In this document: in pieces, positions 1 through 64,000 of the stretch
Layout: the number at the start of each line of letters is the position of its first letter
Position numbering within the stretch: the first letter of the stretch is position 1
NCBI GenBank assembly: GCA_019359515.1
Contig: JAHHHC010000002.1
Location: forward strand, 62,001-126,000
DNA length: 64,000 nt
Origin: Desmonostoc vinosum HA7617-LM4
GTDB taxonomy: Bacteria; Cyanobacteriota; Cyanobacteriia; Cyanobacteriales; Nostocaceae
Reading direction: 5' to 3'
Position numbers and translations under genes: made by a program
Notes under the pieces: generated by a model
Told to the model about the DNA's origin: nothing
Databases searched by the model: none
Seen by the model: only the letters and a program-made list of their open reading frames with translations

Positions 1-954
1 AGAAGCTTCTAACCACTCGTGAACTAATTCCCAGCGATGCAACAGAGCAAACCGAATTAAGTGATATTTAAAGCGCTGCTGTAAATAATCCCTCTGCCGA
101 GGAGTTAAATTTAAAATCGACTCAATTTCCTGTGCTGATAGATCTTGGAGACGCAGAGAAAAGTAATCAGCACAATCGGTTTGTTGTCGTTGTTCTAAAT
201 AACTCATTAATTCGGTAATCACAACAGAACGCAAAGTATCTTCTTCCGGTTCTGGTTCTGGTTGCGTTGCCATTGTTGAGCGCAATTGCTGCACTGCTGG
301 TTCTTCCCAATTCCCATCAGCTTCGCTAGTACTACCTTCTGCTGCTTGTTCGATATCTACACTGGTTTCTGGGGGTTGCTGTTGGGAGAAAGTTTGCGCT
401 CGTAAGATAATCAGCTGCTGCTGACGACCTGGTAGAGGAATCCGGCGCTTACCATAGCGCTCGGAAAAAGCCATATACTCGGCCAATTCCAGAAGGGTTT
501 GCGGGCGATAGGTAGCGCTGAGTTGATTTTCTCGGCGAAAAGCGTTCAAAGCCTCTAAATAAAAACTTTGTAGAAAATCTTCGATTATAGTCAGCCGCCC
601 TTGGTAGCTGAGTTGCCTTTGCGGAGGATTAATGTAACGATAAATAATGGCACTCAAAGTGCTGTGTAATTCTACCCTGCCTCGATTTGAACCTAATACG
701 TAATACCTGAGACACTGTTGCAGCCGATGTCGGGCTAGGGTGATTGCTGAACTTTCTACAGCACCGGAAGCTTGGATGCGTTTACTTTCATGGCAAATCC
801 GGTAAACTTCGGCGGCTATTCTTGACGCCACATCGTGGCAATTCTGCTCCGAAGCTTTGGTTGACTGCTGAAGCTCCTTGAACAGGAGTTGAAATATCAC
901 CTCCACGTCAATAGAATTTTCTCCCAGAATATTTGCGGTTGCGGCTGAATTCAT
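1..954 (-). CDS. hetZ: HetZ-like heterocyst differentiation protein (3' end outside window)
   Basis: Open frame of 318 codons from an ATG at 954 running off the left edge, so the C-terminus is missing. The translation starts MNSAATANILGEN and is mostly helical and charged. A helix-turn-helix-like stretch, SAQEIESILNLTPRQRDYL, lies near residues 273-291 and resembles sigma-70 region 4. A low-complexity Glu/Pro patch (QPEPEPEED) precedes it. From memory of the family, HetZ is about 400 residues and is an early regulator of heterocyst differentiation acting with HetR. The neighbours sds, murI, amiC2 and amiC1 appear in the same order next to hetZ in Anabaena PCC 7120, as far as I recall, which supports the call. 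Function is inferred from that resemblance and synteny. Confidence 0.72.
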   Translation of the reverse strand, partial: MNSAATANILGENSIDVEVIFQLLFKELQQSTKASEQNCHDVASRIAAEVYRICHESKRIQASGAVESSAITLARHRLQQCLRYYVLGSNRGRVELHSTLSAIIYRYINPPQRQLSYQGRLTIIEDFLQSFYLEALNAFRRENQLSATYRPQTLLELAEYMAFSERYGKRRIPLPGRQQQLIILRAQTFSQQQPPETSVDIEQAAEGSTSEADGNWEEPAVQQLRSTMATQPEPEPEEDTLRSVVITELMSYLEQRQQTDCADYFSLRLQDLSAQEIESILNLTPRQRDYLQQRFKYHLIRFALLHRWELVHEWLEAS

Positions 955-1159
955 AGTCTCGGTTTTAAACAGACCCTAACGTACTTAAATACAACCTGTA
1001 CGACCGTGGGTATTGGCTTAGTAAGTTTTGCGTATAAGCTAAACGCAGGCCATCCTGCGATGAGGATTTGGCTTCAGTTTATTGTTCCCAACTCTGTTTG
1101 GATTATTTACACTTCGATAGATGTTATAGCCATTACCCAGGAGCCGTTTACAAGTCATT
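955..1159. promoter_or_regulatory. Divergent intergenic region hetZ / conserved hypothetical
   Basis: 205 bp between the divergent hetZ-like gene and the gene at 1160. It must hold both promoters. AT-rich -10-like stretches are present, but no binding site could be assigned with confidence. Confidence 0.4.
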
Positions 1160-1633
1160 ATGGATTTAGAAGCACAAATTCAATTGCTGATTGACAATGC
1201 ACCCGATGATGGTGTAACACCACAACTTGTCGCAGCAATCGCCCCGACGCTGGGCGCGATCGCTCAAGAGTTACGCTATTCCCAATACTATATTCTTCAG
1301 AGCGTGAAGGAAGATTGGGTTTTAACGACATTAAGCAACCGTGCAAATCCAGAATTGGAAAAGCGCGTCATTTATGCTTTTCCTACCATACAGGATATTT
1401 CCCTAATCTCATCTGCTGGGCTAGACCCTCAACTAATAGCTATAGCTGTTCCTGTCATCAATATTTTGTTCCAACTAGTAGTATTAGAACCCGTAGATAG
1501 CATAATTTTTTTAGAAACTCCTGGCACAACCACCAATGCTTTTGAGGTGCGGCGAACAGACTTACAAAACCTCATTCAACAACAGCTACAGCAAAATAGA
1601 CCTCACAGACCGATACCCCCTGATATTGCTTGA
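1160..1633 (+). CDS. Conserved cyanobacterial hypothetical protein (157 aa)
   Basis: ATG start; product MDLEAQIQLLIDNAPDDG... A soluble-looking protein with a regular alpha/beta pattern and one hydrophobic stretch (residues about 88-112, LIAIAVPVINILFQLVVLEP) that is too mixed to be a clear membrane helix. The C-terminus is Gln-rich (QQQLQQNRPHRP). No catalytic motif recognised. It sits divergently from hetZ and convergently towards sds, a neighbourhood I recall as conserved in Anabaena-type genomes, so it is likely a real gene. The stop is followed directly by a tandem GGGGACT repeat. Function unknown. Confidence 0.75.
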   Translation: MDLEAQIQLLIDNAPDDGVTPQLVAAIAPTLGAIAQELRYSQYYILQSVKEDWVLTTLSNRANPELEKRVIYAFPTIQDISLISSAGLDPQLIAIAVPVINILFQLVVLEPVDSIIFLETPGTTTNAFEVRRTDLQNLIQQQLQQNRPHRPIPPDIA

Positions 1634-1634
1634 A

Positions 1635-1676
1635 CTGGGGAATGGGGACTGGGGACTGGGGACTGGGGACTGGGAA
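1635..1676. repeat. Tandem heptamer repeat (TGGGGAC type)
   Basis: Four to five head-to-tail copies of a 7-mer, TGGGGAC, beginning just after the stop of the gene at 1160. This is the short tandemly repeated repetitive (STRR) class typical of Nostocales intergenic DNA. No gene is encoded. Confidence 0.85.
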
Positions 1677-1810
1677 ATTGTCATTTGTCATCCTTCGACT
1701 TCGCTCAGGGCAAGTTGTTATTGATTATTCTCCGCGTCACCCTTCGGGTGACGCTCGCAAGCTCGCTAACGCAGTCGCCTGCGGAGGGAAACCCTTCTGC
1801 AGCGCTGTCT

Positions 1811-1906
1811 CCCCGCGTCCCCGCGTCCCCGCGTCCCCGCGTCCCCGCGTCCCCGCGTCCCCGCGTCCCCGCGTCCCCGCGTCCCCGCGTCCCCGCGTCC
1901 CCGCGT
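1811..1906. repeat. Octamer microsatellite, 12 perfect copies of CCCCGCGT
   Basis: Twelve uninterrupted copies of CCCCGCGT (96 bp), followed by CTCCCTCATCTCCCTCAT and then the stop codon of sds. The same octamer plus tail occurs downstream of glyA near 59.48-59.54 kb. Open frames through it encode only artificial Pro-Arg-Val-Pro-Ala-Ser strings. Copy number is likely to vary between strains. Confidence 0.95.
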
Positions 1907-1926
1907 CTCCCTCATCTCCCTCATCC

Positions 1927-2898
1927 CTAATAAAGCCGACCGAGAGTGTAGTTAGCTATGTTAATCAAGGCTTGATGAGACTCTGAGGGTGAGAGATCAC
2001 AAAGATGCTCAGATGCTAACTTAGTGTGATAAGCTGCTAATTCTCGCGCCCTCTGTATACCCTGGCTATCCTGAACTAGTGCTAGCGCCTGCTCTAAATC
2101 CCCTTGTTGAGCAAACTGTCTCTCAATCAGTGCTTCTAAGTATGGTTTTTCCTCTAAAGCAAAGAGAACTGGTGCGGTCAGATTACCACTTTTGAGATCC
2201 GAACCCGCTGGTTTACCCAAGGTATCTGTCGTGCTTGTAAAATCTAAAATGTCATCTACGATTTGGAACGCTATACCAAAATGACGCCCGTAGTTATACA
2301 AATGATCGGCTGTTTCTTGAGAAACTTCGCTAAGTAATGCGGCTGCTTTGGAACTGTTAGCAATTAACGAGGCGGTTTTGTAATAGCTCTTTTCGAGATA
2401 ATCTTCAATTGAGACATTAATATGAAAGCGATTCATTCCTTGTTGGATCTCCCCGGTAGCCAGATCCATAATCACTTCCGAAAGTAGCTTCACCACCTCC
2501 AAGTTATCCAAATTTGCTAAATACCATGATGATTGGGCAAAGAGAAAATCTCCTGCCAATATGGCGATGCGATTACCAAATAAGCTATGAACAGTAGGAA
2601 CACCACGTCGCATATCTGACTCATCTACCACATCATCATGCACCAAGCTAGCTGTGTGGATCATTTCCGTAATCTCTGCTAGGCGTCGGTGACGGGGTGT
2701 AATGTCTTGTTCGAGCATGGTAGCCCGCGATATCAGTAAGACAATTGCGGGTCTGATGCGTTTCCCTCCAGTTCCGAATAGATATTCGGCTGCTGCAAAG
2801 AGTTTAGGGTGGCGATTTTCAACTAGCTGTTTGAGATTATCTGCTAGTATTCGCAAGTCTGCTTCCACAGGGGTAAACAGGGAGGTAGCTGGGGTCAT
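1927..2898 (-). CDS. sds: Solanesyl / all-trans polyprenyl diphosphate synthase
   Basis: 323 aa, the usual length for the long-chain trans-prenyltransferase family. It elongates allylic diphosphates with isopentenyl diphosphate; in cyanobacteria the C45 product supplies the plastoquinone side chain. Visible hallmarks: GGKRIRP at residues 44-50 (IPP binding), first Asp-rich motif DDVVD at 88-92 followed by RR, and second Asp-rich motif DDILD at 215-219, all intact. The start ATG at 2898 gives the normal N-terminus. The gene is monocistronic by spacing, and its stop abuts the octamer microsatellite, so that repeat lies in its 3' UTR. The exact chain length cannot be read from sequence alone. 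Confidence 0.93.
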   Translation of the reverse strand: MTPATSLFTPVEADLRILADNLKQLVENRHPKLFAAAEYLFGTGGKRIRPAIVLLISRATMLEQDITPRHRRLAEITEMIHTASLVHDDVVDESDMRRGVPTVHSLFGNRIAILAGDFLFAQSSWYLANLDNLEVVKLLSEVIMDLATGEIQQGMNRFHINVSIEDYLEKSYYKTASLIANSSKAAALLSEVSQETADHLYNYGRHFGIAFQIVDDILDFTSTTDTLGKPAGSDLKSGNLTAPVLFALEEKPYLEALIERQFAQQGDLEQALALVQDSQGIQRARELAAYHTKLASEHLCDLSPSESHQALINIANYTLGRLY

Positions 2899-3955
2899 GG
2901 ATGGGCGGACTCTGGCTTAGGTTACGAAAGTTTACATATCCTATATTCATTTTAAGATAACGCTGTGCTAGCGCAAAGTTTTCATGAGGTAATCCCACAA
3001 ATCTTGCTTGAAAATTGGGAGGGGGGAGTAGGGGATGAGGGGGATGAGGGAGCAAAAGAGGCAGGGGAGGAAATCACTAACACCCAATCCTCACGCAGCT
3101 CAACGCCCCGCTACCGCGCTTCAGCACTTTTCATGGATTGTCTGTTTTTCATTAAAGACACAGAGAATAAATAGGAATCGTATTTGATCTCTGAAAAAAT
3201 TCAGTACCAATCGAAAAGGTTTTTCCCTACTCCCTACTCCCTACTCCCTACTCCCTACTCCCTACTCCCAGCCTACGCAAGTAATTTCAAAAATCAAAGC
3301 GGATTACTATAGTAAAATTACTTATGGTAAAATTAACATAATGTTAAGATTTTTTGAAAAATTTATTTTGAGTTTAATGTGCAATTGTCTAAAAAATTTG
3401 AAATTTAGTAGATAAGTTAGCTGAAAAGTTACGGCCGTTGTGTTAGGCTAAAATTAGGGATTTTAAATTTTTCTAATATTCACCTCCAAAAGGTTAAGTC
3501 ACCTATTAATGGCATTAACTGGTTGGAGTTGTGGATTTAAAATAACTCGTCGTGGATTCAGTTCAAGGACGTAACTCCTTGAGTAGATTCTGGGCATGTG
3601 AAACTACTTAGTTAGAGTGATCAACACCCTTACGGGCCGCCGCTACACGTCTTTAGCGCACGTTGAGCGCAAGCTTGCTCTTGCTATGTTGGTTACACAT
3701 AGGAATAGAGCAGGCCAGGTAGACTGTTGAGGAGCGCAGTTGCAAGTTGCTGTTTGGCAGTTTGCCTGCTGTAGGATGTTGGTCTGCAAAAGATTGAGCT
3801 AAATAGTTAAATTCATTTGCCGAAGAGTATTATACTTCTACGCGAAGGTTTGGCATAGCAAAATAAAGCCATCGAGAATGCACTTGAATGGCTGGAATTT
3901 TACTAGGTTTATTTATGAAATTTTATATCGATGTCAATAAGGTGCTGGGAGAACA
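2899..3955. other. Long intergenic region (about 1.06 kb) with heptamer repeat
   Basis: Between sds and the small gene at 3956. Contents: an AG-rich low-complexity run near 3018-3070; six perfect CCCTACT heptamers at 3225-3266; an AT-rich promoter-like segment at 3300-3480; and a G+C-richer segment at 3550-3800 with short hairpins such as TCAAGGA/TCCTTGA near 3565. The last part could be the 5' UTR of the small gene or an RNA, but I recognise no RNA family. No protein-coding gene is supported. Confidence 0.6.
3225..3266. repeat. Tandem heptamer CCCTACT, six copies
   Basis: Six perfect head-to-tail copies of CCCTACT; STRR-type intergenic repeat. Confidence 0.95.
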
Positions 3956-4162
3956 ATGATTTACGGGATTTACGGAAGTGTGCCTATGATGATTTTTATT
4001 TTAGCGTCTGGATATTTGTTTGCTGTTTACCTATTATTAGCACTGGCAAAGCGTACAGGCAGAAAAGTTAATCATACAAATATCTCTTCCTCGGTTAAAG
4101 GAAAACGTAACGAGGAAATATCTGTGAGGACAAAAATAACTGAAGCTGTCAATAGTCAATAG
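3956..4162 (+). CDS. Small single-pass membrane protein (68 aa), unknown function
   Basis: ATG preceded by GGGAGAAC, a usable ribosome-binding site. Residues about 9-32 (VPMMIFILASGYLFAVYLLL) form one clear transmembrane helix, followed by a basic, Ser/Thr-rich cytoplasmic tail (KRTGRKVNH...). No known motif. It is followed by a strong hairpin terminator shared with murI. Coding potential is supported by the start context and membrane topology, but it is short, so it remains a hypothetical. Confidence 0.6.
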   Translation: MIYGIYGSVPMMIFILASGYLFAVYLLLALAKRTGRKVNHTNISSSVKGKRNEEISVRTKITEAVNSQ

Positions 4163-4223
4163 TTCCTTGACTGTTGACTGTGCCGATTTGGGATTTAATT
4201 TTAATGATTACAACAAATCCTTT

Positions 4224-4260
4224 ATATAGAGACGCGCCATGGCACGTCTCTATATTTTTT
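4224..4260. terminator. Bidirectional hairpin terminator
   Basis: Near-perfect palindrome at 4224-4255 (ATATAGAGACG...CGTCTCTATAT around GCCATGGC, one mismatch) followed by a T run. It lies between the convergent small gene at 3956 and murI. The AGAGACGCGCC core recurs at 33.09 kb, so it is also a dispersed repeat. Confidence 0.85.
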
Positions 4261-4322
4261 GTTATCAAAACATCAACCTACACCTGTCAGCTTCTCCCTG
4301 CCTTTTGTCCTCTTGGTTGGAG

Positions 4323-5180
4323 TTAGGAAACTGTAGTGCCAGTGAAGCATACCTCTTCGACGAGAGGTGTGTAACCTAACCACTGTAAACCAGACTGGGC
4401 AAATTGTTGCGAACAACCGCTAACAGCAAAACGAGTTGGTAGTGGTGGGTGGGTATTTCTTAAGCTTAATAAGTCCAACTCTTGGGTACAAGCTGTGACA
4501 ACATGAACAGCTGGATCAACTAGCTTAACTGATGCAGGGAGGAGCGATCGCAATACTGGCGTCAGCAGAGGATAATGGGTACAGCCATGGACTAAAGTAT
4601 CAATTTCTTGCTGTAATAAAGGCTCTAGATAAGCTCTAGCGACCTCTGTAGTGTAGGGGTCGTAGATCCGGTTTTGCTCAATGAGTGGTACAAATTCAGG
4701 GCAGCTAACCTGCCAAACTTGAACTTCAGGGTCAATTTCTAGAATAGCTTGGCGATAAGCATTACTTTTAGCGGTGGCTGGGGTAGCAATTACACCAATG
4801 CGCTTTCCTTGCTGGACTGCTGCTTTTGCCCCTGGCAAGATGACACCCAGAATGGGAATATTAAATTCCTGACGTACAGTTTCTAGTGCTAAAGCGGAAC
4901 TGGTATTACAAGCCATAATCACCATTTTTACCTGCTGCTGTTGCAGCCAGGTAAGAATTTCGCGTGTAAATTGTAAGATTTCTGTTTGTGAGCGAATGCC
5001 GTAGGGAAGTCGAGCTGTATCCCCAAAATAAACAATTGATTCGTTGGGGAGTTGTCGATACAGTTGTCGCAGTACCGTCAGACCACCTACACCACTATCA
5101 AAAATGCCAATTGGGGCACGTTGGGGTTCTTGCTCAAAAAAATCGTAAAAATTTCCTTCAAAAATAGAAGATGAATACAC
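4323..5180 (-). CDS. murI: Glutamate racemase
   Basis: 285 aa. Converts L-glutamate to D-glutamate for the peptidoglycan peptide stem; cytoplasmic and cofactor-independent. The motifs are intact: FDSGVGGLTV at residues 27-36, YFGDTARLPYG at 51-61, the first catalytic Cys in ACNTSSA (C91) and the second in HGCTHYPLL (C200, with H202). About 20 residues precede the core; this leader is slightly longer than in most MurI proteins, and an internal start cannot be excluded. It lies downstream of amiC2 on the same strand, separated by about 170 bp, so cell-wall supply and cell-wall cutting genes are neighbours. Confidence 0.95.
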   Translation of the reverse strand: MYSSSIFEGNFYDFFEQEPQRAPIGIFDSGVGGLTVLRQLYRQLPNESIVYFGDTARLPYGIRSQTEILQFTREILTWLQQQQVKMVIMACNTSSALALETVRQEFNIPILGVILPGAKAAVQQGKRIGVIATPATAKSNAYRQAILEIDPEVQVWQVSCPEFVPLIEQNRIYDPYTTEVARAYLEPLLQQEIDTLVHGCTHYPLLTPVLRSLLPASVKLVDPAVHVVTACTQELDLLSLRNTHPPLPTRFAVSGCSQQFAQSGLQWLGYTPLVEEVCFTGTTVS

Positions 5181-5353
5181 AGGTAGATGTTGATTTAGGT
5201 TTTTGGATTTAAAATACAGAATTTAGCAGAGAATTTGCTAATTGACTACTAAATTTTGCATGTAAACGCGGTTTAATTACTACCTCTTCAAGATAGAACC
5301 GCATGTAAGCAATCAGATAATAAGGCATAAAATTCTTTTCCCAATCCCTAATA

Positions 5354-7261
5354 TTACCTTTGTTTTAAGTATTGGAGAATACCACGAGCGATCGCCTCTG
5401 CCATCCGATTCTGGTATTCTGGTGTTCCTAATCTAGGATTGTCCTCTCGACCAGACATATAGCCTGTTTCTACTAAAATTGAGGGCATAGAACTTTTGCG
5501 GAGAACGTAAAACCTAGCTTTACGAGTTCCCCGGTCTTTGATGGTACTAATATTTTGAAGAATAGAATTGCGGACTGCTTCAGCCAAAGCATAACCACTG
5601 TCGTAATAATATACTTCTAAGCCATTGACATCGGGACGGCCATCAACAGAATTAGCGTGAACACTGACAAACACAGTTGCATTGACTCGCTCGGCAATGT
5701 CCACTCGTCCTTGAAGTTCTACAAAAAAGTCAGAGTCCCGCGTTAGTAATGTTTGTACACCATTCTGCTCTAAGATGGCTGCTATTGTTTTACCAATAGG
5801 CAATACTACATCCTTTTCTAACAGTCCACCCAAACCAGGAGCGCCGGAGTCTTTACCACCATGTCCAGGGTCGATAACCACTAGTAATTTACCTCTAGGA
5901 ACTGAGGAGCGTGGTTGTGGCCGAGGTGTGGGTTTGGGATTCTCGCCACTGGGATTTGGTAATTGACCGTAATTGGGTGGTGGTAAGGGAGGTACGCTGC
6001 TAGCACGAGAGCGTTGTAATTGTAAAGCTAAAAGTTCGTCATTGACTTGGTTAAGTTCGCCAATTTGTACTCCTGCTGCCGGTTGGACTAAGACGTTGAC
6101 AGTATTAGCTTCTTGTGGTTGCAAACGTACCCGTAGAATGGGGCTATTAGCGTTAAATGCAGGGCCTGTAACTTTGGGAGCCAAGTTAGCGTTATTAATA
6201 ATAATCCGGAATAAACCAGAGGTTCGATCCCAGCCTCCTGTGGCCGATAAGGTTTTGTCAGCTCTAATTAGTAATTGTGTACCATTTCCAGCCAATTCTA
6301 CAGACTGGATAGTAGCTGGTGAACTGTTATCAAGTGATACAGGTGGGCGGGGAATATTACCTCCAGGCAATTGAGAAATCCCACGATTCGGTAGAACCAC
6401 GAAACCGCCAACACTGCTGGTACTTGCTCGCCAGCCTGGGCTATTTTTATCAACCTGCAAAGTCATGCGTACTACAGGTGGTTTAGCTTGTAGTTGGCTA
6501 AATTGGATACGGCTAACACCGTAGCGATTAATTGATACATCCCCTGACTCTAAGTTTGGGGATAAAGAAGCGTTTGCAATGTCAATGTTAATAACTTGTT
6601 CGTCATCGCTGCGATTTACCCGAATTTGCGGATTACTACCACCATTGGTGCGAACGAAGAAGCCATCACCAGTTACTTGTAAGTTTTCAATTTGAGTGAT
6701 TCCTGTTGTAGCACTGATCACAGGTTGCTTGTTACCTGGGATGACAGGGCTGGTTGTGACAACATTATATATATTTCTAGGGGAAAATACTGGTTTAGGC
6801 GTTGAGGGAACTGCTGTGGCTAGAACTCCTCTTTCTTGCTCTCCTGGAGCTGTTGACGAAGGTGATTTTTCTACTTCTGGTGTAGGTAGTTGTACTGTCC
6901 AGCGACTAGCAGTCGTACCAACAAATTTCACCTGTTTGGGGTCTAAAGTATAACCAGGTGTGATTTCTATGACAATGCGTGTTGTTTGTTTGTCAAACTG
7001 CCCAACACGAACAGAGCGAATTGCACCGCCAAGTTGCTGTGTAAGTTGCGGTTGTCCAAAGGTGGTTTCCGGTAAGTCAATTACTAAGCGCGTGGGGTTG
7101 AAAATCAATTGGGCTTTGGGTTGAACAGCCCCTACAGTGTTAATTTCCAGTCGGTTTTGGTTGGCATCAAAACGCCAAGATTCCAGTCTCGCAGCCAAAG
7201 CCGGCGACGATAGCATGAGGATAGTTCCAAAAGTACTGGGTAGTAACCAGTGTAATTTCAC
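5354..7261 (-). CDS. amiC2: N-acetylmuramoyl-L-alanine amidase with AMIN domains (AmiC2-type)
   Basis: Cell-wall amidase that cuts the bond between MurNAc and L-Ala. The start chosen is GTG at 7261 (VKLHWLLP...), preceded by AGGAGAAAGGAC and matching the paralogue; the longer frame from 7318 begins with TTG and has no such site. 635 aa: signal peptide (about 1-23, ending SSPALAA), an AMIN domain (about 24-110), a second AMIN-like segment, a Pro-rich linker (PLPPPNYGQLPNPSG), then an Amidase_3 catalytic domain with zinc-ligand motifs IDPGHGGKDSGA, a Glu in LLEKDV, SVHAN and a late Glu in SILVETGY. By order in Anabaena it corresponds to AmiC2; such amidases drill septal nanopores needed for cell-cell communication and heterocyst formation (family knowledge). 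Confidence 0.9.
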   Translation of the reverse strand: MKLHWLLPSTFGTILMLSSPALAARLESWRFDANQNRLEINTVGAVQPKAQLIFNPTRLVIDLPETTFGQPQLTQQLGGAIRSVRVGQFDKQTTRIVIEITPGYTLDPKQVKFVGTTASRWTVQLPTPEVEKSPSSTAPGEQERGVLATAVPSTPKPVFSPRNIYNVVTTSPVIPGNKQPVISATTGITQIENLQVTGDGFFVRTNGGSNPQIRVNRSDDEQVINIDIANASLSPNLESGDVSINRYGVSRIQFSQLQAKPPVVRMTLQVDKNSPGWRASTSSVGGFVVLPNRGISQLPGGNIPRPPVSLDNSSPATIQSVELAGNGTQLLIRADKTLSATGGWDRTSGLFRIIINNANLAPKVTGPAFNANSPILRVRLQPQEANTVNVLVQPAAGVQIGELNQVNDELLALQLQRSRASSVPPLPPPNYGQLPNPSGENPKPTPRPQPRSSVPRGKLLVVIDPGHGGKDSGAPGLGGLLEKDVVLPIGKTIAAILEQNGVQTLLTRDSDFFVELQGRVDIAERVNATVFVSVHANSVDGRPDVNGLEVYYYDSGYALAEAVRNSILQNISTIKDRGTRKARFYVLRKSSMPSILVETGYMSGREDNPRLGTPEYQNRMAEAIARGILQYLKQR

Positions 7262-7686
7262 AGTCCTTTCTCCTGATTCATATTTATGGGAGTGGTCAAT
7301 ATTTCGATATGTTGGCAAATCCTCACACCGTCACCGCCTAGAGTTGAGCTTTGATGCATCTTTGGGTTTGGCACTGTTATTCAGACACAGCTAATGGCGT
7401 AAGATTCTAGCACGCCCCTCTGATTTTGCAATGTCTTTTGCGCGTAAAAATTCCTTATAGGATGAGTTAAGCTACCACAAAAAAGCGGGATAAATCCTAT
7501 TATTCAACTTTAAATACTGCCGATTAATAAAATTAAAATCGGACATGGTGATTAAGTTGTATGAAAGCCGAACCCATTTTAGATGTATTTAATCATTGCT
7601 TAAACTACTTTGAGAATAGGAAAAAAAGTAATAAATGATTTTTGTCATTTGTACTGTACTACAAGTTTATAGTGTATTAACTTAAC
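7262..7686. promoter_or_regulatory. Intergenic region amiC1-amiC2
   Basis: 425 bp upstream of amiC2. The first part (7262-7435) is similar to the sequence just upstream of amiC1 (9565-9740), including TTCTCCTGATTCA, GTTGAGCTTT and CTCTGATTTTGC on the plus strand. The gene duplication therefore included the 5' region. The rest is AT-rich with no recognised feature. Confidence 0.6.
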
Positions 7687-9564
7687 TTATCTGCGTCTGA
7701 GGTACTGGAGGATACCGCGAGCGATCGCCTCTGCCATTTGATTTTGATAAGCTGAGGTTCTTAGCTTAGCGATATCTTGTCTACCAGTCAAATAACCTGT
7801 TTCCACGAGAATCGAAGGCATAGAACTTTTTCTGAGAACATAAAATCTAGCTCGACGTACTCCTCGGTCTCTGACGCTCAGACTTTGAAGAATACTGTTA
7901 TGGACAATGCGAGCTAAACTCAGACCACTGTCGTAATAATAAGTTTCCAAGCCACTGACATCAGGACGACCTGCACCTGCTGAATTAGCATGGATGCTCA
8001 CAAATACATCAGCATTAACCCGCTCTGCCATACTAACTCGTCCCGGCAGACTCACAAAGTAATCAGAGTCCCGCGTCATCACCACTTGCACACCATTTTG
8101 CTGTAATATTTCTGCCACCCTTTTACCAATTGGCAAGATGATGTTCTTCTCTCGTATTCCCCCAATACCAACTGCTCCAGGATCTTTACCCCCGTGTCCA
8201 GGGTCAATTAACACTACTAATCTGCCTCTGGGTATTGGGCGTGTCGCTGGCTGAGGATTAGGATTGTTTGGATCTGGTAATGCATTTTGATTAGGTGGTG
8301 GCAGCGGAGGTAAAAGCAAACCAGGGCGTGTCACAACTCGCCGAGAACCTTGTAACTGTAAAGCTAAAACTTGGTCGCCGATTTGGTTAAGTTGCCCAAG
8401 TTGAACGCCTGCTGCTGGTTGCACCAAAATAATCACAGTGTTGGGTTCTTGTGGTTGCAAACGTACTCGCAGAACAGGGCTATTGGGTCTAAAAACAGGG
8501 CCGGTAACTCTGGGAGCTAAATTAGCGTTGTTAATAGTGATGCGGAACAAACCAGAAGCTCTATCCCAACCTCCTGTCGCAGATAAAGTTTGGTTGGCCC
8601 TAATCAGCAGTTGTGTACCATTATCTGATAATTCTACAGACTGGATAGTTGCTGGTGAGTTGCTCACTATTGGTCTACGGGGCAATAGAGAGGGTCTTGG
8701 TAAATTGTTTTCTGAGCCGTTGGCATCATTATTTCTGGGTAATCTGACAATTCGACTAGGCAAAACCACTAGACCACCAGCGCTACTTTTAGTTGCTCGC
8801 CAGTCTGGGCTATTTTTGTCTACTCGCAGCGTCAGTCGGACAGCAGGTAATCGAGTTTGCAGCTGGGTAAATTCAATACTGCTAACACCATGCTTATCAA
8901 CTGGTAAACTATCTTGCTGCGCTAGACGTGATGATAAAGTGGCTCCAGAAATATCCATGAAGATAGTAGCGCGATCGCGGCTACGATTTACCAGAATTTG
9001 AGGATTACCACCACTGGTACGGATGAAAAAGCCATCGCCTGTAACTTGTAAATTTTCAATTTGAGTACCCCCTTGTACCGCTTGTGGGGGATTTGGTCTG
9101 GAGACATCAGGCTTGGGCTGAGAGTCACTAGGTATTACGCTGTAGGCATTTCTAGGAGAAGACGCTACTTTATCAGCTTGTGGTGTTGGTATTTGTACTG
9201 TCCACCGACTGCCAGTTGTGCCAACGAATTTCACTTGCTTGGGGTCTAGAGTGTAACCTGGAGCAATTTCTATGACAATGCGCGTCGTTTGCTTGTCGAA
9301 CTGCCCAACACGAACAGAGCGAATTGCACCGCCAAGTTGCTGCGTAAGTTGCGGTTGCCCAAATATAGTTTCTGGTAAATCAATTACTAAACGCGTGGGG
9401 TTGAAAATTAATTGAGCTTTGGGTTGAACAGCCCCCACAGTGTTAATTTCCAGTCGGTTTTGGTTGGCATCAAAACGCCAAGATTCCAGTCTCGCCCCCA
9501 AAGTCGGTGACGATAGCATGAGGATAGTTCCAAAAGTACCAGGTATTAACCAGTGTAGTTTCAC
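7687..9564 (-). CDS. amiC1: N-acetylmuramoyl-L-alanine amidase with AMIN domains (AmiC1/HcwA-type)
   Basis: 625 aa, GTG start with AGGAGAAAAAAC upstream. It is a tandem paralogue of the amidase at 5354: nearly identical through the first 110 residues (signal peptide, AMIN) and in the catalytic domain, with a divergent middle and linker. Catalytic motifs are present: IDPGHGGKDPGA, IREKN, SIHANSAG and SILVETGYLTG. Family knowledge: the upstream member of this pair in Anabaena is AmiC1 (HcwA), required for septal communication and heterocyst maturation. Exported to the periplasm; the AMIN domains are expected to place it at the wall or septum. Assignment of the 1/2 names rests on gene order. Confidence 0.9.
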   Translation of the reverse strand: MKLHWLIPGTFGTILMLSSPTLGARLESWRFDANQNRLEINTVGAVQPKAQLIFNPTRLVIDLPETIFGQPQLTQQLGGAIRSVRVGQFDKQTTRIVIEIAPGYTLDPKQVKFVGTTGSRWTVQIPTPQADKVASSPRNAYSVIPSDSQPKPDVSRPNPPQAVQGGTQIENLQVTGDGFFIRTSGGNPQILVNRSRDRATIFMDISGATLSSRLAQQDSLPVDKHGVSSIEFTQLQTRLPAVRLTLRVDKNSPDWRATKSSAGGLVVLPSRIVRLPRNNDANGSENNLPRPSLLPRRPIVSNSPATIQSVELSDNGTQLLIRANQTLSATGGWDRASGLFRITINNANLAPRVTGPVFRPNSPVLRVRLQPQEPNTVIILVQPAAGVQLGQLNQIGDQVLALQLQGSRRVVTRPGLLLPPLPPPNQNALPDPNNPNPQPATRPIPRGRLVVLIDPGHGGKDPGAVGIGGIREKNIILPIGKRVAEILQQNGVQVVMTRDSDYFVSLPGRVSMAERVNADVFVSIHANSAGAGRPDVSGLETYYYDSGLSLARIVHNSILQSLSVRDRGVRRARFYVLRKSSMPSILVETGYLTGRQDIAKLRTSAYQNQMAEAIARGILQYLRRR

Positions 9565-10169
9565 AGTTTTTTCTCCTGATTCACATTCATGGGAGCAGTC
9601 AAGATCTCAATATATTGGCAAGTTGTCACACCGTCCCCACCTCAACTTGAGCTTTAATGCCCTTTTTGAGTTTTGTACTGAGTATAAAGACAAATTTGGT
9701 AGCGTCAGTTCTAATGCGCTCCTCTGATTTTGCCATGCTATTGGCATATCCAAATTCGACTTGCAAAGCATCAGATGACATAGTTCAACAAATAACTAGA
9801 ATTGATACTACCTAAACAATCCCAGTTAGGAACATTTGACTGCATTAGGATTGATGTTGCCCTGTTAAATTGTTGCAATTGATGCACTAAGTAAATAATT
9901 CCCAAGCAGGTCAGCTGAATCTAGCAAGATTTATGATTTATGGAAGTTGCTCCTTAATTACTTGAAAGATATTTAAATTAAAACTGAGGAGTAGGGGGAG
10001 ACTGAAAATCAATAACATTCCAAATGCTAGTTAAAAATTTGCAACTAACTAAAATTTACAATCAAAGGGGACGGAGATTCGAGTAGATAAGTTTCCATCA
10101 AGATATGTGCGACAAGGGGAATGGGGAATTGGGAACTTGTACTGAGCGAAGTTGAAGTATGGGGAATTA
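9565..10169. other. Intergenic region upstream of amiC1
   Basis: About 605 bp. Positions 9565-9740 are the amiC1 5' region that resembles the amiC2 5' region. The remainder is AT-rich; near 10120-10165 lies a degenerate GGGGAAT/GGGAAC repeat and a short ACTGAGCGAAGTTGAAGT dispersed repeat. No gene is supported. Confidence 0.5.
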
Positions 10170-10510
10170 TTATTTTTCTTTACCTGCTCCCCCTGCTTCC
10201 CTGCTTTCTGGCTTTGGTTCTGGAAATACCAATCGTAACAAGGGAGGAGCTAAAAAGGTTGTCAAAATGTCCATCATGATAATTGCTGCTCCCAATGATT
10301 TTGAGAGAACGCCACTGGCGGCACCAACACCAGCAAACACTAACCCAACTTCACCTCTGGGAATCATACCGACACCGATCGCTAAACGGTTGATTTGCGA
10401 TTGACCAAATACCGTTAAGCCTGTGATTACTTTACCAAAGATGGCTACTGCAATCAGGAAAGTTGGCATAATTAAACCCTCACGATTGCTGGGAATCCTG
10501 GGTTTAATTT
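10170..10510 (-). pseudogene. 3' remnant of a CPA2-type Na+/H+ antiporter
   Basis: The frame from an ATG at 10469 gives 99 aa, but antiporter similarity continues upstream of that ATG (PSNREGLIMPTFLIAVAIFGK) to a stop near 10510. The visible segment contains GMIPRGEVGLVFAGVGA, the signature of the last transmembrane helices of NapA/KefB-like cation:proton antiporters, then a hydrophilic tail. Full-length family members are about 400-450 aa or more, so roughly the first three quarters are missing. No fragment of the missing part was found nearby. Probably non-functional; a short expressed membrane peptide cannot be ruled out. Confidence 0.75.
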
Positions 10511-10588
10511 ACATTGGGATTGCCAGTCAGCACCAAGAAAACTTTATGATTTTGGTTACAGAAATCCGCAATATTCGGATTTTCATCT

Positions 10589-10999
10589 ATGTTTAACCTG
10601 TTTTTACTGCTTAATATTACTTTGCTTATTGCTTTTGTGATTGGGCTAATTAACCCAAAACTGGTACTTCGCGGTAACAAACGCACTCGGCGCCAAAGCT
10701 CCAAGGTATACTTTTTTGCCTTTGTGCTTTCTTTTGTTGGAATGCTGAGCTTTGTTCCAAAATCTAAACCAATGAGGGTAGTTACACCAACAACAAAGAC
10801 GAATGACTTCACAATGTGCGAGAATTTTGCTACCCAAAAGGAAGCTCAAGCAGCATTGTCATCTAATCCGCAACTAGATAAAGACGGCAATGGAACAGCT
10901 TGCGATTCGTTTTCTTTTGGCGGCAAAGAGCGTGTTGATTCCTCTAAAAGTCGAAGTTCACGTTCTCACAAGCGACGACGACGTAGAAGAAGAAGATAA
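10589..10999 (+). CDS. Membrane protein with Excalibur calcium-binding domain
   Basis: 136 aa. Two predicted membrane helices (residues about 3-22 and 41-57) precede an Excalibur-type domain, MCENFATQKEAQAALSSNP followed by QLDKDGNGTACDS, with the DxDxDGxxC calcium-binding core and two Cys. The C-terminal tail is Ser/Lys/Arg rich and ends in a run of eight or nine arginines, unusual for this family. The start ATG has only a weak upstream ribosome site. The domain call is from the motif; a role in the envelope or extracellular calcium binding is inference. Confidence 0.7.
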   Translation: MFNLFLLLNITLLIAFVIGLINPKLVLRGNKRTRRQSSKVYFFAFVLSFVGMLSFVPKSKPMRVVTPTTKTNDFTMCENFATQKEAQAALSSNPQLDKDGNGTACDSFSFGGKERVDSSKSRSSRSHKRRRRRRRR

Positions 11000-11289
11000 C
11001 AAAGCAAACCCAAGAGTGCGTGCTTCAAAAATATAAATAATCTACGGGTTTGGTCTTTAGCAGCCAAAATATGCTATTGCCAAATCTCCCAAAAAGTTAA
11101 TGTAATTTTTTTAGTTTCCAAAAACGTAACCATTCCAGCCTTTAATGATGGTGGTGGCAAAGTAAGAATATAACAAATCGTATCTAGCGATCGCATTTAA
11201 CTTGTGAAAAACTTGTGATAGCTATTGAGACTGCTAAATACGCTCTGTTAAAAGCATCTGTAAATAATTTTGAGAGGAGTGCAAATCTT

Positions 11290-12036
11290 ATGAATAGAGC
11301 CGCTTTATCCGGTTCTTCGTTTCCCGCTGCCAAAATGTGTAAAATACTGCCCTTAGCTTTACTTTTATGTAATATTTTTATCATACCTGCATCCGCCCAA
11401 GAAAAAGAGAAACTGTGGCGCACCCTTACCGTCAGTGGCCGGGGAGTGGAAACAATTCCCACAACTCTGTCGCAAGTGAGTTTAGGAGTGGAAGTTCAGG
11501 GTAAAACAGCACAGGAAGTACAACAAGAAGCCGCGCGTAGATCATCAGCCGTAGTTGCTTTCCTGAAAAGCCAAAATGTGGAAAAATTGCAAACTACTGG
11601 TATCCAACTGAATCCTGTTTACAGTTATACCAATAATGTACAGCGGATTACGGGTTATGCTGCAAGTAATACTGTCAGCTTCCGTGTTGCTACTGAGAAA
11701 GCTGGCACATTGTTAGATCAAGCAGTGAAAGCAGGTGCATCCCAAATCAACGGTATTAGTTTCATTGCTAGTGATGAAGCGATCGCCATCGCTCAAAAAC
11801 AGGCATTAAAAGAAGCGACTCAAGACGCCCAGCAGCAAGCTAATGCCGTTTTTAGTGCCTTGGGTCTCAATTCTAAAGAGGTAGTAAGTATTCAAATTAA
11901 CAATGCTAGTCTACCTCCAGCACCCGTACAACTTCGTGCTGAAGCTGCCAAACTCAGCAGTGCTGATGTCTCTACCCCGATAGTTGGTGGCGAACAGCAA
12001 GTAGAAGCATCAGTGACATTGCAAATTAGTTACTAA
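11290..12036 (+). CDS. Periplasmic SIMPL-domain (DUF541) protein
   Basis: 248 aa from ATG 11290, chosen over a GTG at 11215 because GAGAGGAG lies 10 bp upstream and a signal peptide then starts the protein (about residues 1-37, LALLLCNIFIIPASA then QEKEKLW). The mature part shows the SIMPL/DUF541 pattern: TLTVSGRGVETIPTTLSQVSLGV at the start, a long helical segment (AQEVQQEAARRSSAVVAFLKS), GIQLNPVYSYT, GYAASNTVSF and the C-terminal VEASVTLQISY. Members are secreted proteins of unclear role (an oxidative-stress role is reported for E. coli YggE). It ends with a hairpin shared with the convergent ssb. Confidence 0.85.
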   Translation: MNRAALSGSSFPAAKMCKILPLALLLCNIFIIPASAQEKEKLWRTLTVSGRGVETIPTTLSQVSLGVEVQGKTAQEVQQEAARRSSAVVAFLKSQNVEKLQTTGIQLNPVYSYTNNVQRITGYAASNTVSFRVATEKAGTLLDQAVKAGASQINGISFIASDEAIAIAQKQALKEATQDAQQQANAVFSALGLNSKEVVSIQINNASLPPAPVQLRAEAAKLSSADVSTPIVGGEQQVEASVTLQISY

Positions 12037-12049
12037 GTATCCTTAGTCC

Positions 12050-12091
12050 TTTGTCCTTGGTTTTTAACCCTAACAAATAACCAAGGACAAA
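12050..12091. terminator. Inverted repeat between convergent SIMPL gene and ssb
   Basis: 13-bp perfect arms TTTGTCCTTGGTT / AACCAAGGACAAA with a 16-nt loop. No long T run follows, so it may act as a bidirectional terminator or be a dispersed intergenic repeat. Confidence 0.55.
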
Positions 12092-12106
12092 TGACCAATA
12101 ACTAGA

Positions 12107-12466
12107 TTAAAAATGCTCTGAAGACATATCTGCACCACCTTCTCCATCACGCTTGGAACCTAAAAGTTCTAGTTGGTCTACTCTAATGATGGGTGTGGAA
12201 CGGGTTGCTCCTGTTTGGCGATCGCTCCATGTGTCAAACTTTAAGGAACCTTTGATGCCAATTAAACTACCCTTGCGGACATAATTCCCCGCCACTTCCG
12301 CTGTCTTGTCCCAAAGTTCTAAAGTGAACCAGTCAGGTTCATCACTATTGCGCGATCGACGCTTGACTGCTAGTGTCAATCGACACTTAACACTGCCAGA
12401 CTCAAAATACTTAATATCCGGATCGCTGCCTGCACGACCAACGAGGGTGACAACATTAATACTCAT
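12107..12466 (-). CDS. ssb: Single-stranded DNA-binding protein
   Basis: 119 aa, ATG start with AAGG about 8 bp upstream. The OB-fold signature is clear: MSINVVTLVGRAGSDPDIKY, CRLTLAVKRRS, PDWFTLELWDKTAEVAGNYVRKGSLIGIKGSL. The protein is short and ends in ...DMSSEHF; the classic acidic DDDIPF tip that recruits partner proteins in proteobacteria is absent. That is usual for the short cyanobacterial SSB, but it means partner binding cannot be assumed. It coats single-stranded DNA in replication and repair. Confidence 0.93.
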   Translation of the reverse strand: MSINVVTLVGRAGSDPDIKYFESGSVKCRLTLAVKRRSRNSDEPDWFTLELWDKTAEVAGNYVRKGSLIGIKGSLKFDTWSDRQTGATRSTPIIRVDQLELLGSKRDGEGGADMSSEHF

Positions 12467-13046
12467 GGATGTTACCTTTCAGTACAGGTGTACTTATTAA
12501 TTGAGATTTTCATCATAACCAATTGTGAGCCAGTCAGGCTAATGGGGAAGGGGGAATTGGGAATTGTAATTATCTTTCTCCCCCAGCTTTTTTCTCCCTC
12601 ATCTCCCAGTTGGTGAGCGGAGTCGAACCACATCCCCCTACTCCCCACTCCCCACTCCCTTCTTTGATGTTGACGATATTCCCCTTGTGCTTGTACAACT
12701 AGAGCGGATAGGATTGTAATCTTTATGAGATCAACACTTACCTACTGATGGCAATTAACAAGTAATGAGTTAAGGGTAAGTATCAAAAATGAGTAAAACA
12801 GTTAACAAACAATATAATTAAGATTAAAAATGATACAAACTAGTAGGGGAAACCTCAAAAAGTATACGGATATACTTATACCGTTTGAGAAATTTAAAAA
12901 GTAGAGACCTCAGATATAGTAAATAATGCTGAAAATCATATATAGTCTGGGTGACTAGACTCAGGATAAAAAACGTAATAAAATCCAGCACGATTCACTC
13001 TTACCGTTGTAGTAAAAAGTAGCGCAAATAGGGGGCGCAGAGACGC
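12467..13046. promoter_or_regulatory. Divergent ssb / mreB intergenic region
   Basis: 580 bp. Positions 12540-12660 are a low-complexity insert (GGGGGAATTGGG, CTCCCTCATCTCCC, CCCCACTCCC). Positions 12700-13040 are AT-rich and probably hold the mreB promoter and a long 5' UTR. GGGGGCGCAG precedes the GTG start of mreB. Confidence 0.5.
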
Positions 13047-14093
13047 GTGGGTCTTTTCAGGAACTTTCTTCGCACATCATGGGATATGGGTATCGACCTC
13101 GGTACTGCAAATACCCTCGTTTATGTATCTGGTAAAGGCATCGTACTCCAAGAGCCTTCAGTAGTTGCTATTGATCAAAATGAAAAAGTAGCACTGGCAG
13201 TAGGAGAAGAAGCCAAAAAAATGCTCGGCCGGACGCCTGGAAATGTAATTGCTCTGCGTCCCTTGCGCGATGGTGTAATCGCTGACTTTGATACAGCTGA
13301 ACTGATGCTAAAAAGCTTTATTCAGCGTGTAAATGAAGGGCGATCGCTAATCTTACCCCGAATCGTGATTGGGATTCCCAGTGGCGTTACAGGGGTAGAA
13401 AGGCGAGCTGTCATGGATGCAGCTGCTCAAGCTGGGGCTAGAGAAGTTTATTTAATCGATGAACCTGTAGCTGCGGCAATTGGTGCAGGACTCCCGGTTG
13501 CCGAACCAACTGGCAACATGATTATCGATATTGGTGGCGGGACAACAGAAGTAGCAGTGCTGAGTCTCCAAGGCACGGTGCTGAGTGAATCAGTACGCAT
13601 CGCCGGCGATGAACTGACTGAAGCAATCATTCAGTACTTAAAAAAAGTTCATAATTTAGTGATTGGGGAACGTACTGCCGAAGATATCAAAATTCGTATT
13701 GGCTCAGCCTATCCCACCAACGATGATGCTGACGCCATGATGGAAGTCCGAGGTTTACATTTGCTTTCCGGTTTACCACGAACTGTAACAATTAAAGGCC
13801 CAGAAATCCGTGAAAGTATGCTAGAACCATTATCGGTAATTATAGAAGCTGTGAAGCGGACATTAGAACGCACACCCCCGGAACTAGCAGCAGACATTAT
13901 TGACAGAGGTATTATGCTCGCTGGTGGTGGTGCTTTGCTTAAAGGTATAGATACTCTCATTAGCCACGAGACAGGAATCATAACACACATTGCAGCCGAT
14001 CCTCTAAGCTGTGTTGTCCTGGGAACAGGTCGTGTGTTAGAAAACTTTAAACAGCTAGAGCGGGTTTTCAGTGGGCGCTCCCGCAATATGTAG
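13047..14093 (+). CDS. mreB: Rod-shape-determining actin homologue MreB
   Basis: 348 aa, GTG start (VGLFRNFLRTSWDMGIDLG). Actin-fold ATPase motifs are intact: phosphate-1 DLGTANTLVYV (residues 17-27), connect-1 region LIDEPVAAAIGAGLP (136-150), phosphate-2 DIGGGTTEVAVLS (161-173), adenosine motif GIMLAGGGALLKG. Forms membrane-bound filaments that position wall synthesis. It is the first gene of an mreBCD operon; mreC follows after 109 bp. In filamentous cyanobacteria MreB sets cell shape (family knowledge). Confidence 0.97.
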   Translation: MGLFRNFLRTSWDMGIDLGTANTLVYVSGKGIVLQEPSVVAIDQNEKVALAVGEEAKKMLGRTPGNVIALRPLRDGVIADFDTAELMLKSFIQRVNEGRSLILPRIVIGIPSGVTGVERRAVMDAAAQAGAREVYLIDEPVAAAIGAGLPVAEPTGNMIIDIGGGTTEVAVLSLQGTVLSESVRIAGDELTEAIIQYLKKVHNLVIGERTAEDIKIRIGSAYPTNDDADAMMEVRGLHLLSGLPRTVTIKGPEIRESMLEPLSVIIEAVKRTLERTPPELAADIIDRGIMLAGGGALLKGIDTLISHETGIITHIAADPLSCVVLGTGRVLENFKQLERVFSGRSRNM

Positions 14094-14113
14094 CAAAAAA
14101 TATTAGATATTAA

Positions 14114-14164
14114 GTTCTATTTGGGTTCTATTTGGGTTCTATATAAAAAGAATTCAAATAGAAC
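14114..14164 (+). promoter_or_regulatory. Repeat and hairpin in the mreB-mreC gap
   Basis: Two direct copies of GTTCTATTTG (14114-14123 and 14125-14134) face a complementary CAAATAGAAC at 14155-14164, so either copy can pair with it. This gives two mutually exclusive hairpins between mreB and mreC. It might tune mreC expression; no T run supports simple termination. Confidence 0.4.
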
Positions 14165-14202
14165 TCAATTTATAAGTATATTACTAGAATCATAAGGTAT
14201 GT

Positions 14203-14994
14203 ATGGTTACAGTACGGCGTTGGTGGAATCGTAAAGGATTACAAATCGGGCTACTGGCTTTATTAGTTGGTAGTGCCTGGATACTGCGTCAAACTCAAGG
14301 CGGACTGCTGCTTGAAATGTACCAAACTATTTATCAAGGTATTACTCGTCCCTTGCAGATGTTGCAGCCAGGGCCAACTTCAGAAGAACGTCTCAAGAAT
14401 GCCCAAGTAATGGAGTTAGAAACGCGCATAGCAGACCTGGAAAGTCAAAATCAAAAGCTGCAAGATTTACTAGGGTATGTCGAAAAAGAGCCGTTGTCAG
14501 CGCGCCCAATACCAGCGCGGGTGATGGGACGCAGTGCAGACCATTGGTGGCAACAAGTTACCCTCAATCGTGGTGCAAATGCTGGAATTCAGGAGGGTTT
14601 CATCGTCAAGGCAGATGGTGGATTAATCGGTCTGGTGGAGAGTGTAACTGCCAACACTAGCCGCGTATTATTAATTAGTGACCTTAAGAGTCAAGTAGGT
14701 GTAACAATTAGCCGCACAGGAGCTAAAGGCGTTTTACGGGGAGATTCTTCCGCAGAAGCAGTCTTAGAATTTTATGAAAAAGTTCCAAATGTGAAAGTGG
14801 GAGATTTAATTTCTACATCTACCTACAGTCAGAAATTTCCCTCTGGTTTAGCGGTAGGACGTATAAAGTCCTTAGATTTGAAGAAACTTCCAGCATCAGT
14901 AGCCAAAGTAGAGCTTTTTCCCCCAATTCGTTCTCTAGATTGGGTAGCTGTCTATCCCAAGCTAGAAAACCAAGAACCGCAAAAGTCTAACTAA
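14203..14994 (+). CDS. mreC: Rod-shape-determining protein MreC
   Basis: 263 aa, ATG start. One N-terminal membrane helix (residues about 13-28, LQIGLLALLVGSAWIL), then a coiled coil (about 65-90, VMELETRIADLESQNQKLQDLL), then the beta-rich MreC domain with GANAGIQEGFIVKADGGLIGLVE and a late VKVGDLISTSTYSQKFPSGLAVGRI. MreC links MreB filaments inside the cell with wall synthases in the periplasm. It lies between mreB and mreD; the gap to mreD is 25 bp. Confidence 0.95.
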   Translation: MVTVRRWWNRKGLQIGLLALLVGSAWILRQTQGGLLLEMYQTIYQGITRPLQMLQPGPTSEERLKNAQVMELETRIADLESQNQKLQDLLGYVEKEPLSARPIPARVMGRSADHWWQQVTLNRGANAGIQEGFIVKADGGLIGLVESVTANTSRVLLISDLKSQVGVTISRTGAKGVLRGDSSAEAVLEFYEKVPNVKVGDLISTSTYSQKFPSGLAVGRIKSLDLKKLPASVAKVELFPPIRSLDWVAVYPKLENQEPQKSN

Positions 14995-15019
14995 ATTCTT
15001 TGAGAAAAGTTATCAGAAA

Positions 15020-15637
15020 ATGAAGATTCCTGCATTTGGTAGCAGCAGACAGAAAAAGCCAAAATCGTCTCGCAGAAGATCAAGAATTCAGATTCAATCT
15101 ATTGCACATTTGCATCCCCGTATTCGTAAATTGCTGGATTGGATGGTGACGGTTGGGTCTGTAGTGTTATGTTTGCTGTTATTGCCAACTCGCCTACCGG
15201 GTATGGAATTATTGGGAATTGGGCCTAACTGGCTGTTAATTTGGGTAGTAGCTTGGAGTGTTAAACGGTCTGTCTTTACCGGAGTTATGGCAGGTATAAT
15301 TTTAGGGTTACTTCAAGATGCGATGACAGCGCCTCATCCTACTCATGCTTTAAGTCTTGGTATAGCTGGATTGCTCACTGGTCTCATCCAAAAACAGCGT
15401 TTTATTGAAGAAGATTTTATTTCTATCGCTTTAATTGTTTTTGTGATGGCAGTTTTAACAGAGACTATTTTTGGATTGCAATTGACCTTGATCGGCGATC
15501 GCAAAATAGCAGATATCTGGACATATTATCAACGTGTGGCTCTTGCTTCGGCTATTTTGAGTAGTCTGTGGGCCCCTGTTGTTTATTATCCGCTCAATCG
15601 GTGGTGGCAAAAGTTAAAGTTGGCCCAGCATTCTTAA
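15020..15637 (+). CDS. mreD: Rod-shape-determining membrane protein MreD
   Basis: 205 aa, ATG start. A basic N-terminal tail (KKPKSSRRRSRIQ) is followed by about five membrane helices from residue 41 on, and by the family pattern GIGPNWLLIWVVAWSVKRS ... GIILGLLQDAM. Last gene of mreBCD. The long basic N-terminus is longer than in proteobacterial MreD but common in cyanobacteria. Confidence 0.92.
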   Translation: MKIPAFGSSRQKKPKSSRRRSRIQIQSIAHLHPRIRKLLDWMVTVGSVVLCLLLLPTRLPGMELLGIGPNWLLIWVVAWSVKRSVFTGVMAGIILGLLQDAMTAPHPTHALSLGIAGLLTGLIQKQRFIEEDFISIALIVFVMAVLTETIFGLQLTLIGDRKIADIWTYYQRVALASAILSSLWAPVVYYPLNRWWQKLKLAQHS

Positions 15638-15951
15638 AAAAATTCGTAATAAGTTATTTCAACAATCACCAAATTTGGATGCTTGGTTGGCAGCACTTAA
15701 AGCTTAAAAATGCTCGTAATACTCCAAGGGAGTCGCTACGCGTTTACGCAGTATAGCGAAGCTATCGCGCTTTCATCTGCAACCTGTCCCTTACTCGCTA
15801 CTGCTTGGGTTTATTGGCAGTAACTACAGAAGGAATTGAGGCAAAAATTGATTATTGACAAGATAAACCTGACCTTTCTGAACGGCTTTGAGCGTTTTCC
15901 ACAGTGGTCTTTGTTTTAAGCGTTCAAAAGTTGTTTTTCCTTCTTGAAAAA
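15638..15951. other. Intergenic region after mreD with REP-like repeat
   Basis: 314 bp between convergent mreD and the TonB receptor. Positions 15722-15770 hold a palindromic REP-like unit (GGGAGTCGCTACGCG ... TAGCGAAGCTATCGCGC) of the class dispersed in Nostoc genomes. No gene is supported. Confidence 0.55.
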
Positions 15952-18603
15952 TTAAAATTCCCAACTAATCGAGCCAGTGATTGTCAAAGGCTCACCTCGG
16001 TAGATGTAGTTTCTGCTAGTGCTAGCTCTGACATAATCTATATCAAATAAATTGCGGATATTAATCCCTGCCCTAAAACCATCTCTACGATAGTAAAGCG
16101 ACCCATCAGTCCGCAGGTAATCGTCTAGCTCAAATGAGTTATCTAAATCACCTTGTCGATTGCCCACATAAAACAGCCCTAAACCAAAGCCTAAACCTTT
16201 CAAATCCCCTTTCTGGATTTCATAGGTTGTCCAAAGACTTGCCTGATTTTGTGGCGCACCGGGTAGTTGGTTACCCACAGGAGTCACCTCATCTTTCGTC
16301 ACAATTGCATCTGTGTAAGCATAGGATGCCGTCACTTTCCAGCCGGGTAAAAGCTCACCTGCAACATCTAATTCAATACCTCGACTCCGTTGCTCTCCGG
16401 TTTGGATGGAAAATAGAGGATTATTGGGATCTGTTGTGGTGACATTGGTTTTGGTAATTTGATAAACAGCTAATGTTGTTGAAAGTTTCTTGTCTAGAAA
16501 GTCTGCTTTTACACCCACTTCGTATTGAGTTCCCTCGGTGGGTTCAAACGCTCTCCCATCTGGGTTAAATCCTGAAGTTGGGAAGAATGAAGTGGCATAG
16601 CTGGCATACAAAGAAACCGCGTCACTGGGCTGATATACCAAGCCAATCCGAGGGCTAAAGGCTCCATCATATTGGATTGGTTGGTCGATTCCATCTTCAA
16701 AGGTTTCATTTTCAGAGGAAACCCAATTGTAGCGCCCACCGATCAGGAGCTTTAGGTTGTCACTAAAAGCAATTTGGTCTTGTAGGTAAATTCCATAGTT
16801 TGAGTTGATATTGCTGAAACCAGTTAGCAATACACTGACATTGGATATGGAAGCATCATAGTTGGGATTCCGAATATCGAAAGGTGGTAAATCGCCAGTA
16901 AGCAGTTCACCTACTTGGTATACAGACCGATAGTAATCGGCACCAATTAACAATTGATGTTCAATACTACCCGTTTTAAACTTGCCCAACACGTCGATTT
17001 GGGCAGCATAGCTATCATTCGCATTTGTACCATCAAGAAAAAGAGTAAAAGGAAAAGGTGCAGATTGATCGATCACGTCACTGAAAGGAGGTACAACATC
17101 TGTCTGTTTGCCGGTTGATCCCGTTCCAGCAAAGGTGTTGCGAATTTGCCAGTTATCATTGAACTCATGCTTGAGGCTATAACCATATCTCTGAGTGGTT
17201 TTCTCAAACAAGGCGATATCAGGATAACCGATGAATAGGTTGCGGGGAGTTAGACTGCCATCTGCTAGAAGTAGAGCAAACGACTCAGGTGGGTTGGAAG
17301 TAACACGAGTGTATTCATAGTAGAGGTTTAAGCTTGTGCGATCGCCTAAGTTCCAAGTAATTGAGGGTGCGATCGTTGTTTGTTCCGAGTTGACAAAGTC
17401 TTGAAAACTGTCTGCCCCTCGATAGCTGGCGATGAATCGGTAAAGCAGGTTTTTATCTCCAGTCAATGGTCCAGAGACATCGATACCGGGCTGGTAAACT
17501 CCATAGTTCCCTGCTTCAAACTCTAGTCTGTAATAAGGTTCGGTTAGAGGTTGCCGAGTCACTATATTAATTACACCACCAGGTTCCAACGCACCGAATA
17601 GAACCGAAGCCGGGCCTTTGAGGACTTCCACTTGTTCGATTGTACCGATAGATGACACACTATAGTAGTCAACATCGCGAGTACCGTTTCGCAAAGTTGC
17701 AGCACTACCTACAAATCCCTGCTCAAATCCTCTAATAATTCTATTGCCAGTTTGTCCGTTGTTATTTCCACCATCGAGAACTCCACTAACGGTTTCCACT
17801 GCCTGGGTAATATTTGTGGTTTTGCGGTCTTCTAGCACCTGTCGCGGCACCACCTGAATCGACTGTGGAATATCCCGAATCGGCGTATCCGTCCGCGTTG
17901 CTGTACTCGCATTCGGCACATTATACCCATCCTGCTCACCTGTCACCACCAACTCAATCGGGTCATCCGGCTTCTCTTGGGGTTTCTCGGTTACTGGCTT
18001 TTCCTCTACTGGGGTTGTGTCTGGTGGTTTCGTTGCAGTTTCTGTCGATGCTACTGCAAAAATCAACCCGGCGTTATCGTCAAATAACTCAACTACAGGT
18101 AAGGCTTTCTCACCAATTACCGTCACCCTGACAGTATTCGCATCAATATTTATAACTGTAATGGACGTAATTCCCGCAAGAGGTTTTTCCGATTTAAAGG
18201 TGAAAGCGTCCCCATTGGCTAATCGCAACTGCCCACCAGTTATGTCTGCGATAAAATTATTCCCCGTACTGCGATTGGCAACTTGCAGTTTATCCCCTGC
18301 GATTGTCTCTAAAATCACCTCCACACCATTCTCGGTGAGACTTGCCTTTACTCCCGTAATTGTGACAACTGAACCTGCTTGAGTAGGAGGGTTGTCTGGT
18401 GTTGGCGACTGTACCAGCATTTGAGCGCTAGTCGCGGGAAGTTTGATCTCACTCAATTGGGAAATATTTTTACTTGCTGTATCCGCTTTTGTCTTTGCAA
18501 CCTTCCGATCTATTTGATCGCTATTTTCTTGTGCCTGTACTGGTTGGGCTACTAGCACCAATAAAGCACCTATCAAAGATAAGCACCGTAGCTGACTCAA
18601 CAT
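15952..18603 (-). CDS. TonB-dependent ferric-siderophore receptor with AMIN domain
   Basis: 883 aa outer-membrane receptor. Order: signal peptide (1-24, ending PVQAQ), AMIN domain (about 78-187), Pro/Thr/Glu-rich linker (about 188-215), a TonB-box-like IELVVTGEQDG (217-227), plug domain (about 240-345, with IPQSIQVVPRQVL and VLKGPASVLFGALEPGGVIN), then a 22-strand-type barrel ending in the outer-membrane C-terminal motif GSISWEF. An N-terminal AMIN domain is common in cyanobacterial siderophore receptors. It lies directly downstream of an AraC regulator on the same strand, across a 97-bp gap holding paired direct repeats. The substrate is not identifiable from sequence; schizokinen-like hydroxamates are only a family-based guess. 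Confidence 0.93.
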   Translation of the reverse strand: MLSQLRCLSLIGALLVLVAQPVQAQENSDQIDRKVAKTKADTASKNISQLSEIKLPATSAQMLVQSPTPDNPPTQAGSVVTITGVKASLTENGVEVILETIAGDKLQVANRSTGNNFIADITGGQLRLANGDAFTFKSEKPLAGITSITVINIDANTVRVTVIGEKALPVVELFDDNAGLIFAVASTETATKPPDTTPVEEKPVTEKPQEKPDDPIELVVTGEQDGYNVPNASTATRTDTPIRDIPQSIQVVPRQVLEDRKTTNITQAVETVSGVLDGGNNNGQTGNRIIRGFEQGFVGSAATLRNGTRDVDYYSVSSIGTIEQVEVLKGPASVLFGALEPGGVINIVTRQPLTEPYYRLEFEAGNYGVYQPGIDVSGPLTGDKNLLYRFIASYRGADSFQDFVNSEQTTIAPSITWNLGDRTSLNLYYEYTRVTSNPPESFALLLADGSLTPRNLFIGYPDIALFEKTTQRYGYSLKHEFNDNWQIRNTFAGTGSTGKQTDVVPPFSDVIDQSAPFPFTLFLDGTNANDSYAAQIDVLGKFKTGSIEHQLLIGADYYRSVYQVGELLTGDLPPFDIRNPNYDASISNVSVLLTGFSNINSNYGIYLQDQIAFSDNLKLLIGGRYNWVSSENETFEDGIDQPIQYDGAFSPRIGLVYQPSDAVSLYASYATSFFPTSGFNPDGRAFEPTEGTQYEVGVKADFLDKKLSTTLAVYQITKTNVTTTDPNNPLFSIQTGEQRSRGIELDVAGELLPGWKVTASYAYTDAIVTKDEVTPVGNQLPGAPQNQASLWTTYEIQKGDLKGLGFGLGLFYVGNRQGDLDNSFELDDYLRTDGSLYYRRDGFRAGINIRNLFDIDYVRASTSRNYIYRGEPLTITGSISWEF

Positions 18604-18670
18604 TGCTCACACCACACTGAGAAACACTCTCAGGTACTCTACAACTTTGTTCAGTCCAGATGAATAGAGT

Positions 18671-18714
18671 TTTGATCGCTAGACGGAATTTTTTTGATCC
18701 CTAGACGGAATTTT
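18671..18714 (-). promoter_or_regulatory. Two tandem 22-bp direct repeats, likely AraC operator of the TonB receptor
   Basis: On the plus strand TTTGATCGCTAGACGGAATT recurs as TTTGATCCCTAGACGGAATT with a period of exactly 22 bp (two helical turns). The second copy contains the stop codon of the araC gene. The same arrangement with diverged sequence is at 24069-24112 before the second receptor. Direct repeats two turns apart are the classic binding pattern of AraC-family dimers. Binding is inferred. Confidence 0.7.
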
Positions 18715-19696
18715 TTCGTTGCTTTTTGTATTCTTTGGGGTTTAGTCCAAATTTATCTCGGAATGCAGCCGCAAAATAACCTCGATTAGCAAATCCCACC
18801 AACCGCGAAACTTCCGTCGTATTTATATCTTCCGTTTCCAGTAATTGGCGAGCTTGTTCTAAGCGATAATCATGCAAGTAGCTAAATACTGTCTTACCAA
18901 ACACTTGACGAAATTCGCGCTTGAGGGTGCATTCGTTTAGTCCTGCTTGCCTTGCCAACTCGCCCAGTGAAAGCGGATGAGCTAAATTCTGTAATAAAAT
19001 TTCTCTAGCGTGATAGATGCGATCGCGTCGCTCTGGCTCTAGATTAATAGCCTGTATTCGCCCTTTGTAAATTTCTGTCTCTTGCTCTAGTACCAATGCC
19101 ACTACTTCCAGTACTTTTCCTTGCAAACACATCCGTTTAGTAATACCCTGATAGGGACAGCGTAAAATTTGCCACAACATACGTTCCATCATAGGCGTTA
19201 TACTTGCACAGCGCGTGTAGTGTTCTTGATCGGGTTGACGAATCAAATGCGAAAATTGTGCAGGAAGTTGTCCTTGGAAGTTGCCAATGAAAGAATGTAG
19301 CACCTGTGGTTGTATAGAGATTGTTATTTCCAAAATGTAATGGCTGTCAACACTATCTATGATGTCTTTGGGGGCTATGCCGCTACCATAAAGGGCGTAC
19401 TGATTGTCACCGACCTCAGTATACTTATCCTTGTGTTGTCCACAGAGATGGAAGTGAAAATCTAGCCAACTTTCCCGTTCTGGACGAGTAATAAGTAGGC
19501 GATTGTGCCATCGAAAATTATCAATCCACAGTTCCAATCCTTCCCTGAGTATGATTGTTCTTGAATAGCCATCTCCCAGAAGCATAGGCGTTGGATGGAC
19601 CATATCTAGCTCATCATCGGGATCTAATTGATAGCACTGTTCAACCGTTTCATCATGTAAATCATCGAAGCCTTCCAGTGGGATGGTGATTTTCAA
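18701..19696 (-). CDS. AraC-family transcriptional regulator (PchR-like), unit 1
   Basis: 331 aa. The start is a TTG at 19696 with GGAG 10 bp upstream; no ATG fits the paralogue's length better. The N-terminal 220 residues form a sensor domain (DELDMVHPTPMLLGDGYSR...), the C-terminal 100 the two-HTH AraC DNA-binding domain (LGELARQAGLNECTLKREF, then TTEVSRLVGFANRGYFAAAF and the closing FGLNPKEYKKQRK). PchR-type regulators sense ferric siderophore and activate receptor genes. Its stop codon lies inside the putative operator of the downstream receptor. Paralogue of the regulator at 24099. Confidence 0.9.
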   Translation of the reverse strand: MKITIPLEGFDDLHDETVEQCYQLDPDDELDMVHPTPMLLGDGYSRTIILREGLELWIDNFRWHNRLLITRPERESWLDFHFHLCGQHKDKYTEVGDNQYALYGSGIAPKDIIDSVDSHYILEITISIQPQVLHSFIGNFQGQLPAQFSHLIRQPDQEHYTRCASITPMMERMLWQILRCPYQGITKRMCLQGKVLEVVALVLEQETEIYKGRIQAINLEPERRDRIYHAREILLQNLAHPLSLGELARQAGLNECTLKREFRQVFGKTVFSYLHDYRLEQARQLLETEDINTTEVSRLVGFANRGYFAAAFRDKFGLNPKEYKKQRKNSV

Positions 19697-20007
19697 GTCG
19701 CTTCACTCCAATTCAAAATTCATGCATTCAAAAGATTAGTGAGGGCTTGAAACACCCATTTATCTAAGACCGCCAAATCGTTTGTAAAAAAAATAATTGA
19801 GAAATTATATCATTATTTCCGAAGCTGTTATCAAGAAAATGCTGTTGACGAAATATTGCTTAACATTTCCAACTAGGGGAGATGTCAATAGGATTTACGA
19901 GAAGCGATCGCGCTCAGTTATTGAAATCTATGTCTTGGCTGTGTAGCGATAGCCAACTACAACGCTGCTAAAATAAATCCAGAAATACTTGATGCCCTAT
20001 CGATTCT
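19697..20007. other. Intergenic region upstream of araC unit 1 and Uma2 copy 1
   Basis: 311 bp divergent region. From 19902 on it is the start of the duplicated block that contains Uma2 copy 1. No direct repeat like the receptor operators is seen upstream of araC, so autoregulation by the same site is not evident. Confidence 0.5.
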
Positions 20008-20864
20008 ATGACCATAGCTCAAGATAAGATATCTCAACAAGGCATCTATGAAGATGTTACCTTTCCCCCTGGTGATTTATATAGCGACGAGCCTCCCTTG
20101 GAAACCGAACTGCATCTGAGACAAATAATCCTACTTTTAACCTGTCTAGAATGGCTATGGCGAGATCGAAATGATTTCTATGCAGCTGGAAACCTGACAA
20201 TATACTATAGTCCAAATCAACTCAAATCAGAAGATTTCCGAGGCCCAGATTTTTTTGTAGTCTTAGGATGCGATCGCAAAACCCGTAAAAGTTGGGTAGT
20301 TTGGGAAGAAAACGGCAAATATCCGAATTTAATTATAGAAATTCTGTCAGACTCAACAGCGAAGACAGACAAAGGTTTAAAAAAAGAAATTTATCAAAAT
20401 ACATTCCGTACTTTAGATTATTTTTGGTTCGACCCATACACACAAGAATTTGCGGGATTTCATTTAGTAGATGGAGAGTATCTACCTCTGCAACCAAATG
20501 CACAAGAATATTTGTGGAGTCAACAGTTAGGGTTATATTTGGGAGTTTATCAGGGTTTATTGCGGTTTTTTACACCAGATGGGCAACTAGTACCAACACC
20601 TGAAGAAACGGCACAACAAGCACAACAAAGATTAGAACAGGCACAACAAACAGCACAACAGACACAACAAAGATTAGAACAGGCAGAACAAACGGCACAA
20701 CAAGAAGCTGAAAAGGCACAACGTTTAGCAGCAAAATTGCGGGAGTTAAATATCGACCCAGATACAATTTAGACTACTGCGATCGCTCTATGTATAGCAG
20801 GGAACAAAATTTATACCAATTTCTAACTATTACTTTAAGAGCGATCGCCTAAACAGGATCGAAA
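19902..20864. repeat. Duplicated block, copy 1 (Uma2 gene plus flanks)
   Basis: Nearly identical to 20926-21845, including about 105 bp upstream and about 90 bp downstream of the gene. Offset is 1024 bp. Both copies are bounded by HIP1-rich sequence (GCGATCGC), which may have served as recombination points. The main length difference is 42 bp inside the Gln-rich 3' coding repeat. Confidence 0.95.
20008..20772 (+). CDS. Uma2-family (DUF820) putative endonuclease, copy 1
   Basis: 254 aa, ATG start. Uma2 proteins are PD-(D/E)xK-fold proteins abundant in cyanobacteria, of largely unknown biological role. Visible fold residues: GPDFFVVLG (D81), LIIEILSDST (E111) and the following KTDKGLKKEIY with Lys. 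The C-terminal 55 residues are a Gln-rich heptad-like coiled coil (QQRLEQAQQTAQQ...) made of repeated units. It is a near-identical tandem duplicate of the gene at 21032, with 14 more residues in the Gln-rich tail. It lies between two iron-uptake units, transcribed against them. Confidence 0.85.
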   Translation: MTIAQDKISQQGIYEDVTFPPGDLYSDEPPLETELHLRQIILLLTCLEWLWRDRNDFYAAGNLTIYYSPNQLKSEDFRGPDFFVVLGCDRKTRKSWVVWEENGKYPNLIIEILSDSTAKTDKGLKKEIYQNTFRTLDYFWFDPYTQEFAGFHLVDGEYLPLQPNAQEYLWSQQLGLYLGVYQGLLRFFTPDGQLVPTPEETAQQAQQRLEQAQQTAQQTQQRLEQAEQTAQQEAEKAQRLAAKLRELNIDPDTI

Positions 20865-20925
20865 AATTGAGGCAGCACCATATTTGGTCTAAAGAAAAAA
20901 ATGAGCGATCGCTCTAAATGTCAGC

Positions 20926-21845
20926 AAGCGATCGCGCTCAGTTATTGAAATCTATGTCTTGGCTGTGTAGCGATAGCCAACTACAACGCTGCTAAAATAA
21001 ATCCAGAAATACTTGATGCCCTATCGATTCTATGACCATAGCTCAAGATAAGATATCTCAACAAGGCATCTATGAAGATGTTACCTTTCCCCCTGGTGAT
21101 TTATATAGCGACGAGCCTCCCTTGGAAACCGAACTGCATCTGAGACAAATAATCCTACTTTTAACCTGTCTAGAATGGCTATGGCGAGATCGAAATGATT
21201 TCTATGCAGCTGGAAACCTGACAATATACTATAGTCCAAATCAACTCAAATCAGAAGATTTCCGAGGCCCAGACTTTTTTGTAGTCTTAGGATGCGATCG
21301 CAAAACCCGTAAAAGTTGGGTAGTTTGGGAAGAAAATGGTAAATATCCGAATTTAATTATAGAAATTCTGTCAGACTCAACAGCGAAGACAGACAAAGGT
21401 TTAAAAAAAGAAATTTATCAAGATACTTTTCGCACTTTAGATTATTTTTGGTTCGACCCATACACACAAGAATTTGCGGGATTTCATTTAGTAGATGGAG
21501 AATATCAACCTCTGCAACCAAATGCACAAGAATATTTGTGGAGTCAACAGTTAGGGTTATATTTGGGAATTTATCAGGGACTATTGCGGTTTTTTACACC
21601 AGATGGGCAACTAGTACCAACACCTGAAGAAACAGCACAACAGACACAACAAAGATTAGAACAGGCACAACAAACGGCACAACAAGAAGCTGAAAAGGCA
21701 CAACGTTTAGCAGCAAAACTGCGGGAGTTAAATATCGACCCAGATACAATTTAGACTACTGCGATCGCTCTATGTTTAGTAGGGAACAGAATTTATACCA
21801 ATTTCTAACTATTACTTTAAGAGCGATCGCCTAAACAGTATCGAA
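20926..21845. repeat. Duplicated block, copy 2 (Uma2 gene plus flanks)
   Basis: Second copy of the block at 19902-20864, with only scattered substitutions and the 42-bp shorter Gln-repeat region. The duplication is recent. Confidence 0.95.
21032..21754 (+). CDS. Uma2-family (DUF820) putative endonuclease, copy 2
   Basis: 240 aa, ATG start. Same fold residues as copy 1 (PDFFVV, EILSDST, KGLKKEIY). Differences in the body are few (for example Asn to Asp in IYQNTF/IYQDTF, Leu to Gln in GEYLPL/GEYQPL). The Gln-rich tail has one 14-residue unit fewer, consistent with slippage in the coding repeat. Its 3' flank runs towards the convergent, broken TonB receptor at 21874. Confidence 0.85.
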   Translation: MTIAQDKISQQGIYEDVTFPPGDLYSDEPPLETELHLRQIILLLTCLEWLWRDRNDFYAAGNLTIYYSPNQLKSEDFRGPDFFVVLGCDRKTRKSWVVWEENGKYPNLIIEILSDSTAKTDKGLKKEIYQDTFRTLDYFWFDPYTQEFAGFHLVDGEYQPLQPNAQEYLWSQQLGLYLGIYQGLLRFFTPDGQLVPTPEETAQQTQQRLEQAQQTAQQEAEKAQRLAAKLRELNIDPDTI

Positions 21846-21873
21846 AGAGCCAATGACTAACAAAGCGAGCAAG

Positions 21874-23989
21874 TTAAAACTCCCAACTGATAGAGCCAGT
21901 GATTGTAAAAGGCGCACCTCTGCGGATATAAAGTGGGCTATTTGAGTAGCTAGCATAGTCTGTATCAAATAAGTTACGAATATTCAGTGCGGCTCTAAAC
22001 CCATCTCGACGATAGTAAAGTGCCGCATCAGTACGTAAGTAATCATCCAATTCAAACGAGTTAGCCAGATCACCTTGACGCTCACCTATGTAAAACAGTC
22101 CCAAGCCAAATCCTAAACCTTTGAGATCGCCCTGTTGAATTTCATAGGTTGTCCACAGGCTGGCTTGATTGTAGGGCACATTAAAGAGTCGATTGCCAAC
22201 CGCAAAGGTTTTATCTTTGGTGATTTCTGCATCCGTGTAAGCATAGGAGGCAATCACCCGCCATCCTGGTAAAATCTCACCAGCAACATCTAGCTCAATC
22301 CCTTGACTCTGTTGCTCCCCAGTTTGGATAGAAAGGAATGGGTTATTGGGATCGGCTGTAACCACGTTTGTTTTGGTAATTTGATAGGCGGCTAAGGTGG
22401 CTGAAAGCCTTCTGTCTAGCAAGTCTGTTTTAATCCCAACTTCATACTGAGTCCCTCTCGTTGGCTCAAATATTTGATCTGGGGTAAATGATGTGGTCTG
22501 GACAAAGGAGCGACTATAGCTGGCATAGAGAGAAACGGTATCGCTGGGCTGATACACTAGCCCAATGCGTGGGCTGAAAGCACCATCAGTTACCACTGGC
22601 TCATCAGTGTTATTAAAGAGAGTTTCAGATTCATTAGATACCAAATCATAGCGACCGCCAATGAGTAGTTTCCATTGATTGCTAAACTCAATCTGATCTT
22701 GAAGGTAAACGCCATAAGAGCGAGTTTGCGACTCGGACACAAAATCTTGGACTAAATCGCTGGGTCTTGTGACATTGTAGATTGGGTTCAGCAAATCTAG
22801 ACGAGGTAGGGGTTCTTGACTGGTGAAAGAGCTAAAGCTCCCAGATTTATCCTCAACATCAAAGCCTACTACAAGTTGGTGTTTGATCGAACCTGTATTA
22901 AACTTTCCCACCAAGTCTATCTGTCCAAAATAAATGTTAGTTGAATAGAAACGATCAAGATAGAGGTAATCTATAAAGCGATCGTCCACGATCGCAATAG
23001 GGACAGCAAATCTCTGATTGGGAACTTGAAAGTTGTTGATGTAAAGGGCGCTGCGAACCTGCAAGTTGTCGTTAAAGTTATGCTTTAGCTCGAAGCCATA
23101 CTGTTGACTTTGCCTGTTGTCAAAGGTCAAATCTGGATTACCCCAAACATTAACGCCTCTAGGTAGAAGACTACCATCACTAAGTACAGCAGTGTGGAGA
23201 CCACCATAAAGATCTCCTCTGTATCTACTGTATTCATAGAATAAATCCAGGCTGGTGCGATCGCCCAAATTCAAGCTAATCGAAGGTGCAATGAATGTAT
23301 TGTTCTTGCCACCACCGTTAAAATAACCATCAAACGTGTTGTAGGCGGCAATAAACCGATAGAGAATATTTTTGTCAGTAGTCAATGAACCGGATAGATC
23401 AATACTGGGCTGATAAAATCCACGATTACCTGCTTCAAAACCAAGCTTATAATAAGGCTCTCTCAGCGGCTTTTTGGTGATCGTATTGATAACTCCACCG
23501 GGTTCTAGCGCACCAAACAAGACAGAGCCGGGTCCCTTGAGTAACTGTAATTTCAGTGATTCCCGCAACTGGTTTTTCAGAACGAAATGTAAAAGCCTCG
23601 CCCGAAGGTAAGCGCAATTGTCCGCCAGATACATCGGCAATAAAATTATTACCAGTACTGCGATTTGTCACTTGCAGTTGAGGCCCAAGCGGGGTTTCTA
23701 AAATCACCTCCACACCTTTATCTGTGGGATTGGCTTTAACTCCGGTGATTGGTACAACTTGATTTGTCGGTATTGGCGACTGTACTAGCATTTGGGCGCT
23801 AGTGCTAGGACGCTCTATCTGATCGAGTCTAGGAATCTCTCTAATTGACCGGGAATTACGTATTACCGATGCCACAGATTTATTTTGTATCTCTTGCTTA
23901 GGTACTTCTTTTGCAGCTGCACTGACTGCACCCCAAAGCCAAACGGAAGTTGTCAGTAAGAAAATCTTTACCAACTGTTTTTGTTTCAC
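21874..23989 (-). pseudogene. TonB-dependent siderophore receptor, internally deleted and frameshifted
   Basis: Paralogue of the receptor at 15952. The 5' part (23989 to about 23545, GTG start) encodes signal peptide and most of the AMIN domain, ending ...AGITEITVTQ; the frame then shifts and reads out-of-frame receptor sequence. The 3' part resumes at LLKGPGSVLFGALEPGGV and runs through the complete barrel to GSISWEF. Against the intact paralogue, about residues 152-327 are missing: the end of AMIN, linker, TonB box and most of the plug. TTACT is present at the junction and fits both sides, suggesting a short-homology deletion. The barrel frame is otherwise open, so the loss is recent. No functional receptor is expected. 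Confidence 0.9.
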
Positions 23990-24068
23990 TTAATTACCCC
24001 ACACCAGACTCAAACAAGAATTCTTATCAACAAACACTATCAGTAATCTAGTGCCATAAGAAAGCTGT

Positions 24069-24112
24069 TTTGGTCGCTAGCTGTAGTTTTTTTGGTCACT
24101 AGCGGGATTTTT
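24069..24112 (-). promoter_or_regulatory. Two tandem 22-bp direct repeats, likely AraC operator of receptor 2
   Basis: Plus-strand TTTGGTCGCTAGCTGTAGTT and TTTGGTCACTAGCGGGATTT, G to G spacing 22 bp. Same design as at 18671-18714: the araC stop codon (TAG) is part of the second copy. A shared core, CTAG then 2-3 bases then GA/CCAAAA (minus strand), is kept while the rest has diverged. Confidence 0.65.
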
Positions 24113-25103
24113 TGCGTTGCATCAAGTACTGTTTTGGGTTGACACCAAATTTTTTCCTAAAAGCGGCGGCAAAGTAACTGCGGCTGGCAAAGCCGATTTT
24201 TTGGGCAACTTCACTCACTTTCATTTCCCCTGTTTCCAGCAATTGATACGCCTGTTCTAAGCGGTAATCGTGGAGATAAGCAAACAAGGGCTTGCCGAAT
24301 ACCTGTAAAAACCCGCACTTGAGGGCATACTCATTGAGTTTGACCAAGCGTGCTAGTTCTGCGGTAGAAGGTGGATTATCTATTTGTTGCAATAACAAGT
24401 CTCTGGCATGGAGAATCTGCTCTAATGTTCCCGGCTTTAGCGGCTTGTGTGTCTGGCTTCCCATCTGAATTTCTGCTTCTTCCTTCAGCAGTAGTGCTAA
24501 TAGTTCCAGCACTTTGCTTTCCAAGTACATGCGCTTAATCATGCCCTGGTAGGGACAATTTAAAATATCTCGCACATTGTATTGCATCATCGGAGTCATG
24601 AGATTGGAGCGAAAGTGGAGGGGTTGGTCTGGCTGACGCACTAAATGTCGCAATGCTTGTGGTAATTCCCCGGTGGAATTGCTGATGAAGGACTGCAACA
24701 ATTCTGGTTGAAAATGCACACCCACAAACAGTTGCCGTCCTTGTGAAAAATTATCTTCTCCTCTAACACCTATACCACTGCCACAAAAACCATACTGTCC
24801 GGCTGCTGTCTCATTAACTCCCCAAACAGAGTTTTCCCACCACTGTCCTGAAAGCATCAACCAAAACTCTAGGGGATGAGGATGGTCAATGCGTTGTTTT
24901 ATCAGGTTGTCATGGCGCTGATAGCTTTCAATCTCTAACACCAAGTTTTGTCGCAGTTCCACTCGTCGAAGATACCCTTCCCCCAATACCTGGGGACACT
25001 TGTAGGTAACATCTAACTCATCATCGGAGTCACTGTTTTGTGGAGTTTCGTTAGCTTCTGCAAAAATTTCTTGGTAAGTTTGTGCTGAAATAGCGATGGT
25101 CAT
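24099..25103 (-). CDS. AraC-family transcriptional regulator (PchR-like), unit 2
   Basis: 334 aa, ATG start. Same architecture as the regulator at 18701: N-terminal sensor domain with DDELDVTYKCPQVLGEGYLR, C-terminal AraC domain with TAELARLVKLNEYALKCGF and VSEVAQKIGFASRSYFAAAF, ending GVNPKQYLMQRKKSR. In the first HTH the usual Lys-Arg before the Phe is Lys-Cys-Gly, a minor change. The frame is intact although its receptor is broken, so it could still regulate other genes or be decaying. Confidence 0.9.
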   Translation of the reverse strand: MTIAISAQTYQEIFAEANETPQNSDSDDELDVTYKCPQVLGEGYLRRVELRQNLVLEIESYQRHDNLIKQRIDHPHPLEFWLMLSGQWWENSVWGVNETAAGQYGFCGSGIGVRGEDNFSQGRQLFVGVHFQPELLQSFISNSTGELPQALRHLVRQPDQPLHFRSNLMTPMMQYNVRDILNCPYQGMIKRMYLESKVLELLALLLKEEAEIQMGSQTHKPLKPGTLEQILHARDLLLQQIDNPPSTAELARLVKLNEYALKCGFLQVFGKPLFAYLHDYRLEQAYQLLETGEMKVSEVAQKIGFASRSYFAAAFRKKFGVNPKQYLMQRKKSR

Positions 25104-25525
25104 GACTAATCGAACTAGAACTTATTGAAATTAATTATCACTATTCTCTTAACCCTGCACAAGCTAAATTACCCCTCATCTGGAGGTGTCAAATTTCCTA
25201 CCAGTTTGCGTACCCCACGTTGAAAAAATTGGTATTCTAAAAACGGTTACGATAGGCAGTCTTGCAGTCGGAGGATTGCAACCCATCAATCAAAACGTAG
25301 GGTGTTAAAAACTACACCTGCTAGCTCCTAATCCCCAGTTTCCAGTCCCAAATCTACAAAGGGTGCAGTTAACGTTAAAGTTGAACTATCCAAATTCAAG
25401 GCTGATTTAGTTCGCAGCCAACAATAGTGCTGAGACATTGCTGTTTAATAATTACAATCAAAGCGTGACTCTCTTGTCAAGAGGCTGCGTCAATGCGTGC
25501 AAAATTATAGCATGGCCCAAAATTT
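25104..25525. promoter_or_regulatory. Divergent araC / ribD intergenic region
   Basis: 422 bp. I looked for the conserved FMN riboswitch elements upstream of ribD and did not see them. Short palindromic bits occur near 25260 (CAGTCTTGCAGTCGGAGGATTGCAACC is imperfect). No further feature is supported. Confidence 0.4.
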
Positions 25526-26731
25526 ATGGATAATTCTCCAATGGTCACTCCAGCAGATGCATCCCTACTCAATTACACTCAAATGCGATCGCCACTGGGA
25601 TCAGATTCACCAGTCAAGACAATAGTAGGAAGTGATTTTGACGCCCGCATGATGCAGCGGTGTTTGGAACTTGCCCGTCGTGCTTTAGGACGCACCTCAC
25701 CAAATCCCCTAGTAGGTGCAGTAATTGTCAAAGATGGAGAAATTATTGGTGAAGGGTTTCATCCGCGGGCAGGCGAACCTCATGCAGAAGTTTTTGCTTT
25801 GAGGGCAGCAGGTGATGTTGCTGATGGTGCAACTATATATGTTAATCTCGAACCTTGCAATCACTATGGACGTACCCCCCCCTGTTCACAAGGTTTAATT
25901 ACCGCTGGGGTTGCCAAGGTTGTAGTGGGTATGGTTGACCCCAATCCTTTGGTAGCAGGGGGTGGTATTGCGCGTCTGCGTGCAGCTGGCATAGAAGTAG
26001 TGGTCGGAGTAGAAGAAGCAGCCTGCCATCAGCTAAATGAGGCTTTTGTACATCGCATTCTCTACAAACGACCTTTAGGTATTTTGAAATACGCTATGAC
26101 TTTAGATGGCAAAATTGCTACCACCTCTGGTCATAGCGCTTGGGTAACAAACCCTGCCGCCCGTGGCGAAGTACATCAACTCCGGGCTGCTTGCGATGCC
26201 ATAATCGTTGGCGGGAATACAGTACGACAAGACAATCCTTATTTAACCAGTCATTTAGAAGGGGCACATAATCCTTTGCGCGTGGTAATGAGTCGCCAGC
26301 TCAACTTACCAGAAAATGCCCGTCTGTGGCAAACTGCGGATGCTCCTACGCTGGTATTAACAGAATTAGGAAGTTCACGTGAGTTTCAAGAACTTTTACG
26401 TCGTCGGGGCGTGGAAGTAGTAGAATTTACATCTCTGACACCAGAACAAGCAATGACGTACTTGTATGAGCGGGGTTTTTGTAGCGTGTTGTGGGAGTGT
26501 GGTGGTACTTTAGCAGCAAGTGCGATCGCTCAAGGAGCAGTGCAAAAAGTCTTGGCTTTTATTGCCCCAAAAATTATTGGTGGCGACAACGCCCCCACAC
26601 CAGTAGGGGATTTAGGTTTTACTTCCATGACTCAGGCACTGCCCCTAGAACGTGTCCGTTGGCGTGTAGTGGGTTCCGATTGTTTAGTAGAAGGTTATCT
26701 GCCTCCAAAAATCAATAGTCAAAACTATTGA
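25526..26731 (+). CDS. ribD: Riboflavin biosynthesis deaminase/reductase RibD
   Basis: 401 aa bifunctional enzyme: it deaminates diaminohydroxy-phosphoribosyl-aminopyrimidine, then reduces the ribosyl side chain. Deaminase domain at about 40-175 with zinc motif HAEVFAL (H86, E88) and PCNHYGRTPPC (C111, C120). Reductase domain from about 180, starting LGILKYAMTLDGKIAT, with IIVGGNTVRQDNPYLT and a late KIIGGDNAPTPVGDLG. The first 37 residues precede the family's usual start and look unstructured; ATG 25526 is the only good upstream start seen. Confidence 0.95.
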   Translation: MDNSPMVTPADASLLNYTQMRSPLGSDSPVKTIVGSDFDARMMQRCLELARRALGRTSPNPLVGAVIVKDGEIIGEGFHPRAGEPHAEVFALRAAGDVADGATIYVNLEPCNHYGRTPPCSQGLITAGVAKVVVGMVDPNPLVAGGGIARLRAAGIEVVVGVEEAACHQLNEAFVHRILYKRPLGILKYAMTLDGKIATTSGHSAWVTNPAARGEVHQLRAACDAIIVGGNTVRQDNPYLTSHLEGAHNPLRVVMSRQLNLPENARLWQTADAPTLVLTELGSSREFQELLRRRGVEVVEFTSLTPEQAMTYLYERGFCSVLWECGGTLAASAIAQGAVQKVLAFIAPKIIGGDNAPTPVGDLGFTSMTQALPLERVRWRVVGSDCLVEGYLPPKINSQNY

Positions 26732-26826
26732 CTATTAGTAAGCTTTTACACAAGTAAATTGCACTCTTACTAGCAAGGTTGTCCTTGGTCATTGTACACG
26801 AGTTGAAACTATTGTACTTTTTTTAA

Positions 26827-27045
26827 CTATGAACACTGACGTTCATAAGCAAGATCGCGAATGAGCGATAGCCGAGATTGAATGTAGTGGCTGAGGAAAT
26901 CGGTTTCGTTAGGATTTAACAAAACTTGCGTTTGGGTTTGTTTCACCAACCACTGCACCAAGCTAGCATCGTCCAACTGCAAGAGGAGCTTGGCTTGGGC
27001 AGTTTCAACCACAGTCCAAAGCTGACGCATAACTGTAGGAGTCAT
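26827..27045 (-). CDS. Small conserved hypothetical protein (72 aa)
   Basis: ATG start with GAGG 8 bp upstream. MTPTVMRQLWTVVETAQAKLLLQLDD... is a compact, all-helical, soluble protein without Cys or His clusters. The pattern looks like a small conserved cyanobacterial family, but I cannot name it. It is convergent with ribD; about 95 bp separate the stops. Confidence 0.6.
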   Translation of the reverse strand: MTPTVMRQLWTVVETAQAKLLLQLDDASLVQWLVKQTQTQVLLNPNETDFLSHYIQSRLSLIRDLAYERQCS

Positions 27046-27324
27046 CAGACCTCAATTGAATCATTAGCTTAGCTTTTTTCAGATTACACAATTCCGGCAG
27101 CATCTTTCGATATGAATGTAGAAGCTGAGATAAGTATTATCAAAAACTTCATAATGCGATTTATATCTTTATGAAGATTAAGAATTGGAAATTGGGAATG
27201 GTGTTGGTTATTTCTCCTCGTTTGCTGAGTGTATCCCGAATGGAAAGTAAGCTACACATAGCGTCTTTGACAAAAGAAGCCGAAGTGTTGGTGACTGAGC
27301 GAATTTGTATTAAGCGTAGTCGAA

Positions 27325-28195
27325 TTGACATCCTCACTGCGCTTAAAGGGCAGTGATTCCCAAGAATCACTTCTTGAGTTTCCTATCTCTTCGGCTGCCA
27401 GCTAGACTAACGTTAGCGTTAATCCCCGCCGCATCGCCTCCATAGGCAATTTCTTTGACTTCCAGGCTATGCCCTAGCCCAGAAGCGGAAATTAATTCCA
27501 AACCGCGATTTCTAATTACCTGCGCTGCTGCCACGTCACGTGATGTAGTGTAGAAACACACAGGACAAGAGTGGATACGTTGATTTAATTGTTTTTTGCC
27601 AGTATGCGTTCCACACTCAGGACACTGTTGTGAAGTGTAGTTCTTATCCACATCGTATCCATCCTAATTGAGGCAGCTTAAGCAAGTTACCATTGATTGG
27701 ATTGTTGCCTAATTGAGGAAATACAAATGACCGCATTCGGTATTTATTCTTGAAGCGAGGAAAGCCTCGCTTCTTCGCTCTCATGTCCTCAAAAGCTCTA
27801 TCCAGAGTTCTTAAGACTTGCTGTAATACTTGAGAATGTACTTCTTTAAGAAGTGGGAATTTCTCTTTTGCAAGAGTTAATCGCTTGGCTTGAGTGTGGT
27901 AGCTAGGATATAGTTCCTCAGCAGGGAGAATATATTCCGCAAGGGTAGAACAAGCATTGGCAGCACATTTGCGTGAATTCAACCAATCCTTACGTTCCCG
28001 CAAAGCAAAATTCCACACTTGGCGACACACGAACAATATCCGCTCAATGGTATCGACCTGTTTGGAAGTTGGTTCTAGTTTGAATTCCCACGTCATGTTT
28101 AACATTTGCTATATTTTACACTCAACATGAGTGTATGTAAAGCCGTCCTCTATTTCCTTAAAGGACGGGGTTTTAAACCCAAATTTTCGATAAAA
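27325..28195 (-). mobile_element. IS200/IS605-type element, tnpB-only, decayed
   Basis: Right end near 27325: on the minus strand CCCTTTAAGCGCAGTGAGG then ATGTCAA; TCAA is the right-end cleavage tetranucleotide of IS608-like elements. Left end near 28141-28195: AGCCGTCC ... GGACGGGG hairpin, with TTAC (minus strand) at 28196-28199 as a possible target tetranucleotide. The ends match those of the element at 56025. Exact borders are inferred. Confidence 0.65.
27367..28105 (-). pseudogene. tnpB: TnpB (OrfB) RNA-guided nuclease gene with internal deletion
   Basis: Two overlapping frames. The N-terminal piece (28105-27644, 153 aa) starts MLNMTWEFKLEPTSKQVDTIERIL and includes KRGFPRFKNKYRMRSFVFPQ, then LGWIRC. 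The C-terminal piece (27651-27367, 94 aa) starts at the zinc ribbon CPECGTHTGKKQLNQRIHSCPVC and includes RDVAAAQVIRNRG. The central part carrying RuvC-I and RuvC-II is missing and the frame changes at the join near 27648. In the RuvC-III motif the usual DRDxNAA reads SRDVAAA, so the catalytic Asp position is altered. Not an active nuclease. Confidence 0.88.
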
Positions 28196-28357
28196 GTAAT
28201 ACTTCTTAACTGAAAATCAAACATTGTTGATATTAAGTCACAAAAATAGCGATCGCTCTTTGAACTCACAAGTGTTTTGTAAAGGATAATTGATATTAGT
28301 TGTCAAACCCACTCCTAAGATTAGAAACTAATAGATACAACACAGGCAATTATTTTT

Positions 28358-28849
28358 ATGAATGCTATTTCTAACTTTGAATACAAGCGACCGATTTGGC
28401 AAACCGCCATCGTCTTGACTTTGGGCTTTTGGCTCAGTGCCAGCTTAGTTTTAGATTGGGTAATTATGCCTAGTCTTTATCTTTCTGGGATGATGAACCA
28501 AGCTGGTTTTACTACAGCAGGCTATGCGATTTTTTGGAGTTTCAATCGCATGGAATTATTATCTGCTGCTGTAGTTTTAACTGGAGCGTTGGCTTTAAAT
28601 AAAACTCAATCTCAGTGGCGTCTTAGCAGTGTAGCTTTATCTGTATTATTGCTATCTGTAGCACTGCTTGATACCTACTTCTTAACTCCACAAATGTGTG
28701 CTGTAGGAATTCAGCTCAACCTGTTTGAGGCAGCAGCAGCAATCCCAACAACAATGAATTTATTACACGGCGGTTATTGGCTTTTAGAGATTGTCAAACT
28801 TGTGGTAGGTGGTATGCTTTTAAACTGGTACTGGCGGCCGCAAGGTTAA
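28358..28849 (+). CDS. Four-helix membrane protein, DUF4149-like, unknown function
   Basis: 163 aa, ATG start. About four transmembrane helices (residues about 15-37, 52-78, 88-110, 137-158). A family-like FWLSASLVLDWVIMPSLYLSGMM near the N-terminus recalls TMEM205/DUF4149-type proteins. It is followed by a strong Rho-independent terminator. Function unknown; topology is the only safe statement. Confidence 0.75.
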   Translation: MNAISNFEYKRPIWQTAIVLTLGFWLSASLVLDWVIMPSLYLSGMMNQAGFTTAGYAIFWSFNRMELLSAAVVLTGALALNKTQSQWRLSSVALSVLLLSVALLDTYFLTPQMCAVGIQLNLFEAAAAIPTTMNLLHGGYWLLEIVKLVVGGMLLNWYWRPQG

Positions 28850-28868
28850 AAGTTAAGTTTCAAAAAAG

Positions 28869-28908
28869 CCGCAAAGATGCTAAAAAACTTCAGCATCTTT
28901 GCGGTTTT
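28869..28908 (+). terminator. Rho-independent terminator
   Basis: Perfect 13-bp stem CCGCAAAGATGCT / AGCATCTTTGCGG with a 10-nt loop, then TTTT. It terminates the membrane-protein gene at 28358; the A-rich left flank may let it work for the convergent gene too. Confidence 0.92.
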
Positions 28909-28924
28909 ATCTTGTTTAAATTAT

Positions 28925-29218
28925 TTATTTAGAATCTGATGATGTTTCATCGTTGAATAACAGTAGACGCGCAGCGAGAATCGCAAATCCGACAGCTGCG
29001 ATCGCTTTTAACACACGCGCAGGTAATAATTCTGACACGGCTCCTCCTGCTAAAGCTCCCAAAAGGCTTGTTAACAGGAGTGCGCTCGCTGTGCCAAAGA
29101 ATACAGCACGCGGAGATCGACAACGACCAGAAAGCGCGATCGCTGCTAACTGACTCTTGTCACCCAATTCTGATAAAAAAACTGTAATAAAGCTTAATCC
29201 TAAAAGATGCCAATCCAT
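28925..29218 (-). CDS. Half-size Gdt1/UPF0016 transporter subunit (hemi manganese exchanger), 97 aa
   Basis: The start chosen is ATG 29218 (MDWHLLGLSF...); the longer frame only adds a repeat-encoded PHLPHLPHPP leader. Three membrane helices. The UPF0016 signature E-x-G-D-K-S is present as LSELGDKSQLAAIALSG. Full-length UPF0016 proteins carry two such motifs in about 200 aa; here each of two adjacent genes encodes one half (the other at 29390), so the pair should form a heterodimer. Family knowledge: Gdt1/PAM71/Mnx proteins export Mn or Ca, and split hemi-exchangers (Hmx1/Hmx2) are described in Anabaena. Which of the two names applies is uncertain. Confidence 0.85.
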   Translation of the reverse strand: MDWHLLGLSFITVFLSELGDKSQLAAIALSGRCRSPRAVFFGTASALLLTSLLGALAGGAVSELLPARVLKAIAAVGFAILAARLLLFNDETSSDSK

Positions 29219-29222
29219 ATTA

Positions 29223-29300
29223 GTTGGGGAGTGGGGAGTGGGGAGTGGGGAGTGGGGGAGATGAGGGGGATGAGGGAGATGAGGGAGATGGGGGAGTAGG
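29223..29300. repeat. Tandem GGGGAGT heptamers and GGGAGATGA degenerate repeat
   Basis: Low-complexity run directly upstream of the 97-aa gene, GGGAGTGGGGAGTGGGG then GAGATGAGGGGGATGAGG. It lies between two genes whose products probably act together, so it would sit in a shared transcript. Confidence 0.85.
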
Positions 29301-29329
29301 AGAGGCAGCACTTCGACTTAGCTCAGTAC

Positions 29330-29400
29330 AAGTTCCCAATTACGAATTACGTTAGCGCAGCGGTAGCGACGTAGGAGCGTCATTACGAATTACGAATTAC
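29330..29400. repeat. REP-like unit (GTTAGCGCAGCGGTAGCGACG) flanked by ATTACGAATTAC
   Basis: The same composite (ATTACGAATTAC, GTTAGCG..GGTAGCG, GGAGCGTC) recurs at 30.68-30.84 and 33.76-33.89 kb in both orientations, marking it as a dispersed element. Confidence 0.8.
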
Positions 29401-29824
29401 CAATAACTACATCCCAAAACAGCATTAAAGAAATCAATAACAACATGATTCCGGCTGATTTTTGTACAGTTTTGGGGCTGAGTCGGCTAGCTATCCAGCT
29501 ACCTAACAGCACACCTAACAAGCTAGTAGTTATGAGTGCAGCCGCAGAACCGATGAATACTATCCATGGAGAATGAGATTCTGCACTCATCAATAGAGTT
29601 GATAGCTGAGTTTTATCACCAATTTCTGCGAGAAAAATGGTGATAAAGGTGGTACCAAAAACTACCGCTGTGGACTGCTGGTTTTTCTGACTATCGTTAA
29701 CTGCTGCTTGAGTTGGTTCAATAGTGGCAGTAGTTAAATTAAAATCGGTGCTGTTTTGGAGTTCTGGTTGGCTTTGTGTTTCAGATACATCAGAACTGCT
29801 TGAGGGTGCAATGTCAAGTTTCAC
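29390..29824 (-). CDS. Half-size Gdt1/UPF0016 transporter subunit (hemi manganese exchanger), 144 aa
   Basis: GTG start at 29824. The first 50 residues are a polar Ser/Thr/Gln-rich leader, then three membrane helices. The motif is LAEIGDKTQLSTLLMSAES. It pairs with the neighbouring 97-aa half transporter; both are on the minus strand with this one upstream, about 170 bp apart. The expected topology is two inverted three-helix halves forming one transporter. Mn as substrate is inferred from the family. Confidence 0.85.
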   Translation of the reverse strand: MKLDIAPSSSSDVSETQSQPELQNSTDFNLTTATIEPTQAAVNDSQKNQQSTAVVFGTTFITIFLAEIGDKTQLSTLLMSAESHSPWIVFIGSAAALITTSLLGVLLGSWIASRLSPKTVQKSAGIMLLLISLMLFWDVVIGNS

Positions 29825-29934
29825 AGGCGGTAGTTTTTTTCCTAGATTGCTTTCATATTCTTATCATATTCTCAGATTCTTGTAATAAATTGCAACTCTA
29901 TGCTGCAAAGCTAAAGAAATGTCTAAAAAATTGC

Positions 29935-30285
29935 TTACAAACCGACTGCTTTATCGAAGCGCAGCATTTCTAAACTGCGATCGCCATATACCCCTTCTAT
30001 TTGCTGGCGACAGCAGTCAATAGCAAAATCGTTTAACTCTTCTGGCTCAATTTCATACATATCTTGAAACACTTCTGCTTCCACACGACAGAAGCGGGGA
30101 CGATGGGGATAGATGCGACATTCTCGCGTAGTATGGTCGAAATGAATGCACCACCCACCCTCACCTACCATGCTGAGATACAGTTCCAGTTCAGTTGGTG
30201 AGAGATACTTATGTATATCTGGTCGATCTGCCGGCTCAAGATTACAGCAGGCTCCACATTGTTTTACACATTGCCAAGTTGACAT
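29935..30285 (-). CDS. YkgJ-type cysteine-cluster protein
   Basis: 116 aa, ATG start. Eight cysteines in the CxxxCGACC...C...CRxYxxRPxxC arrangement: CVKQCGACC (6-14), CIHF (about 46), CRIYPHRPRFCR (56-67) and a late DCCRQQ. This is the zinc/iron-chelating YkgJ (UPF0153) family; in cyanobacteria it often neighbours psb30, as here (divergent, about 260 bp away). Biochemical role unknown. Confidence 0.88.
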   Translation of the reverse strand: MSTWQCVKQCGACCNLEPADRPDIHKYLSPTELELYLSMVGEGGWCIHFDHTTRECRIYPHRPRFCRVEAEVFQDMYEIEPEELNDFAIDCCRQQIEGVYGDRSLEMLRFDKAVGL

Positions 30286-30288
30286 TTT

Positions 30289-30321
30289 GGGGATTGGGGA
30301 TTGGGGATTGGGGATTGGGGC
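30289..30321. repeat. Tandem heptamer GGGGATT, four copies
   Basis: Four perfect GGGGATT units immediately upstream of the YkgJ-family gene, in its 5' region. Confidence 0.9.
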
Positions 30322-30545
30322 AGGGTGCGAGGGTAAGGGGGAGATCTATGTGTAACTTTCCCCCTGCTCCCTCATCTCCCTCATCCCCCTCATCTTCACC
30401 TAGCCCATATTTTACTTTTTTATATCTTTTTTTATAATTTTGTTAAGTAAATTAAAAGTGGCAGGCGATCGCCAGATATGATCAATTGCGGGTTTTGTAA
30501 ATGAGCTATTGAATTTTTTAAGACAATTGGGAGGACAAGAGGGAA

Positions 30546-30680
30546 ATGATTGACGCTTTAGTTAACACTTTTACCAGCATTAATTGGGAAGTTATCTTCC
30601 AACTTCTATTTGTAGCACTGATTGTGCTTGCTGGCCCAGCGGTAATTTTTGTGCTGGCATTTCGCAACGGCAACCTTTAA
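30546..30680 (+). CDS. psb30: Photosystem II protein Psb30 (Ycf12)
   Basis: A 44-aa gene that is easy to overlook. ATG is preceded by AAGAGGGAA. The product [20 protein letters not shown]... has one membrane helix (residues about 15-38, ending [14 protein letters not shown]), the typical length and C-terminus of Psb30. It is a peripheral PSII subunit that stabilises the complex. It stands alone with its own 5' region, and REP-like DNA follows the stop. Confidence 0.93.
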
Positions 30681-30683
30681 ATA

Positions 30684-30840
30684 ATTCGTAATTCGTAATG
30701 ACGCGACGCTCCTGCGTCGCTAACGCTGACGCTCGAGAACTCGCTACCGCTTCGCTAACGCTAATGCTATCGAGGACTCGCTCTAAGCGAAGCTATGCCG
30801 CAGGCTTTACGCTGCGCTAACGTAATTCGTAATTAAAGTA
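30684..30840. repeat. Cluster of REP-like palindromic repeats
   Basis: AATTCGTAATTCGTAATGACG, then CTAACGCTGACGCTCGAG, CTACCGCTTCGCTAACGC and AAGCGAAGCTATGCCGCAGG, closing with CTAACGTAATTCGTAATTA. The ends are inverted copies, so the block looks like a composite mobile repeat. It fills the psb30/recJ gap. Confidence 0.85.
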
Positions 30841-30880
30841 GTGAATTTTACTAGTAGGGGCGGGTTTACTGAGATACTTG

Positions 30881-33058
30881 TTAATTGGTGATATCTGTAA
30901 ACCCGCCCCCATTTACTGACAAGGCTTTTAGAGCAGCTTGAATAATATTGTCATATTGTGGTTGAGAGATATCAACCTGTTGGGAAGTTTCACGATTAGT
31001 GCCCAGCAGGCCGATTATATGTCCTGGCTGCATTACTAAAACTTTGCCTTCAGGATTTTTAATTCTTAATTCTGAACCAGAACCGTTGGCATAGATGCCA
31101 CAGATATATTGACGTTGATTGTACTCAAAGGTGGTGCTTGACGGGGTAGATGGTGAGGCGAATAATTTTTGAGGATGAGTTGCAAGTCTTACACCTAGTA
31201 GCTCTAATTCGATAGTGGTGTTGCCGTTAAAGTAATTCTCTCGCAGTTTGTAAGCGATATCCAATCGTGAAGGTAGAGGAAAATAGTCGCGCCAACGCCA
31301 AGCGATCGCTTTAAGTTTATACTGCTGGTGATCTATAGTTTGAGCAAGTGTGAGTTTGATGTGACCTTTACCTACAATTTGTTGCTCGATTACTTGCACA
31401 TTTGCTGTCCAGAATATGGGATCAGGGTTATCGATACCGCAGGGATGAAGAATATTTAGTTGTTGGTAAAGCTGCTGCTCGATTTGATTGAGGCTAATTT
31501 GGGTATCAATTTTGAGTAAAGGCTTGAGGTGCTGGGGTTCGAGACACTGGTTAGCAAATTCACTCAAATGCGATCGCAATTTCTGCAAATTTTCTGCTGG
31601 TAGCGAAAATCCCCCGGCAGCTTTGTGTCCACCAAATTTGCCTAGTAATTTATGACAATATTCCAATGCTTCAAATACATGAAACTCAGGAATTCCCCGT
31701 GCTGAACCACGTATATGTTCCTCATTCTCATATGTACCGATGAAAACAGGAACACCGTAACGTTCCACCAAGCGCGAAGCAACAATCCCAATGACGCCGT
31801 GATGCCAATTTTGCTGGACAATCACTAATACGCGATCGTCTTGTAAAGATGTGATGTGATGCGTTTCTACAGTTGCGATCGCTTCTTGTTCAATTTGCTC
31901 ACATATTTGCTGACGTTGCTGGTTAATCGCTTCACACTGCATTGCTTTCTCAAGCGCGATTCCCATATCATCTGTAGTCAGTAATTCAATTACAATTTGA
32001 GGATCAGCAATTCGACCAATGGCATTAATTCGCGGCCCCAGGCGAAAGCCGATGTCTTCTGGTTTGAGTGATTTGGGGGGGGAGGGAGACGCGGAGATGG
32101 GGAGACGCAAAGACGCGGTGAATAAGCTCTCCGTATCCCCGCGTCCCCGTGTCCCCGTGTCCCCGCGTCCTCTTTCCGCGTCCCCGTGTCCCCCTTGTAT
32201 CTGTACTCCGGCCATTTGAATTAAAGCTTGCACACCAGGTAACTTGGATGTGGGTAGATGTTTTAAGCCGCGTTTTACCCAGCGGCGATTGACACCAGTT
32301 AAGGGTGCTAAATCTGCGATCGTTCCCAATGTAAATAGTGCTAGCATTGGCTGAATTAAGCCTTGCATTTTACCTAGTTGTTGTGCAAGCGATACCGCAA
32401 GGATGTAGGCAACACCAACACCAGCAACACCCCGATAAGGAGAAGATTCGGCTATCAGTTTGGGGTTGAGGATGGCGTTAGCTGGGGGTAATTTTTGGGG
32501 AATATCGTGGTGATCGGTGACAATTACTTTTAGGTTCAGTTCTCTGGCTCTAGCGATTGGTTCAAATGCTGAGATGCCATTATCTACAGTGAGAATTAAA
32601 CCGACACCTTCGCTGTGAAATTCTTCAACAATGCGTTTGTTAATTCCGTAACCTTCATGCATCCGACTGGGAATAGCATAGTTGACATTAGCGCCCAAGG
32701 TACGCAGACTACGCAATAATAAAGCAGTACTGGTCATACCATCAGCATCGTAGTCTCCGCAAATAGCGATTTTGTGTTGGTAAGCGATCGCCTCTTGTAA
32801 TAATTCCACACTTACCGCTAAATCGGGAAATTCTTCTAGTGGCGAAGGCAAAATTAAAGACTCTGGATTTAAAAATGCTTGTGCTTGTTCTGGCGTATCA
32901 ATGCCACGATTAATTAATAACTGGCTAATAATGGGCGTGGTTTTGGTAGCAACCGCCAAATTTTGAGCTAATTCGGTTTGTTGTGGTGCAATTTGCCAGC
33001 GCTGATTTGGTAAGCGCCTCCGGTGTTTTACAGGTTCTGGTAAATGGTTTTCAGGCAC
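30881..33058 (-). CDS. recJ: Single-strand-specific exonuclease RecJ with in-frame repeat insertion
   Basis: 725 aa, GTG start. 5'-3' ssDNA exonuclease for recombination and mismatch repair. DHH phosphoesterase motifs: CGDYDADGMTST (residues 100-111), VTDHHDIP (180-187), GTIADLAPL (245-253) and, in the DHHA1 domain, HHGVIGIVASRL and GGHKAAGGFS; an OB-fold region follows. Residues about 288-330 (GGHGDAERGRGDTGTRGRGD ... SASPSPPKS) are foreign to the family and are encoded by an STRR-type octamer stretch (32078-32200) that keeps the frame open. The insert falls between the DHH core and LKPEDIGFRLGPRINAIGR. Probably tolerated as a surface loop. Confidence 0.93.
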   Translation of the reverse strand: MPENHLPEPVKHRRRLPNQRWQIAPQQTELAQNLAVATKTTPIISQLLINRGIDTPEQAQAFLNPESLILPSPLEEFPDLAVSVELLQEAIAYQHKIAICGDYDADGMTSTALLLRSLRTLGANVNYAIPSRMHEGYGINKRIVEEFHSEGVGLILTVDNGISAFEPIARARELNLKVIVTDHHDIPQKLPPANAILNPKLIAESSPYRGVAGVGVAYILAVSLAQQLGKMQGLIQPMLALFTLGTIADLAPLTGVNRRWVKRGLKHLPTSKLPGVQALIQMAGVQIQGGHGDAERGRGDTGTRGRGDTESLFTASLRLPISASPSPPKSLKPEDIGFRLGPRINAIGRIADPQIVIELLTTDDMGIALEKAMQCEAINQQRQQICEQIEQEAIATVETHHITSLQDDRVLVIVQQNWHHGVIGIVASRLVERYGVPVFIGTYENEEHIRGSARGIPEFHVFEALEYCHKLLGKFGGHKAAGGFSLPAENLQKLRSHLSEFANQCLEPQHLKPLLKIDTQISLNQIEQQLYQQLNILHPCGIDNPDPIFWTANVQVIEQQIVGKGHIKLTLAQTIDHQQYKLKAIAWRWRDYFPLPSRLDIAYKLRENYFNGNTTIELELLGVRLATHPQKLFASPSTPSSTTFEYNQRQYICGIYANGSGSELRIKNPEGKVLVMQPGHIIGLLGTNRETSQQVDISQPQYDNIIQAALKALSVNGGGFTDITN
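32078..32205. repeat. Octamer repeat inserted in recJ coding sequence
   Basis: Contains GGGAGACGCGGAGATGGGG, then CCCCGCGTCCCCGTGTCCCC units, the same repeat family found in intergenic regions at 1.8, 52.5 and 59.5 kb. Its effective insertion length is a multiple of three. Confidence 0.9.
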
Positions 33059-33083
33059 AGTGTTAGAAGTCGTCTGTTAATAA

Positions 33084-33115
33084 ATGTAAAGACGCGCCAT
33101 GACGCGTCTTTACAT
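33084..33115. terminator. Hairpin between the gene at 33132 and recJ
   Basis: Perfect 13-bp arms ATGTAAAGACGCG / CGCGTCTTTACAT with a 6-nt loop. It belongs to the same dispersed palindrome family as the terminator at 4224. No strong T run follows in the minus-strand direction. Confidence 0.65.
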
Positions 33116-33131
33116 CACGCAAAATTAATCA

Positions 33132-33557
33132 TTAGAACACATTTATACTACCGTCATTGAGGATATAGAGAGAGCGATCGCCAGGGTAGCGCCAACCAGG
33201 ACGGATTTCTAGGTGTAAAGTACCAAAGTTTGGTTTAGTAACGATGGCTTCGAGAGGTAATTCTGTTTCACTCCAAAAAATCAGAGAGAGATTTGGCTGT
33301 GTATTGCCTCCTGGCTCTAATTGTAATTTTTGTCCAGGTTGCAAAGAAATGGGTGTACCTCCTTGCACTCTCTCTAGTTTGACTAAATTAGATGTGGCAT
33401 TTACTACTTCTATGCGGATACGTTGACCGGGTGTAAACTGAATTGGACGCCGCCCACATTTAGAAGCGCAAGTTCCAGCCAGTACAGCGTTATGGTGATT
33501 AATTGATGTAAAAAGCAGAGTTGTTGCTACTAAAGCTGCTGACACTAATTTAAACAT
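33132..33557 (-). CDS. Secreted protein of unknown function (141 aa)
   Basis: ATG start with AGGTG upstream. Signal peptide about 1-27 (LVSAALVATTLLFTS ... AVLAG). The mature protein is beta-rich with CASKCGRRPIQFTPGQRIRIEV, a Cys pair near its N-terminus that could form a disulfide, and LQPGQKLQLEPGG. Looks like a conserved cyanobacterial exported protein. Upstream of recJ on the same strand with a hairpin between, so probably a separate transcript. Confidence 0.7.
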   Translation of the reverse strand: MFKLVSAALVATTLLFTSINHHNAVLAGTCASKCGRRPIQFTPGQRIRIEVVNATSNLVKLERVQGGTPISLQPGQKLQLEPGGNTQPNLSLIFWSETELPLEAIVTKPNFGTLHLEIRPGWRYPGDRSLYILNDGSINVF

Positions 33558-33992
33558 GAAATTACACCTAAATGTGTGTAAAATTTAATACTTTAAATTA
33601 ACATTAAATATATTGACTTGTGTATAGTTTTTATAAAAGGGAACAGGAAAGATGAGGGAGTAAAAAAAGCAGGGGGAGAAATAATTAACAAGTTCCGTGG
33701 GTTTAAGTCCCCGGTTCTATAACCGGCAAGTTTTGTGTTGGGGTTAAATCAAACTTAATTACGAATTACGTTAGCGTTAGCGGTAGCGAGTCCTCGAGCG
33801 TCAGCGGTAGCGACACAGGAGCGTCGCGTCATTACGAATTACGTTAGCGTAGCGTTAGCGACGAAGGAGCGTCATTACGAATTACGAATTATTTAATCAC
33901 TCCAGGATCGGCGGCCCCGAGTTCCCCAGTCTCATAACAAATCAACTCGTTAAAATCAGCTTATGGGTTAGGCATTTTAAGAGTTATCAGCT
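33558..33992. other. Intergenic region with hairpins and REP-like repeats
   Basis: 435 bp, divergent promoters for 33132 and 33993. At 33711-33726 CCGGTTCTATAACCGG is a perfect hairpin preceded by GTGGGTTTAAGTCCC; this could be a remnant of an IS end. Positions 33760-33890 are two REP-like units with ATTACGAATTAC borders. No gene is supported. Confidence 0.6.
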
Positions 33993-35561
33993 ATGAAATT
34001 GATTTGTGATCCATCGATTCCCGTAAAAATTCAAAAAATGAAGGAACGGGTGCGGTGGAAGCATCCGAGTATTGTGCAGCGAGGAATTGACCAAACCTGC
34101 ATGGTACTAGACGATCGCAACCAAAATAATCCAGAATTTTCGTTTATGGTTATCGGAGATTCGGGTACTAAATCTCACTACGGAAACCACCCACAAAGAA
34201 AAGTTGCTGAGTTGATGCTTGCTCACCGCGATGAATGCCGTTTTGTGTTACATACAGGAGATGTGATTTATGTGGTGGGTTCCCAAGAGTATTACTCAAG
34301 CAACTTTATCGAACCTTACCGGGAATTTATTTTAGGTGGCGACAACCCTAAAAGCATTCCCTATGATCGCATGATATTTAATTTGCCATTTCTGCCAGTG
34401 CCTGGTAATCACGATTATTACGATGTCCCATTGATGTATCGCTGGCTAGCTGGAACCACCTTACCACTGCGCCGCCTCTTACGCTACAAAGATATTGAGA
34501 TTGGCTGGCATGGTTCTTATCAAGGCGATGCCTATGCACGGGCATTTATGGATTATTTGGGGGCAAATTCTCCACAAGATTTAGAACATCATTTAGATAA
34601 ACACTACACCGCTAAAACCAATACAGGGCGGTGTTTGCGTTACGAACCAGGATATTTTACCCGCGTACCCAATCGTTATTATACTTTTCGTTACGGCGGT
34701 ATTGACTTTTTCGCCTTAGATTCTAATACTTTTAATGACCCGTCACCTTTACCTGCAACCAAAGAAGGTGATCTGAACCGTCGAGAATTGCATCAGCGTC
34801 GCCAACAGATAGACCAAGAAGAATTACAGATTTTAGCAAAATGCGATCGGCTTAACCCAAATATACCCGCAGACGCCGAACAACTCGATTACCTTAGTGC
34901 CAAATTAGACCAAATCAACGAAATCAAAATCGACATCGAAAAACAGCTGACATCCGATAAAGTGCCAGCAGTAGACTTTGAACAACTCCATTGGTTGCGA
35001 AACAGACTCATCGAATCTTGGAATACAGCAGATGTACGCGGACGAGTAATTTATTTCCACCATCCCCCCTACGTTACAGAGGCTACCAAGTGGCATCAAG
35101 CACAAACCTTAGCGGTTCGCCACCGTTTACGTTGGGTATTTGAAGCAGTAGCCGAAACTCTTGGTTCCCTAATTAAAGAACGTCCCATAGTCGATTTAAT
35201 CTTAAACGGTCACGCCCACTGTCTAGAACATCTCCGTACAGTTGATACCGGATATGCTGACTCACACATCAACTGTATTATCTCCGGTGGTAGCGGTCAT
35301 CGTCCCCGCCGCCAGAGAGAGGAGGGAACTGAATTGATGGAAACTTTTACGGAAATCACAGGTAAATCCACTCGCAAAGTTGCCGATTCAATGCTTTACA
35401 TCGGCCGTCATGATTACGCTTCCCAAAAGCGACTACCTTACTCATGCGTGCGAATTGATGTTTTAGATGGTTGTCCCCCCAAGTTTATCGTCAAACCCCT
35501 AGTTACTGAGCGTATCAACGATGAGTGGTATAGTCACCAGTTTCAGCCATTTGTAGTATAA
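33993..35561 (+). CDS. Calcineurin-like metallophosphoesterase
   Basis: 522 aa, ATG start. All five metal-binding blocks are visible: GDSG (residues 55-58), GD (89-90, HTGDVIYV), GNHD (138-141), FHHPPY (355-360) and NGHAHCLEHL (405-414). A helical, charged insertion (about 255-345) separates the third and fourth blocks and is longer than in acid-phosphatase-type relatives. No signal peptide, so cytoplasmic. Substrate unknown. An exported methyltransferase gene follows after about 37 bp on the same strand, suggesting co-transcription. Confidence 0.88.
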   Translation: MKLICDPSIPVKIQKMKERVRWKHPSIVQRGIDQTCMVLDDRNQNNPEFSFMVIGDSGTKSHYGNHPQRKVAELMLAHRDECRFVLHTGDVIYVVGSQEYYSSNFIEPYREFILGGDNPKSIPYDRMIFNLPFLPVPGNHDYYDVPLMYRWLAGTTLPLRRLLRYKDIEIGWHGSYQGDAYARAFMDYLGANSPQDLEHHLDKHYTAKTNTGRCLRYEPGYFTRVPNRYYTFRYGGIDFFALDSNTFNDPSPLPATKEGDLNRRELHQRRQQIDQEELQILAKCDRLNPNIPADAEQLDYLSAKLDQINEIKIDIEKQLTSDKVPAVDFEQLHWLRNRLIESWNTADVRGRVIYFHHPPYVTEATKWHQAQTLAVRHRLRWVFEAVAETLGSLIKERPIVDLILNGHAHCLEHLRTVDTGYADSHINCIISGGSGHRPRRQREEGTELMETFTEITGKSTRKVADSMLYIGRHDYASQKRLPYSCVRIDVLDGCPPKFIVKPLVTERINDEWYSHQFQPFVV

Positions 35562-35598
35562 AATCTCTGCGTACCCCTCTGCGTTCACCTTTGTGTTT

Positions 35599-36339
35599 AT
35601 GCCCAAACAGAAGCTTTTACATCTCATCCTAGCCAGCTTATTAATAGTTACTTGCTGCTTATTCAACACTGACACAGCAGTAGCTTCTGCAACCGCCATA
35701 ACTTACAAACAACGAACCATCCACAGCCTAGACGGCATCGGCAAATACTACATGGGGCGAGAAATTGCTAAGGTTATGGGACATACGGGTGCAGGCTGGC
35801 TGGAAAGGGCAAGCCGAGAAGCAGAAGAAAAACCAAGCAGAATAGTGAGTGTTCTTAACCTTAAACCCAACGATGTGGTTGCAGATATTGGTGCAGGTAC
35901 AGGTTATTTAAGCTTTATCATTGCACCTTTATTACCAAAAGGCAAAGTCTTAGCTGTAGATATTCAGCCAGAAATGTTAGATATCATCAAGTTTTTTCAA
36001 CAAGAGAAAAATATTATCAACATTGAACCTGTTTTAGCAACCCTCACCAACCCCAACCTGCCATCCGCAAGTGTCGATTTAGCATTGATGGTGGATGCTT
36101 ACCACGAACTTGAGTATCCCCAAGAAGTGATGAAAAAAATTGTGAACGCGCTCAAACCAGGTGGTAGGGTAGTTTTGGTTGAGTATCGGGCTGAAAATCC
36201 TTTCATTATGATCAAACGTCTGCACAAGATGACTCAAAAGCAGGTTCGTAAGGAAATGCAAGCTATTGGTTTGGTTTGGCGTGAAACCAAAAACTTATTA
36301 CCCCAGCAGCATTTAATGATATTTGAAAAGCAAGCTTAA
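35599..36339 (+). CDS. Class I SAM-dependent methyltransferase with N-terminal export signal
   Basis: 246 aa from ATG 35599 (a GTG two codons upstream is possible). The N-terminus KQKLLHLILASLLIVTCCLF ... AVASA looks like a signal peptide or anchor. The Rossmann methyltransferase motifs follow: motif I VVADIGAGTGYLSFIIAPLL, then VLAVDIQPEMLDII, and LMVDAYHELEYPQEVM, then LKPGGRVVLVEY. S-adenosylmethionine is cytoplasmic, so an exported methyltransferase is odd; the helix may simply anchor it with the catalytic domain inside. Follows the phosphoesterase gene closely. Substrate unknown. Confidence 0.85.
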   Translation: MPKQKLLHLILASLLIVTCCLFNTDTAVASATAITYKQRTIHSLDGIGKYYMGREIAKVMGHTGAGWLERASREAEEKPSRIVSVLNLKPNDVVADIGAGTGYLSFIIAPLLPKGKVLAVDIQPEMLDIIKFFQQEKNIINIEPVLATLTNPNLPSASVDLALMVDAYHELEYPQEVMKKIVNALKPGGRVVLVEYRAENPFIMIKRLHKMTQKQVRKEMQAIGLVWRETKNLLPQQHLMIFEKQA

Positions 36340-36614
36340 GATTTTTGAGGAATCAAGCTGGCGCTTTTGGTTGTACTATCCCACACTATCCAGCTAACAG
36401 AATCATCTAAATCAACAGCACTATTGGAAACTTTAAAATATAGCTTTTCTGCACCTTTAGTTTCAATCGCAAAGTCGGCATTTTGGGCATAAATAACTTT
36501 AAAACCCTTGTCTCGTAAACAATACATTGCCCAAGCTTTCAAAGATTGTTTATATGGTTCGTGAGGAATTGGCGGTTTTGTGATCGTTTCTTCAATGACT
36601 TTAAATATTTGCAT
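36336..36614 (-). CDS. Hypothetical protein (92 aa)
   Basis: ATG start with AGGAAACTC upstream. Product MQIFKVIEETITKPPIPHEP... reads like a small mixed alpha/beta protein (YAQNADFAIETKGAEKLYFKV, SWIVWDS). The stop overlaps that of the methyltransferase by 4 bp, convergent. No family recognised. Confidence 0.55.
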   Translation of the reverse strand: MQIFKVIEETITKPPIPHEPYKQSLKAWAMYCLRDKGFKVIYAQNADFAIETKGAEKLYFKVSNSAVDLDDSVSWIVWDSTTKSASLIPQKS

Positions 36615-36746
36615 GAGTTTCCTGTTTCTCCTCCCGTAGGTGGCATTATAATCAATTCCCCCTGAGCATTGCGTTCTAATTTTAAATCGGGGTTTTCCTC
36701 ACACATGTGAGCATAATTACAGAATTAAGATTTAGTGTAAGTGCTG

Positions 36747-37211
36747 TCATAAGTCTGGATCACAACGAATTTCAATCATCAAGCCATCAGGATCGTAGAA
36801 GTACACACCTCTACCAGTGGGACGGGTAACAGGGCCATGAGCGATCGCAATCTCATTGTCTCGCAATACTGCCACCGCTTGCTCAAATAACGGCGGATCT
36901 ATATCAAAAGCCAGATGATAAGCTCTAGTAAAATTCCGTTCTGGATTTGGATCAGGTGGTGTTAAATCGGGTGTCCAAAATAGATCTAAAACTGTGCCAT
37001 CCGGTGTGACAAAATTGGCTACCTTTCCTGATGCTACAAGTTCCAGCAAGGTTTCCGGTACTTCATCGCCAACGAGTTCATGCAAACCCAAAATAGTACC
37101 GTAAAAGTATCGAGAAGCTTGCATATCACAAACATTCAAAGCAATATGATGCACCTTACGCAGATTTCCCACTGCTAAAACACTTTTCACTGTTTGAGAA
37201 CTAGATAGCAT
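36747..37211 (-). CDS. VOC-superfamily (glyoxalase/dioxygenase-like) protein
   Basis: 154 aa, ATG start. Beta-alpha-beta-beta-beta modules typical of the vicinal oxygen chelate fold: VHHIALNVCDMQASRYFYGTILGL at the start, AYHLAFDIDPPLFEQAVAVL in the middle and GVYFYDPDGLMIEIRCDPDL at the end. Metal ligands are expected at H (HHIAL), H (YHLAF) and E (IEIR). Could be a lactoylglutathione lyase or extradiol-type enzyme; the substrate cannot be told. Single gene. Confidence 0.85.
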   Translation of the reverse strand: MLSSSQTVKSVLAVGNLRKVHHIALNVCDMQASRYFYGTILGLHELVGDEVPETLLELVASGKVANFVTPDGTVLDLFWTPDLTPPDPNPERNFTRAYHLAFDIDPPLFEQAVAVLRDNEIAIAHGPVTRPTGRGVYFYDPDGLMIEIRCDPDL

Positions 37212-37313
37212 GATAGAAAAGATTTCTCTACAAAGATAGAAGTTAAACTATTCTACTAAATTTTATTATTTATATAAATTCTAAACAATTTGCAAACTAG
37301 CGAAATCCTCTAT

Positions 37314-37428
37314 TTATATCAAGTTCGGATAATCGCTTATTATTAAAATTTCTCTGTGTCCCCGTATCTTTGCGTCAGCCCTAACAATAAGTCTTCAAGC
37401 TAACATGATATTATTCTCTCTCTTGGCG
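37314..37428. repeat. Dispersed repeat, short copy
   Basis: Homologous to 52489-52635. Shared pieces: ATATCAAGTTCG, CTTATTATTAAAATTTCTC, GCGTCAGCCCTAAC, ATAAGTCTTCA and AACATGATAT. Here the middle is only GTGTCCCCGTATCTTTGCGT; in the other copy the middle is expanded to repeated CCCCGCGT units. Confidence 0.85.
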
Positions 37429-37443
37429 TCTTAGCAGTTCGTT

Positions 37444-37917
37444 ATGTCATTCGATTATTCCCTAGATTTTCATCACATTGATTTTCGCCAACATCCCGAA
37501 CTTTATCGTGTTGGTAAAGGCGAGCAAGGTGTACTCTTAGTAGAACCATATAAATCCGAAATCCTTCCCCATTGGCGCTTCAAAACACCTGATATTGCTA
37601 AACAATCCAGCGAAAAAATCTACAAAATATTTCTTGATTACTTAGAACAAGATGATTTTGTTGGTGCAGATATGGCACGTAAATTTTTACAAATGGGCTA
37701 TACACGCTCTCGCCGTTATGCTAATCATAAAAGTGGGAGAAAATACAAACAAAACTCACAACTAGCCAATTCTAAAAAAGAGATTTTAGCCTACGACGTA
37801 GACCCAGTAAAAGCCGAGTCAGCAGCAATATTTAAAGTCAAATGGATAGAAGCAAAAACAAATGCAAAATATCTCCAACTGTTAGCCAAGCATAAACAGA
37901 TGTACGAAATTAACTAG
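37444..37917 (+). CDS. DUF4385-family protein
   Basis: 157 aa, ATG start. The pattern FDYSLDFHHIDFRQHPELYRVGKGEQGVLLVEPYK, then LPHWRFKTPDIA, then DYLEQDDFVGADMARKFLQMGYTRSRRYANH matches what I know of DUF4385, a conserved bacterial family of unknown function. Basic overall. Convergent with the aldo/keto reductase; 12 bp between stops. Confidence 0.8.
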   Translation: MSFDYSLDFHHIDFRQHPELYRVGKGEQGVLLVEPYKSEILPHWRFKTPDIAKQSSEKIYKIFLDYLEQDDFVGADMARKFLQMGYTRSRRYANHKSGRKYKQNSQLANSKKEILAYDVDPVKAESAAIFKVKWIEAKTNAKYLQLLAKHKQMYEIN

Positions 37918-37929
37918 CAATCTCAAGCT

Positions 37930-38949
37930 TTACCGTCGATATTCATCACCACAATCGCCAATTAGCTCATATAAATCTCGTGATTTGTGAGATATTGTGT
38001 CTATGCGATCGCCATCCTCAGCATTCAGCGTCAAAGTAAATACTTTGGCGTTATCTTGGATATGTTCAGATACACCAAGTCTAGCACCAACAATTACGCC
38101 GCCAACTGTGGGTTTATCTAAGATATAACGTACTGCCACATTCGAGATACTTACCCCATGCTGATCAGCAATTTGCTTGAGGGTCGAAAGCAACTCTTGA
38201 AATAATCGCCAACCGCCCCAAGCATCAATTATATTTTTGTATTTTCTCAAGCTGGCTGTACCTAAGTCAAACCTTCCTGGTTCCGGTTTATCCAAATATT
38301 TTTCTGATAACAAACCACCACAAACTGTGCCGTAAGTAAAAAGTTTGATGTCGTGCTGTTGACAAAATTGCACCATATTAATTTCAGGACGGCGATCAAC
38401 TAAGGAAAATTGTACTTGGTTAGACACAATTTTAATACCTGCGTCCACAATAATCTTGAGATGTTCGGTATCAAAATTAGTTAAAGCAAGATGTTTAATT
38501 TTTCCCTCAGTCTGAAGTTCCGCCATATATTTGAGGGCTTCAAGGTAGTTTTTATCTTGATATTCCCACCAGTGGAATTGCATCAAATCTAATGATTCAA
38601 CATCCATTCTGCGGAGGGAGATATCAATATTTTCCTCCACTAGCTTTTTCGTCATTTTCCCTGGACGAGGAACCCATTTTGTAAAGGCTTGCAAATTAGC
38701 TAAAGCCTCTTTCCCGCGATTAGCAATTAATTGACGGCGAAATTCACCAATAAAATCTTCTGCGGGGCCATAATGATCTGCTAAATCCCAAGTGGTAAAG
38801 CCTGCATCCAAATAATCAAACATAGTTTGAATAGCAGCTTTAGGGTTAATGCTTCCGTGTCCGCCAGAGACTTGCCACATGCCATTTAAAATCCGGCAAA
38901 TATTTAAATCAGGAGTAAATTGTAAACGACTTTCTACGGGTAATGTCAT
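37930..38949 (-). CDS. Aldo/keto reductase
   Basis: 339 aa, ATG start. TIM-barrel NADPH-dependent oxidoreductase. The catalytic Tyr is in TTWDLADHYGPAEDFIG (D, Y), Lys in LQAFTKWVPRPGKM and the conserved His-like position in DLMQFHWWEYQD. C-terminal nucleotide-binding SNVAVRYILDKPTVGGVIVGAR. Substrate unknown. About 20 bp downstream of petJ on the same strand, so it may be co-transcribed with petJ. Confidence 0.9.
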   Translation of the reverse strand: MTLPVESRLQFTPDLNICRILNGMWQVSGGHGSINPKAAIQTMFDYLDAGFTTWDLADHYGPAEDFIGEFRRQLIANRGKEALANLQAFTKWVPRPGKMTKKLVEENIDISLRRMDVESLDLMQFHWWEYQDKNYLEALKYMAELQTEGKIKHLALTNFDTEHLKIIVDAGIKIVSNQVQFSLVDRRPEINMVQFCQQHDIKLFTYGTVCGGLLSEKYLDKPEPGRFDLGTASLRKYKNIIDAWGGWRLFQELLSTLKQIADQHGVSISNVAVRYILDKPTVGGVIVGARLGVSEHIQDNAKVFTLTLNAEDGDRIDTISHKSRDLYELIGDCGDEYRR

Positions 38950-38969
38950 ATTATTTGGATTTGGAATTT

Positions 38970-39305
38970 TTAACGCCAGTCTTTTGCAGCTTGTTCGAGA
39001 ACGTAAGCAGAAACATCTTGAATTTCTTGCTCATTCAGACGGTCTTTGTAAGCTGACATATTATTTTTACCATTGGTAACAATAGATATAATTGCCTCCA
39101 TTGAATCCATTTTATATTTATTCAATGCTTTCTTTTTCAATGTCTTATTTCGCCTGACTATATTACCACCGTTAATGTGACAACCAGCACATTGAGTGCT
39201 AAATATTTGCTCGCCATTTGCTATATCTACGGCGCTAGCAGGCAAAATTATAGTACTTGTCAATAGCCCAAATATTACTAATACTAGTGTTAGTAGTTTT
39301 TTCAC
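38970..39305 (-). CDS. petJ: Cytochrome c6
   Basis: 111 aa, GTG start with AAGGAG upstream. Signal peptide 1-25 (ending LPASA) directs it to the thylakoid lumen. Haem site CAGCH (C39, C42, H43) and axial Met in NNMSAYKDRL (M83); the mature protein is about 86 aa, normal for c6. It carries electrons from cytochrome b6f to photosystem I or oxidase. The IVRRNKTLKKKALNKYKM stretch is strongly basic, a variable feature among c6 proteins. The 74-aa gene upstream ends 12 bp before it, giving a probable 74-aa, petJ, reductase operon. Confidence 0.92.
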   Translation of the reverse strand: MKKLLTLVLVIFGLLTSTIILPASAVDIANGEQIFSTQCAGCHINGGNIVRRNKTLKKKALNKYKMDSMEAIISIVTNGKNNMSAYKDRLNEQEIQDVSAYVLEQAAKDWR

Positions 39306-39317
39306 TTATGCTTCTCC

Positions 39318-39542
39318 TTATAAGGATTCAAAGTCAGCCGTAAATCCTGCAAAATGCGTACAGTCTTCTTGAAATGCTTCAGCATCACTAACATCTTCAA
39401 TTTTATATGTCATGATGCGTGTCCCATCTGGCATCTTTTTAGAAGAAGTACAATCGCCTTGATATTTATCTGCGATCGCTTTAAATTCACTACCATAAAT
39501 TTTCCAAGCATCGCCTGAACAGGTGATGTTTACTTGCCACAT
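39318..39542 (-). CDS. Small hypothetical protein (74 aa) upstream of petJ
   Basis: ATG start. MWQVNITCSGDAWKIYGSEF... contains three Cys (C8, C31, C61) and no membrane segment or signal peptide. Its stop lies 12 bp before the petJ start on the same strand, so the two are probably co-transcribed. I do not recognise the family. Confidence 0.6.
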   Translation of the reverse strand: MWQVNITCSGDAWKIYGSEFKAIADKYQGDCTSSKKMPDGTRIMTYKIEDVSDAEAFQEDCTHFAGFTADFESL

Positions 39543-39863
39543 AATCGAGATTTATTTAATAACAACAAATACTCATCATCTCACAAATAGGCAACATAGT
39601 ACATAAGCTGTTCCATATATAACTTGCATAATTAGGGCGGGCAAGATGCCCACCCCACAAGAGTTTTATTTAATTTGATTATGTAATTTAGATGTTTTTT
39701 AGCTTATCACTGACTTGATTAGGTAGGCATCAAAAAGACTGAGTTCAATGGCTGAAGTTTTCTATCTAAAGGAAGGGATTAGCTAAATAGGGCTACGTCA
39801 TAATGTAAATATAGCATCATGTCTATAATTTTTTCCAAATTAGCTTAATCCCCAGAGTTGAAG
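39543..39863. other. Intergenic region with dispersed repeat
   Basis: About 320 bp, divergent. Holds GGGCGGGCAAGATGCCCACC (an imperfect palindrome) followed by the 40-bp dispersed repeat at 39650-39689. No gene seen. Confidence 0.5.
39650..39689 (-). repeat. Dispersed 40-bp repeat, copy 1
   Basis: On the minus strand it matches 45151-45190 with about two mismatches (shared CATAATCAAATTAAAT and AAACTCTTGTGGGGTGG). Confidence 0.85.
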
Positions 39864-40643
39864 ATGTCTAAAAATATCAAAGAGCAAATCCAGGCTGATT
39901 TACAACAAGCTAAAGCAACTGGTCAGTTAAGAACTGAAAGAATTAGAGAAATTGTCAAAGCCGCAGTTTCTCAAGTATCTTCTGAGTTCAAAGAAGGTTC
40001 TAGCGAACTTCGTAGTCTTGTTAGAGATGTGGTTTCTGCTGTGATTGAAAACTTTCAAGAAAAAGGTAGCGAACTGAAAGAAGAAGTGACAGCTTCAATA
40101 GAAGGAGCAATAGAAGGAATTAATACAAAAAGACACGAATCTATTGCTAAAACTCAAACAGAAATGAAAAAGTTGCAGGCTCAATTAGATAACGAAGAAG
40201 CCGAACTCCAAAAAGAAGTTGACGTAATTTTAGCCGAGGTTGAAGAAACAAGTAAAGAAAAACCTGCTACTACCAAGACTGCAATTGACTCTGCTGTTGA
40301 TGCGATTAAAAATAGCGAAGAAGCATCCTTACTACAAAAGCGTTACGCTCAATTACAAGCACAGTTAGCTATTGTCAGAGCAAATTTAGCAGCACGCTAC
40401 GGTGGACGTGCTGATGAGGTTAAAGACTACTTAGATGAGGCTAAAAACTGGTATAGTCAAGCTCGTCCACAAGCCGAAACTATGGTTACACAAGTACAAG
40501 AAAAGCACTCACGGTTAGACCAAAAACTAGGTGAAGCAGGTACAGCCATAGCGAAAAAAGAACGGCAAGTAAAACTAATTCTCAGAGAATTGTTGCTATC
40601 AGCAGCCGACTTATTTAAAGAAAGAGAACATTCTGAGAAATAG
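39864..40643 (+). CDS. Long coiled-coil protein of unknown function
   Basis: 259 aa from ATG 39864 (MSKNIKEQIQADLQQAKATGQ); the TTG two codons upstream is less likely. Almost entirely helical and charged: EIVKAAVSQVSSEFKEGSSELRSL, KRHESIAKTQTEMKKLQAQLDNEEAEL and VRANLAARYGGRADEVKDYLDE show heptad periodicity. No membrane helix or Cys. Similar to cyanobacterial histidine-rich-free, apolipoprotein-like proteins, but no name can be given. A perfect hairpin terminator follows. Confidence 0.75.
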   Translation: MSKNIKEQIQADLQQAKATGQLRTERIREIVKAAVSQVSSEFKEGSSELRSLVRDVVSAVIENFQEKGSELKEEVTASIEGAIEGINTKRHESIAKTQTEMKKLQAQLDNEEAELQKEVDVILAEVEETSKEKPATTKTAIDSAVDAIKNSEEASLLQKRYAQLQAQLAIVRANLAARYGGRADEVKDYLDEAKNWYSQARPQAETMVTQVQEKHSRLDQKLGEAGTAIAKKERQVKLILRELLLSAADLFKEREHSEK

Positions 40644-40654
40644 AAATAAACATC

Positions 40655-40690
40655 AAAATAGTTAGGATATATATCCTAACTATTTTTATC
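40655..40690. terminator. Rho-independent terminator
   Basis: Perfect palindrome AAAATAGTTAGGATAT / ATATCCTAACTATTTT (40655-40686) followed by TATC; the T-rich right arm makes it a good terminator of the coiled-coil gene, possibly in both directions. Confidence 0.85.
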
Positions 40691-40856
40691 TCACGCAGAA
40701 AAGCCAGTGCGTTGCACAAGAATTATTAATTACGAATTACGAATAGTCCTTCTTTGCGCCTCTGCGCCTCTGCGTGCAAATATAATTCCTAATCATAACA
40801 GCTAAAAGCCTCAGAATTTCTTCTGAGACTTTCGTGAACAAGAGTGTCAGCTAAAA

Positions 40857-41048
40857 TTAAGAAATCGGTTCTTGTCTATTAAGTGCTTCCTCATACTTAG
40901 CAATTACCCAAACTGCGTGAATACTACCGGGAAGCCAGCCAAGAAGTGTGAGTAAAACGTTAATTAAAAAACTGGGGCCGATACCAACTGTGAGAAAAAC
41001 GCCTAGAGGAGGCAATACCAAACCTAAAAGTAAACGAGCTAATTTCAT
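40857..41048 (-). CDS. YqaE/Pmp3-family membrane protein
   Basis: 63 aa from ATG 41048 (MKLARLLLGLVLPPLGVFLTV); the longer TTG frame from 41081 adds a non-conserved leader. Two membrane helices with the family pattern PPLGVFLTVG ... FLINVLLTLLGWLPGSIHAVWVI. These small proteolipids are stress-induced in plants and bacteria and affect membrane potential (family knowledge). Confidence 0.9.
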   Translation of the reverse strand: MKLARLLLGLVLPPLGVFLTVGIGPSFLINVLLTLLGWLPGSIHAVWVIAKYEEALNRQEPIS

Positions 41049-41148
41049 GATTGATTCTGTTACAGTTTTGCGATTGGTCAATTACATTCTCGTGATCATA
41101 CCGAATTATAAAATCCATCCATTGAATTATTTTAATTCGGGATTTTAC

Positions 41149-41550
41149 TTAGCTAGAGGGTAATTCGTTTTGGCTTTTTACATCACCACCGCTGGTTAAA
41201 GCCAGATTTCTCTCAGCAAAGTATTTATTGATGAAGGTGCTAGAAAAAGATAGAATTACTGGCCCTATCAGAAAAGCGATAATTCCTCTAACTGAGAATC
41301 CAGGAACCAGCACTGCTGCTAACCAGAAACACAAACCGTTAATAATTAGCGAAAAGGCTCCTAATGATACAAAGTTAAGCGGTAGAGAGAGAGTAGAAAG
41401 AACTGGTTTAACTGAACCGTTAATTGCACCAATTACTAAAGCGGCAATTATAGCAGCGGGAAAGTTAGCGATATTAACACCAGGGATTACTAAATCAACA
41501 ATTAGCAGACTTAAAGCTGTAGCGATCGCGGTTAAAAAGGTTCCCATCAT
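41149..41550 (-). CDS. Phage holin family 4 / DUF360-type membrane protein
   Basis: 133 aa, ATG start with GGTGAAG upstream. Four membrane helices with the family pattern FPAAIIAALVIGAINGSVKPVL, then LPLNFVSLGAFSLIINGLCFWLAA, then VRGIIAFLIGPVILS. Despite the family name these are ordinary chromosomal membrane proteins in many bacteria; no phage genes are nearby. Next to YqaE on the same strand, about 100 bp apart. Confidence 0.85.
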   Translation of the reverse strand: MMGTFLTAIATALSLLIVDLVIPGVNIANFPAAIIAALVIGAINGSVKPVLSTLSLPLNFVSLGAFSLIINGLCFWLAAVLVPGFSVRGIIAFLIGPVILSFSSTFINKYFAERNLALTSGGDVKSQNELPSS

Positions 41551-42232
41551 TTTTCTTCACCTATAGAACCAAAAATTTATATTGTGCATGTCTTATTTCC
41601 ATCTTTAACTAAGCGCTAAGCTTTAGCATCTTTTGCAAGATAGATTCTGCTTCTACCATTTGGTCGAGAATTTCAAGGACTTATATTTTAACGAAGCTAG
41701 GAGGCAGGGGGCCATTTTTGTAACGGGGATTTATAACCCCCCTCCAAAAACCTTTCGCCTTCAAAGGCAAGGTTTTAGACCCGATTGTTTCCATAAAATT
41801 AGGGTCATTAGTACAACTTTATGGCTCTACCGTACTTGTTATACCAAATAGACATGTTTGCAAAAGGGAACGCTTAACAAAGGAAAAAGGCAGTGTTAAG
41901 AAATTAATGTCGAAAAATTAGCGTAGTTTCCCACACATAGCAAGCTATTTGGGATTTTTTTATAGCAACTTGAGCATCATAGTACTGAAAAATCAATTTT
42001 ATAAATCACAAGTATTTCTAACTCCTTCTTGAGTATGTTGACGAAATATTAACAACATGTTTTTATCCATTCCCCATTACCCCTCATCCCCACTCCCTCC
42101 GCGAGCGGGGGCCACGAGTTCCCCAGTACCCCATTTCCTTCTATTTATGTGTCGTAATCTACCAAAAAGCTGATTGCGTAGGTACGAATGTCATGGTTTA
42201 GTGAAATTAAATAACTCATATTAGGAGCCAAT
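41551..42232. other. Intergenic region upstream of cphB
   Basis: About 680 bp. Near 41700-41810 a stretch GGGGGCCATTTTTG ... GGGGATTTATAACCCCCC with facing G and C runs resembles a degraded mobile-element end. Positions 42068-42125 are low-complexity (CCCCATTACCCCTCATCCCC). The last 60 bp hold the cphB ribosome site. No gene is supported. Confidence 0.45.
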
Positions 42233-43087
42233 ATGACAGAAAGCAATATTAAGCGGCAGCTAATAATTATTGGCGGTGCTGAAGATAAAGAAGGGGAATG
42301 CCATATTTTACGAGAATTTGTTCGCCGCGCTGGGGGTACAAAAGCAAATATTGTGATTATGACAGCAGCCACAGAACTGCCAAGAGAAGTAGGAGAGAAT
42401 TATATCAGGGTGTTTGAACGTTTAGGGGCCGAAGATGTTCGGATTGTAGATACAGAAACCCGTGAAGATGCAACCTCATCCACTGCACTAGCTGCGATCG
42501 CCAAAGCAACTGGTGTATTCTTTACAGGAGGAGACCAGGCTCGTATTACTAGTATTCTTAAAGATACTGAAATTGATACAGCTATACACAAACGGTTTGC
42601 AGAAGGCGCAGTCATAGCAGGCACAAGCGCAGGTGCTGCGGTGATGCCAGATAATATGATTGTCGAGGGTGACTCTCAAACTAATCCTCGGATGGAAATT
42701 GTGGAAATTGGCCCTGGTATGGGTTTTTTACCAGGAGTAGTAATTGACCAACATTTTTTACAACGCGGTCGCTTAGGACGCCTAATTTCTGCTTTGGTAC
42801 AACAGCCTGCTGTTTTAGGATTTGGTATTGATGAAAATACCGCGATGGCAGTTACTGATAACCAATTTGAAGTAATTGGCGAAGGTGCTATCACAGTTGT
42901 GGATGAATCAGAAGCTACATATAACAACATGGATGAAATTTTAAAAGATGAGTCGTTGGCGATTTTTGGCGCGAAGTTACATATTTTGCCCCATGGTTAC
43001 AAATTTGACCTCAAGACTCGTAAGCCCATTCCCAAAAATGGCTCGGTAGCAGATGTTGCTGTACCAGTTGCCTCAGCAAACGCTTAA
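42233..43087 (+). CDS. cphB: Cyanophycinase
   Basis: 284 aa, ATG with TAGGAGCCAAT upstream. A serine-type exopeptidase of the S51 clan that releases beta-Asp-Arg dipeptides from cyanophycin. Nucleophile in AGTSAGAAV (S132, the same number as in the Synechocystis enzyme), FFTGGDQARI (97-105), VVIDQHFLQRGRLGRL (169-184) and GFGIDENTAM (E201). The gene is not next to cphA (cyanophycin synthetase) here and ends in its own terminator, so it is a stand-alone copy in this window. Confidence 0.95.
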   Translation: MTESNIKRQLIIIGGAEDKEGECHILREFVRRAGGTKANIVIMTAATELPREVGENYIRVFERLGAEDVRIVDTETREDATSSTALAAIAKATGVFFTGGDQARITSILKDTEIDTAIHKRFAEGAVIAGTSAGAAVMPDNMIVEGDSQTNPRMEIVEIGPGMGFLPGVVIDQHFLQRGRLGRLISALVQQPAVLGFGIDENTAMAVTDNQFEVIGEGAITVVDESEATYNNMDEILKDESLAIFGAKLHILPHGYKFDLKTRKPIPKNGSVADVAVPVASANA

Positions 43088-43135
43088 GTTTTCCAGTAAT
43101 TATATTTGATTTGTAAAAAGTGGAAAATTCAGATT

Positions 43136-43165
43136 CCCGGCTTTTTAAAAAAGCGGGGTTTTTTT
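43136..43165 (+). terminator. Rho-independent terminator of cphB
   Basis: CCCGGCTTTTT / AAAAAAGCGGGG stem (43136-43158, one mismatch) followed by seven T. Confidence 0.88.
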
Positions 43166-43385
43166 GCATTCTTATTTCAAACTGGTAAAAGATTAAATAT
43201 TTTAATATTATTTATTGTTATTTCTTGAGGCAGAAGCTACCAATAATAATATACTAAAAAATTATCTTATTAACCAGATAGCATTTTTCAATATAAATTA
43301 ATAAACAAAAGTGTAAAACCTGACACTGCCATTTGTTAACTAACTTAATTGAAAATTGCTATATCAATCACTTTAAAAAAATAAA

Positions 43386-45056
43386 ATGACAAGTTCCATT
43401 GAATTTAAATTGTTTGCTCCTCGTAATCAGAAAGCCGCATTAATTGGTTCTTTTTTAGCAGGGAAAGAAATACCCATGCAAAAAGGTGAAGATGGTTATT
43501 TCCGAACTCAAATAGAATTGGCAGATGGCATTTATCAATATAAGTTTCGCATTCAAACTCAAAGTCCGAATTTTGCCTCTAATGAATGGATAGAGGTGAT
43601 TGATCCCTACGCCACAGATGTTGATGAAGCTAAAAAACAAGGGATTGTGCGAATTAAAGATGGTAAACGAATTGTTGACGCTTATGTTTGGCGGCACGAT
43701 GATCAGTCATTATCTAATAATCAGGAATTAGTAATATATGAAATGCACGTTGCCGATTTTACAGGTGATGAAACTGATCTTGAAAAACGAGGCAAATATT
43801 TAGGGATAATTGATAAGTTAGATTATCTCAGTGAACTAGGAATTAACGCAATAGAATTAATGCCTGTTAATGAATACCCTGGTAATTACAGTTGGGGTTA
43901 TAAGGTTCGGCACTTTTTTGCAACAGAATCTAGTTACGGTTCAACAGCAGATTTAAAACACTTAATTGATGAGTGTCATGGTAGAGGCATTCGCGTTTTC
44001 ATTGATGGAATTTATAATCATACAGATGAAGAATGCCCCTTAATGCTGATTGACCGAAATTACTGGTACTACGAACACATGCATTATCCAGAAGACCCAG
44101 CAAATTACTGGGGGCCAGAGTTTAACTACAACAATTATGATCAAAAATTAGATGTTAAGCCTGCATGGAAATATATTGGCGATGTAGTGCAATTTTGGAT
44201 TAAAGAGTATCACATTGATGGAATTCGCTTTGATGCAGTGCGGCAATTGGCTAATTTTGAATTTTTCGACTGGCTAGCCAAGCAAACGAAAAACCATGCT
44301 GCACCCAAGGAGTTTTATAACATCGCCGAACACATCCCTGATACAAACACCGTAGTCAAACCAGATGGGCCATTAGATGGATGTTGGCACGAGAGTTTTC
44401 GCTACTTTATGGTGCCAATAATCAGTGGTGAAAAATTTGAATTAGATCATTTGAAGCAGATTTTAGATCCTAAACAACAAGGTTATGCGATCGCCACCAA
44501 TGTGATCAACTATATCGCAACTCATGACCGCGAACGTCTGTTAAAAGAATTAGGCGATCGCTCCATATTTGACAAAGCTGCATTTGCACGCGATAAACTA
44601 GCAGCTGTCTTATTAATGACAGCAATGGGCATACCGATGTTATGGATGGGAGAAGAATTTGGCGAATACCAACCAAAAAGTGAAAGTGTCACACAGCCAC
44701 AAAAAATTAACTGGTCTTTATTAGCAAACGACCAAAATCGAAATTTATTTACCTATTACAAAAAACTGATTGTCTTACGCCGACAAAACCCAGCATTACA
44801 AAGCAACAATATCGATTTTTTCTACGAAAATGCGGAGGCCAAAGTGTTAGCCTACACTCGCTGGAACAACCAAGTTTCCCATGTCGTTGTTGTTGCTAAT
44901 TTCTCTGACCAAGATCTCATCAAACATGAAATTCCCAACTTTCCAGAAGTTGAGTATTGGCAAGATTGGTTTGGCAACCGTGAAATAGAAATAGGAGAAG
45001 ATGATTTAGTTACAGACCTACCCAGCTACACAGCCAAGATATTTATTTCATGCTAG
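43386..45056 (+). CDS. GH13-family alpha-glucan-active enzyme
   Basis: 556 aa, ATG start. An N-terminal CBM48/E-set-like domain (about 1-105, FKLFAPRNQKAALIGSF) precedes a (beta/alpha)8 barrel. GH13 regions: DGIYNHT (207-213), GIRFDAVRQ (279-287, nucleophile D283), EHIPD (E315, acid/base) and IATHDRER (H380, D381); then MGIPMLWMGEEFGEY. Layout resembles branching-enzyme or trehalohydrolase-like members. No signal peptide, so cytoplasmic glycogen metabolism is likely; the exact reaction is open. Confidence 0.88.
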   Translation: MTSSIEFKLFAPRNQKAALIGSFLAGKEIPMQKGEDGYFRTQIELADGIYQYKFRIQTQSPNFASNEWIEVIDPYATDVDEAKKQGIVRIKDGKRIVDAYVWRHDDQSLSNNQELVIYEMHVADFTGDETDLEKRGKYLGIIDKLDYLSELGINAIELMPVNEYPGNYSWGYKVRHFFATESSYGSTADLKHLIDECHGRGIRVFIDGIYNHTDEECPLMLIDRNYWYYEHMHYPEDPANYWGPEFNYNNYDQKLDVKPAWKYIGDVVQFWIKEYHIDGIRFDAVRQLANFEFFDWLAKQTKNHAAPKEFYNIAEHIPDTNTVVKPDGPLDGCWHESFRYFMVPIISGEKFELDHLKQILDPKQQGYAIATNVINYIATHDRERLLKELGDRSIFDKAAFARDKLAAVLLMTAMGIPMLWMGEEFGEYQPKSESVTQPQKINWSLLANDQNRNLFTYYKKLIVLRRQNPALQSNNIDFFYENAEAKVLAYTRWNNQVSHVVVVANFSDQDLIKHEIPNFPEVEYWQDWFGNREIEIGEDDLVTDLPSYTAKIFISC

Positions 45057-45091
45057 TGGTTTGTCCCCTAAATTCTGCAAGGTTCGTAGTC

Positions 45092-45353
45092 AGCACAAAG
45101 CGTGCTTTCATGTTAGAGGACTAAAGTCCTTACTAAGCTAAAAAACGTTTAAATTGCATAATCAAATTAAATCAAACTCTTGTGGGGTGGACCGAAAAGC
45201 CATTGGTGTCAAGTTAACATAGAACCGATGTCCCGCAAGGAACTGAAGTTCCTTGCTGATAGCAAAAGTCATCTGAAGATGACTAAATATCCCTCAAGAT
45301 TTTGAGTCTACTTCAGTAGACTTGAGCTATTAGCCAAGAAATTTATTTCTTGG
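45092..45353. repeat. Array of short perfect palindromes
   Basis: Successive hairpins: AGCAC/GTGCT (45092-45106), AGGACT/AGTCCT (45117-45130), GCAAGGAACT/AGTTCCTTGC (45235-45256), AGTCATCT/AGATGACT (45267-45284), CTCAA/TTGAG (45293-45306), AGTCTACT/AGTAGACT (45305-45322) and CCAAGAAAT/ATTTCTTGG (45334-45353). Several have 2-nt centres, so they suit DNA-level or RNA-level folding. Confidence 0.85.
45151..45190 (+). repeat. Dispersed 40-bp repeat, copy 2
   Basis: Plus-strand copy of the element at 39650-39689; it lies within the palindrome array. Confidence 0.85.
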
Positions 45354-45474
45354 CGGGCGAGGAAGCCAACACCGAAGCTATTTCTAGCTTAAGTTGACAA
45401 TTACAAATTACGAATTACGAATTACAAACGCGTTCTCTGCGGTTAGTTCTCTTTCCTTTCCAACTTCATAAACT

Positions 45475-45678
45475 ATGCAGCATCAAACTCTCTGCAACGA
45501 CTGTGCTTTTCATATTCTGATAGAAAAAATCATAGAGTGCATTCATCCTGATGAGATAGAAATTAATTGTTCTACTGTGATTTTTTGCAATTCATTCCAA
45601 CCAACACAGGAAATTGACAGCCCTTGTGTATCCTTCGATTTAGACGATCATTTGATTACTCTTGATCAACAGAATTGA
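45475..45678 (+). CDS. Possible small hypothetical protein (67 aa)
   Basis: ATG start without a convincing ribosome site. MQHQTLCNDCAFHILIEKII... has five Cys including CNDC, no membrane helix, and an acidic C-terminus. Its 3' end overlaps the convergent gene at 45656 by 23 bp. Coding potential is uncertain. Confidence 0.35.
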   Translation: MQHQTLCNDCAFHILIEKIIECIHPDEIEINCSTVIFCNSFQPTQEIDSPCVSFDLDDHLITLDQQN

Positions 45679-46081
45679 GTTCAGTATGCCATTCCCTCAG
45701 AATTAATCCAGACCAAAGCGTAAATCCCAGAACTGCTAATCCTGTAATCCCATCTGTACAGATAAACAAGTGCATTCTCAACGAAAATTGAGACATACTT
45801 CCATATAAATAATGTCCTAAACTACTCAAACCAGTTAAAGAATAAATAGCAAGACACATATACGCTAGCCAATATTTTCTATTCCCATACAATAAATATC
45901 CCACAATACCAACCGTTGTCATAACTATCCATGAAATATAAATTGAAGGTGGAGTAATCCAGTTTGGTTCAGGATAACTATTAATAAATAGAAAGTTATC
46001 TGTATAGTGAATACTTGTAGCGATAATACTCACAATTAACAAAAATTGCAGTAGAGATTGACGTTTAACGTTAATATTCAT
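45656..46081 (-). CDS. Four-helix membrane protein, unknown function
   Basis: 141 aa, ATG with AAAGGAG at ideal spacing. Helices at about 10-28, 46-63, 70-90 and 105-126. N-terminal helix followed by HYTDNFLFINSYPEPNWITPPSIYISW, a conserved-looking loop. No family recognised. Directly downstream of the thioesterase on the same strand (17 bp gap), so probably co-transcribed with it. Confidence 0.7.
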   Translation of the reverse strand: MNINVKRQSLLQFLLIVSIIATSIHYTDNFLFINSYPEPNWITPPSIYISWIVMTTVGIVGYLLYGNRKYWLAYMCLAIYSLTGLSSLGHYLYGSMSQFSLRMHLFICTDGITGLAVLGFTLWSGLILREWHTELNSVDQE

Positions 46082-46098
46082 AATTACTCCTTTCGAGG

Positions 46099-46545
46099 TT
46101 AAATGCCAGTCAAAAACTTATTCGATTCAGCATCGTTGGCAATTAAATATGGTATAAACAAAGCGCGTTCTTCTGGGCTAAGCCGCCGTGGGCGCATAGT
46201 TCGCTTATCAACAAATAATCCTTTTTGTAGTCCTTCAGCAACAAGTGTTTTTTGGCTATTGTAAAAGCGAAACTGCATAATAGCAGAAGCATTTCGTAGT
46301 TCAGCTAACCAAAGTTCAAGTTGCACGCGATCGCCTAAATATAAAGGCGATTTATAAGTAATACTAGTATGAACCAAAACAGGTGCAAAACCTTGATTGA
46401 AAATCTCATGAGTTGGCAGTCCTATAGCCTCTAATAACTTAGTTCTTCCTATCTCCATCCAATGAATATAAACAGCATTATTGACATGTCCCAAAAAATC
46501 GATTTGATAAGAGTAAACTTCTAAGTCAAAGCTAATTTTTTGCAT
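46099..46545 (-). CDS. Acyl-CoA thioesterase of the 4HBT (YbgC-like) hot-dog family
   Basis: 148 aa from ATG 46545 (MQKISFDLEVYSYQIDFLGH); an upstream TTG at 46584 would add 13 poorly conserved residues. Hot-dog motif YQIDFLGHVNNAVYIHWMEIGRT with the catalytic Asp and the HVNNxxY helix start, then LVHTSITYKSPLYLGDRVQLEL. Such enzymes hydrolyse short acyl-CoA or benzoyl-CoA; in cyanobacteria a relative (DHNA-CoA thioesterase) serves phylloquinone synthesis, but this one cannot be assigned to that role from sequence. Confidence 0.85.
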   Translation of the reverse strand: MQKISFDLEVYSYQIDFLGHVNNAVYIHWMEIGRTKLLEAIGLPTHEIFNQGFAPVLVHTSITYKSPLYLGDRVQLELWLAELRNASAIMQFRFYNSQKTLVAEGLQKGLFVDKRTMRPRRLSPEERALFIPYLIANDAESNKFLTGI

Positions 46546-46703
46546 GATGTTAACTGGAAAATAAAAGTCACTCACTGGTGACAAGCAAATAAGTAAAAAT
46601 CATGATCCGCGACAAACAAATAAGAAACTAAAAGTCGAACTAAAATAAGTATTGAGTTTCATCACCTATTAACTGTTTTGAATAAATTAATTGCTGAAAT
46701 AAA

Positions 46704-47195
46704 ATGACTATTACCTTCTCAGACATCTCAGATTCTTCAGAACTTGCCAAACTTCAGACCGAAATAATATCAAAACGCGATATTGGCAAGATTGTGTTTG
46801 AAATCAAGCAATTAATATCTGATAGTACCGTTGAAAAGTTAGAAAACGTGACTAATATTCTCAATTTATTTGTCACTCAACTAGGATATTTTGATATTGA
46901 TAATAAATGGTTAAAAATTAATCAAGAAGAAGCAAAGAAAATTTCACTACTTGTGATGACAAAAGACTTAGCTTATCGTGGAGAAATCATGGACATAGAA
47001 GCAGCTGAGCAAATCTCCACTCAAATCTTCAACCTCTTTGCTAAAGATTGTCAGTTCTTTACAAATGCAATATTTGTCGATAATTACTCCGCTATCAGCT
47101 CATGGAATCCCGTAACTCCAGCAACATTTGATACGGGAATTATTATTCTCAGCAATACAAAAATTGGGATGCTGTGGGTAGAAGATGAAGATTAG
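46704..47195 (+). CDS. Hypothetical protein (163 aa)
   Basis: ATG start. Soluble, mostly helical in the first 110 residues (SELAKLQTEIISKRDIGKIVFE), with a beta-rich C-terminal part (FDTGIIILSNTKIGMLWVEDED). No motif recognised. It precedes the secreted EndoU gene by 280 bp on the same strand with a hairpin between, so it is probably a separate transcript. A role as an inhibitor of EndoU is conceivable but without evidence. Confidence 0.6.
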   Translation: MTITFSDISDSSELAKLQTEIISKRDIGKIVFEIKQLISDSTVEKLENVTNILNLFVTQLGYFDIDNKWLKINQEEAKKISLLVMTKDLAYRGEIMDIEAAEQISTQIFNLFAKDCQFFTNAIFVDNYSAISSWNPVTPATFDTGIIILSNTKIGMLWVEDED

Positions 47196-47202
47196 TTAAG
47201 AC

Positions 47203-47240
47203 GTAGAGACGCGCTGTTTGCAGCGTCTCTCTACTTTAAT
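47203..47240 (+). terminator. Hairpin after the gene at 46704
   Basis: GTAGAGACGCGCTG / CAGCGTCTCTCTAC, 4-nt loop, with a 2-nt bulge; followed by TTTAAT. A member of the same GAGACGC palindrome family as 4224 and 33084. Confidence 0.65.
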
Positions 47241-47476
47241 CGAGAGTTAATCACAATTTAATCAAACTATGAGAACTTAATAGTTATTAGTCATCAGTAT
47301 ATTTCAGGACTAATAATTATTCACTGAATCTAAGAGTAATTTAAGTTTATACAAAACTAAAGTTTTTACTCTTGAAAATTATTTTATAAATCAATTAATT
47401 TAATTAATAAATCTCAGCCTTAATTTTACTTTCAATACCATTTCTATTAGTATCAAGGATCTAACCTAGTTAAGTG

Positions 47477-48751
47477 ATGTACAAATTAGCTTTTCCTTTA
47501 AAGGTATCAGCAGGAACCGCGCTGTTGTTTTTCTTTTATGTCTCCAGTGTGAATGGCGCTACAATTTCCGAAGGATTTGAGAGTGGCGTCAAAGGCAGTT
47601 ATGCAGCAGCCGATGCTAACCTCAGTACAGGTGTTTGGAATTTTAATGACGCGTTGATTGGCAATCTTAGCTCTGATGCTAAGAGTGGAGTACAGTCTGC
47701 CCGCATTCGCAACAGCGGCAAATTGACTATGAAATTTGACCGTACTACGGGTGCTGGTTCCATCACTATTAAACACGCTAAGTTTGGTTCCGACGGTAAC
47801 ACAACTTGGGGAATGTGGTGTTCAACTAACAGCGGTTCTTCATGGGCACAAATTGGTTCTGTAATCACTACTACTTCCACAACACTGCAAACAGCAACCT
47901 TTACTCCCAATATTGCTGGCACAGTTCGCTGTGAAGTTCGTAAGACAGATGGAACTGCAAACAGAACCAACATTGATGACATCGTAATTACTGATTATGG
48001 TTCTTCTGGTTCTCCTTCCCTACCATCTGGTTCTTTACCCTTCTTTGACGATATCAACAATCCTGTATCAGGCTTAGCCTACGGTAGTCCAGCTGATGTT
48101 ACACCCATACCACCAACTCTCAACAGTTTTGACACAGCCGTGAATCAGCTTTGTGGCGCACCCGGTACAGTCGTTAGTCGTAGCGGTTTCCAATCTTTAA
48201 TGCAAAATAATCCTACTGTCTTGGCAAATATCAAAGCATATGTAGGAGGATTTCTAGAAACAGGTCGGACTTCTGATGCACAATTCTTAGAAGACTTAAC
48301 CGATGTCTGGTTTAACGTGGAAGGTTTTGAGCATGTCTTCTGTGGCGAACCAGTTATAGGTGGTTCTATTGGCGGACTACATTTTATTGGCCGTTATATT
48401 GAACTTCAAAATCAAGGTTTAGCCGGACGGCTGAGCAATAACACTTATAGAGAAGAAGTCATTCCCGGTGCAGTCTACACAATGGGCGTAGTGATGAAGG
48501 TTGGCAACGGAACAGCTCAATCTTCTATCAAAGGTTATCCTTACACTCTCAACGCTGAAGAAATTCTATCAGTAGCAACTTTAGGTTATAAGAACAACCC
48601 CAACACCAGCACTACCAACCAAGCCTGTAATTTGAGTGTAACCGACGATGGTAAAACGTTCAAAGCCGTATTTGTCAGAAGAGAAGGTGCTATCCGTACT
48701 TTTTATCCTGATGCTACTCCCAGTGGTAATCCCAATTGTAATGGGGAGTAG
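47477..48751 (+). CDS. Secreted EndoU-family endoribonuclease
   Basis: 424 aa from ATG 47477. Signal peptide about 1-28 (SAGTALLFFFYVSSVNGA). Residues about 30-173 form a beta-rich, jelly-roll-like domain (FESGVKGSYAAADANLSTG ... TNIDDIVITDYG), then a Ser/Pro linker (about 174-190). The C-terminal part carries EndoU hallmarks: FEHVFCGE (H286), GGLHFIGRYIELQ (H302), a Lys at 341 or 352, and TFKAVFVRREGAIRTFYPD. The two His are 16 residues apart, as in XendoU as I recall it. Expected: metal-assisted or 2',3'-cyclic-phosphate-forming cleavage of RNA at uridines, outside the cytoplasm. No polymorphic-toxin delivery domain is visible. Confidence 0.85.
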   Translation: MYKLAFPLKVSAGTALLFFFYVSSVNGATISEGFESGVKGSYAAADANLSTGVWNFNDALIGNLSSDAKSGVQSARIRNSGKLTMKFDRTTGAGSITIKHAKFGSDGNTTWGMWCSTNSGSSWAQIGSVITTTSTTLQTATFTPNIAGTVRCEVRKTDGTANRTNIDDIVITDYGSSGSPSLPSGSLPFFDDINNPVSGLAYGSPADVTPIPPTLNSFDTAVNQLCGAPGTVVSRSGFQSLMQNNPTVLANIKAYVGGFLETGRTSDAQFLEDLTDVWFNVEGFEHVFCGEPVIGGSIGGLHFIGRYIELQNQGLAGRLSNNTYREEVIPGAVYTMGVVMKVGNGTAQSSIKGYPYTLNAEEILSVATLGYKNNPNTSTTNQACNLSVTDDGKTFKAVFVRREGAIRTFYPDATPSGNPNCNGE

Positions 48752-49450
48752 GGAGTGGGGGGAAGAGATATTTTCATATCATTCACTCTATGCACAACGG
48801 ACACATTGTTCAACTGGGGCGAACTCCGCACGCAAGTGTCCTCTTCTGCGCGGCAGTCGCTCATGGGGGAGACCCCAAGACCGCGCTGCCTTGCCTCTGC
48901 GCCTCTGCGTCTCTGCGTGAAAATAGAAAATTTTAATTAATAAACAGTATTTGAGATGAGCAACCAAGAAATTTAAAAACCTGCCAAAATGGCAACCACA
49001 TCCTAGATAAGTCAAGTTAAATTGTAGAAGATAAACGACTTCAAGGGTGTTGTTATCAGGGTCTACCACGTAAGTTTAGCTTATTTACTAGTACTTTCTA
49101 GCGTAGGAATCATAGAACAAACAAATCTACATCTAGCCAAATAAATATTAATAATTAAGTTTGACATTTGCTGCAACAGAACTAATCAATACGTGGCGTT
49201 GTTGAAATACGAATTAGCCCCCTAAATCACAAACAACGTCTGTACAAATATTTCTGTTCACTCCAGCGGCAAATGGCAGAGTGGGAGTTGTAAAGCTAAG
49301 TGGTATGCTTCCTCCCACTCTATTTTTTTGAAATTGCATCTCATCGATACCTTTGTTCCTCAGTATTCTTGGCGTTCTGCCGCTTTGCATCTCAGGCGAT
49401 TATAAAATAGAGCATAGGGCACGCAAGCAATTACAGATACCCCAAGTAAA
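48752..49450. other. Intergenic region upstream of the UPF0182 gene
   Basis: 699 bp. Positions 48893-48918 are GCCTCTGCGCCTCTGCGTCT (a dispersed motif also at about 40753-40775). An orphan hairpin with T run is at 49278-49328. Otherwise AT-rich; no protein gene is supported. Confidence 0.55.
49200..49328 (+). ncRNA. Candidate small RNA ending in an orphan terminator
   Basis: AGAGTGGGAG (49278-49287) pairs with CTCCCACTCT (49312-49321), followed by ATTTTTTTG: a complete intrinsic terminator with a 24-nt loop. No protein gene ends upstream, so it may terminate a short RNA starting somewhere after 49150. The start given is a guess. No family confirmed; nitrogen-stress sRNAs such as NsiR4 are worth comparing. 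Confidence 0.4.
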
Positions 49451-52444
49451 ATGTTCTGGAAGTGGTGCTTTAGATTATTAATTGGATTATTAGCGCTGTG
49501 GCTACTCTGGGATTTGAGTTCCCACTTGGGTGCAGAGATTCTCTGGTTTCAAAAAGTCGGTTATTTGCAAGTATTTTTACTGAGAGTACTCACTAAAGGT
49601 GCTTTGTGGGCAGTTGTGGTTAGTATAACTGCTGCCTATCTTCTGGGAAATTTGTGGTTAGCACAACATTTGAAGTATCCCCAGTCTTGGAAGCTTGAGC
49701 AAGTTGAAGGACTAGATAGTGAACTCAAAAGCTTTCTCAGTCCTGACTATCAGAGATTCGATGCAACTAAAACATCCGATCATCAACGCTTACAACCCTT
49801 AAAACTGCGCTGGCTATTACCATTAGCTTTAGTGTTGAGCTTATTGGTAGGCTTAATGCTAGCCCATTACAGTCAGATTGCCCTTTCTTACTGGCATTCT
49901 CCAGTTAGCAAAGCTAGCTTACCTGTGCCGATGCTGTTTCGACCAGAAATTATCGGGCAACTTAGTAAGCAAATTGTCTCTCAAGTTTGGTATCTTGGAT
50001 TACTTGGGGGAATAACGATCGCTATCCTAATTTATCCCCAATTTATCCTCAGCGCGATCGCAGTTTTGTTTACTGCCATATTCGGGTTTTTATTATCCCA
50101 ACATTGGGCAAAGATACTACAATATTTTCACCCCACGCTCTTTAATAACTCTGAGCCGCTATTTCGCAAAGATATCAGCTTCTACGTATTTCACCTCCCA
50201 GTCTGGGAAATACTGGAACTGTGGCTGATGGGGTTATCTTTATATGGTTTTGTGGCTGTCACCCTTACCTATCTCCTCTCGGGACACAGTTTAAGTCAGG
50301 GAATTTTCCCTGGTTTTTCGCCTAGACAGCAGCGTCATGTGTCTGGTTTGGGTGGCTGTTTAATGCTGGTGATAGCTTTGAGCTACTGGCTTAGCCGTTA
50401 CGAATTGGTATATTCTACCCGTGGGGTGAGTTATGGTGCTAGCTATACCGATGTCACAACACAGTTGCCAGCTTACACAATTTTGTGCGTTCTGGCAGTG
50501 GCGATCGCATTTTATCTACTGTGGCGAACGATTTTTTGGCGATATAAGTCTCGGTATCACCGATTTGGATTTTACCTATCAGGGCTATATTTTGTCTTAG
50601 CTGTCTTGGGTGGCTGGATTTTGCCAACTGCGGTGCAATATTTAATTGTTGAACCAAATGAATTGCAACGAGAGCAACCCTACATTCAGCGGACTATTGC
50701 CTTGACTCGGCAGGCATTCGGCTTACAAGCAATCAATACTATTCCCTTCAACCCGCAAGGAACACTAACTCAAGCAGATATCAAAGCTAATGACTTAACC
50801 ATTCGTAATATTCGCCTTTGGGATCAGCGGCCGCTGCTAGAAACTAACCGTCAACTGCAACAAATTCGACCCTACTATCGGTTTCCCGATGCCGATATTG
50901 ATCGGTATACCCTAGAAACAGACATAACTGCAACCAGACCAGCTGCATCTCAACAGCCACCAGTATCTCAGCCAACCGAAGCAACCGAACAGCGGCAAGT
51001 ACTAATTGCAGCAAGGGAATTAGACTACACTGCCGTACCACAACAAGCTCAAACTTGGGTTAACCGTCATTTAATTTATACTCATGGCTACGGGTTTACC
51101 ATGAGTCCGGTGAATACAGCCGGAACAGGTGGACTACCAGAATATTTTGTCAAAGATATTAGCGGTAACAAGAGTGCCCTTAGCACATCTAGCGAAACCA
51201 TTCGTAACAGCATTCCCATTGGGCAACCCCGAATTTATTATGGTGAAATTGCTAATACGTATGTCATGACAGGCACAAAAGCCAAAGAGCTAGACTATCC
51301 CAGTGGTAGTGATAATGTATACAATAGTTATGATGGACAGGGTGGTGTCTCCATTAGTTCACTGTGGCGTCGGTGGCTATTTGCTACGTATTTAAGAGAC
51401 TGGCAGATGGTGTTTACACAGGACTTTACACCTCAGACAAAGGTATTATTTCGACGGAACATTAACCAAAGAATTCGCGCGATCGCACCTTTTTTAAAAT
51501 TTGACAGCGACCCTTATCTAGTTGTTGCTAATACCAATACCAGCAATGATCACAATCAAAATTATCTTTACTGGATTATCGATGCTTACACAACCAGCGA
51601 TCGCTATCCTTATTCAGATACAGATAGGGATAACATCAACTACATTCGTAATTCCGTTAAAGTAGTAGTTGATGCTTACCATGGAACAGTAAAATTTTAT
51701 ACCACTGATACAAGCGATCCGCTAATTACTACCTGGTCAGCAATATTTCCCAAGATGTTCCAACCGCTGAGTACCATGCCTGCAACCCTCCGTAGTCATG
51801 TGCGTTACCCAACGGACTTTTTTAGAATTCAATCTGAGCGGTTGATGACATATCACATGACCGATCCCCAGGTATTTTACAACCGGGAAGACCAGTGGCA
51901 AATCCCCAATGAAATTTATGGTAGCGAAGCCCGACCAGTAGAACCTTATTATTTGATTACCAGTTTGCCTACTGTTCCCTTTGAAGAATTTATCTTGCTT
52001 TTGCCTTACACCCCTAAACAAAGGACTAATTTAATAGCTTGGTTAGCAGCGCGATCGGATGGTGAAAACTACGGTAAGTTATTGTTGTATGTCTTTCCTA
52101 AAGAGCGTCTAGTTTACGGCACAGAACAAATCGAAGCCCGAATCAACCAAGACCCGGTAATTTCCCAACAAATTTCCTTGTGGAATCGTCAAGGATCGAG
52201 AGCCATTCAAGGTAATCTATTAGTAATTCCAATTGAGCAATCGCTGCTGTACGTCGAGCCAATTTATTTAGAAGCAACACAGAATAGCTTACCAACTCTG
52301 GTGCGGGTGGTAGTAGCTTATGAAAACCGCATTGTCATGACACAGACCTTAGAGCAAGCACTACAGGCAATCTTTCAACCACAAGTCACACCAGCCCCTG
52401 CCATTATCCGTCCCTTTGAGCAAGCAAGTCCACCTAGTCAATAG
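49451..52444 (+). CDS. UPF0182-family large membrane protein
   Basis: 997 aa, ATG start. Seven or so membrane helices in the first 400 residues (from [17 protein letters not shown]), then a large extracytoplasmic region. Family patterns: [116 protein letters not shown] and [13 protein letters not shown]. Length fits UPF0182 (COG1615). Function unknown in all members I know. Confidence 0.92.
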
Positions 52445-52488
52445 TCATTGAAGAAGACGCAAAGACGCGTTCCATCACAGGCTGTATT

Positions 52489-52635
52489 TCATATCAAGTT
52501 CGCGTAATTACTTATTATTAAAATTTCTCCCTGTCCCCGTGTCCCCGCGTCCCCGCGTCCCCGTGTCCCCGCGTCCCCGCGTCAGCCCTAACGATAAGTC
52601 TTCAGACGAACATGATATCACTCATGCCCTTGGCG
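52489..52635. repeat. Dispersed repeat, expanded copy
   Basis: Same element as 37314-37428, but its centre (52530-52585) is an array of CCCCGTGT/CCCCGCGT octamers. Flanks match closely (CTTATTATTAAAATTTCTC, GCGTCAGCCCTAACGATAAG). Confidence 0.88.
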
Positions 52636-52765
52636 ACAAAAACTACTCTAAAAACTTTTGAGGAATCCTCCGGAATCGCTCAAACTACTGTGGTATTCAT
52701 ATTTAGAGTCTATACTTAACACTTATAACTAATCTTTGGGGAATACACCCCATCCTTATTGCTCA

Positions 52766-52796
52766 AAAACCCGGTCACTAAGACTGGGTTTTTGAT
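52766..52796 (+). terminator. Rho-independent terminator
   Basis: AAAACCCGGTC / GACTGGGTTTT (one G-U pair), loop ACTAA, then TT. It probably ends a transcript reading from upstream; it is 320 bp past the UPF0182 stop. Confidence 0.8.
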
Positions 52797-52856
52797 GTTT
52801 GTATTACAAAGTCCAATAGAGTTTGTTGTCCGACGATAACTAGAAACACAGAGCAA

Positions 52857-53075
52857 AATTCTTACTGGGCTATAATAACCCCAAAAAAACAAACTGATAA
52901 ACCTGCTGCTGAGAGGTTTTTACGTGCTTTTTCTAACCTCACTTTGACGATTATAGAAGTCCGTGGTCAGCATTTTGGTTATGTTCCTCCTTTAAACCCT
53001 CTACAGCAGGAAATCATTAGTTTACTTGGACTTTCACCTGATATTTATAGCAATCTTGTGGATAATTCCTCGTAA
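52857..53075 (+). pseudogene. C-terminal fragment of a DDE transposase
   Basis: A frame ending TAA at 53075 reads NSYWAIITPKKQTDKPAAER, then FLRAFSNLTLTIIEVRGQHF, then PLNPLQQEIISLLGLSPDIY. This matches the C-terminal tail I associate with a common cyanobacterial IS4-superfamily transposase (PTxxxLLxAFxxIxLT ... PLSPLQQxILxLL). No start codon and no upstream catalytic domain. A remnant. Confidence 0.65.
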
Positions 53076-53084
53076 GTCAAATTC

Positions 53085-53156
53085 TATTACGCGAACGGTG
53101 AGTCTGGTATCCCCTAATTCAGTTGTTTTTAGTTCTTGTGTAATCCATTGTTCCAT
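53085..53156 (-). pseudogene. N-terminal scrap of an IS4/Tn5-like transposase
   Basis: Minus strand reads MEQWITQELKTTELGDTRLT from an ATG at 53156, the typical start of Tn5-like transposases (W..xEL..xxLGDxRLN.R); similarity is lost after about 25 residues. In-frame codons continue upstream (QDLEADQTQQ). Only a fossil of insertion next to the CRISPR leader. Confidence 0.6.
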
Positions 53157-53578
53157 TTGCTGAGTTTGGTCTGCTTCCAGGTCTTGCTAGATAAAAAACA
53201 CAATTTCTGCCTTTTGTCAACTTTTCTGTAACCAAAGATGTTTATAATGCATAGGTGAGGCAGGGGGACTTACGGCGATTCAGTTAATATTTTCCAAATG
53301 ACGCCTAATGTGAATTAGTAATTATGGGGTCAACCAGTAGGTGTTTTTCAAACAAAATAAAATTTTGTGCCTGAAAAGCTTATCCTCTCCAGCTTTGAAT
53401 CCTCTTTGAGTGTTTTGGAGGTTGACACCACACCCTCAAATCCTTATCACAATTGCTTTTGAGGTGATTTATTATTCTTGCGCTCTTGACAGCCAAACGT
53501 CTGAAAAGGTATCTTAGCTACAGGTTGCCACTTTTGAACCTTGAAAACCAAATATACCAAGGCTCGCAGACCCCGGCC
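53157..53578 (+). promoter_or_regulatory. CRISPR leader region
   Basis: AT-rich DNA upstream of the first repeat. A promoter-like TTGACA (53486-53491), 18-bp spacer, TATCTT (53510-53515) would start RNA about 57 nt before the first repeat, on the strand whose repeats end GATTGAAAC. The segment just before the repeat, GGCTCGCAGACCCCGGCC, is unusually GC-rich. Leader assignment is inferred from repeat orientation and the degenerate far end. Confidence 0.6.
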
Positions 53579-55842
53579 GTTTTAATTTACCTAAATCCCT
53601 ATTAGGGATTGAAACGTACGGTTATTGATGATTGTTGATTGTTGAACGCCAGGTTTTAATTTACCTAAATCCCTATTAGGGATTGAAACTATTCGATTGC
53701 CGATGTTGTATGCGATCGCCTGGGTTTTAATTTACCTAAATCCCTATTAGGGATTGAAACTGCTAAAACGCCATATGCCGATTGTGGTGTATCGCCATAC
53801 AAGTTTTAATTTACCTAAATCCCTATTAGGGATTGAAACAATGCTGCCAATTGTTGAGGCGATTGCATCTTAGTTGTTTTAATTTACCTAAATCCCTATT
53901 AGGGATTGAAACCACGAGCAAATTCACTTTGGGAGCGATCGCCCTTCGCCCGAGTTTTAATTTACCTAAATCCCTATTAGGGATTGAAACCGATCAACAC
54001 GACCTTTACCTGACCGGATTTTAGTTTTAATTTACCTAAATCCCTATTAGGGATTGAAACCTAGCACTGAGATAGAGTACTAATTGCTGCGTAGAGAGTT
54101 TTAATTTACCTAAATCCCTATTAGGGATTGAAACCTGCTCAGTCGCATTTACCCGTTTGAAGCGTTTCTGTTTTAATTTACCTAAATCCCTATTAGGGAT
54201 TGAAACAAGTTTATCGCAAGCAGATAATCCAATCAGCAAGTTTTAATTTACCTAAATCCCTATTAGGGATTGAAACGCCTATTTAGGGATATGCAACCGG
54301 ATGAAATCAGAAGTTTTAATTTACCTAAATCCCTATTAGGGATTGAAACTTTGATGACTAGTTTATTGAATACCGATCTATCACGTTTTAATTTACCTAA
54401 ATCCCTATTAGGGATTGAAACAAAATAATTGTTTTCAAATCCAAACTTTGTTGTCAAAGTTTTAATTTACCTAAATCCCTATTAGGGATTGAAACCTGGA
54501 AAGTTGGCAATCAGATTCAGAGTCAAAGTTTTAATTTACCTAAATCCCTATTAGGGATTGAAACAGTTCTTATGGAAACAGTGGAGCGGAAAATCCGGGA
54601 GTTTTAATTTACCTAAATCCCTATTAGGGATTGAAACTGATACTACTGGGAAGGTTAGTACTTCATATGTCTTGGAGGTTTTAATTTACCTAAATCCCTA
54701 TTAGGGATTGAAACTAGTCTCCCTTGACTTTTGACAAGTCCGACTTGTTTTAATTTACCTAAATCCCTATTAGGGATTGAAACAAGTCTTCTTGTTCTCC
54801 GTATATCGAACTGTTAGTTTTAATTTACCTAAATCCCTATTAGGGATTGAAACAAATGAGGGATTGTTGATGGCATTTAAGAAGGTCGCGTTTTAATTTA
54901 CCTAAATCCCTATTAGGGATTGAAACAGGCGATCGCACTGTAACTTCAGGCTCAACAACTTGTTTTAATTTACCTAAATCCCTATTAGGGATTGAAACTT
55001 ATCTATAGCAGACTTATCTGCTACATTTTCAGATGTTTTAATTTACCTAAATCCCTATTAGGGATTGAAACGCACAAGTTTAGAGACGCGATCGCAACTG
55101 GGATAATGTTTTAATTTACCTAAATCCCTATTAGGGATTGAAACTTAATATTCTACATGACTCTATAGTATGAAGAATGTTTTAATTTACCTAAATCCCT
55201 ATTAGGGATTGAAACGTTGGCCAACTGTGGCCAACAAAGCGCGGACTAAAGTTTTAATTTACCTAAATCCCTATTAGGGATTGAAACATTGGCGATCGCA
55301 TTCAAATCCTCAAAGGCAAGCACGAGTTTTAATTTACCTAAATCCCTATTAGGGATTGAAACCTACTACTACTGTAGATGCAGATTGCAGATATAGCGTT
55401 TTAATTTACCTAAATCCCTATTAGGGATTGAAACTTCAGGTAAGGCAAATCGAAAACGGTGATTGGGTTTTGGTTTTAATTTACCTAAATCCCTATTAGG
55501 GATTGAAACGGGGAGACAGCGCTGTGGGCGGGCTTCCCGCAAAGCGTTTTAATTTACCTAAATCCCTATTAGGGATTGAAACAATACCGTTTTGCCCATC
55601 TCTCCCAGGAGCGCCATTTAAGCCAGGTTTTAATTAACCCAAATCCCTATTAGAGGATGTTTGAAAAGTTTCGGGCGAATATAATTCGCTACTACACAAG
55701 CGAAGTCCACCTCCTTTGGAAAACACGGAAAATCGAGTTCTTGAAACCCACGGAGGTGGGTTTTGTCTGTATAGTCGCGATTTCTAATCGCCTATTTTAG
55801 TATTAATTTAGACTTTTCAAACAACCTATTAGGGATTGAAAC
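53579..55842 (+). CRISPR. CRISPR array: 28 intact 37-bp repeats, 28 spacers, plus a split degenerate terminal repeat
   Basis: Repeat starts GTTTTAATTTACC and ends TTAGGGATTGAAAC; it contains the inner palindrome AATCCCTATTAGGGATT. First repeat 53579-53615, last intact 55546-55582. Spacers are 32-44 bp. The 29th repeat (55627 onward) has two substitutions (TAATTAACCCAAAT) and is interrupted by a MITE at 55654-55827, resuming with ATTAGGGATTGAAAC to 55842. The ATTGAAAC 3' end and decay at this end show the array reads left to right. Cyanobacterial repeats of this shape are used by type I-D/I-B and type III systems, but no cas gene lies in the window, so the type is undetermined. Open frames through the array are artefacts. 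Confidence 0.97.
55654..55827. mobile_element. MITE-like element inside the terminal CRISPR repeat
   Basis: About 174 bp. Terminal inverted repeats AGGATGTTTGAAAAGT and AGGTTGTTTGAAAAGT (15 of 16 match). The flanking ATTAG is duplicated (55649-55653 and 55828-55832); CCTATTAG (8 bp) is also shared, so the duplication is 5-8 bp depending on the exact border. The inside has AAGTCCACCTCC / GGAGGTGGGTTTTG as inverted arms and no coding potential, as in non-autonomous elements common in Nostoc. Confidence 0.88.
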
Positions 55843-56041
55843 TATTCTGAAGAAATTCACGAGGCAATCGACTCTTTCAGATTGCTCTTTTCACCGTTCT
55901 CTGTTCCCTCTTAACAGAGTGTTTGTTTAGCATAACAAGTACGATATAGCCGTTTTTAATTCACATCAGACGTAAATAATGGCTTTTTGGAGCAAGCCTT
56001 TTTCTGTAGCTGAACTGCTACCTCTTGACATACTCACCGAC

Positions 56042-56790
56042 CTAAAGGCGCGGGGAAACACTTGACACTTCAATGACTGACGCTACCGAAATAGTCTTAC
56101 TCTGTCTCTGTGTCCGTTTAGAGTCGTGGCAATGCCCTATCCCGACTTTCTTTATATTTTTTGCAGCGTTCTCATCTCGATCGTGTTCGCTGCCACAGTT
56201 TAAGCATTGAACTTTTCGGACTTTTAAATCAAGCTTGCCCCACCGATAACCGCACTCCGAGCAAGTCTGGCTAGTGGGTTCCCATCGACTGATAACGCGA
56301 AAATCTCTCCCTAGCTTGACTGACTTAGCTTCACAAAGCGTTCTAAACTCTCGCCATCCCTGCAAACTAATAGCGCGTGATAATTTGCGGTTTTTAACCA
56401 TTCCTGAAATATTTAAATCTTCCAAAACAATAGCTTGGTTTTCGCTCACCACTTTGGTTGATAGCTTGTGTAGAAAGTCTTTTCTTGTGTCTGCTATTCG
56501 GTTATGAAGTTTAGCTGTTTGAATTCTAGTTTTGTTCCTGCGTTTTGAGTCTTTAGATTGCCGTGCTAGTTTACGTTGTTTGCGGCGTATTTTCTTATCC
56601 AGCTTTGAATAATTGGGGCTGATAGCTTTGTCGCCGTTGCTCATTACAGCAAAAGTCTCGATTCCTAAATCAATACCAATACTTTGGTTTTTAGCATCAA
56701 CTTGAACGGGTTCAACTTCTACCACAAAGCTTAAAAAATAGCGATTAGCGCAATCTTTGATTACCGTTACAGAACTAGGCGCTGACGGTA
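56042..56790 (-). pseudogene. tnpB: TnpB, N-terminally truncated (RuvC and zinc-ribbon part)
   Basis: The open frame starts at a GTG at 56725, but similarity begins upstream near 56790 (KLPSAPSSVTVIKDCANRYF). RuvC-I GIDLGIETFAV (D), RuvC-II IVLEDLNISGM (E), zinc ribbon CSECG / CLNCG and RuvC-III HDRDENAAKNI (D) are all intact. About 150 N-terminal residues (RNA- and DNA-binding part) are missing, so a guided nuclease is not expected, although the catalytic domain may still be translated (227 aa). Confidence 0.9.
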
Positions 56791-56792
56791 AC

Positions 56793-56996
56793 TTGATCGA
56801 ATATCCGCCAAAGTTGTCTATCTCTCAAATAGTTAATGCATTAAAAGGCGTTTCTAGTCGCAGATATGGGCAGATGGGATATAAAAAACCCCACAAAGAA
56901 GCCTTGTGGAGTCCAAGTTATTTTGCGATTTCTGTAGGGGGTGCGCCGCTAGAAGTCTTAAAGGAGTATATCAAAAATCAAGAAAAGCCGTCCTAG
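56793..56996 (+). pseudogene. tnpA: TnpA (IS200-type Y1 transposase), C-terminal fragment
   Basis: Reads LIEYPPKLSISQIVNALKGV, then SSRR, LWSPSYFAISVGGAP and EVLKEYIKNQEKPS. The catalytic Tyr is in EYIKNQ; the HUH histidines, normally just before LIEYPP, are gone at the deletion point. The frame extends artificially to 56757 through tnpB DNA. It cannot transpose by itself. Confidence 0.88.
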
Positions 56997-58270
56997 AAGG
57001 ATGGGGCTTGTATCCCATTAATTCTGGTCAATAACTTCCGTCGCAGCAAATCCAACGCAGCGTTCGCACTCACATGACGAATTAAAGCACGTCCCCGCAT
57101 CACACCAAAGCGATACTCAAAACTTTCTACCTCATCTTTTGGCCCCGCTAAACCGATGTAAACTAAACCAACTGGCTTAGTATCAGTACCGCCGGTTGGG
57201 CCAGCAATTCCAGTGATACTCAATCCCCAAGTAGTTGCGAGTCGGGTTTTTACTCCCAGTGCCATTTGTTGAGCCACAGTAGCACTTACTGCCCCAAATT
57301 GATTTAAATCTTCTGCATTTACTCCCAACAACCCAACTTTCACAGAATTGTCATACGAAATTACCCCACCCCAAAAGTAATCTGAGCTACCAGAAATCTC
57401 AGTCAACATTTGTCCCAAACCACCACCAGTACAAGATTCTGCTACCGATAAAGTTTCCTGTGATGCTCGCAACAATTGACCAACTACAGAGGCGAGAGTG
57501 TCATCATTAGCACCATAATAATCAAGTCCAGCAATTTCTTGAATTTGTTTTTCAATCGGTGCAATTAAAGCCTCCGCTGCCGTTTGCGAAGTTGCTTTCG
57601 CAGAAACTCGCAGTCTCACTTCTCCCTTACCTGCATAAGGCGCTACCGTGGGGTTAGGCAACTTCAAATAAGAAGCAACTTTTTCCGCTAAAGCAGATTC
57701 ACCAATACCCCAAAACTTTAAACTCCGACTGTATATAATTTCCTTACCCCAGCCTTGATTTTTAAGAAAAGGTACAGCTGTTTCTTGCCACATCTGATAC
57801 ATCTCACTGGGAATACCAGGAAAGGTGAAAATCGTTATCCCAGGATGGGGTTCCCAGATGATACCAGGTGCTGTACCTGTGGGGTTGGGTAAAATTTCTG
57901 CACCTCGAGGAATCAAGGCTTGCTTGCGGTTGCTGGGGGTCATCACCCGACCCCGTTGGGCGAACTTCTGAGTTATGTCTTCAATGATTTCCGGCCGTTC
58001 TACCAAGGGAACGCTAAAAAAATCGGCGATGGTTTCACAGGTGAGATCATCGGGTGTAGGGCCAAGACCACCAGTAAAAATGAGAATTTGCGCCCTGGAA
58101 ATAGCAATTTCGATAATTTGCTTTAACCGTTCTGGGTTATCCCCAACTACAGTTTGATAGTAATGGGGAATACCTAGCTGAGCTAATTGTTGAGCTATAA
58201 ATTGAGCATTACTGTTGAGGATATCTCCTAGCAACAATTCAGTACCAACACAAATAATTTCTGCACTCAT
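56993..58270 (-). CDS. cinA: CinA-family protein (competence-damage / nicotinamide-nucleotide amidase)
   Basis: 425 aa from ATG 58270 (MSAEIICVGTELLLGDILNS); a longer frame from 58396 would overlap the next gene and lacks family similarity. N-terminal MoaB-like domain (about 1-170, with FTGGLGPTPDDLTCET), then C-terminal CinA_C/PncC amidase (about 265-415, with SVAESCTGGGLGQMLTEISG and WGGVISYDNSVKVGLLGV). Role: NMN recycling or ADP-ribose hydrolysis (family knowledge). The last codons (NGIQAPSF) and the TAG stop lie in the left end of the IS605-type element, so the natural C-terminus has been replaced. The stop overlaps the tnpA stop region by 4 bp. Confidence 0.9.
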   Translation of the reverse strand: MSAEIICVGTELLLGDILNSNAQFIAQQLAQLGIPHYYQTVVGDNPERLKQIIEIAISRAQILIFTGGLGPTPDDLTCETIADFFSVPLVERPEIIEDITQKFAQRGRVMTPSNRKQALIPRGAEILPNPTGTAPGIIWEPHPGITIFTFPGIPSEMYQMWQETAVPFLKNQGWGKEIIYSRSLKFWGIGESALAEKVASYLKLPNPTVAPYAGKGEVRLRVSAKATSQTAAEALIAPIEKQIQEIAGLDYYGANDDTLASVVGQLLRASQETLSVAESCTGGGLGQMLTEISGSSDYFWGGVISYDNSVKVGLLGVNAEDLNQFGAVSATVAQQMALGVKTRLATTWGLSITGIAGPTGGTDTKPVGLVYIGLAGPKDEVESFEYRFGVMRGRALIRHVSANAALDLLRRKLLTRINGIQAPSF

Positions 58271-58298
58271 TTGATTAAGGATTTCCGATACCCAATAC

Positions 58299-59345
58299 TT
58301 AAGGTTGTCGAGATACTTTCCAGACTCGCCAAACTGCATAACTGAGTAGCGAAGTCGCACCACAGGCGTAAGTAATACCGCTAGGTATACCAGCAATAGC
58401 TAACGCCAAACTCCCTACCCACAGGGTTAGAGAGTAAATGAACAAAACCGTCCAGCGATGGGATAAACCAGCGTTGAGCAGTCGGTGATGGAGATGTCGC
58501 TTATCTGCTACCCATGGCGATTTACCACGGCGGAGTCGCGCTAAAATGACAGCTGACATATCCACGATTGGCACTGCCAAAATTAGATAAGGTAATAACA
58601 CAGCAGTGAAAGCAGGGATTTTGACTAGACCAATTACACCCACAGCAGCTAGAGTAAATCCCATAAAATAAGCTCCGCCATCTCCCATAAAGATTTGCGC
58701 GGGGTTGAAATTATAACGGAGGAATCCCAATGACGCACCAGCTAGGGCTGCGGCAATTAAAGCTGCTGCTGGTTGTCGCATAAATAATGAAACAACCAAC
58801 ATCACGACGGCGGCAATTCCAGAAACACCGGCGGCTAGGCCATCTAAACCATCAATCCAGTTAATGGCATTGACCATTCCTACTAACCAAATGACTGTAA
58901 TGGGCAAACTCAGCCAGTCAAGGTTAACTATTCCGACTGTGGGAATACTCACAAAATCTATACTTACCCCTGCTTTCCAAGCACCAGCTGCCACAATAAT
59001 TTGCATTAGCAAACGTGTTAGGGGTGATAAGTTTAATAAATCATCTGCTAAACCAATCAAAAAAAAGCCAAGACCGCCTAAAGTGACCCCCCAAATTTGC
59101 CATTCTTTTTCCGGCGGTAGATTTCCAAAGGCACCTAACCACCAGACAATAAGTAGCGAGATAATAGTACCTGCGAAGATAGAAACTCCTCCCAAGCGTA
59201 CCATTGGACGTTGATGGACTTTGCGATCGCCCGGTTGGTCTACGCGTCCACTTTTTATACCGATTTTTTTAATATCAGGGGTAGTCCAGAGAACGACTAC
59301 TGCGGCAACAAGAAAAGCAATCAGATGATAGATCTGAGGAAGCAT
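58299..59345 (-). CDS. WecA/MraY-like undecaprenyl-phosphate sugar-1-phosphate transferase
   Basis: 348 aa, ATG start, about 10 membrane helices. Motifs of the polyprenyl-phosphate HexNAc-1-phosphate family: GLADDLLNLSP (DDxxN), NAINWIDGLDGLAAG, FMGDGGAYFMGF and HLHHRLLNAGLS (HxHH, cytoplasmic loop). Starts lipid-linked glycan synthesis (O-antigen, exopolysaccharide or heterocyst polysaccharide). MraY itself has a different HHH motif, so WecA-type is preferred. Ends 28 bp before the cinA start on the same strand, so the two are likely co-transcribed. Confidence 0.88.
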   Translation of the reverse strand: MLPQIYHLIAFLVAAVVVLWTTPDIKKIGIKSGRVDQPGDRKVHQRPMVRLGGVSIFAGTIISLLIVWWLGAFGNLPPEKEWQIWGVTLGGLGFFLIGLADDLLNLSPLTRLLMQIIVAAGAWKAGVSIDFVSIPTVGIVNLDWLSLPITVIWLVGMVNAINWIDGLDGLAAGVSGIAAVVMLVVSLFMRQPAAALIAAALAGASLGFLRYNFNPAQIFMGDGGAYFMGFTLAAVGVIGLVKIPAFTAVLLPYLILAVPIVDMSAVILARLRRGKSPWVADKRHLHHRLLNAGLSHRWTVLFIYSLTLWVGSLALAIAGIPSGITYACGATSLLSYAVWRVWKVSRQP

Positions 59346-59439
59346 TTGGATCTTTAAATAAGTAGTTGTTCAGACTAAACTCTGCCAAGGGATGTATTTA
59401 CCTTATATCTACTACATTTCAAACACTTATCAGCATAGG

Positions 59440-59540
59440 AATGGGGAATGGGGAATGGGGAATTGTGATTAATTATTCTCCGCGTCCCCGCGTCCCCGCG
59501 TCCCCGCGTCTCCCTCATCTCCCTCATCTCCCTCATCCCT
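59440..59540. repeat. Low-complexity repeats downstream of glyA
   Basis: GGGGAATGGGGAATGGGGAA followed by four CCCCGCGT-type octamers and CTCCCTCATCTCCCTCATCC. The same combination follows sds at 1.8-1.93 kb; both abut the stop codon of a minus-strand gene. Confidence 0.88.
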
Positions 59541-59545
59541 AGTCC

Positions 59546-60829
59546 CTACGCCAAGGCTGGTACGGGAATTTCCAAATGAGGGTATAGCGGGAAGCGATCG
59601 CATAATGTCGCTACCCGTTGCCGACAATCTTGAGCAACTACATCTGAATCTGGAGACAGTAGGCGATCGGCAATAATGTTACCGATTTCGGTAAATTCTG
59701 CTACTCCCAACCCCCTTGTAGTCATCGCTGGAGAACCCAATCTCAAACCACTAGTTACAAATGGTGACTCTGGATCGAAGGGAACTGTATTCTTGTTAGC
59801 GGTAATATTTACACCACTAACCAGCTGATCTGCTTGCTTACCTGTCAATCCAATACTACGCAAATCTACTAAGATTAAATGATTATCTGTGCCATTAGAC
59901 ACTATTTTTAAATTTCTGTTTTGGAGTTGACTAGCTAGAGCGTGAGCATTATCAATCACTTGAGCCGAATATGCTTTAAATTCTGGTTTTAAAGCCTCTC
60001 CAAAGGCTACTGCTTTCGCAGCAATCACATGTTCTAATGGCCCACCCTGAGTACCAGGAAAGACGGCTTTATCTAGCTTTTTACCAAGTTCTGCATCGCG
60101 AGTTAAGATTAAACCGCCTCTGGGGCCGCGCAGAGTTTTATGTGTAGTCGTGGTGACAACATCACAGTAAGGAATCGGATTAGGATGAAAACCAGTAGCC
60201 ACTAAACCAGCAATGTGGGCAATATCCGCCAGTAAGTAAGCACCAACTTCATCGGCGATGCTGCGGAACTTTTCAAAGTCAATTACACGAGAATAAGCCG
60301 AATAACCGCAAATCAGCAGCTTAGGACGCTCCCTCAGCGCCAGCTCCCGAATTTGGTCATAATCTAGTTGTTCTGTTTGCTGGCTAACGCCGTAGTGACG
60401 AACTTGGAACCATTTACCTGAGACATTCACTGGCGAACCGTGGGTGAGATGTCCCCCGTGAGACAAATCCATTCCCATAATTGTGTCTCCCGGTTGCAGC
60501 AGCGTCAGAAATACTGCAAAATTCGCCTGTGCGCCAGAATGGGGTTGTACATTTGCATGAGCTGCGCCAAACAAGCTTTTAGCTCGGTCTATAGCTAACT
60601 GTTCGATTTTGTCAATCAACTCACAACCGCCATAGTAGCGTTTACCAGGCAATCCTTCGGCATATTTATTCGTTAATACAGAACCTTGAGCTGCTAGTAC
60701 AGCAGCAGAAGTAAAATTTTCACTAGCGATCAACTCTAGGTGATCGCGTTGACGCTGTAGTTCTTGGTTAATTAAATCCGCGATCGCAGCATCGCCAGAA
60801 GCCAAAAAATCTGAGTTAGTCCTAGTCAC
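59546..60829 (-). CDS. glyA: Serine hydroxymethyltransferase
   Basis: 427 aa, GTG start with AAGGATAG upstream. PLP enzyme converting serine and tetrahydrofolate to glycine and methylene-tetrahydrofolate; in cyanobacteria it also serves photorespiratory glycine. PLP Lys in [16 protein letters not shown] (K231), substrate region ENFTS (37-41), [16 protein letters not shown] (55-70), [12 protein letters not shown] (97-108) and [15 protein letters not shown] (202-216). Length and motifs are complete. Confidence 0.97.
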
Positions 60830-61378
60830 TGCAACTATCCTTGTAATAATTTACACAATTGTTGATTTTGGTTAAACGCACCACCCAATTAACAGTCCAC
60901 AATCAAGGGCTGATGATTTCACGTTTTGAGTGGTGACTATTGACATTGGTTTATACTGACCTAATTTATTATTAGGTGCAAGCCTAGTGAATGCATCAAT
61001 TTTTATAAAGCTTTTTGCCAGACATTAAACTTAAATACTCTCCATCCCTAACTTAACAGGTTTAATAAATACAATTGCCTATTCCTACTAAACACTACTT
61101 TAAGAATTTAAGTATTATTTTTTACTACACAACTTTAGAAACAGCATACACAACATACAATAAATTTAGGTTCTATTGGCGATTTTGTTGTGATCCATAT
61201 TTTCGCCAAAAAGAGTGCTAGAGGTTACTCTTAGGTGTGATTTACCATCACAAATCATAACAGCTGACAACGCGCAGCCAACACATACCTTTCAAGCCAC
61301 TCTTAAAACCACCATAAAGTGTGTCCTCCTCCTGAGTGAAATGTAGGAAAAGATGAGGATTTATTGGGAGGGATTTCG
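60830..61378. other. Intergenic region upstream of glyA
   Basis: About 550 bp, divergent. AT-rich with long poly-A/T stretches near 61090-61140; GGGAGGG at its end is the ribosome site of the gene at 61379. No repeat, RNA or gene recognised. Confidence 0.45.
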
Positions 61379-61576
61379 ATGTTAATCATTTTAATGGACG
61401 ATCAAATCATTGCCCCTGAGCAAGTTTGCCAGTCCTGTTTATTGGCTAATGGCAATGGTCAACCCCGGTGGCGTGGAGGTCAACTGCGTTGTGGTCAAGC
61501 CATTCGCAAACTCACTGAACAACAGCCAGACCAGTATGAATGTGTCATGGGTTTCCGCATCGCGTATATAGAATAA
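61379..61576 (+). CDS. Small conserved cyanobacterial protein with Cys pair (65 aa)
   Basis: ATG 61379 with GGGAGGGATTTCG upstream; the TTG at 61364 is not used in my view. MLIILMDDQIIAPEQVCQSC... has C17 and C20 (CxxC), plus C43 and C59, suggesting a small metal-binding or redox protein. Conserved appearance (RWRGGQLRCGQAI), but I cannot name the family. Confidence 0.65.
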   Translation: MLIILMDDQIIAPEQVCQSCLLANGNGQPRWRGGQLRCGQAIRKLTEQQPDQYECVMGFRIAYIE

Positions 61577-61658
61577 TTTGAATTTGCCAGTAACAGAAGA
61601 CAACTGCGTTATCCTAAGCTCAAGTAGCTGTTGAAATTTAATTACAGGAGAACGCACA

Positions 61659-62138
61659 ATGACTTGGCGCGGGTCTACAACGGTTTCCGACCGAATTTTT
61701 GCTTGTTTACCTTATTTGCTCCCCTTGATTGATAGTTTGGTTTTTGGTAGCTTTTTGTTAAGCCAATTTCCAGCACTACAAGTGCTAATTTTACCGTTAC
61801 AACCAGTGCTGGTAGTTTACGCTAGCTTAGGGCAAATTGGTCAACTAATCGTTTTCTTTGCTTTATTTCTATTGGTGGTGAGAAACGAAAAAATCAATCA
61901 CTTTATTCGTTTCAACACTATGCAGGCAATTCTATTGGATATTGTTATATTTTTGTGTTCCATATTACTGCGAATTTTGACCCCGGTTCCTGGCGCTGGC
62001 TTTGCAATAGAAACACTAGCCAGTACCATCTTTTTGGGTATAGTGGCAGCGGTTGTCTATTCTGTTGTCCAGTCTTTAATTGGGCGTTACGCAGAAATTC
62101 CGGCGATTTCTGATGCTGTGTATATGCAAGTACGCTAA
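61659..62138 (+). CDS. Tic20-family membrane protein
   Basis: 159 aa, ATG with ACAGGAGAAC upstream. Four membrane helices; the start TTVSDRIFACLPYLLPLIDSL and the LLVVRNEKINHFIRFNTMQAILLDI segment are typical of cyanobacterial relatives of the chloroplast import protein Tic20. Function in cyanobacteria is not established. Confidence 0.88.
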   Translation: MTWRGSTTVSDRIFACLPYLLPLIDSLVFGSFLLSQFPALQVLILPLQPVLVVYASLGQIGQLIVFFALFLLVVRNEKINHFIRFNTMQAILLDIVIFLCSILLRILTPVPGAGFAIETLASTIFLGIVAAVVYSVVQSLIGRYAEIPAISDAVYMQVR

Positions 62139-62151
62139 TTGATGGAATTGC

Positions 62152-62925
62152 TTAACGGCCTACCACTGTGTTTTCTAGGCGACCAATACCTTCAATTTCT
62201 ATACGGACGCGATCGCCTAAGCGTAAAGCACTTACCCCAAATGGTGTACCCGTTAGCACTAGATCCCCTGGCAGTAGCGTCATCACCTGACTAATATATG
62301 ACACCAGAAAATCCGGCGGAAACACCATCTGATCAACACCAGCAGACTGTACAGGATTGGGGTCGTCATTTAAGAAAGTCTGTAATCTGGCTCCAGGACT
62401 TAATTCTCGCACAATCCAAGGGCCCACAGGACAGAACGTATCAAAACCTTTAGCTCGCGTCCATTGACCATCTCGTTTTTGTAAATCCCTTGCTGTCACA
62501 TCATTGGCGATAGTATAGCCCCAAATTTTAGTTTGGGCTTCTTCTGGCGTACAGTCAAAGGTGCGATCGCCAATCACCAGTGCTAACTCTCCCTCATAGT
62601 CTACCCGTTGCGATTGCGGCGGATATTTAATCTCTGTTTCAGAAGGAATAATCGACGTAGGCGGCTTGAGAAAGATTAATGGTTCAGGAGGTACAGCAGT
62701 TTCCATTTCTGCTGCATGTTCAGCATAATTCTTCCCCACTGCCACAATTTTAGAAGGAGCGCAGGGTGCCAGAATTTGATAATTTTCCGGCGTTAAAATT
62801 AATTCTGTGGGTTGACCTTGCAACCAAGGCGGAGCATCTAACACCTGCACGCTGAGGGATAGCTGTAGTAACCCATAGTAAATCTGTCCTTGTTGATTTT
62901 GAACTCGCACATAGCGCTGCGCCAT
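62152..62925 (-). CDS. Fumarylacetoacetate hydrolase (FAH) family protein
   Basis: 257 aa, ATG start. FAH fold: IVAVGKNYAEHAAEM, EPLIFLKPPTSIIP, VDYEGELALVIGDR (metal-binding E, D), YTIANDVTARDLQ, RAKGFDTFCPVGPWIV and LLPGDLVLTGTPFGVS. Such enzymes include oxaloacetate decarboxylases, acylpyruvases and hydrolases; which reaction applies cannot be read. Convergent with the Tic20-family gene. Confidence 0.9.
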   Translation of the reverse strand: MAQRYVRVQNQQGQIYYGLLQLSLSVQVLDAPPWLQGQPTELILTPENYQILAPCAPSKIVAVGKNYAEHAAEMETAVPPEPLIFLKPPTSIIPSETEIKYPPQSQRVDYEGELALVIGDRTFDCTPEEAQTKIWGYTIANDVTARDLQKRDGQWTRAKGFDTFCPVGPWIVRELSPGARLQTFLNDDPNPVQSAGVDQMVFPPDFLVSYISQVMTLLPGDLVLTGTPFGVSALRLGDRVRIEIEGIGRLENTVVGR

Positions 62926-63263
62926 AACCTTGATAAGTATCCTCTTGTCTGCGATTAAAAGCTGTGAGCGGAAGCAACCCTCGGTTAGCTGTTGAAGAAA
63001 TCGGTTAAGCTTTGAGCAAAACAGAGATTTCTACTTGCTGAAGAAGTCCGTAGACGCAGAGCGTCTTCCCGCTAGGGTGGCTCGGCTTCTAGTTCTCGTT
63101 AGAGATCCAAACTTCGGCAGATGGGGTTAATGATTCAAATTGAAAACTGGTAAGATTATAATTCCTTGTTGCTTCAGATGTTGATTGATGCTAGTAGCGC
63201 CCATCAGCACAGTGTACAAATTTACACTAGCAGCCACATTGTCCATAAGGAGACTAAAAGATT
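62926..63263. promoter_or_regulatory. Divergent region upstream of rpsF
   Basis: 338 bp. Near 63040-63100 GTAGACGCAGAGCGTCTTCCCGC can fold, and belongs to the dispersed REP class. AAGGAG lies 12 bp before the rpsF ATG. No ribosomal-protein leader structure was recognised with confidence. Confidence 0.4.
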
Positions 63264-63590
63264 ATGACCACAGTTTACGAAACAATGTACATTCTGCGTC
63301 CTGACCTGGGAGATGAACAGGTAGAGCAAGCAGTTGCTAAATATCAGAACTTACTACGCGAACAAGGTGGTGAGGATATCCAAATTCAAAATCGTGGTAA
63401 GCGTCGCCTCGCCTATGAAATCAAAAAACAGCGAGATGGCGTTTATATCCAGATGAACTATACCGCACCTCCAACCGCGATCGCCCCAATGGAACGTGCT
63501 ATGCGTTTAAGCGAAGAAGTAATTCGTTACTTAACGATTAAGCAAGAAGCCGAAGATGCAAAACCTGTTGAAGTGGCAGCAGCAGTCTAG
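63264..63590 (+). CDS. rpsF: 30S ribosomal protein S6
   Basis: 108 aa, ATG with AAGGAGAC upstream. Family start [20 protein letters not shown], then [21 protein letters not shown] and the C-terminal half to [13 protein letters not shown], with an acidic tail ([14 protein letters not shown]). Binds 16S rRNA with S18. The gene stands alone here; in many cyanobacteria it is not linked to rpsR. Confidence 0.96.
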
Positions 63591-63720
63591 GGGTTAGGTA
63601 CTGGGGACTAGGGACTGGGAGAGATGAGGAGGCAGGGGAAGAAATAAAAACCACCCATTCCCCATACTTCGACTCCGCTCAGTACAAGTTCCCCATTCCC
63701 CAATAAAATCCCCAAAATTT
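63591..63720. repeat. Low-complexity GGGGACT-type and dispersed repeats after rpsF
   Basis: GGGGTTAGGTACTGGGGACTAG and CTTCGACTCCGCTCAGTACAAG-type pieces, shared with 1.68 kb and 29.3 kb (GCTCAGTACAAGTTCCC). Intergenic. Confidence 0.75.
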
Positions 63721-63824
63721 TATCTTTACTCTTTATTTTCTGAAATTGAACTGGGAATGCTAAATTAACTATTACTTGCCAAAGGCAGAATTACCGCAGT
63801 TATACTTAAAAACTGTAAGCCCCT

Positions 63825-64000
63825 GTGAGCCAATCTGATACCTCTAACATCCAAGTTCTTTCTTCGGAAGTATCGCAGCTACGCCAAGAGTTGCAACTTC
63901 GTGATCAATTAGTGCAACAGCTATCTCAAGAACTCTTTCGACTAGTGAAGGGTAATGCTAACTTCATACCCCAACGACCGGAGCCTGAACGAGATTTAAC
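63825..64000 (+). CDS. Coiled-coil protein, 5' part only
   Basis: Open frame from a GTG at 63825 running off the right edge: MSQSDTSNIQVLSSEVSQLR, then QELQLRDQLVQQLSQELFRL. The first 45 residues are a leucine-rich heptad coiled coil. Start choice is uncertain because no strong ribosome site is seen. Looks like a conserved cyanobacterial protein often found near rpsF; no function assigned. Confidence 0.6.
   Translation, partial: MSQSDTSNIQVLSSEVSQLRQELQLRDQLVQQLSQELFRLVKGNANFIPQRPEPERDL

Follow-up and report, generated by a model that had tools for sequence, protein, structure and literature searches.

Tandem direct repeats behind PchR/IutR-like araC genes as likely operators of TonB receptor genes in cyanobacteria

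AraC-type regulators of iron uptake are known from several bacteria. AraC itself binds as a dimer to araI1 and araI2, direct repeats about two helical turns apart, of which the proximal half-site adjoins the -35 element; the half-sites described here differ from these in their letters, are spaced 21 or 22 bp apart and stand at two distances from their promoters. In Pseudomonas, PchR and its PchR-box, said to go back to Michel in 2005, reportedly combine an AraC-type regulator beside a siderophore receptor with Fur co-control and pyochelin as effector. The likeness to the present case lies in the regulator beside the receptor and in a putative Fur co-control. MarA acts as a monomer without a sensory domain. 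On the marbox its two recognition helices lie in adjacent major grooves (ToxT paper), and two recognition helices per half-site are also predicted for the regulators studied here. That AraC proteins bind direct repeats is established (PMC9723621). YbtA of the yersiniabactin region is an AraC-type activator associated with repeat elements and Fur boxes (PMC8725597); these repeats are described as putative pseudorepeats or pseudopalindromes, with no stop codon overlap found in the available parts of that account, whereas those reported here are direct repeats, many of which overlap a stop codon.

The closest studied relatives of our regulators are the IutR proteins (Sll1205, Sll1408 and Slr1489, also called 'PchR') of Synechocystis PCC 6803, AraC-family activators encoded upstream of TonB receptor genes (PMC11221513). 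Receptor activation under iron deficiency has been reported for them, and in EMSA each bound one to three receptor promoters, the paralogues differing in which (PMC11221513). The study names three HOMER motifs, given in a figure only, and the word 'repeat' is absent from its main text (PMC11221513). The available parts of that account mention neither a half-site nor a helix-by-base code, and give neither a promoter distance nor an overlap with the stop; all four are described here. The open-licence literature searched, as far as its texts were available, likewise yielded no account of the half-site or its two-helix code, of a promoter at two distances or of an operator overlapping the stop, which is a weak negative.

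The window analyzed here is a stretch of 64,000 nucleotides from Desmonostoc vinosum HA7617-LM4. It holds two minus-strand units in which araC lies directly upstream of a TonB receptor gene. Unit 1 runs from araC1 (19696-18701) through the repeats to receptor 1 (18603-15952), while unit 2, at higher window coordinates, consists of araC2 (25103-24099), the repeats and the remnants of receptor 2 (23989-21874). Their features are as follows.

15952..18603, minus strand: TonB-dependent receptor 1, with AMIN, Plug and barrel in a single open frame.
18617..18633, minus strand: palindrome CTGAGAGTGTTTCTCAG, Fur-box-like and with a putative role as such, just past the -10; coordinates counted by hand.
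18636..18641, minus strand: -10-like hexamer TAGAGT of unit 1, beginning 46 nt past the second TCC (counted from its T), where the family most often has it.
18673..18693, minus strand: the promoter-proximal half-site (2) of unit 1, AAAAATTCCGTCTAGCGATCA, whose TCC has its T at 18687; period 22.
18695..18715, minus strand: half-site 1 of unit 1, promoter-distal, AAAAATTCCGTCTAGGGATCA; holds the araC1 stop TAG (18703-18701), T of TCC at 18709.
18701..19696, minus strand: araC1, PchR/IutR-like regulator (P0001); its final codons AAA AAT TCC GTC TAG lie within half-site 1.
21874..23989, minus strand: receptor 2, broken into two frames (23447-23989 and 21874-23640).
24034..24039, minus strand: TAGTGT, the -10-like hexamer of unit 2, 46 nt past the second half-site (counted from its T).
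24071..24091, minus strand: half-site 2 of unit 2, AAAAACTACAGCTAGCGACCA, the weaker half, with TAC replacing TCC.
24093..24113, minus strand: half-site 1 of unit 2, AAAAAATCCCGCTAGTGACCA; holds the araC2 stop TAG (24101-24099), T of TCC at 24107.
24099..25103, minus strand: araC2 regulator (P0002), with Y256, A257 and C260 in the recognition helix of its first helix-turn-helix (HTH1; araC1 numbering).

An initial annotation had described paired 22-bp direct repeats between araC and the receptor gene in both units, and this was confirmed. The unit 1 copies (18670-18691 and 18692-18713) agree at 21/22 positions at a spacing of 22; those of unit 2 (24063-24084 and 24085-24106) are 77% identical in that register and agree at 18/22 in the best one. 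The pair of unit 1 thus spans 18670-18713, off by one from the 18671-18714 first given. The araC TAG was said to belong to the second repeat in both units, which is true on the plus strand; in the direction of transcription this is the first, promoter-distal repeat. Spacing, described as undiverged, is constant inside the window and varies outside: the period is 21 in a third unit on contig C72 of the same genome, which has an identical layout and TAG again in its first half-site, and 23 in one whose regulator shares 76% identity with araC2 (L002 and L026). With periods of 20 to 23 across the family, strict spacing invariance was rejected. Of the two iron-uptake units described, unit 1 has its receptor in one open frame, and in unit 2 the receptor is a broken gene.

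At a threshold of at least 17/22 and with periods 18 to 25 tested, period 22 occurred at exactly two places, the two units; period 18 gave one cluster, period 21 five, period 24 four, and the remaining periods none. A family matrix, built from 180 relatives and including both window units in its training set, matched the window on both strands only at these units, with scores of 65.6 and 39.4. A two-box pattern search of the whole genome returned units 1 and 3 and one further place, missing unit 2 because its second half has TAC. The further place, L317 (G000:C84:16511-16542), is a match without the TAG part.

The AMIN part and the barrel of receptor 2 sit in different frames, and comparison of the two receptor sequences found no counterpart in receptor 2 of receptor 1 residues 152-323, a span that takes in most of the Plug domain. 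Together with C260 in the regulator and TAC for TCC in the second half-site, the split receptor suggests that unit 2 seems to be decaying. In a related unit (L136, its DNA identical to L028), where the regulator is 71% identical, an open frame of 898 codons stands where receptor 2 is broken. Elsewhere in the genome of the window an araC fragment (residues 2-249) adjoins the last 53 residues of a TonB receptor, a decayed unit (L004/L056, G000:C87:68455-69317). Two Uma2-family genes of equal domain span (20008-20772 and 21032-21754) lie between the two iron units, and on a Gloeocapsa plasmid (L311), too, a Uma2 gene separates araC from a receptor whose annotation is split into two pieces.

Both regulators belong to the AraC/XylS family, with a C-terminal domain of two helix-turn-helices; Pfam HTH_18 matches them at E 5.5e-21 and 8.6e-19. 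A predicted model (mean pLDDT 89.8) has helices from 255 to 266 and from 305 to 316; superposing its DNA-binding domain on MarA-DNA 1bl0 gave Z 12.8 (2.6 A, 107 aligned), and 2k9s matched at Z 13.8. Residues 30-211 of the model resemble CuxR 5nla (Z 10.8, 3.5 A, 154 residues), BgaR 6nwh (Z 9.4) and AraC 2arc (Z 7.8, 4.0 A, 141 residues). The N-terminal domain is thus predicted to be an AraC-type sensing and dimerisation domain, a likeness of common fold only. Residues 256, 260, 305 and 307 would correspond to the MarA contact positions 42, 46, 91 and 93, with the numbering carried over from equal spans.

Searches for the regulator covered 118 genomes of the family, 47 of which had a match at 1e-40, and 388 of the class, where 110 had one at 1e-60; from named genomes the best 80 of 519 places were kept. 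The 308 loci, being the best-scoring or hand-picked part of longer match lists, gave 307 araC units after one weak araC match was dropped; 250 distinct units remained after merging identical DNA and leaving out five units without a stop or with less than 150 nt after it. At least 18 regulator matches occurred in one genome, the most seen among the matches listed. A receptor match lay within 700 nt in 191/250 units. In a first set of 73 araC-receptor regions, restricted to units with such a receptor match, period 21 was found in 25 and period 22 in 24, against 0.15 expected for each from dinucleotide shuffles; the next periods were 16 (four regions) and 23 (three).

Over the whole collection, 130/250 regions after araC carried a 21/22-bp repeat at a match of at least 14/18, compared with 1/250 and 0/250 coding controls and 8/116 stretches upstream of araC. 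Before araC starts, period-21 and period-32 repeats each occurred in 7/116; the former may be sites of the preceding unit. The initial annotation had proposed a motif search before other AraC-linked TonB receptors, and an iterated matrix search did find the pair in 180/250 cyanobacterial araC units, with 0/250 coding, 0/249 shuffled and 1/249 reversed controls. No site reached the matrix threshold in the other 70/250 units. The two half-sites have the same orientation and lie about two helical turns apart, with periods of 21 (102 sites), 22 (69), 23 (6) and 20 (3), so that 171/180 have period 21 or 22. The half-site consensus from the 180 sites is AAAAA-W-TCC-G-TC-TAG-C-G-N-T-C-A, numbered from the T of TCC as 0.

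Plasmids carry the site too. Six of nine plasmid records were taken in, and of the eight araC genes on these six named records three possess a site, and in every case the -10 stands at 45 or 46 nt. A 49-kb stretch of a Picosynechococcus PCC 7002 plasmid gave a single matrix match, 115 nt past an araC stop. Since two of the three plasmid sites may be relatives of training members, the Acaryochloris case (L312) is the cleanest outside one. In a metagenome bin that is labelled Candidatus Gracilibacteria (SU_1_2) and is probably misassigned, two contigs (L102 and L105) carry regulators with 50-52% identity to the cyanobacterial one.

Covariation between regulator residues and operator bases was computed over the 180 units (effective number 114), site finding having used no protein data. 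The nine strongest pairs, with z from 18.2 to 5.5, involve residues 256, 257, 260, 304, 305, 307 and 309, all within or at the edge of both recognition helices: base -1 with 257, 256 and 260, then (base before residue) 13-305, 10-304, 12-309, 9-307, 13-309 and 7-307. The best pair in the N-terminal domain had z 5.1, and that domain held 19 of the top 50 couplings (34.6 expected) and 57 of the top 100 (69.1 expected). Couplings below the top nine spread over the protein, as shared ancestry would give. Since helix residues are coupled with base -1 in HTH1 and with bases 7-13 in HTH2, the positions of the model helices suggest that HTH1 reads the 5' part of the half-site and HTH2 the 3' part, about one turn apart. 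Each half-site would accordingly fall to both helix-turn-helices of one subunit.

Weighted counts show how sharp the pairings are. T257 goes with T at -1 in 55.8/60.2 and K257 with A, C or G at -1 in 35.8/35.8; R305 goes with C at 13 in 66.4/69.4, L305 with A at 13 in 10.5/11.5, and D304 with C at 10 in 11.9/12.9. Contacts of R305 with C at 13 (G on the opposite strand), of D304 with C at 10 and of R256 with G at -1 would be chemically sensible. When bases were predicted after training on proteins less than 55% identical, accuracies against the majority baseline were 0.91/0.53 at -1 (coverage 0.73), 0.86/0.69 at 13, 0.67/0.44 at 9, 0.68/0.55 at 10 and 0.69/0.54 at 12, with 73 to 96% of cases covered; this test is not fully held out because the predictor residues were chosen on the full set. 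Thirty random N-terminal residue sets all stayed below these values, with maxima of 0.76 (-1), 0.80 (13), 0.54 (9), 0.58 (10) and 0.63 (12).

Phylogenetically independent pairs, averaged over 200 pairings and counted as with : against : no difference, used 145 to 178 of the 180 rows, those with disagreeing half-sites or a missing residue being left out. They gave 7.0:0.0:4.0 for T257 and 6.4:0.1:0.4 for D304, both at p<0.05 by median. The counts were 3.7:0.0:3.3 for R305, 5.2:0.0:3.8 for A309, as expected, 5.1:0.0:7.9 for Y307 with A at 7 and 2.8:0.0:1.2 for R307 with G at 9, so that the differing pairs followed the prediction and hardly any ran counter to it. Only two of the six couplings reached p<0.05 by median in sign tests because few independent pairs exist.

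Within 12 hand-picked genomes holding several units and 43 regulators, the cognate site outscored the non-cognate one in 105/138 comparisons and ranked first for 27/43 regulators, where chance would give 12 in these hand-grouped genomes; L051, L052 and L141 are clear misfits. Regulator 1 (C256, T257, R260; N304, R305, Y307, A309) fits its own site, which has T at -1, A at 7, G at 10, T at 12 and C at 13. At the site of regulator 2 (Y256, A257, C260; S304, R305, Y307, A309), base -1 is A in one half and C in the other, and base 13 is C, in line with R305. As both its HTH1 residues and its -1 bases differ, the divergence at -1 between the units goes with changed HTH1 residues; A257 alone predicts no single base there. 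A selected dimer-binding site with regulator-specific bases had been proposed from the window alone, and the occurrence in 180/250 units, the helix-base covariation and the cognate preference in 105/138 comparisons all lend support to it at the level of sequence.

The site also stands in a fixed relation to the receptor promoter. A TANNNT hexamer lies 46 nt after the T of the second TCC in 119/180 sites and at 45-47 nt in 148/180, over a background of 2.7 sites per position. Of the 32 sites without it, 24 have TANNNT at 34-37 nt, one helical turn closer, and 16 of the 148 carry the closer hexamer too. Both window units belong to the far class (-10 at 45-47). With an assumed 17-nt spacer, the -35 of near-class promoters would overlap the second half-site, and that of far-class promoters would fall just outside. 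At araBAD the -35 overlaps the proximal half-site, as it would in the near class here. The distance from site to -10 is constant whatever the distance to the araC stop. Among sites with a -10 at 45-47, the -10 stands at 45 in 16/61 of period 22 vs 0/84 of period 21, a comparison uncorrected for phylogeny, and the first TCC lies 67-68 nt from the -10 in 144/145 sites of period 21 or 22; half-site spacing and -10 distance thus partly trade off.

Downstream of the -10 a TTGANAANNATT-like stretch is found. Among the 148 promoters, 39 match the E. coli-type Fur consensus at 12/19 or better (9.3 expected), 43 match the Anabaena FurA consensus (PMC4005646) at 13/19 or better (8.1 expected), and 42 have palindromes past the -10 (16.9 expected). 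Iron control of the promoter by Fur would fit these matches. Upstream of the -10 the same promoters share two conserved patches, TCTTC at about 25 to 21 nt and TTTCC at about 7 to 3 nt.

In 64/180 sites the first TCC falls exactly 6 nt before the araC stop, and motif positions 6-8 are then the stop codon (TAG in 54, TAA in 6, TGA in 4). Fifteen sites lie further into the gene, 44 lie within 20 nt around or past the stop, and 57 lie beyond 20 nt, up to 457 nt; at 15 of the 44, placed at +7, the A-run forms or adjoins the stop. Since the operator sits at the very end of araC in many units, the TAG of the motif is there the stop codon, and the 5' part encodes a K-N/K-S-x tail. Of 63 genes ending (N or K)-S-x, 61 use TCC for this Ser and 56 stop with TAG, and of the 1252 other Ser codons of these genes 12% are TCC; therefore it is the DNA that is conserved at the araC tail. 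A selected device was rejected as the main reading of the overlap. Only one of the three consensus frames meets a stop (TAG); a gene into which the site moves in that frame is therefore terminated there, and the overlap is probably a by-product of this in-frame TAG; it looks like compaction with a ready-made stop. Repeated gain and loss would fit the FastTree phylogeny, a quick tree with branches not individually checked, on which the overlap state changes at least 29 times. It is doubtful, as a more speculative variant, that the operator is kept in its own regulator's frame because this is useful, with araC transcription clearing the operator as a self-timing element and the operator writing the K-N-S-x tail.

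We consider it very likely that each tandem serves as operator for the PchR/IutR-like AraC activator encoded beside it, two subunits of which would activate the receptor promoter. The tandem looks like the landing site of the adjacent AraC-type protein because the letters of the site change with the residues that would contact them. Binding, activation, ligand and Fur control are what we infer, as follows. The two subunits would occupy one face of the DNA in head-to-tail order; within each half-site, AAAAAWTCCGTCTAGCGNTCA, HTH1 would read the 5' AAAAAWTCCG and HTH2, about one helical turn on, the 3' TAGCGNTCA. The bound dimer would then activate the receptor promoter, whose -10 lies 45-47 nt (or 34-37 nt) past the second TCC. 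The Fur-box-like element over the start probably adds iron repression, and the ligand is probably an iron-siderophore complex. The mechanism would be that of an ordinary AraC-type operator.

The site could be real and yet serve repression, or control of araC itself, rather than receptor activation. It does lie downstream of araC, where a bound protein could block reading through, but an activator in contact with RNA polymerase would need just such a -10, fixed on the receptor side at 46 or 35 nt with one helical turn between the two positions, and in a Synechocystis iutR triple mutant the Fe-uptake genes are reported to lose their iron-deficiency response (PMC11221513); we regard this reading as unlikely. 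Another protein, such as Fur or a global regulator, might bind the repeats with araC a mere neighbour, as the Fur-box-like stretch nearby and the repeat still present in 16/59 units without a receptor match within 700 nt might be taken to indicate. Because an outside common protein would not make the bases follow the recognition-helix residues of the adjacent AraC, this is very unlikely.

It is also highly improbable that the repeat is a coding or RNA feature, kept by selection on the K-N-S-x tail or as a terminator or attenuator at the end of araC. The overlap with the stop in one register at 64/180 sites would suit it, but the 57/180 sites that begin more than 20 nt past the stop would not, nor would the near-constant TCC of the tail Ser (61/63) or a -10 that keeps its distance from the site and not from the stop. 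A functionless 22-bp repeat, due to chance or to recent local duplication, might be suspected from the nearly identical copies of unit 1; since the tandem recurs from one cyanobacterial family to another, nearly always at 21-22 bp, and is missing from the controls, it is hardly credible.

If each tandem is indeed the operator of the adjacent activator, the family would offer a natural data set on DNA recognition by AraC proteins, in which the promoter stands at either of two distances that differ by one helical turn. A residue-to-base code of this kind would let the pairing of regulators and receptors be predicted from sequence. It would also mark decayed pairs and find targets without an adjacent araC.
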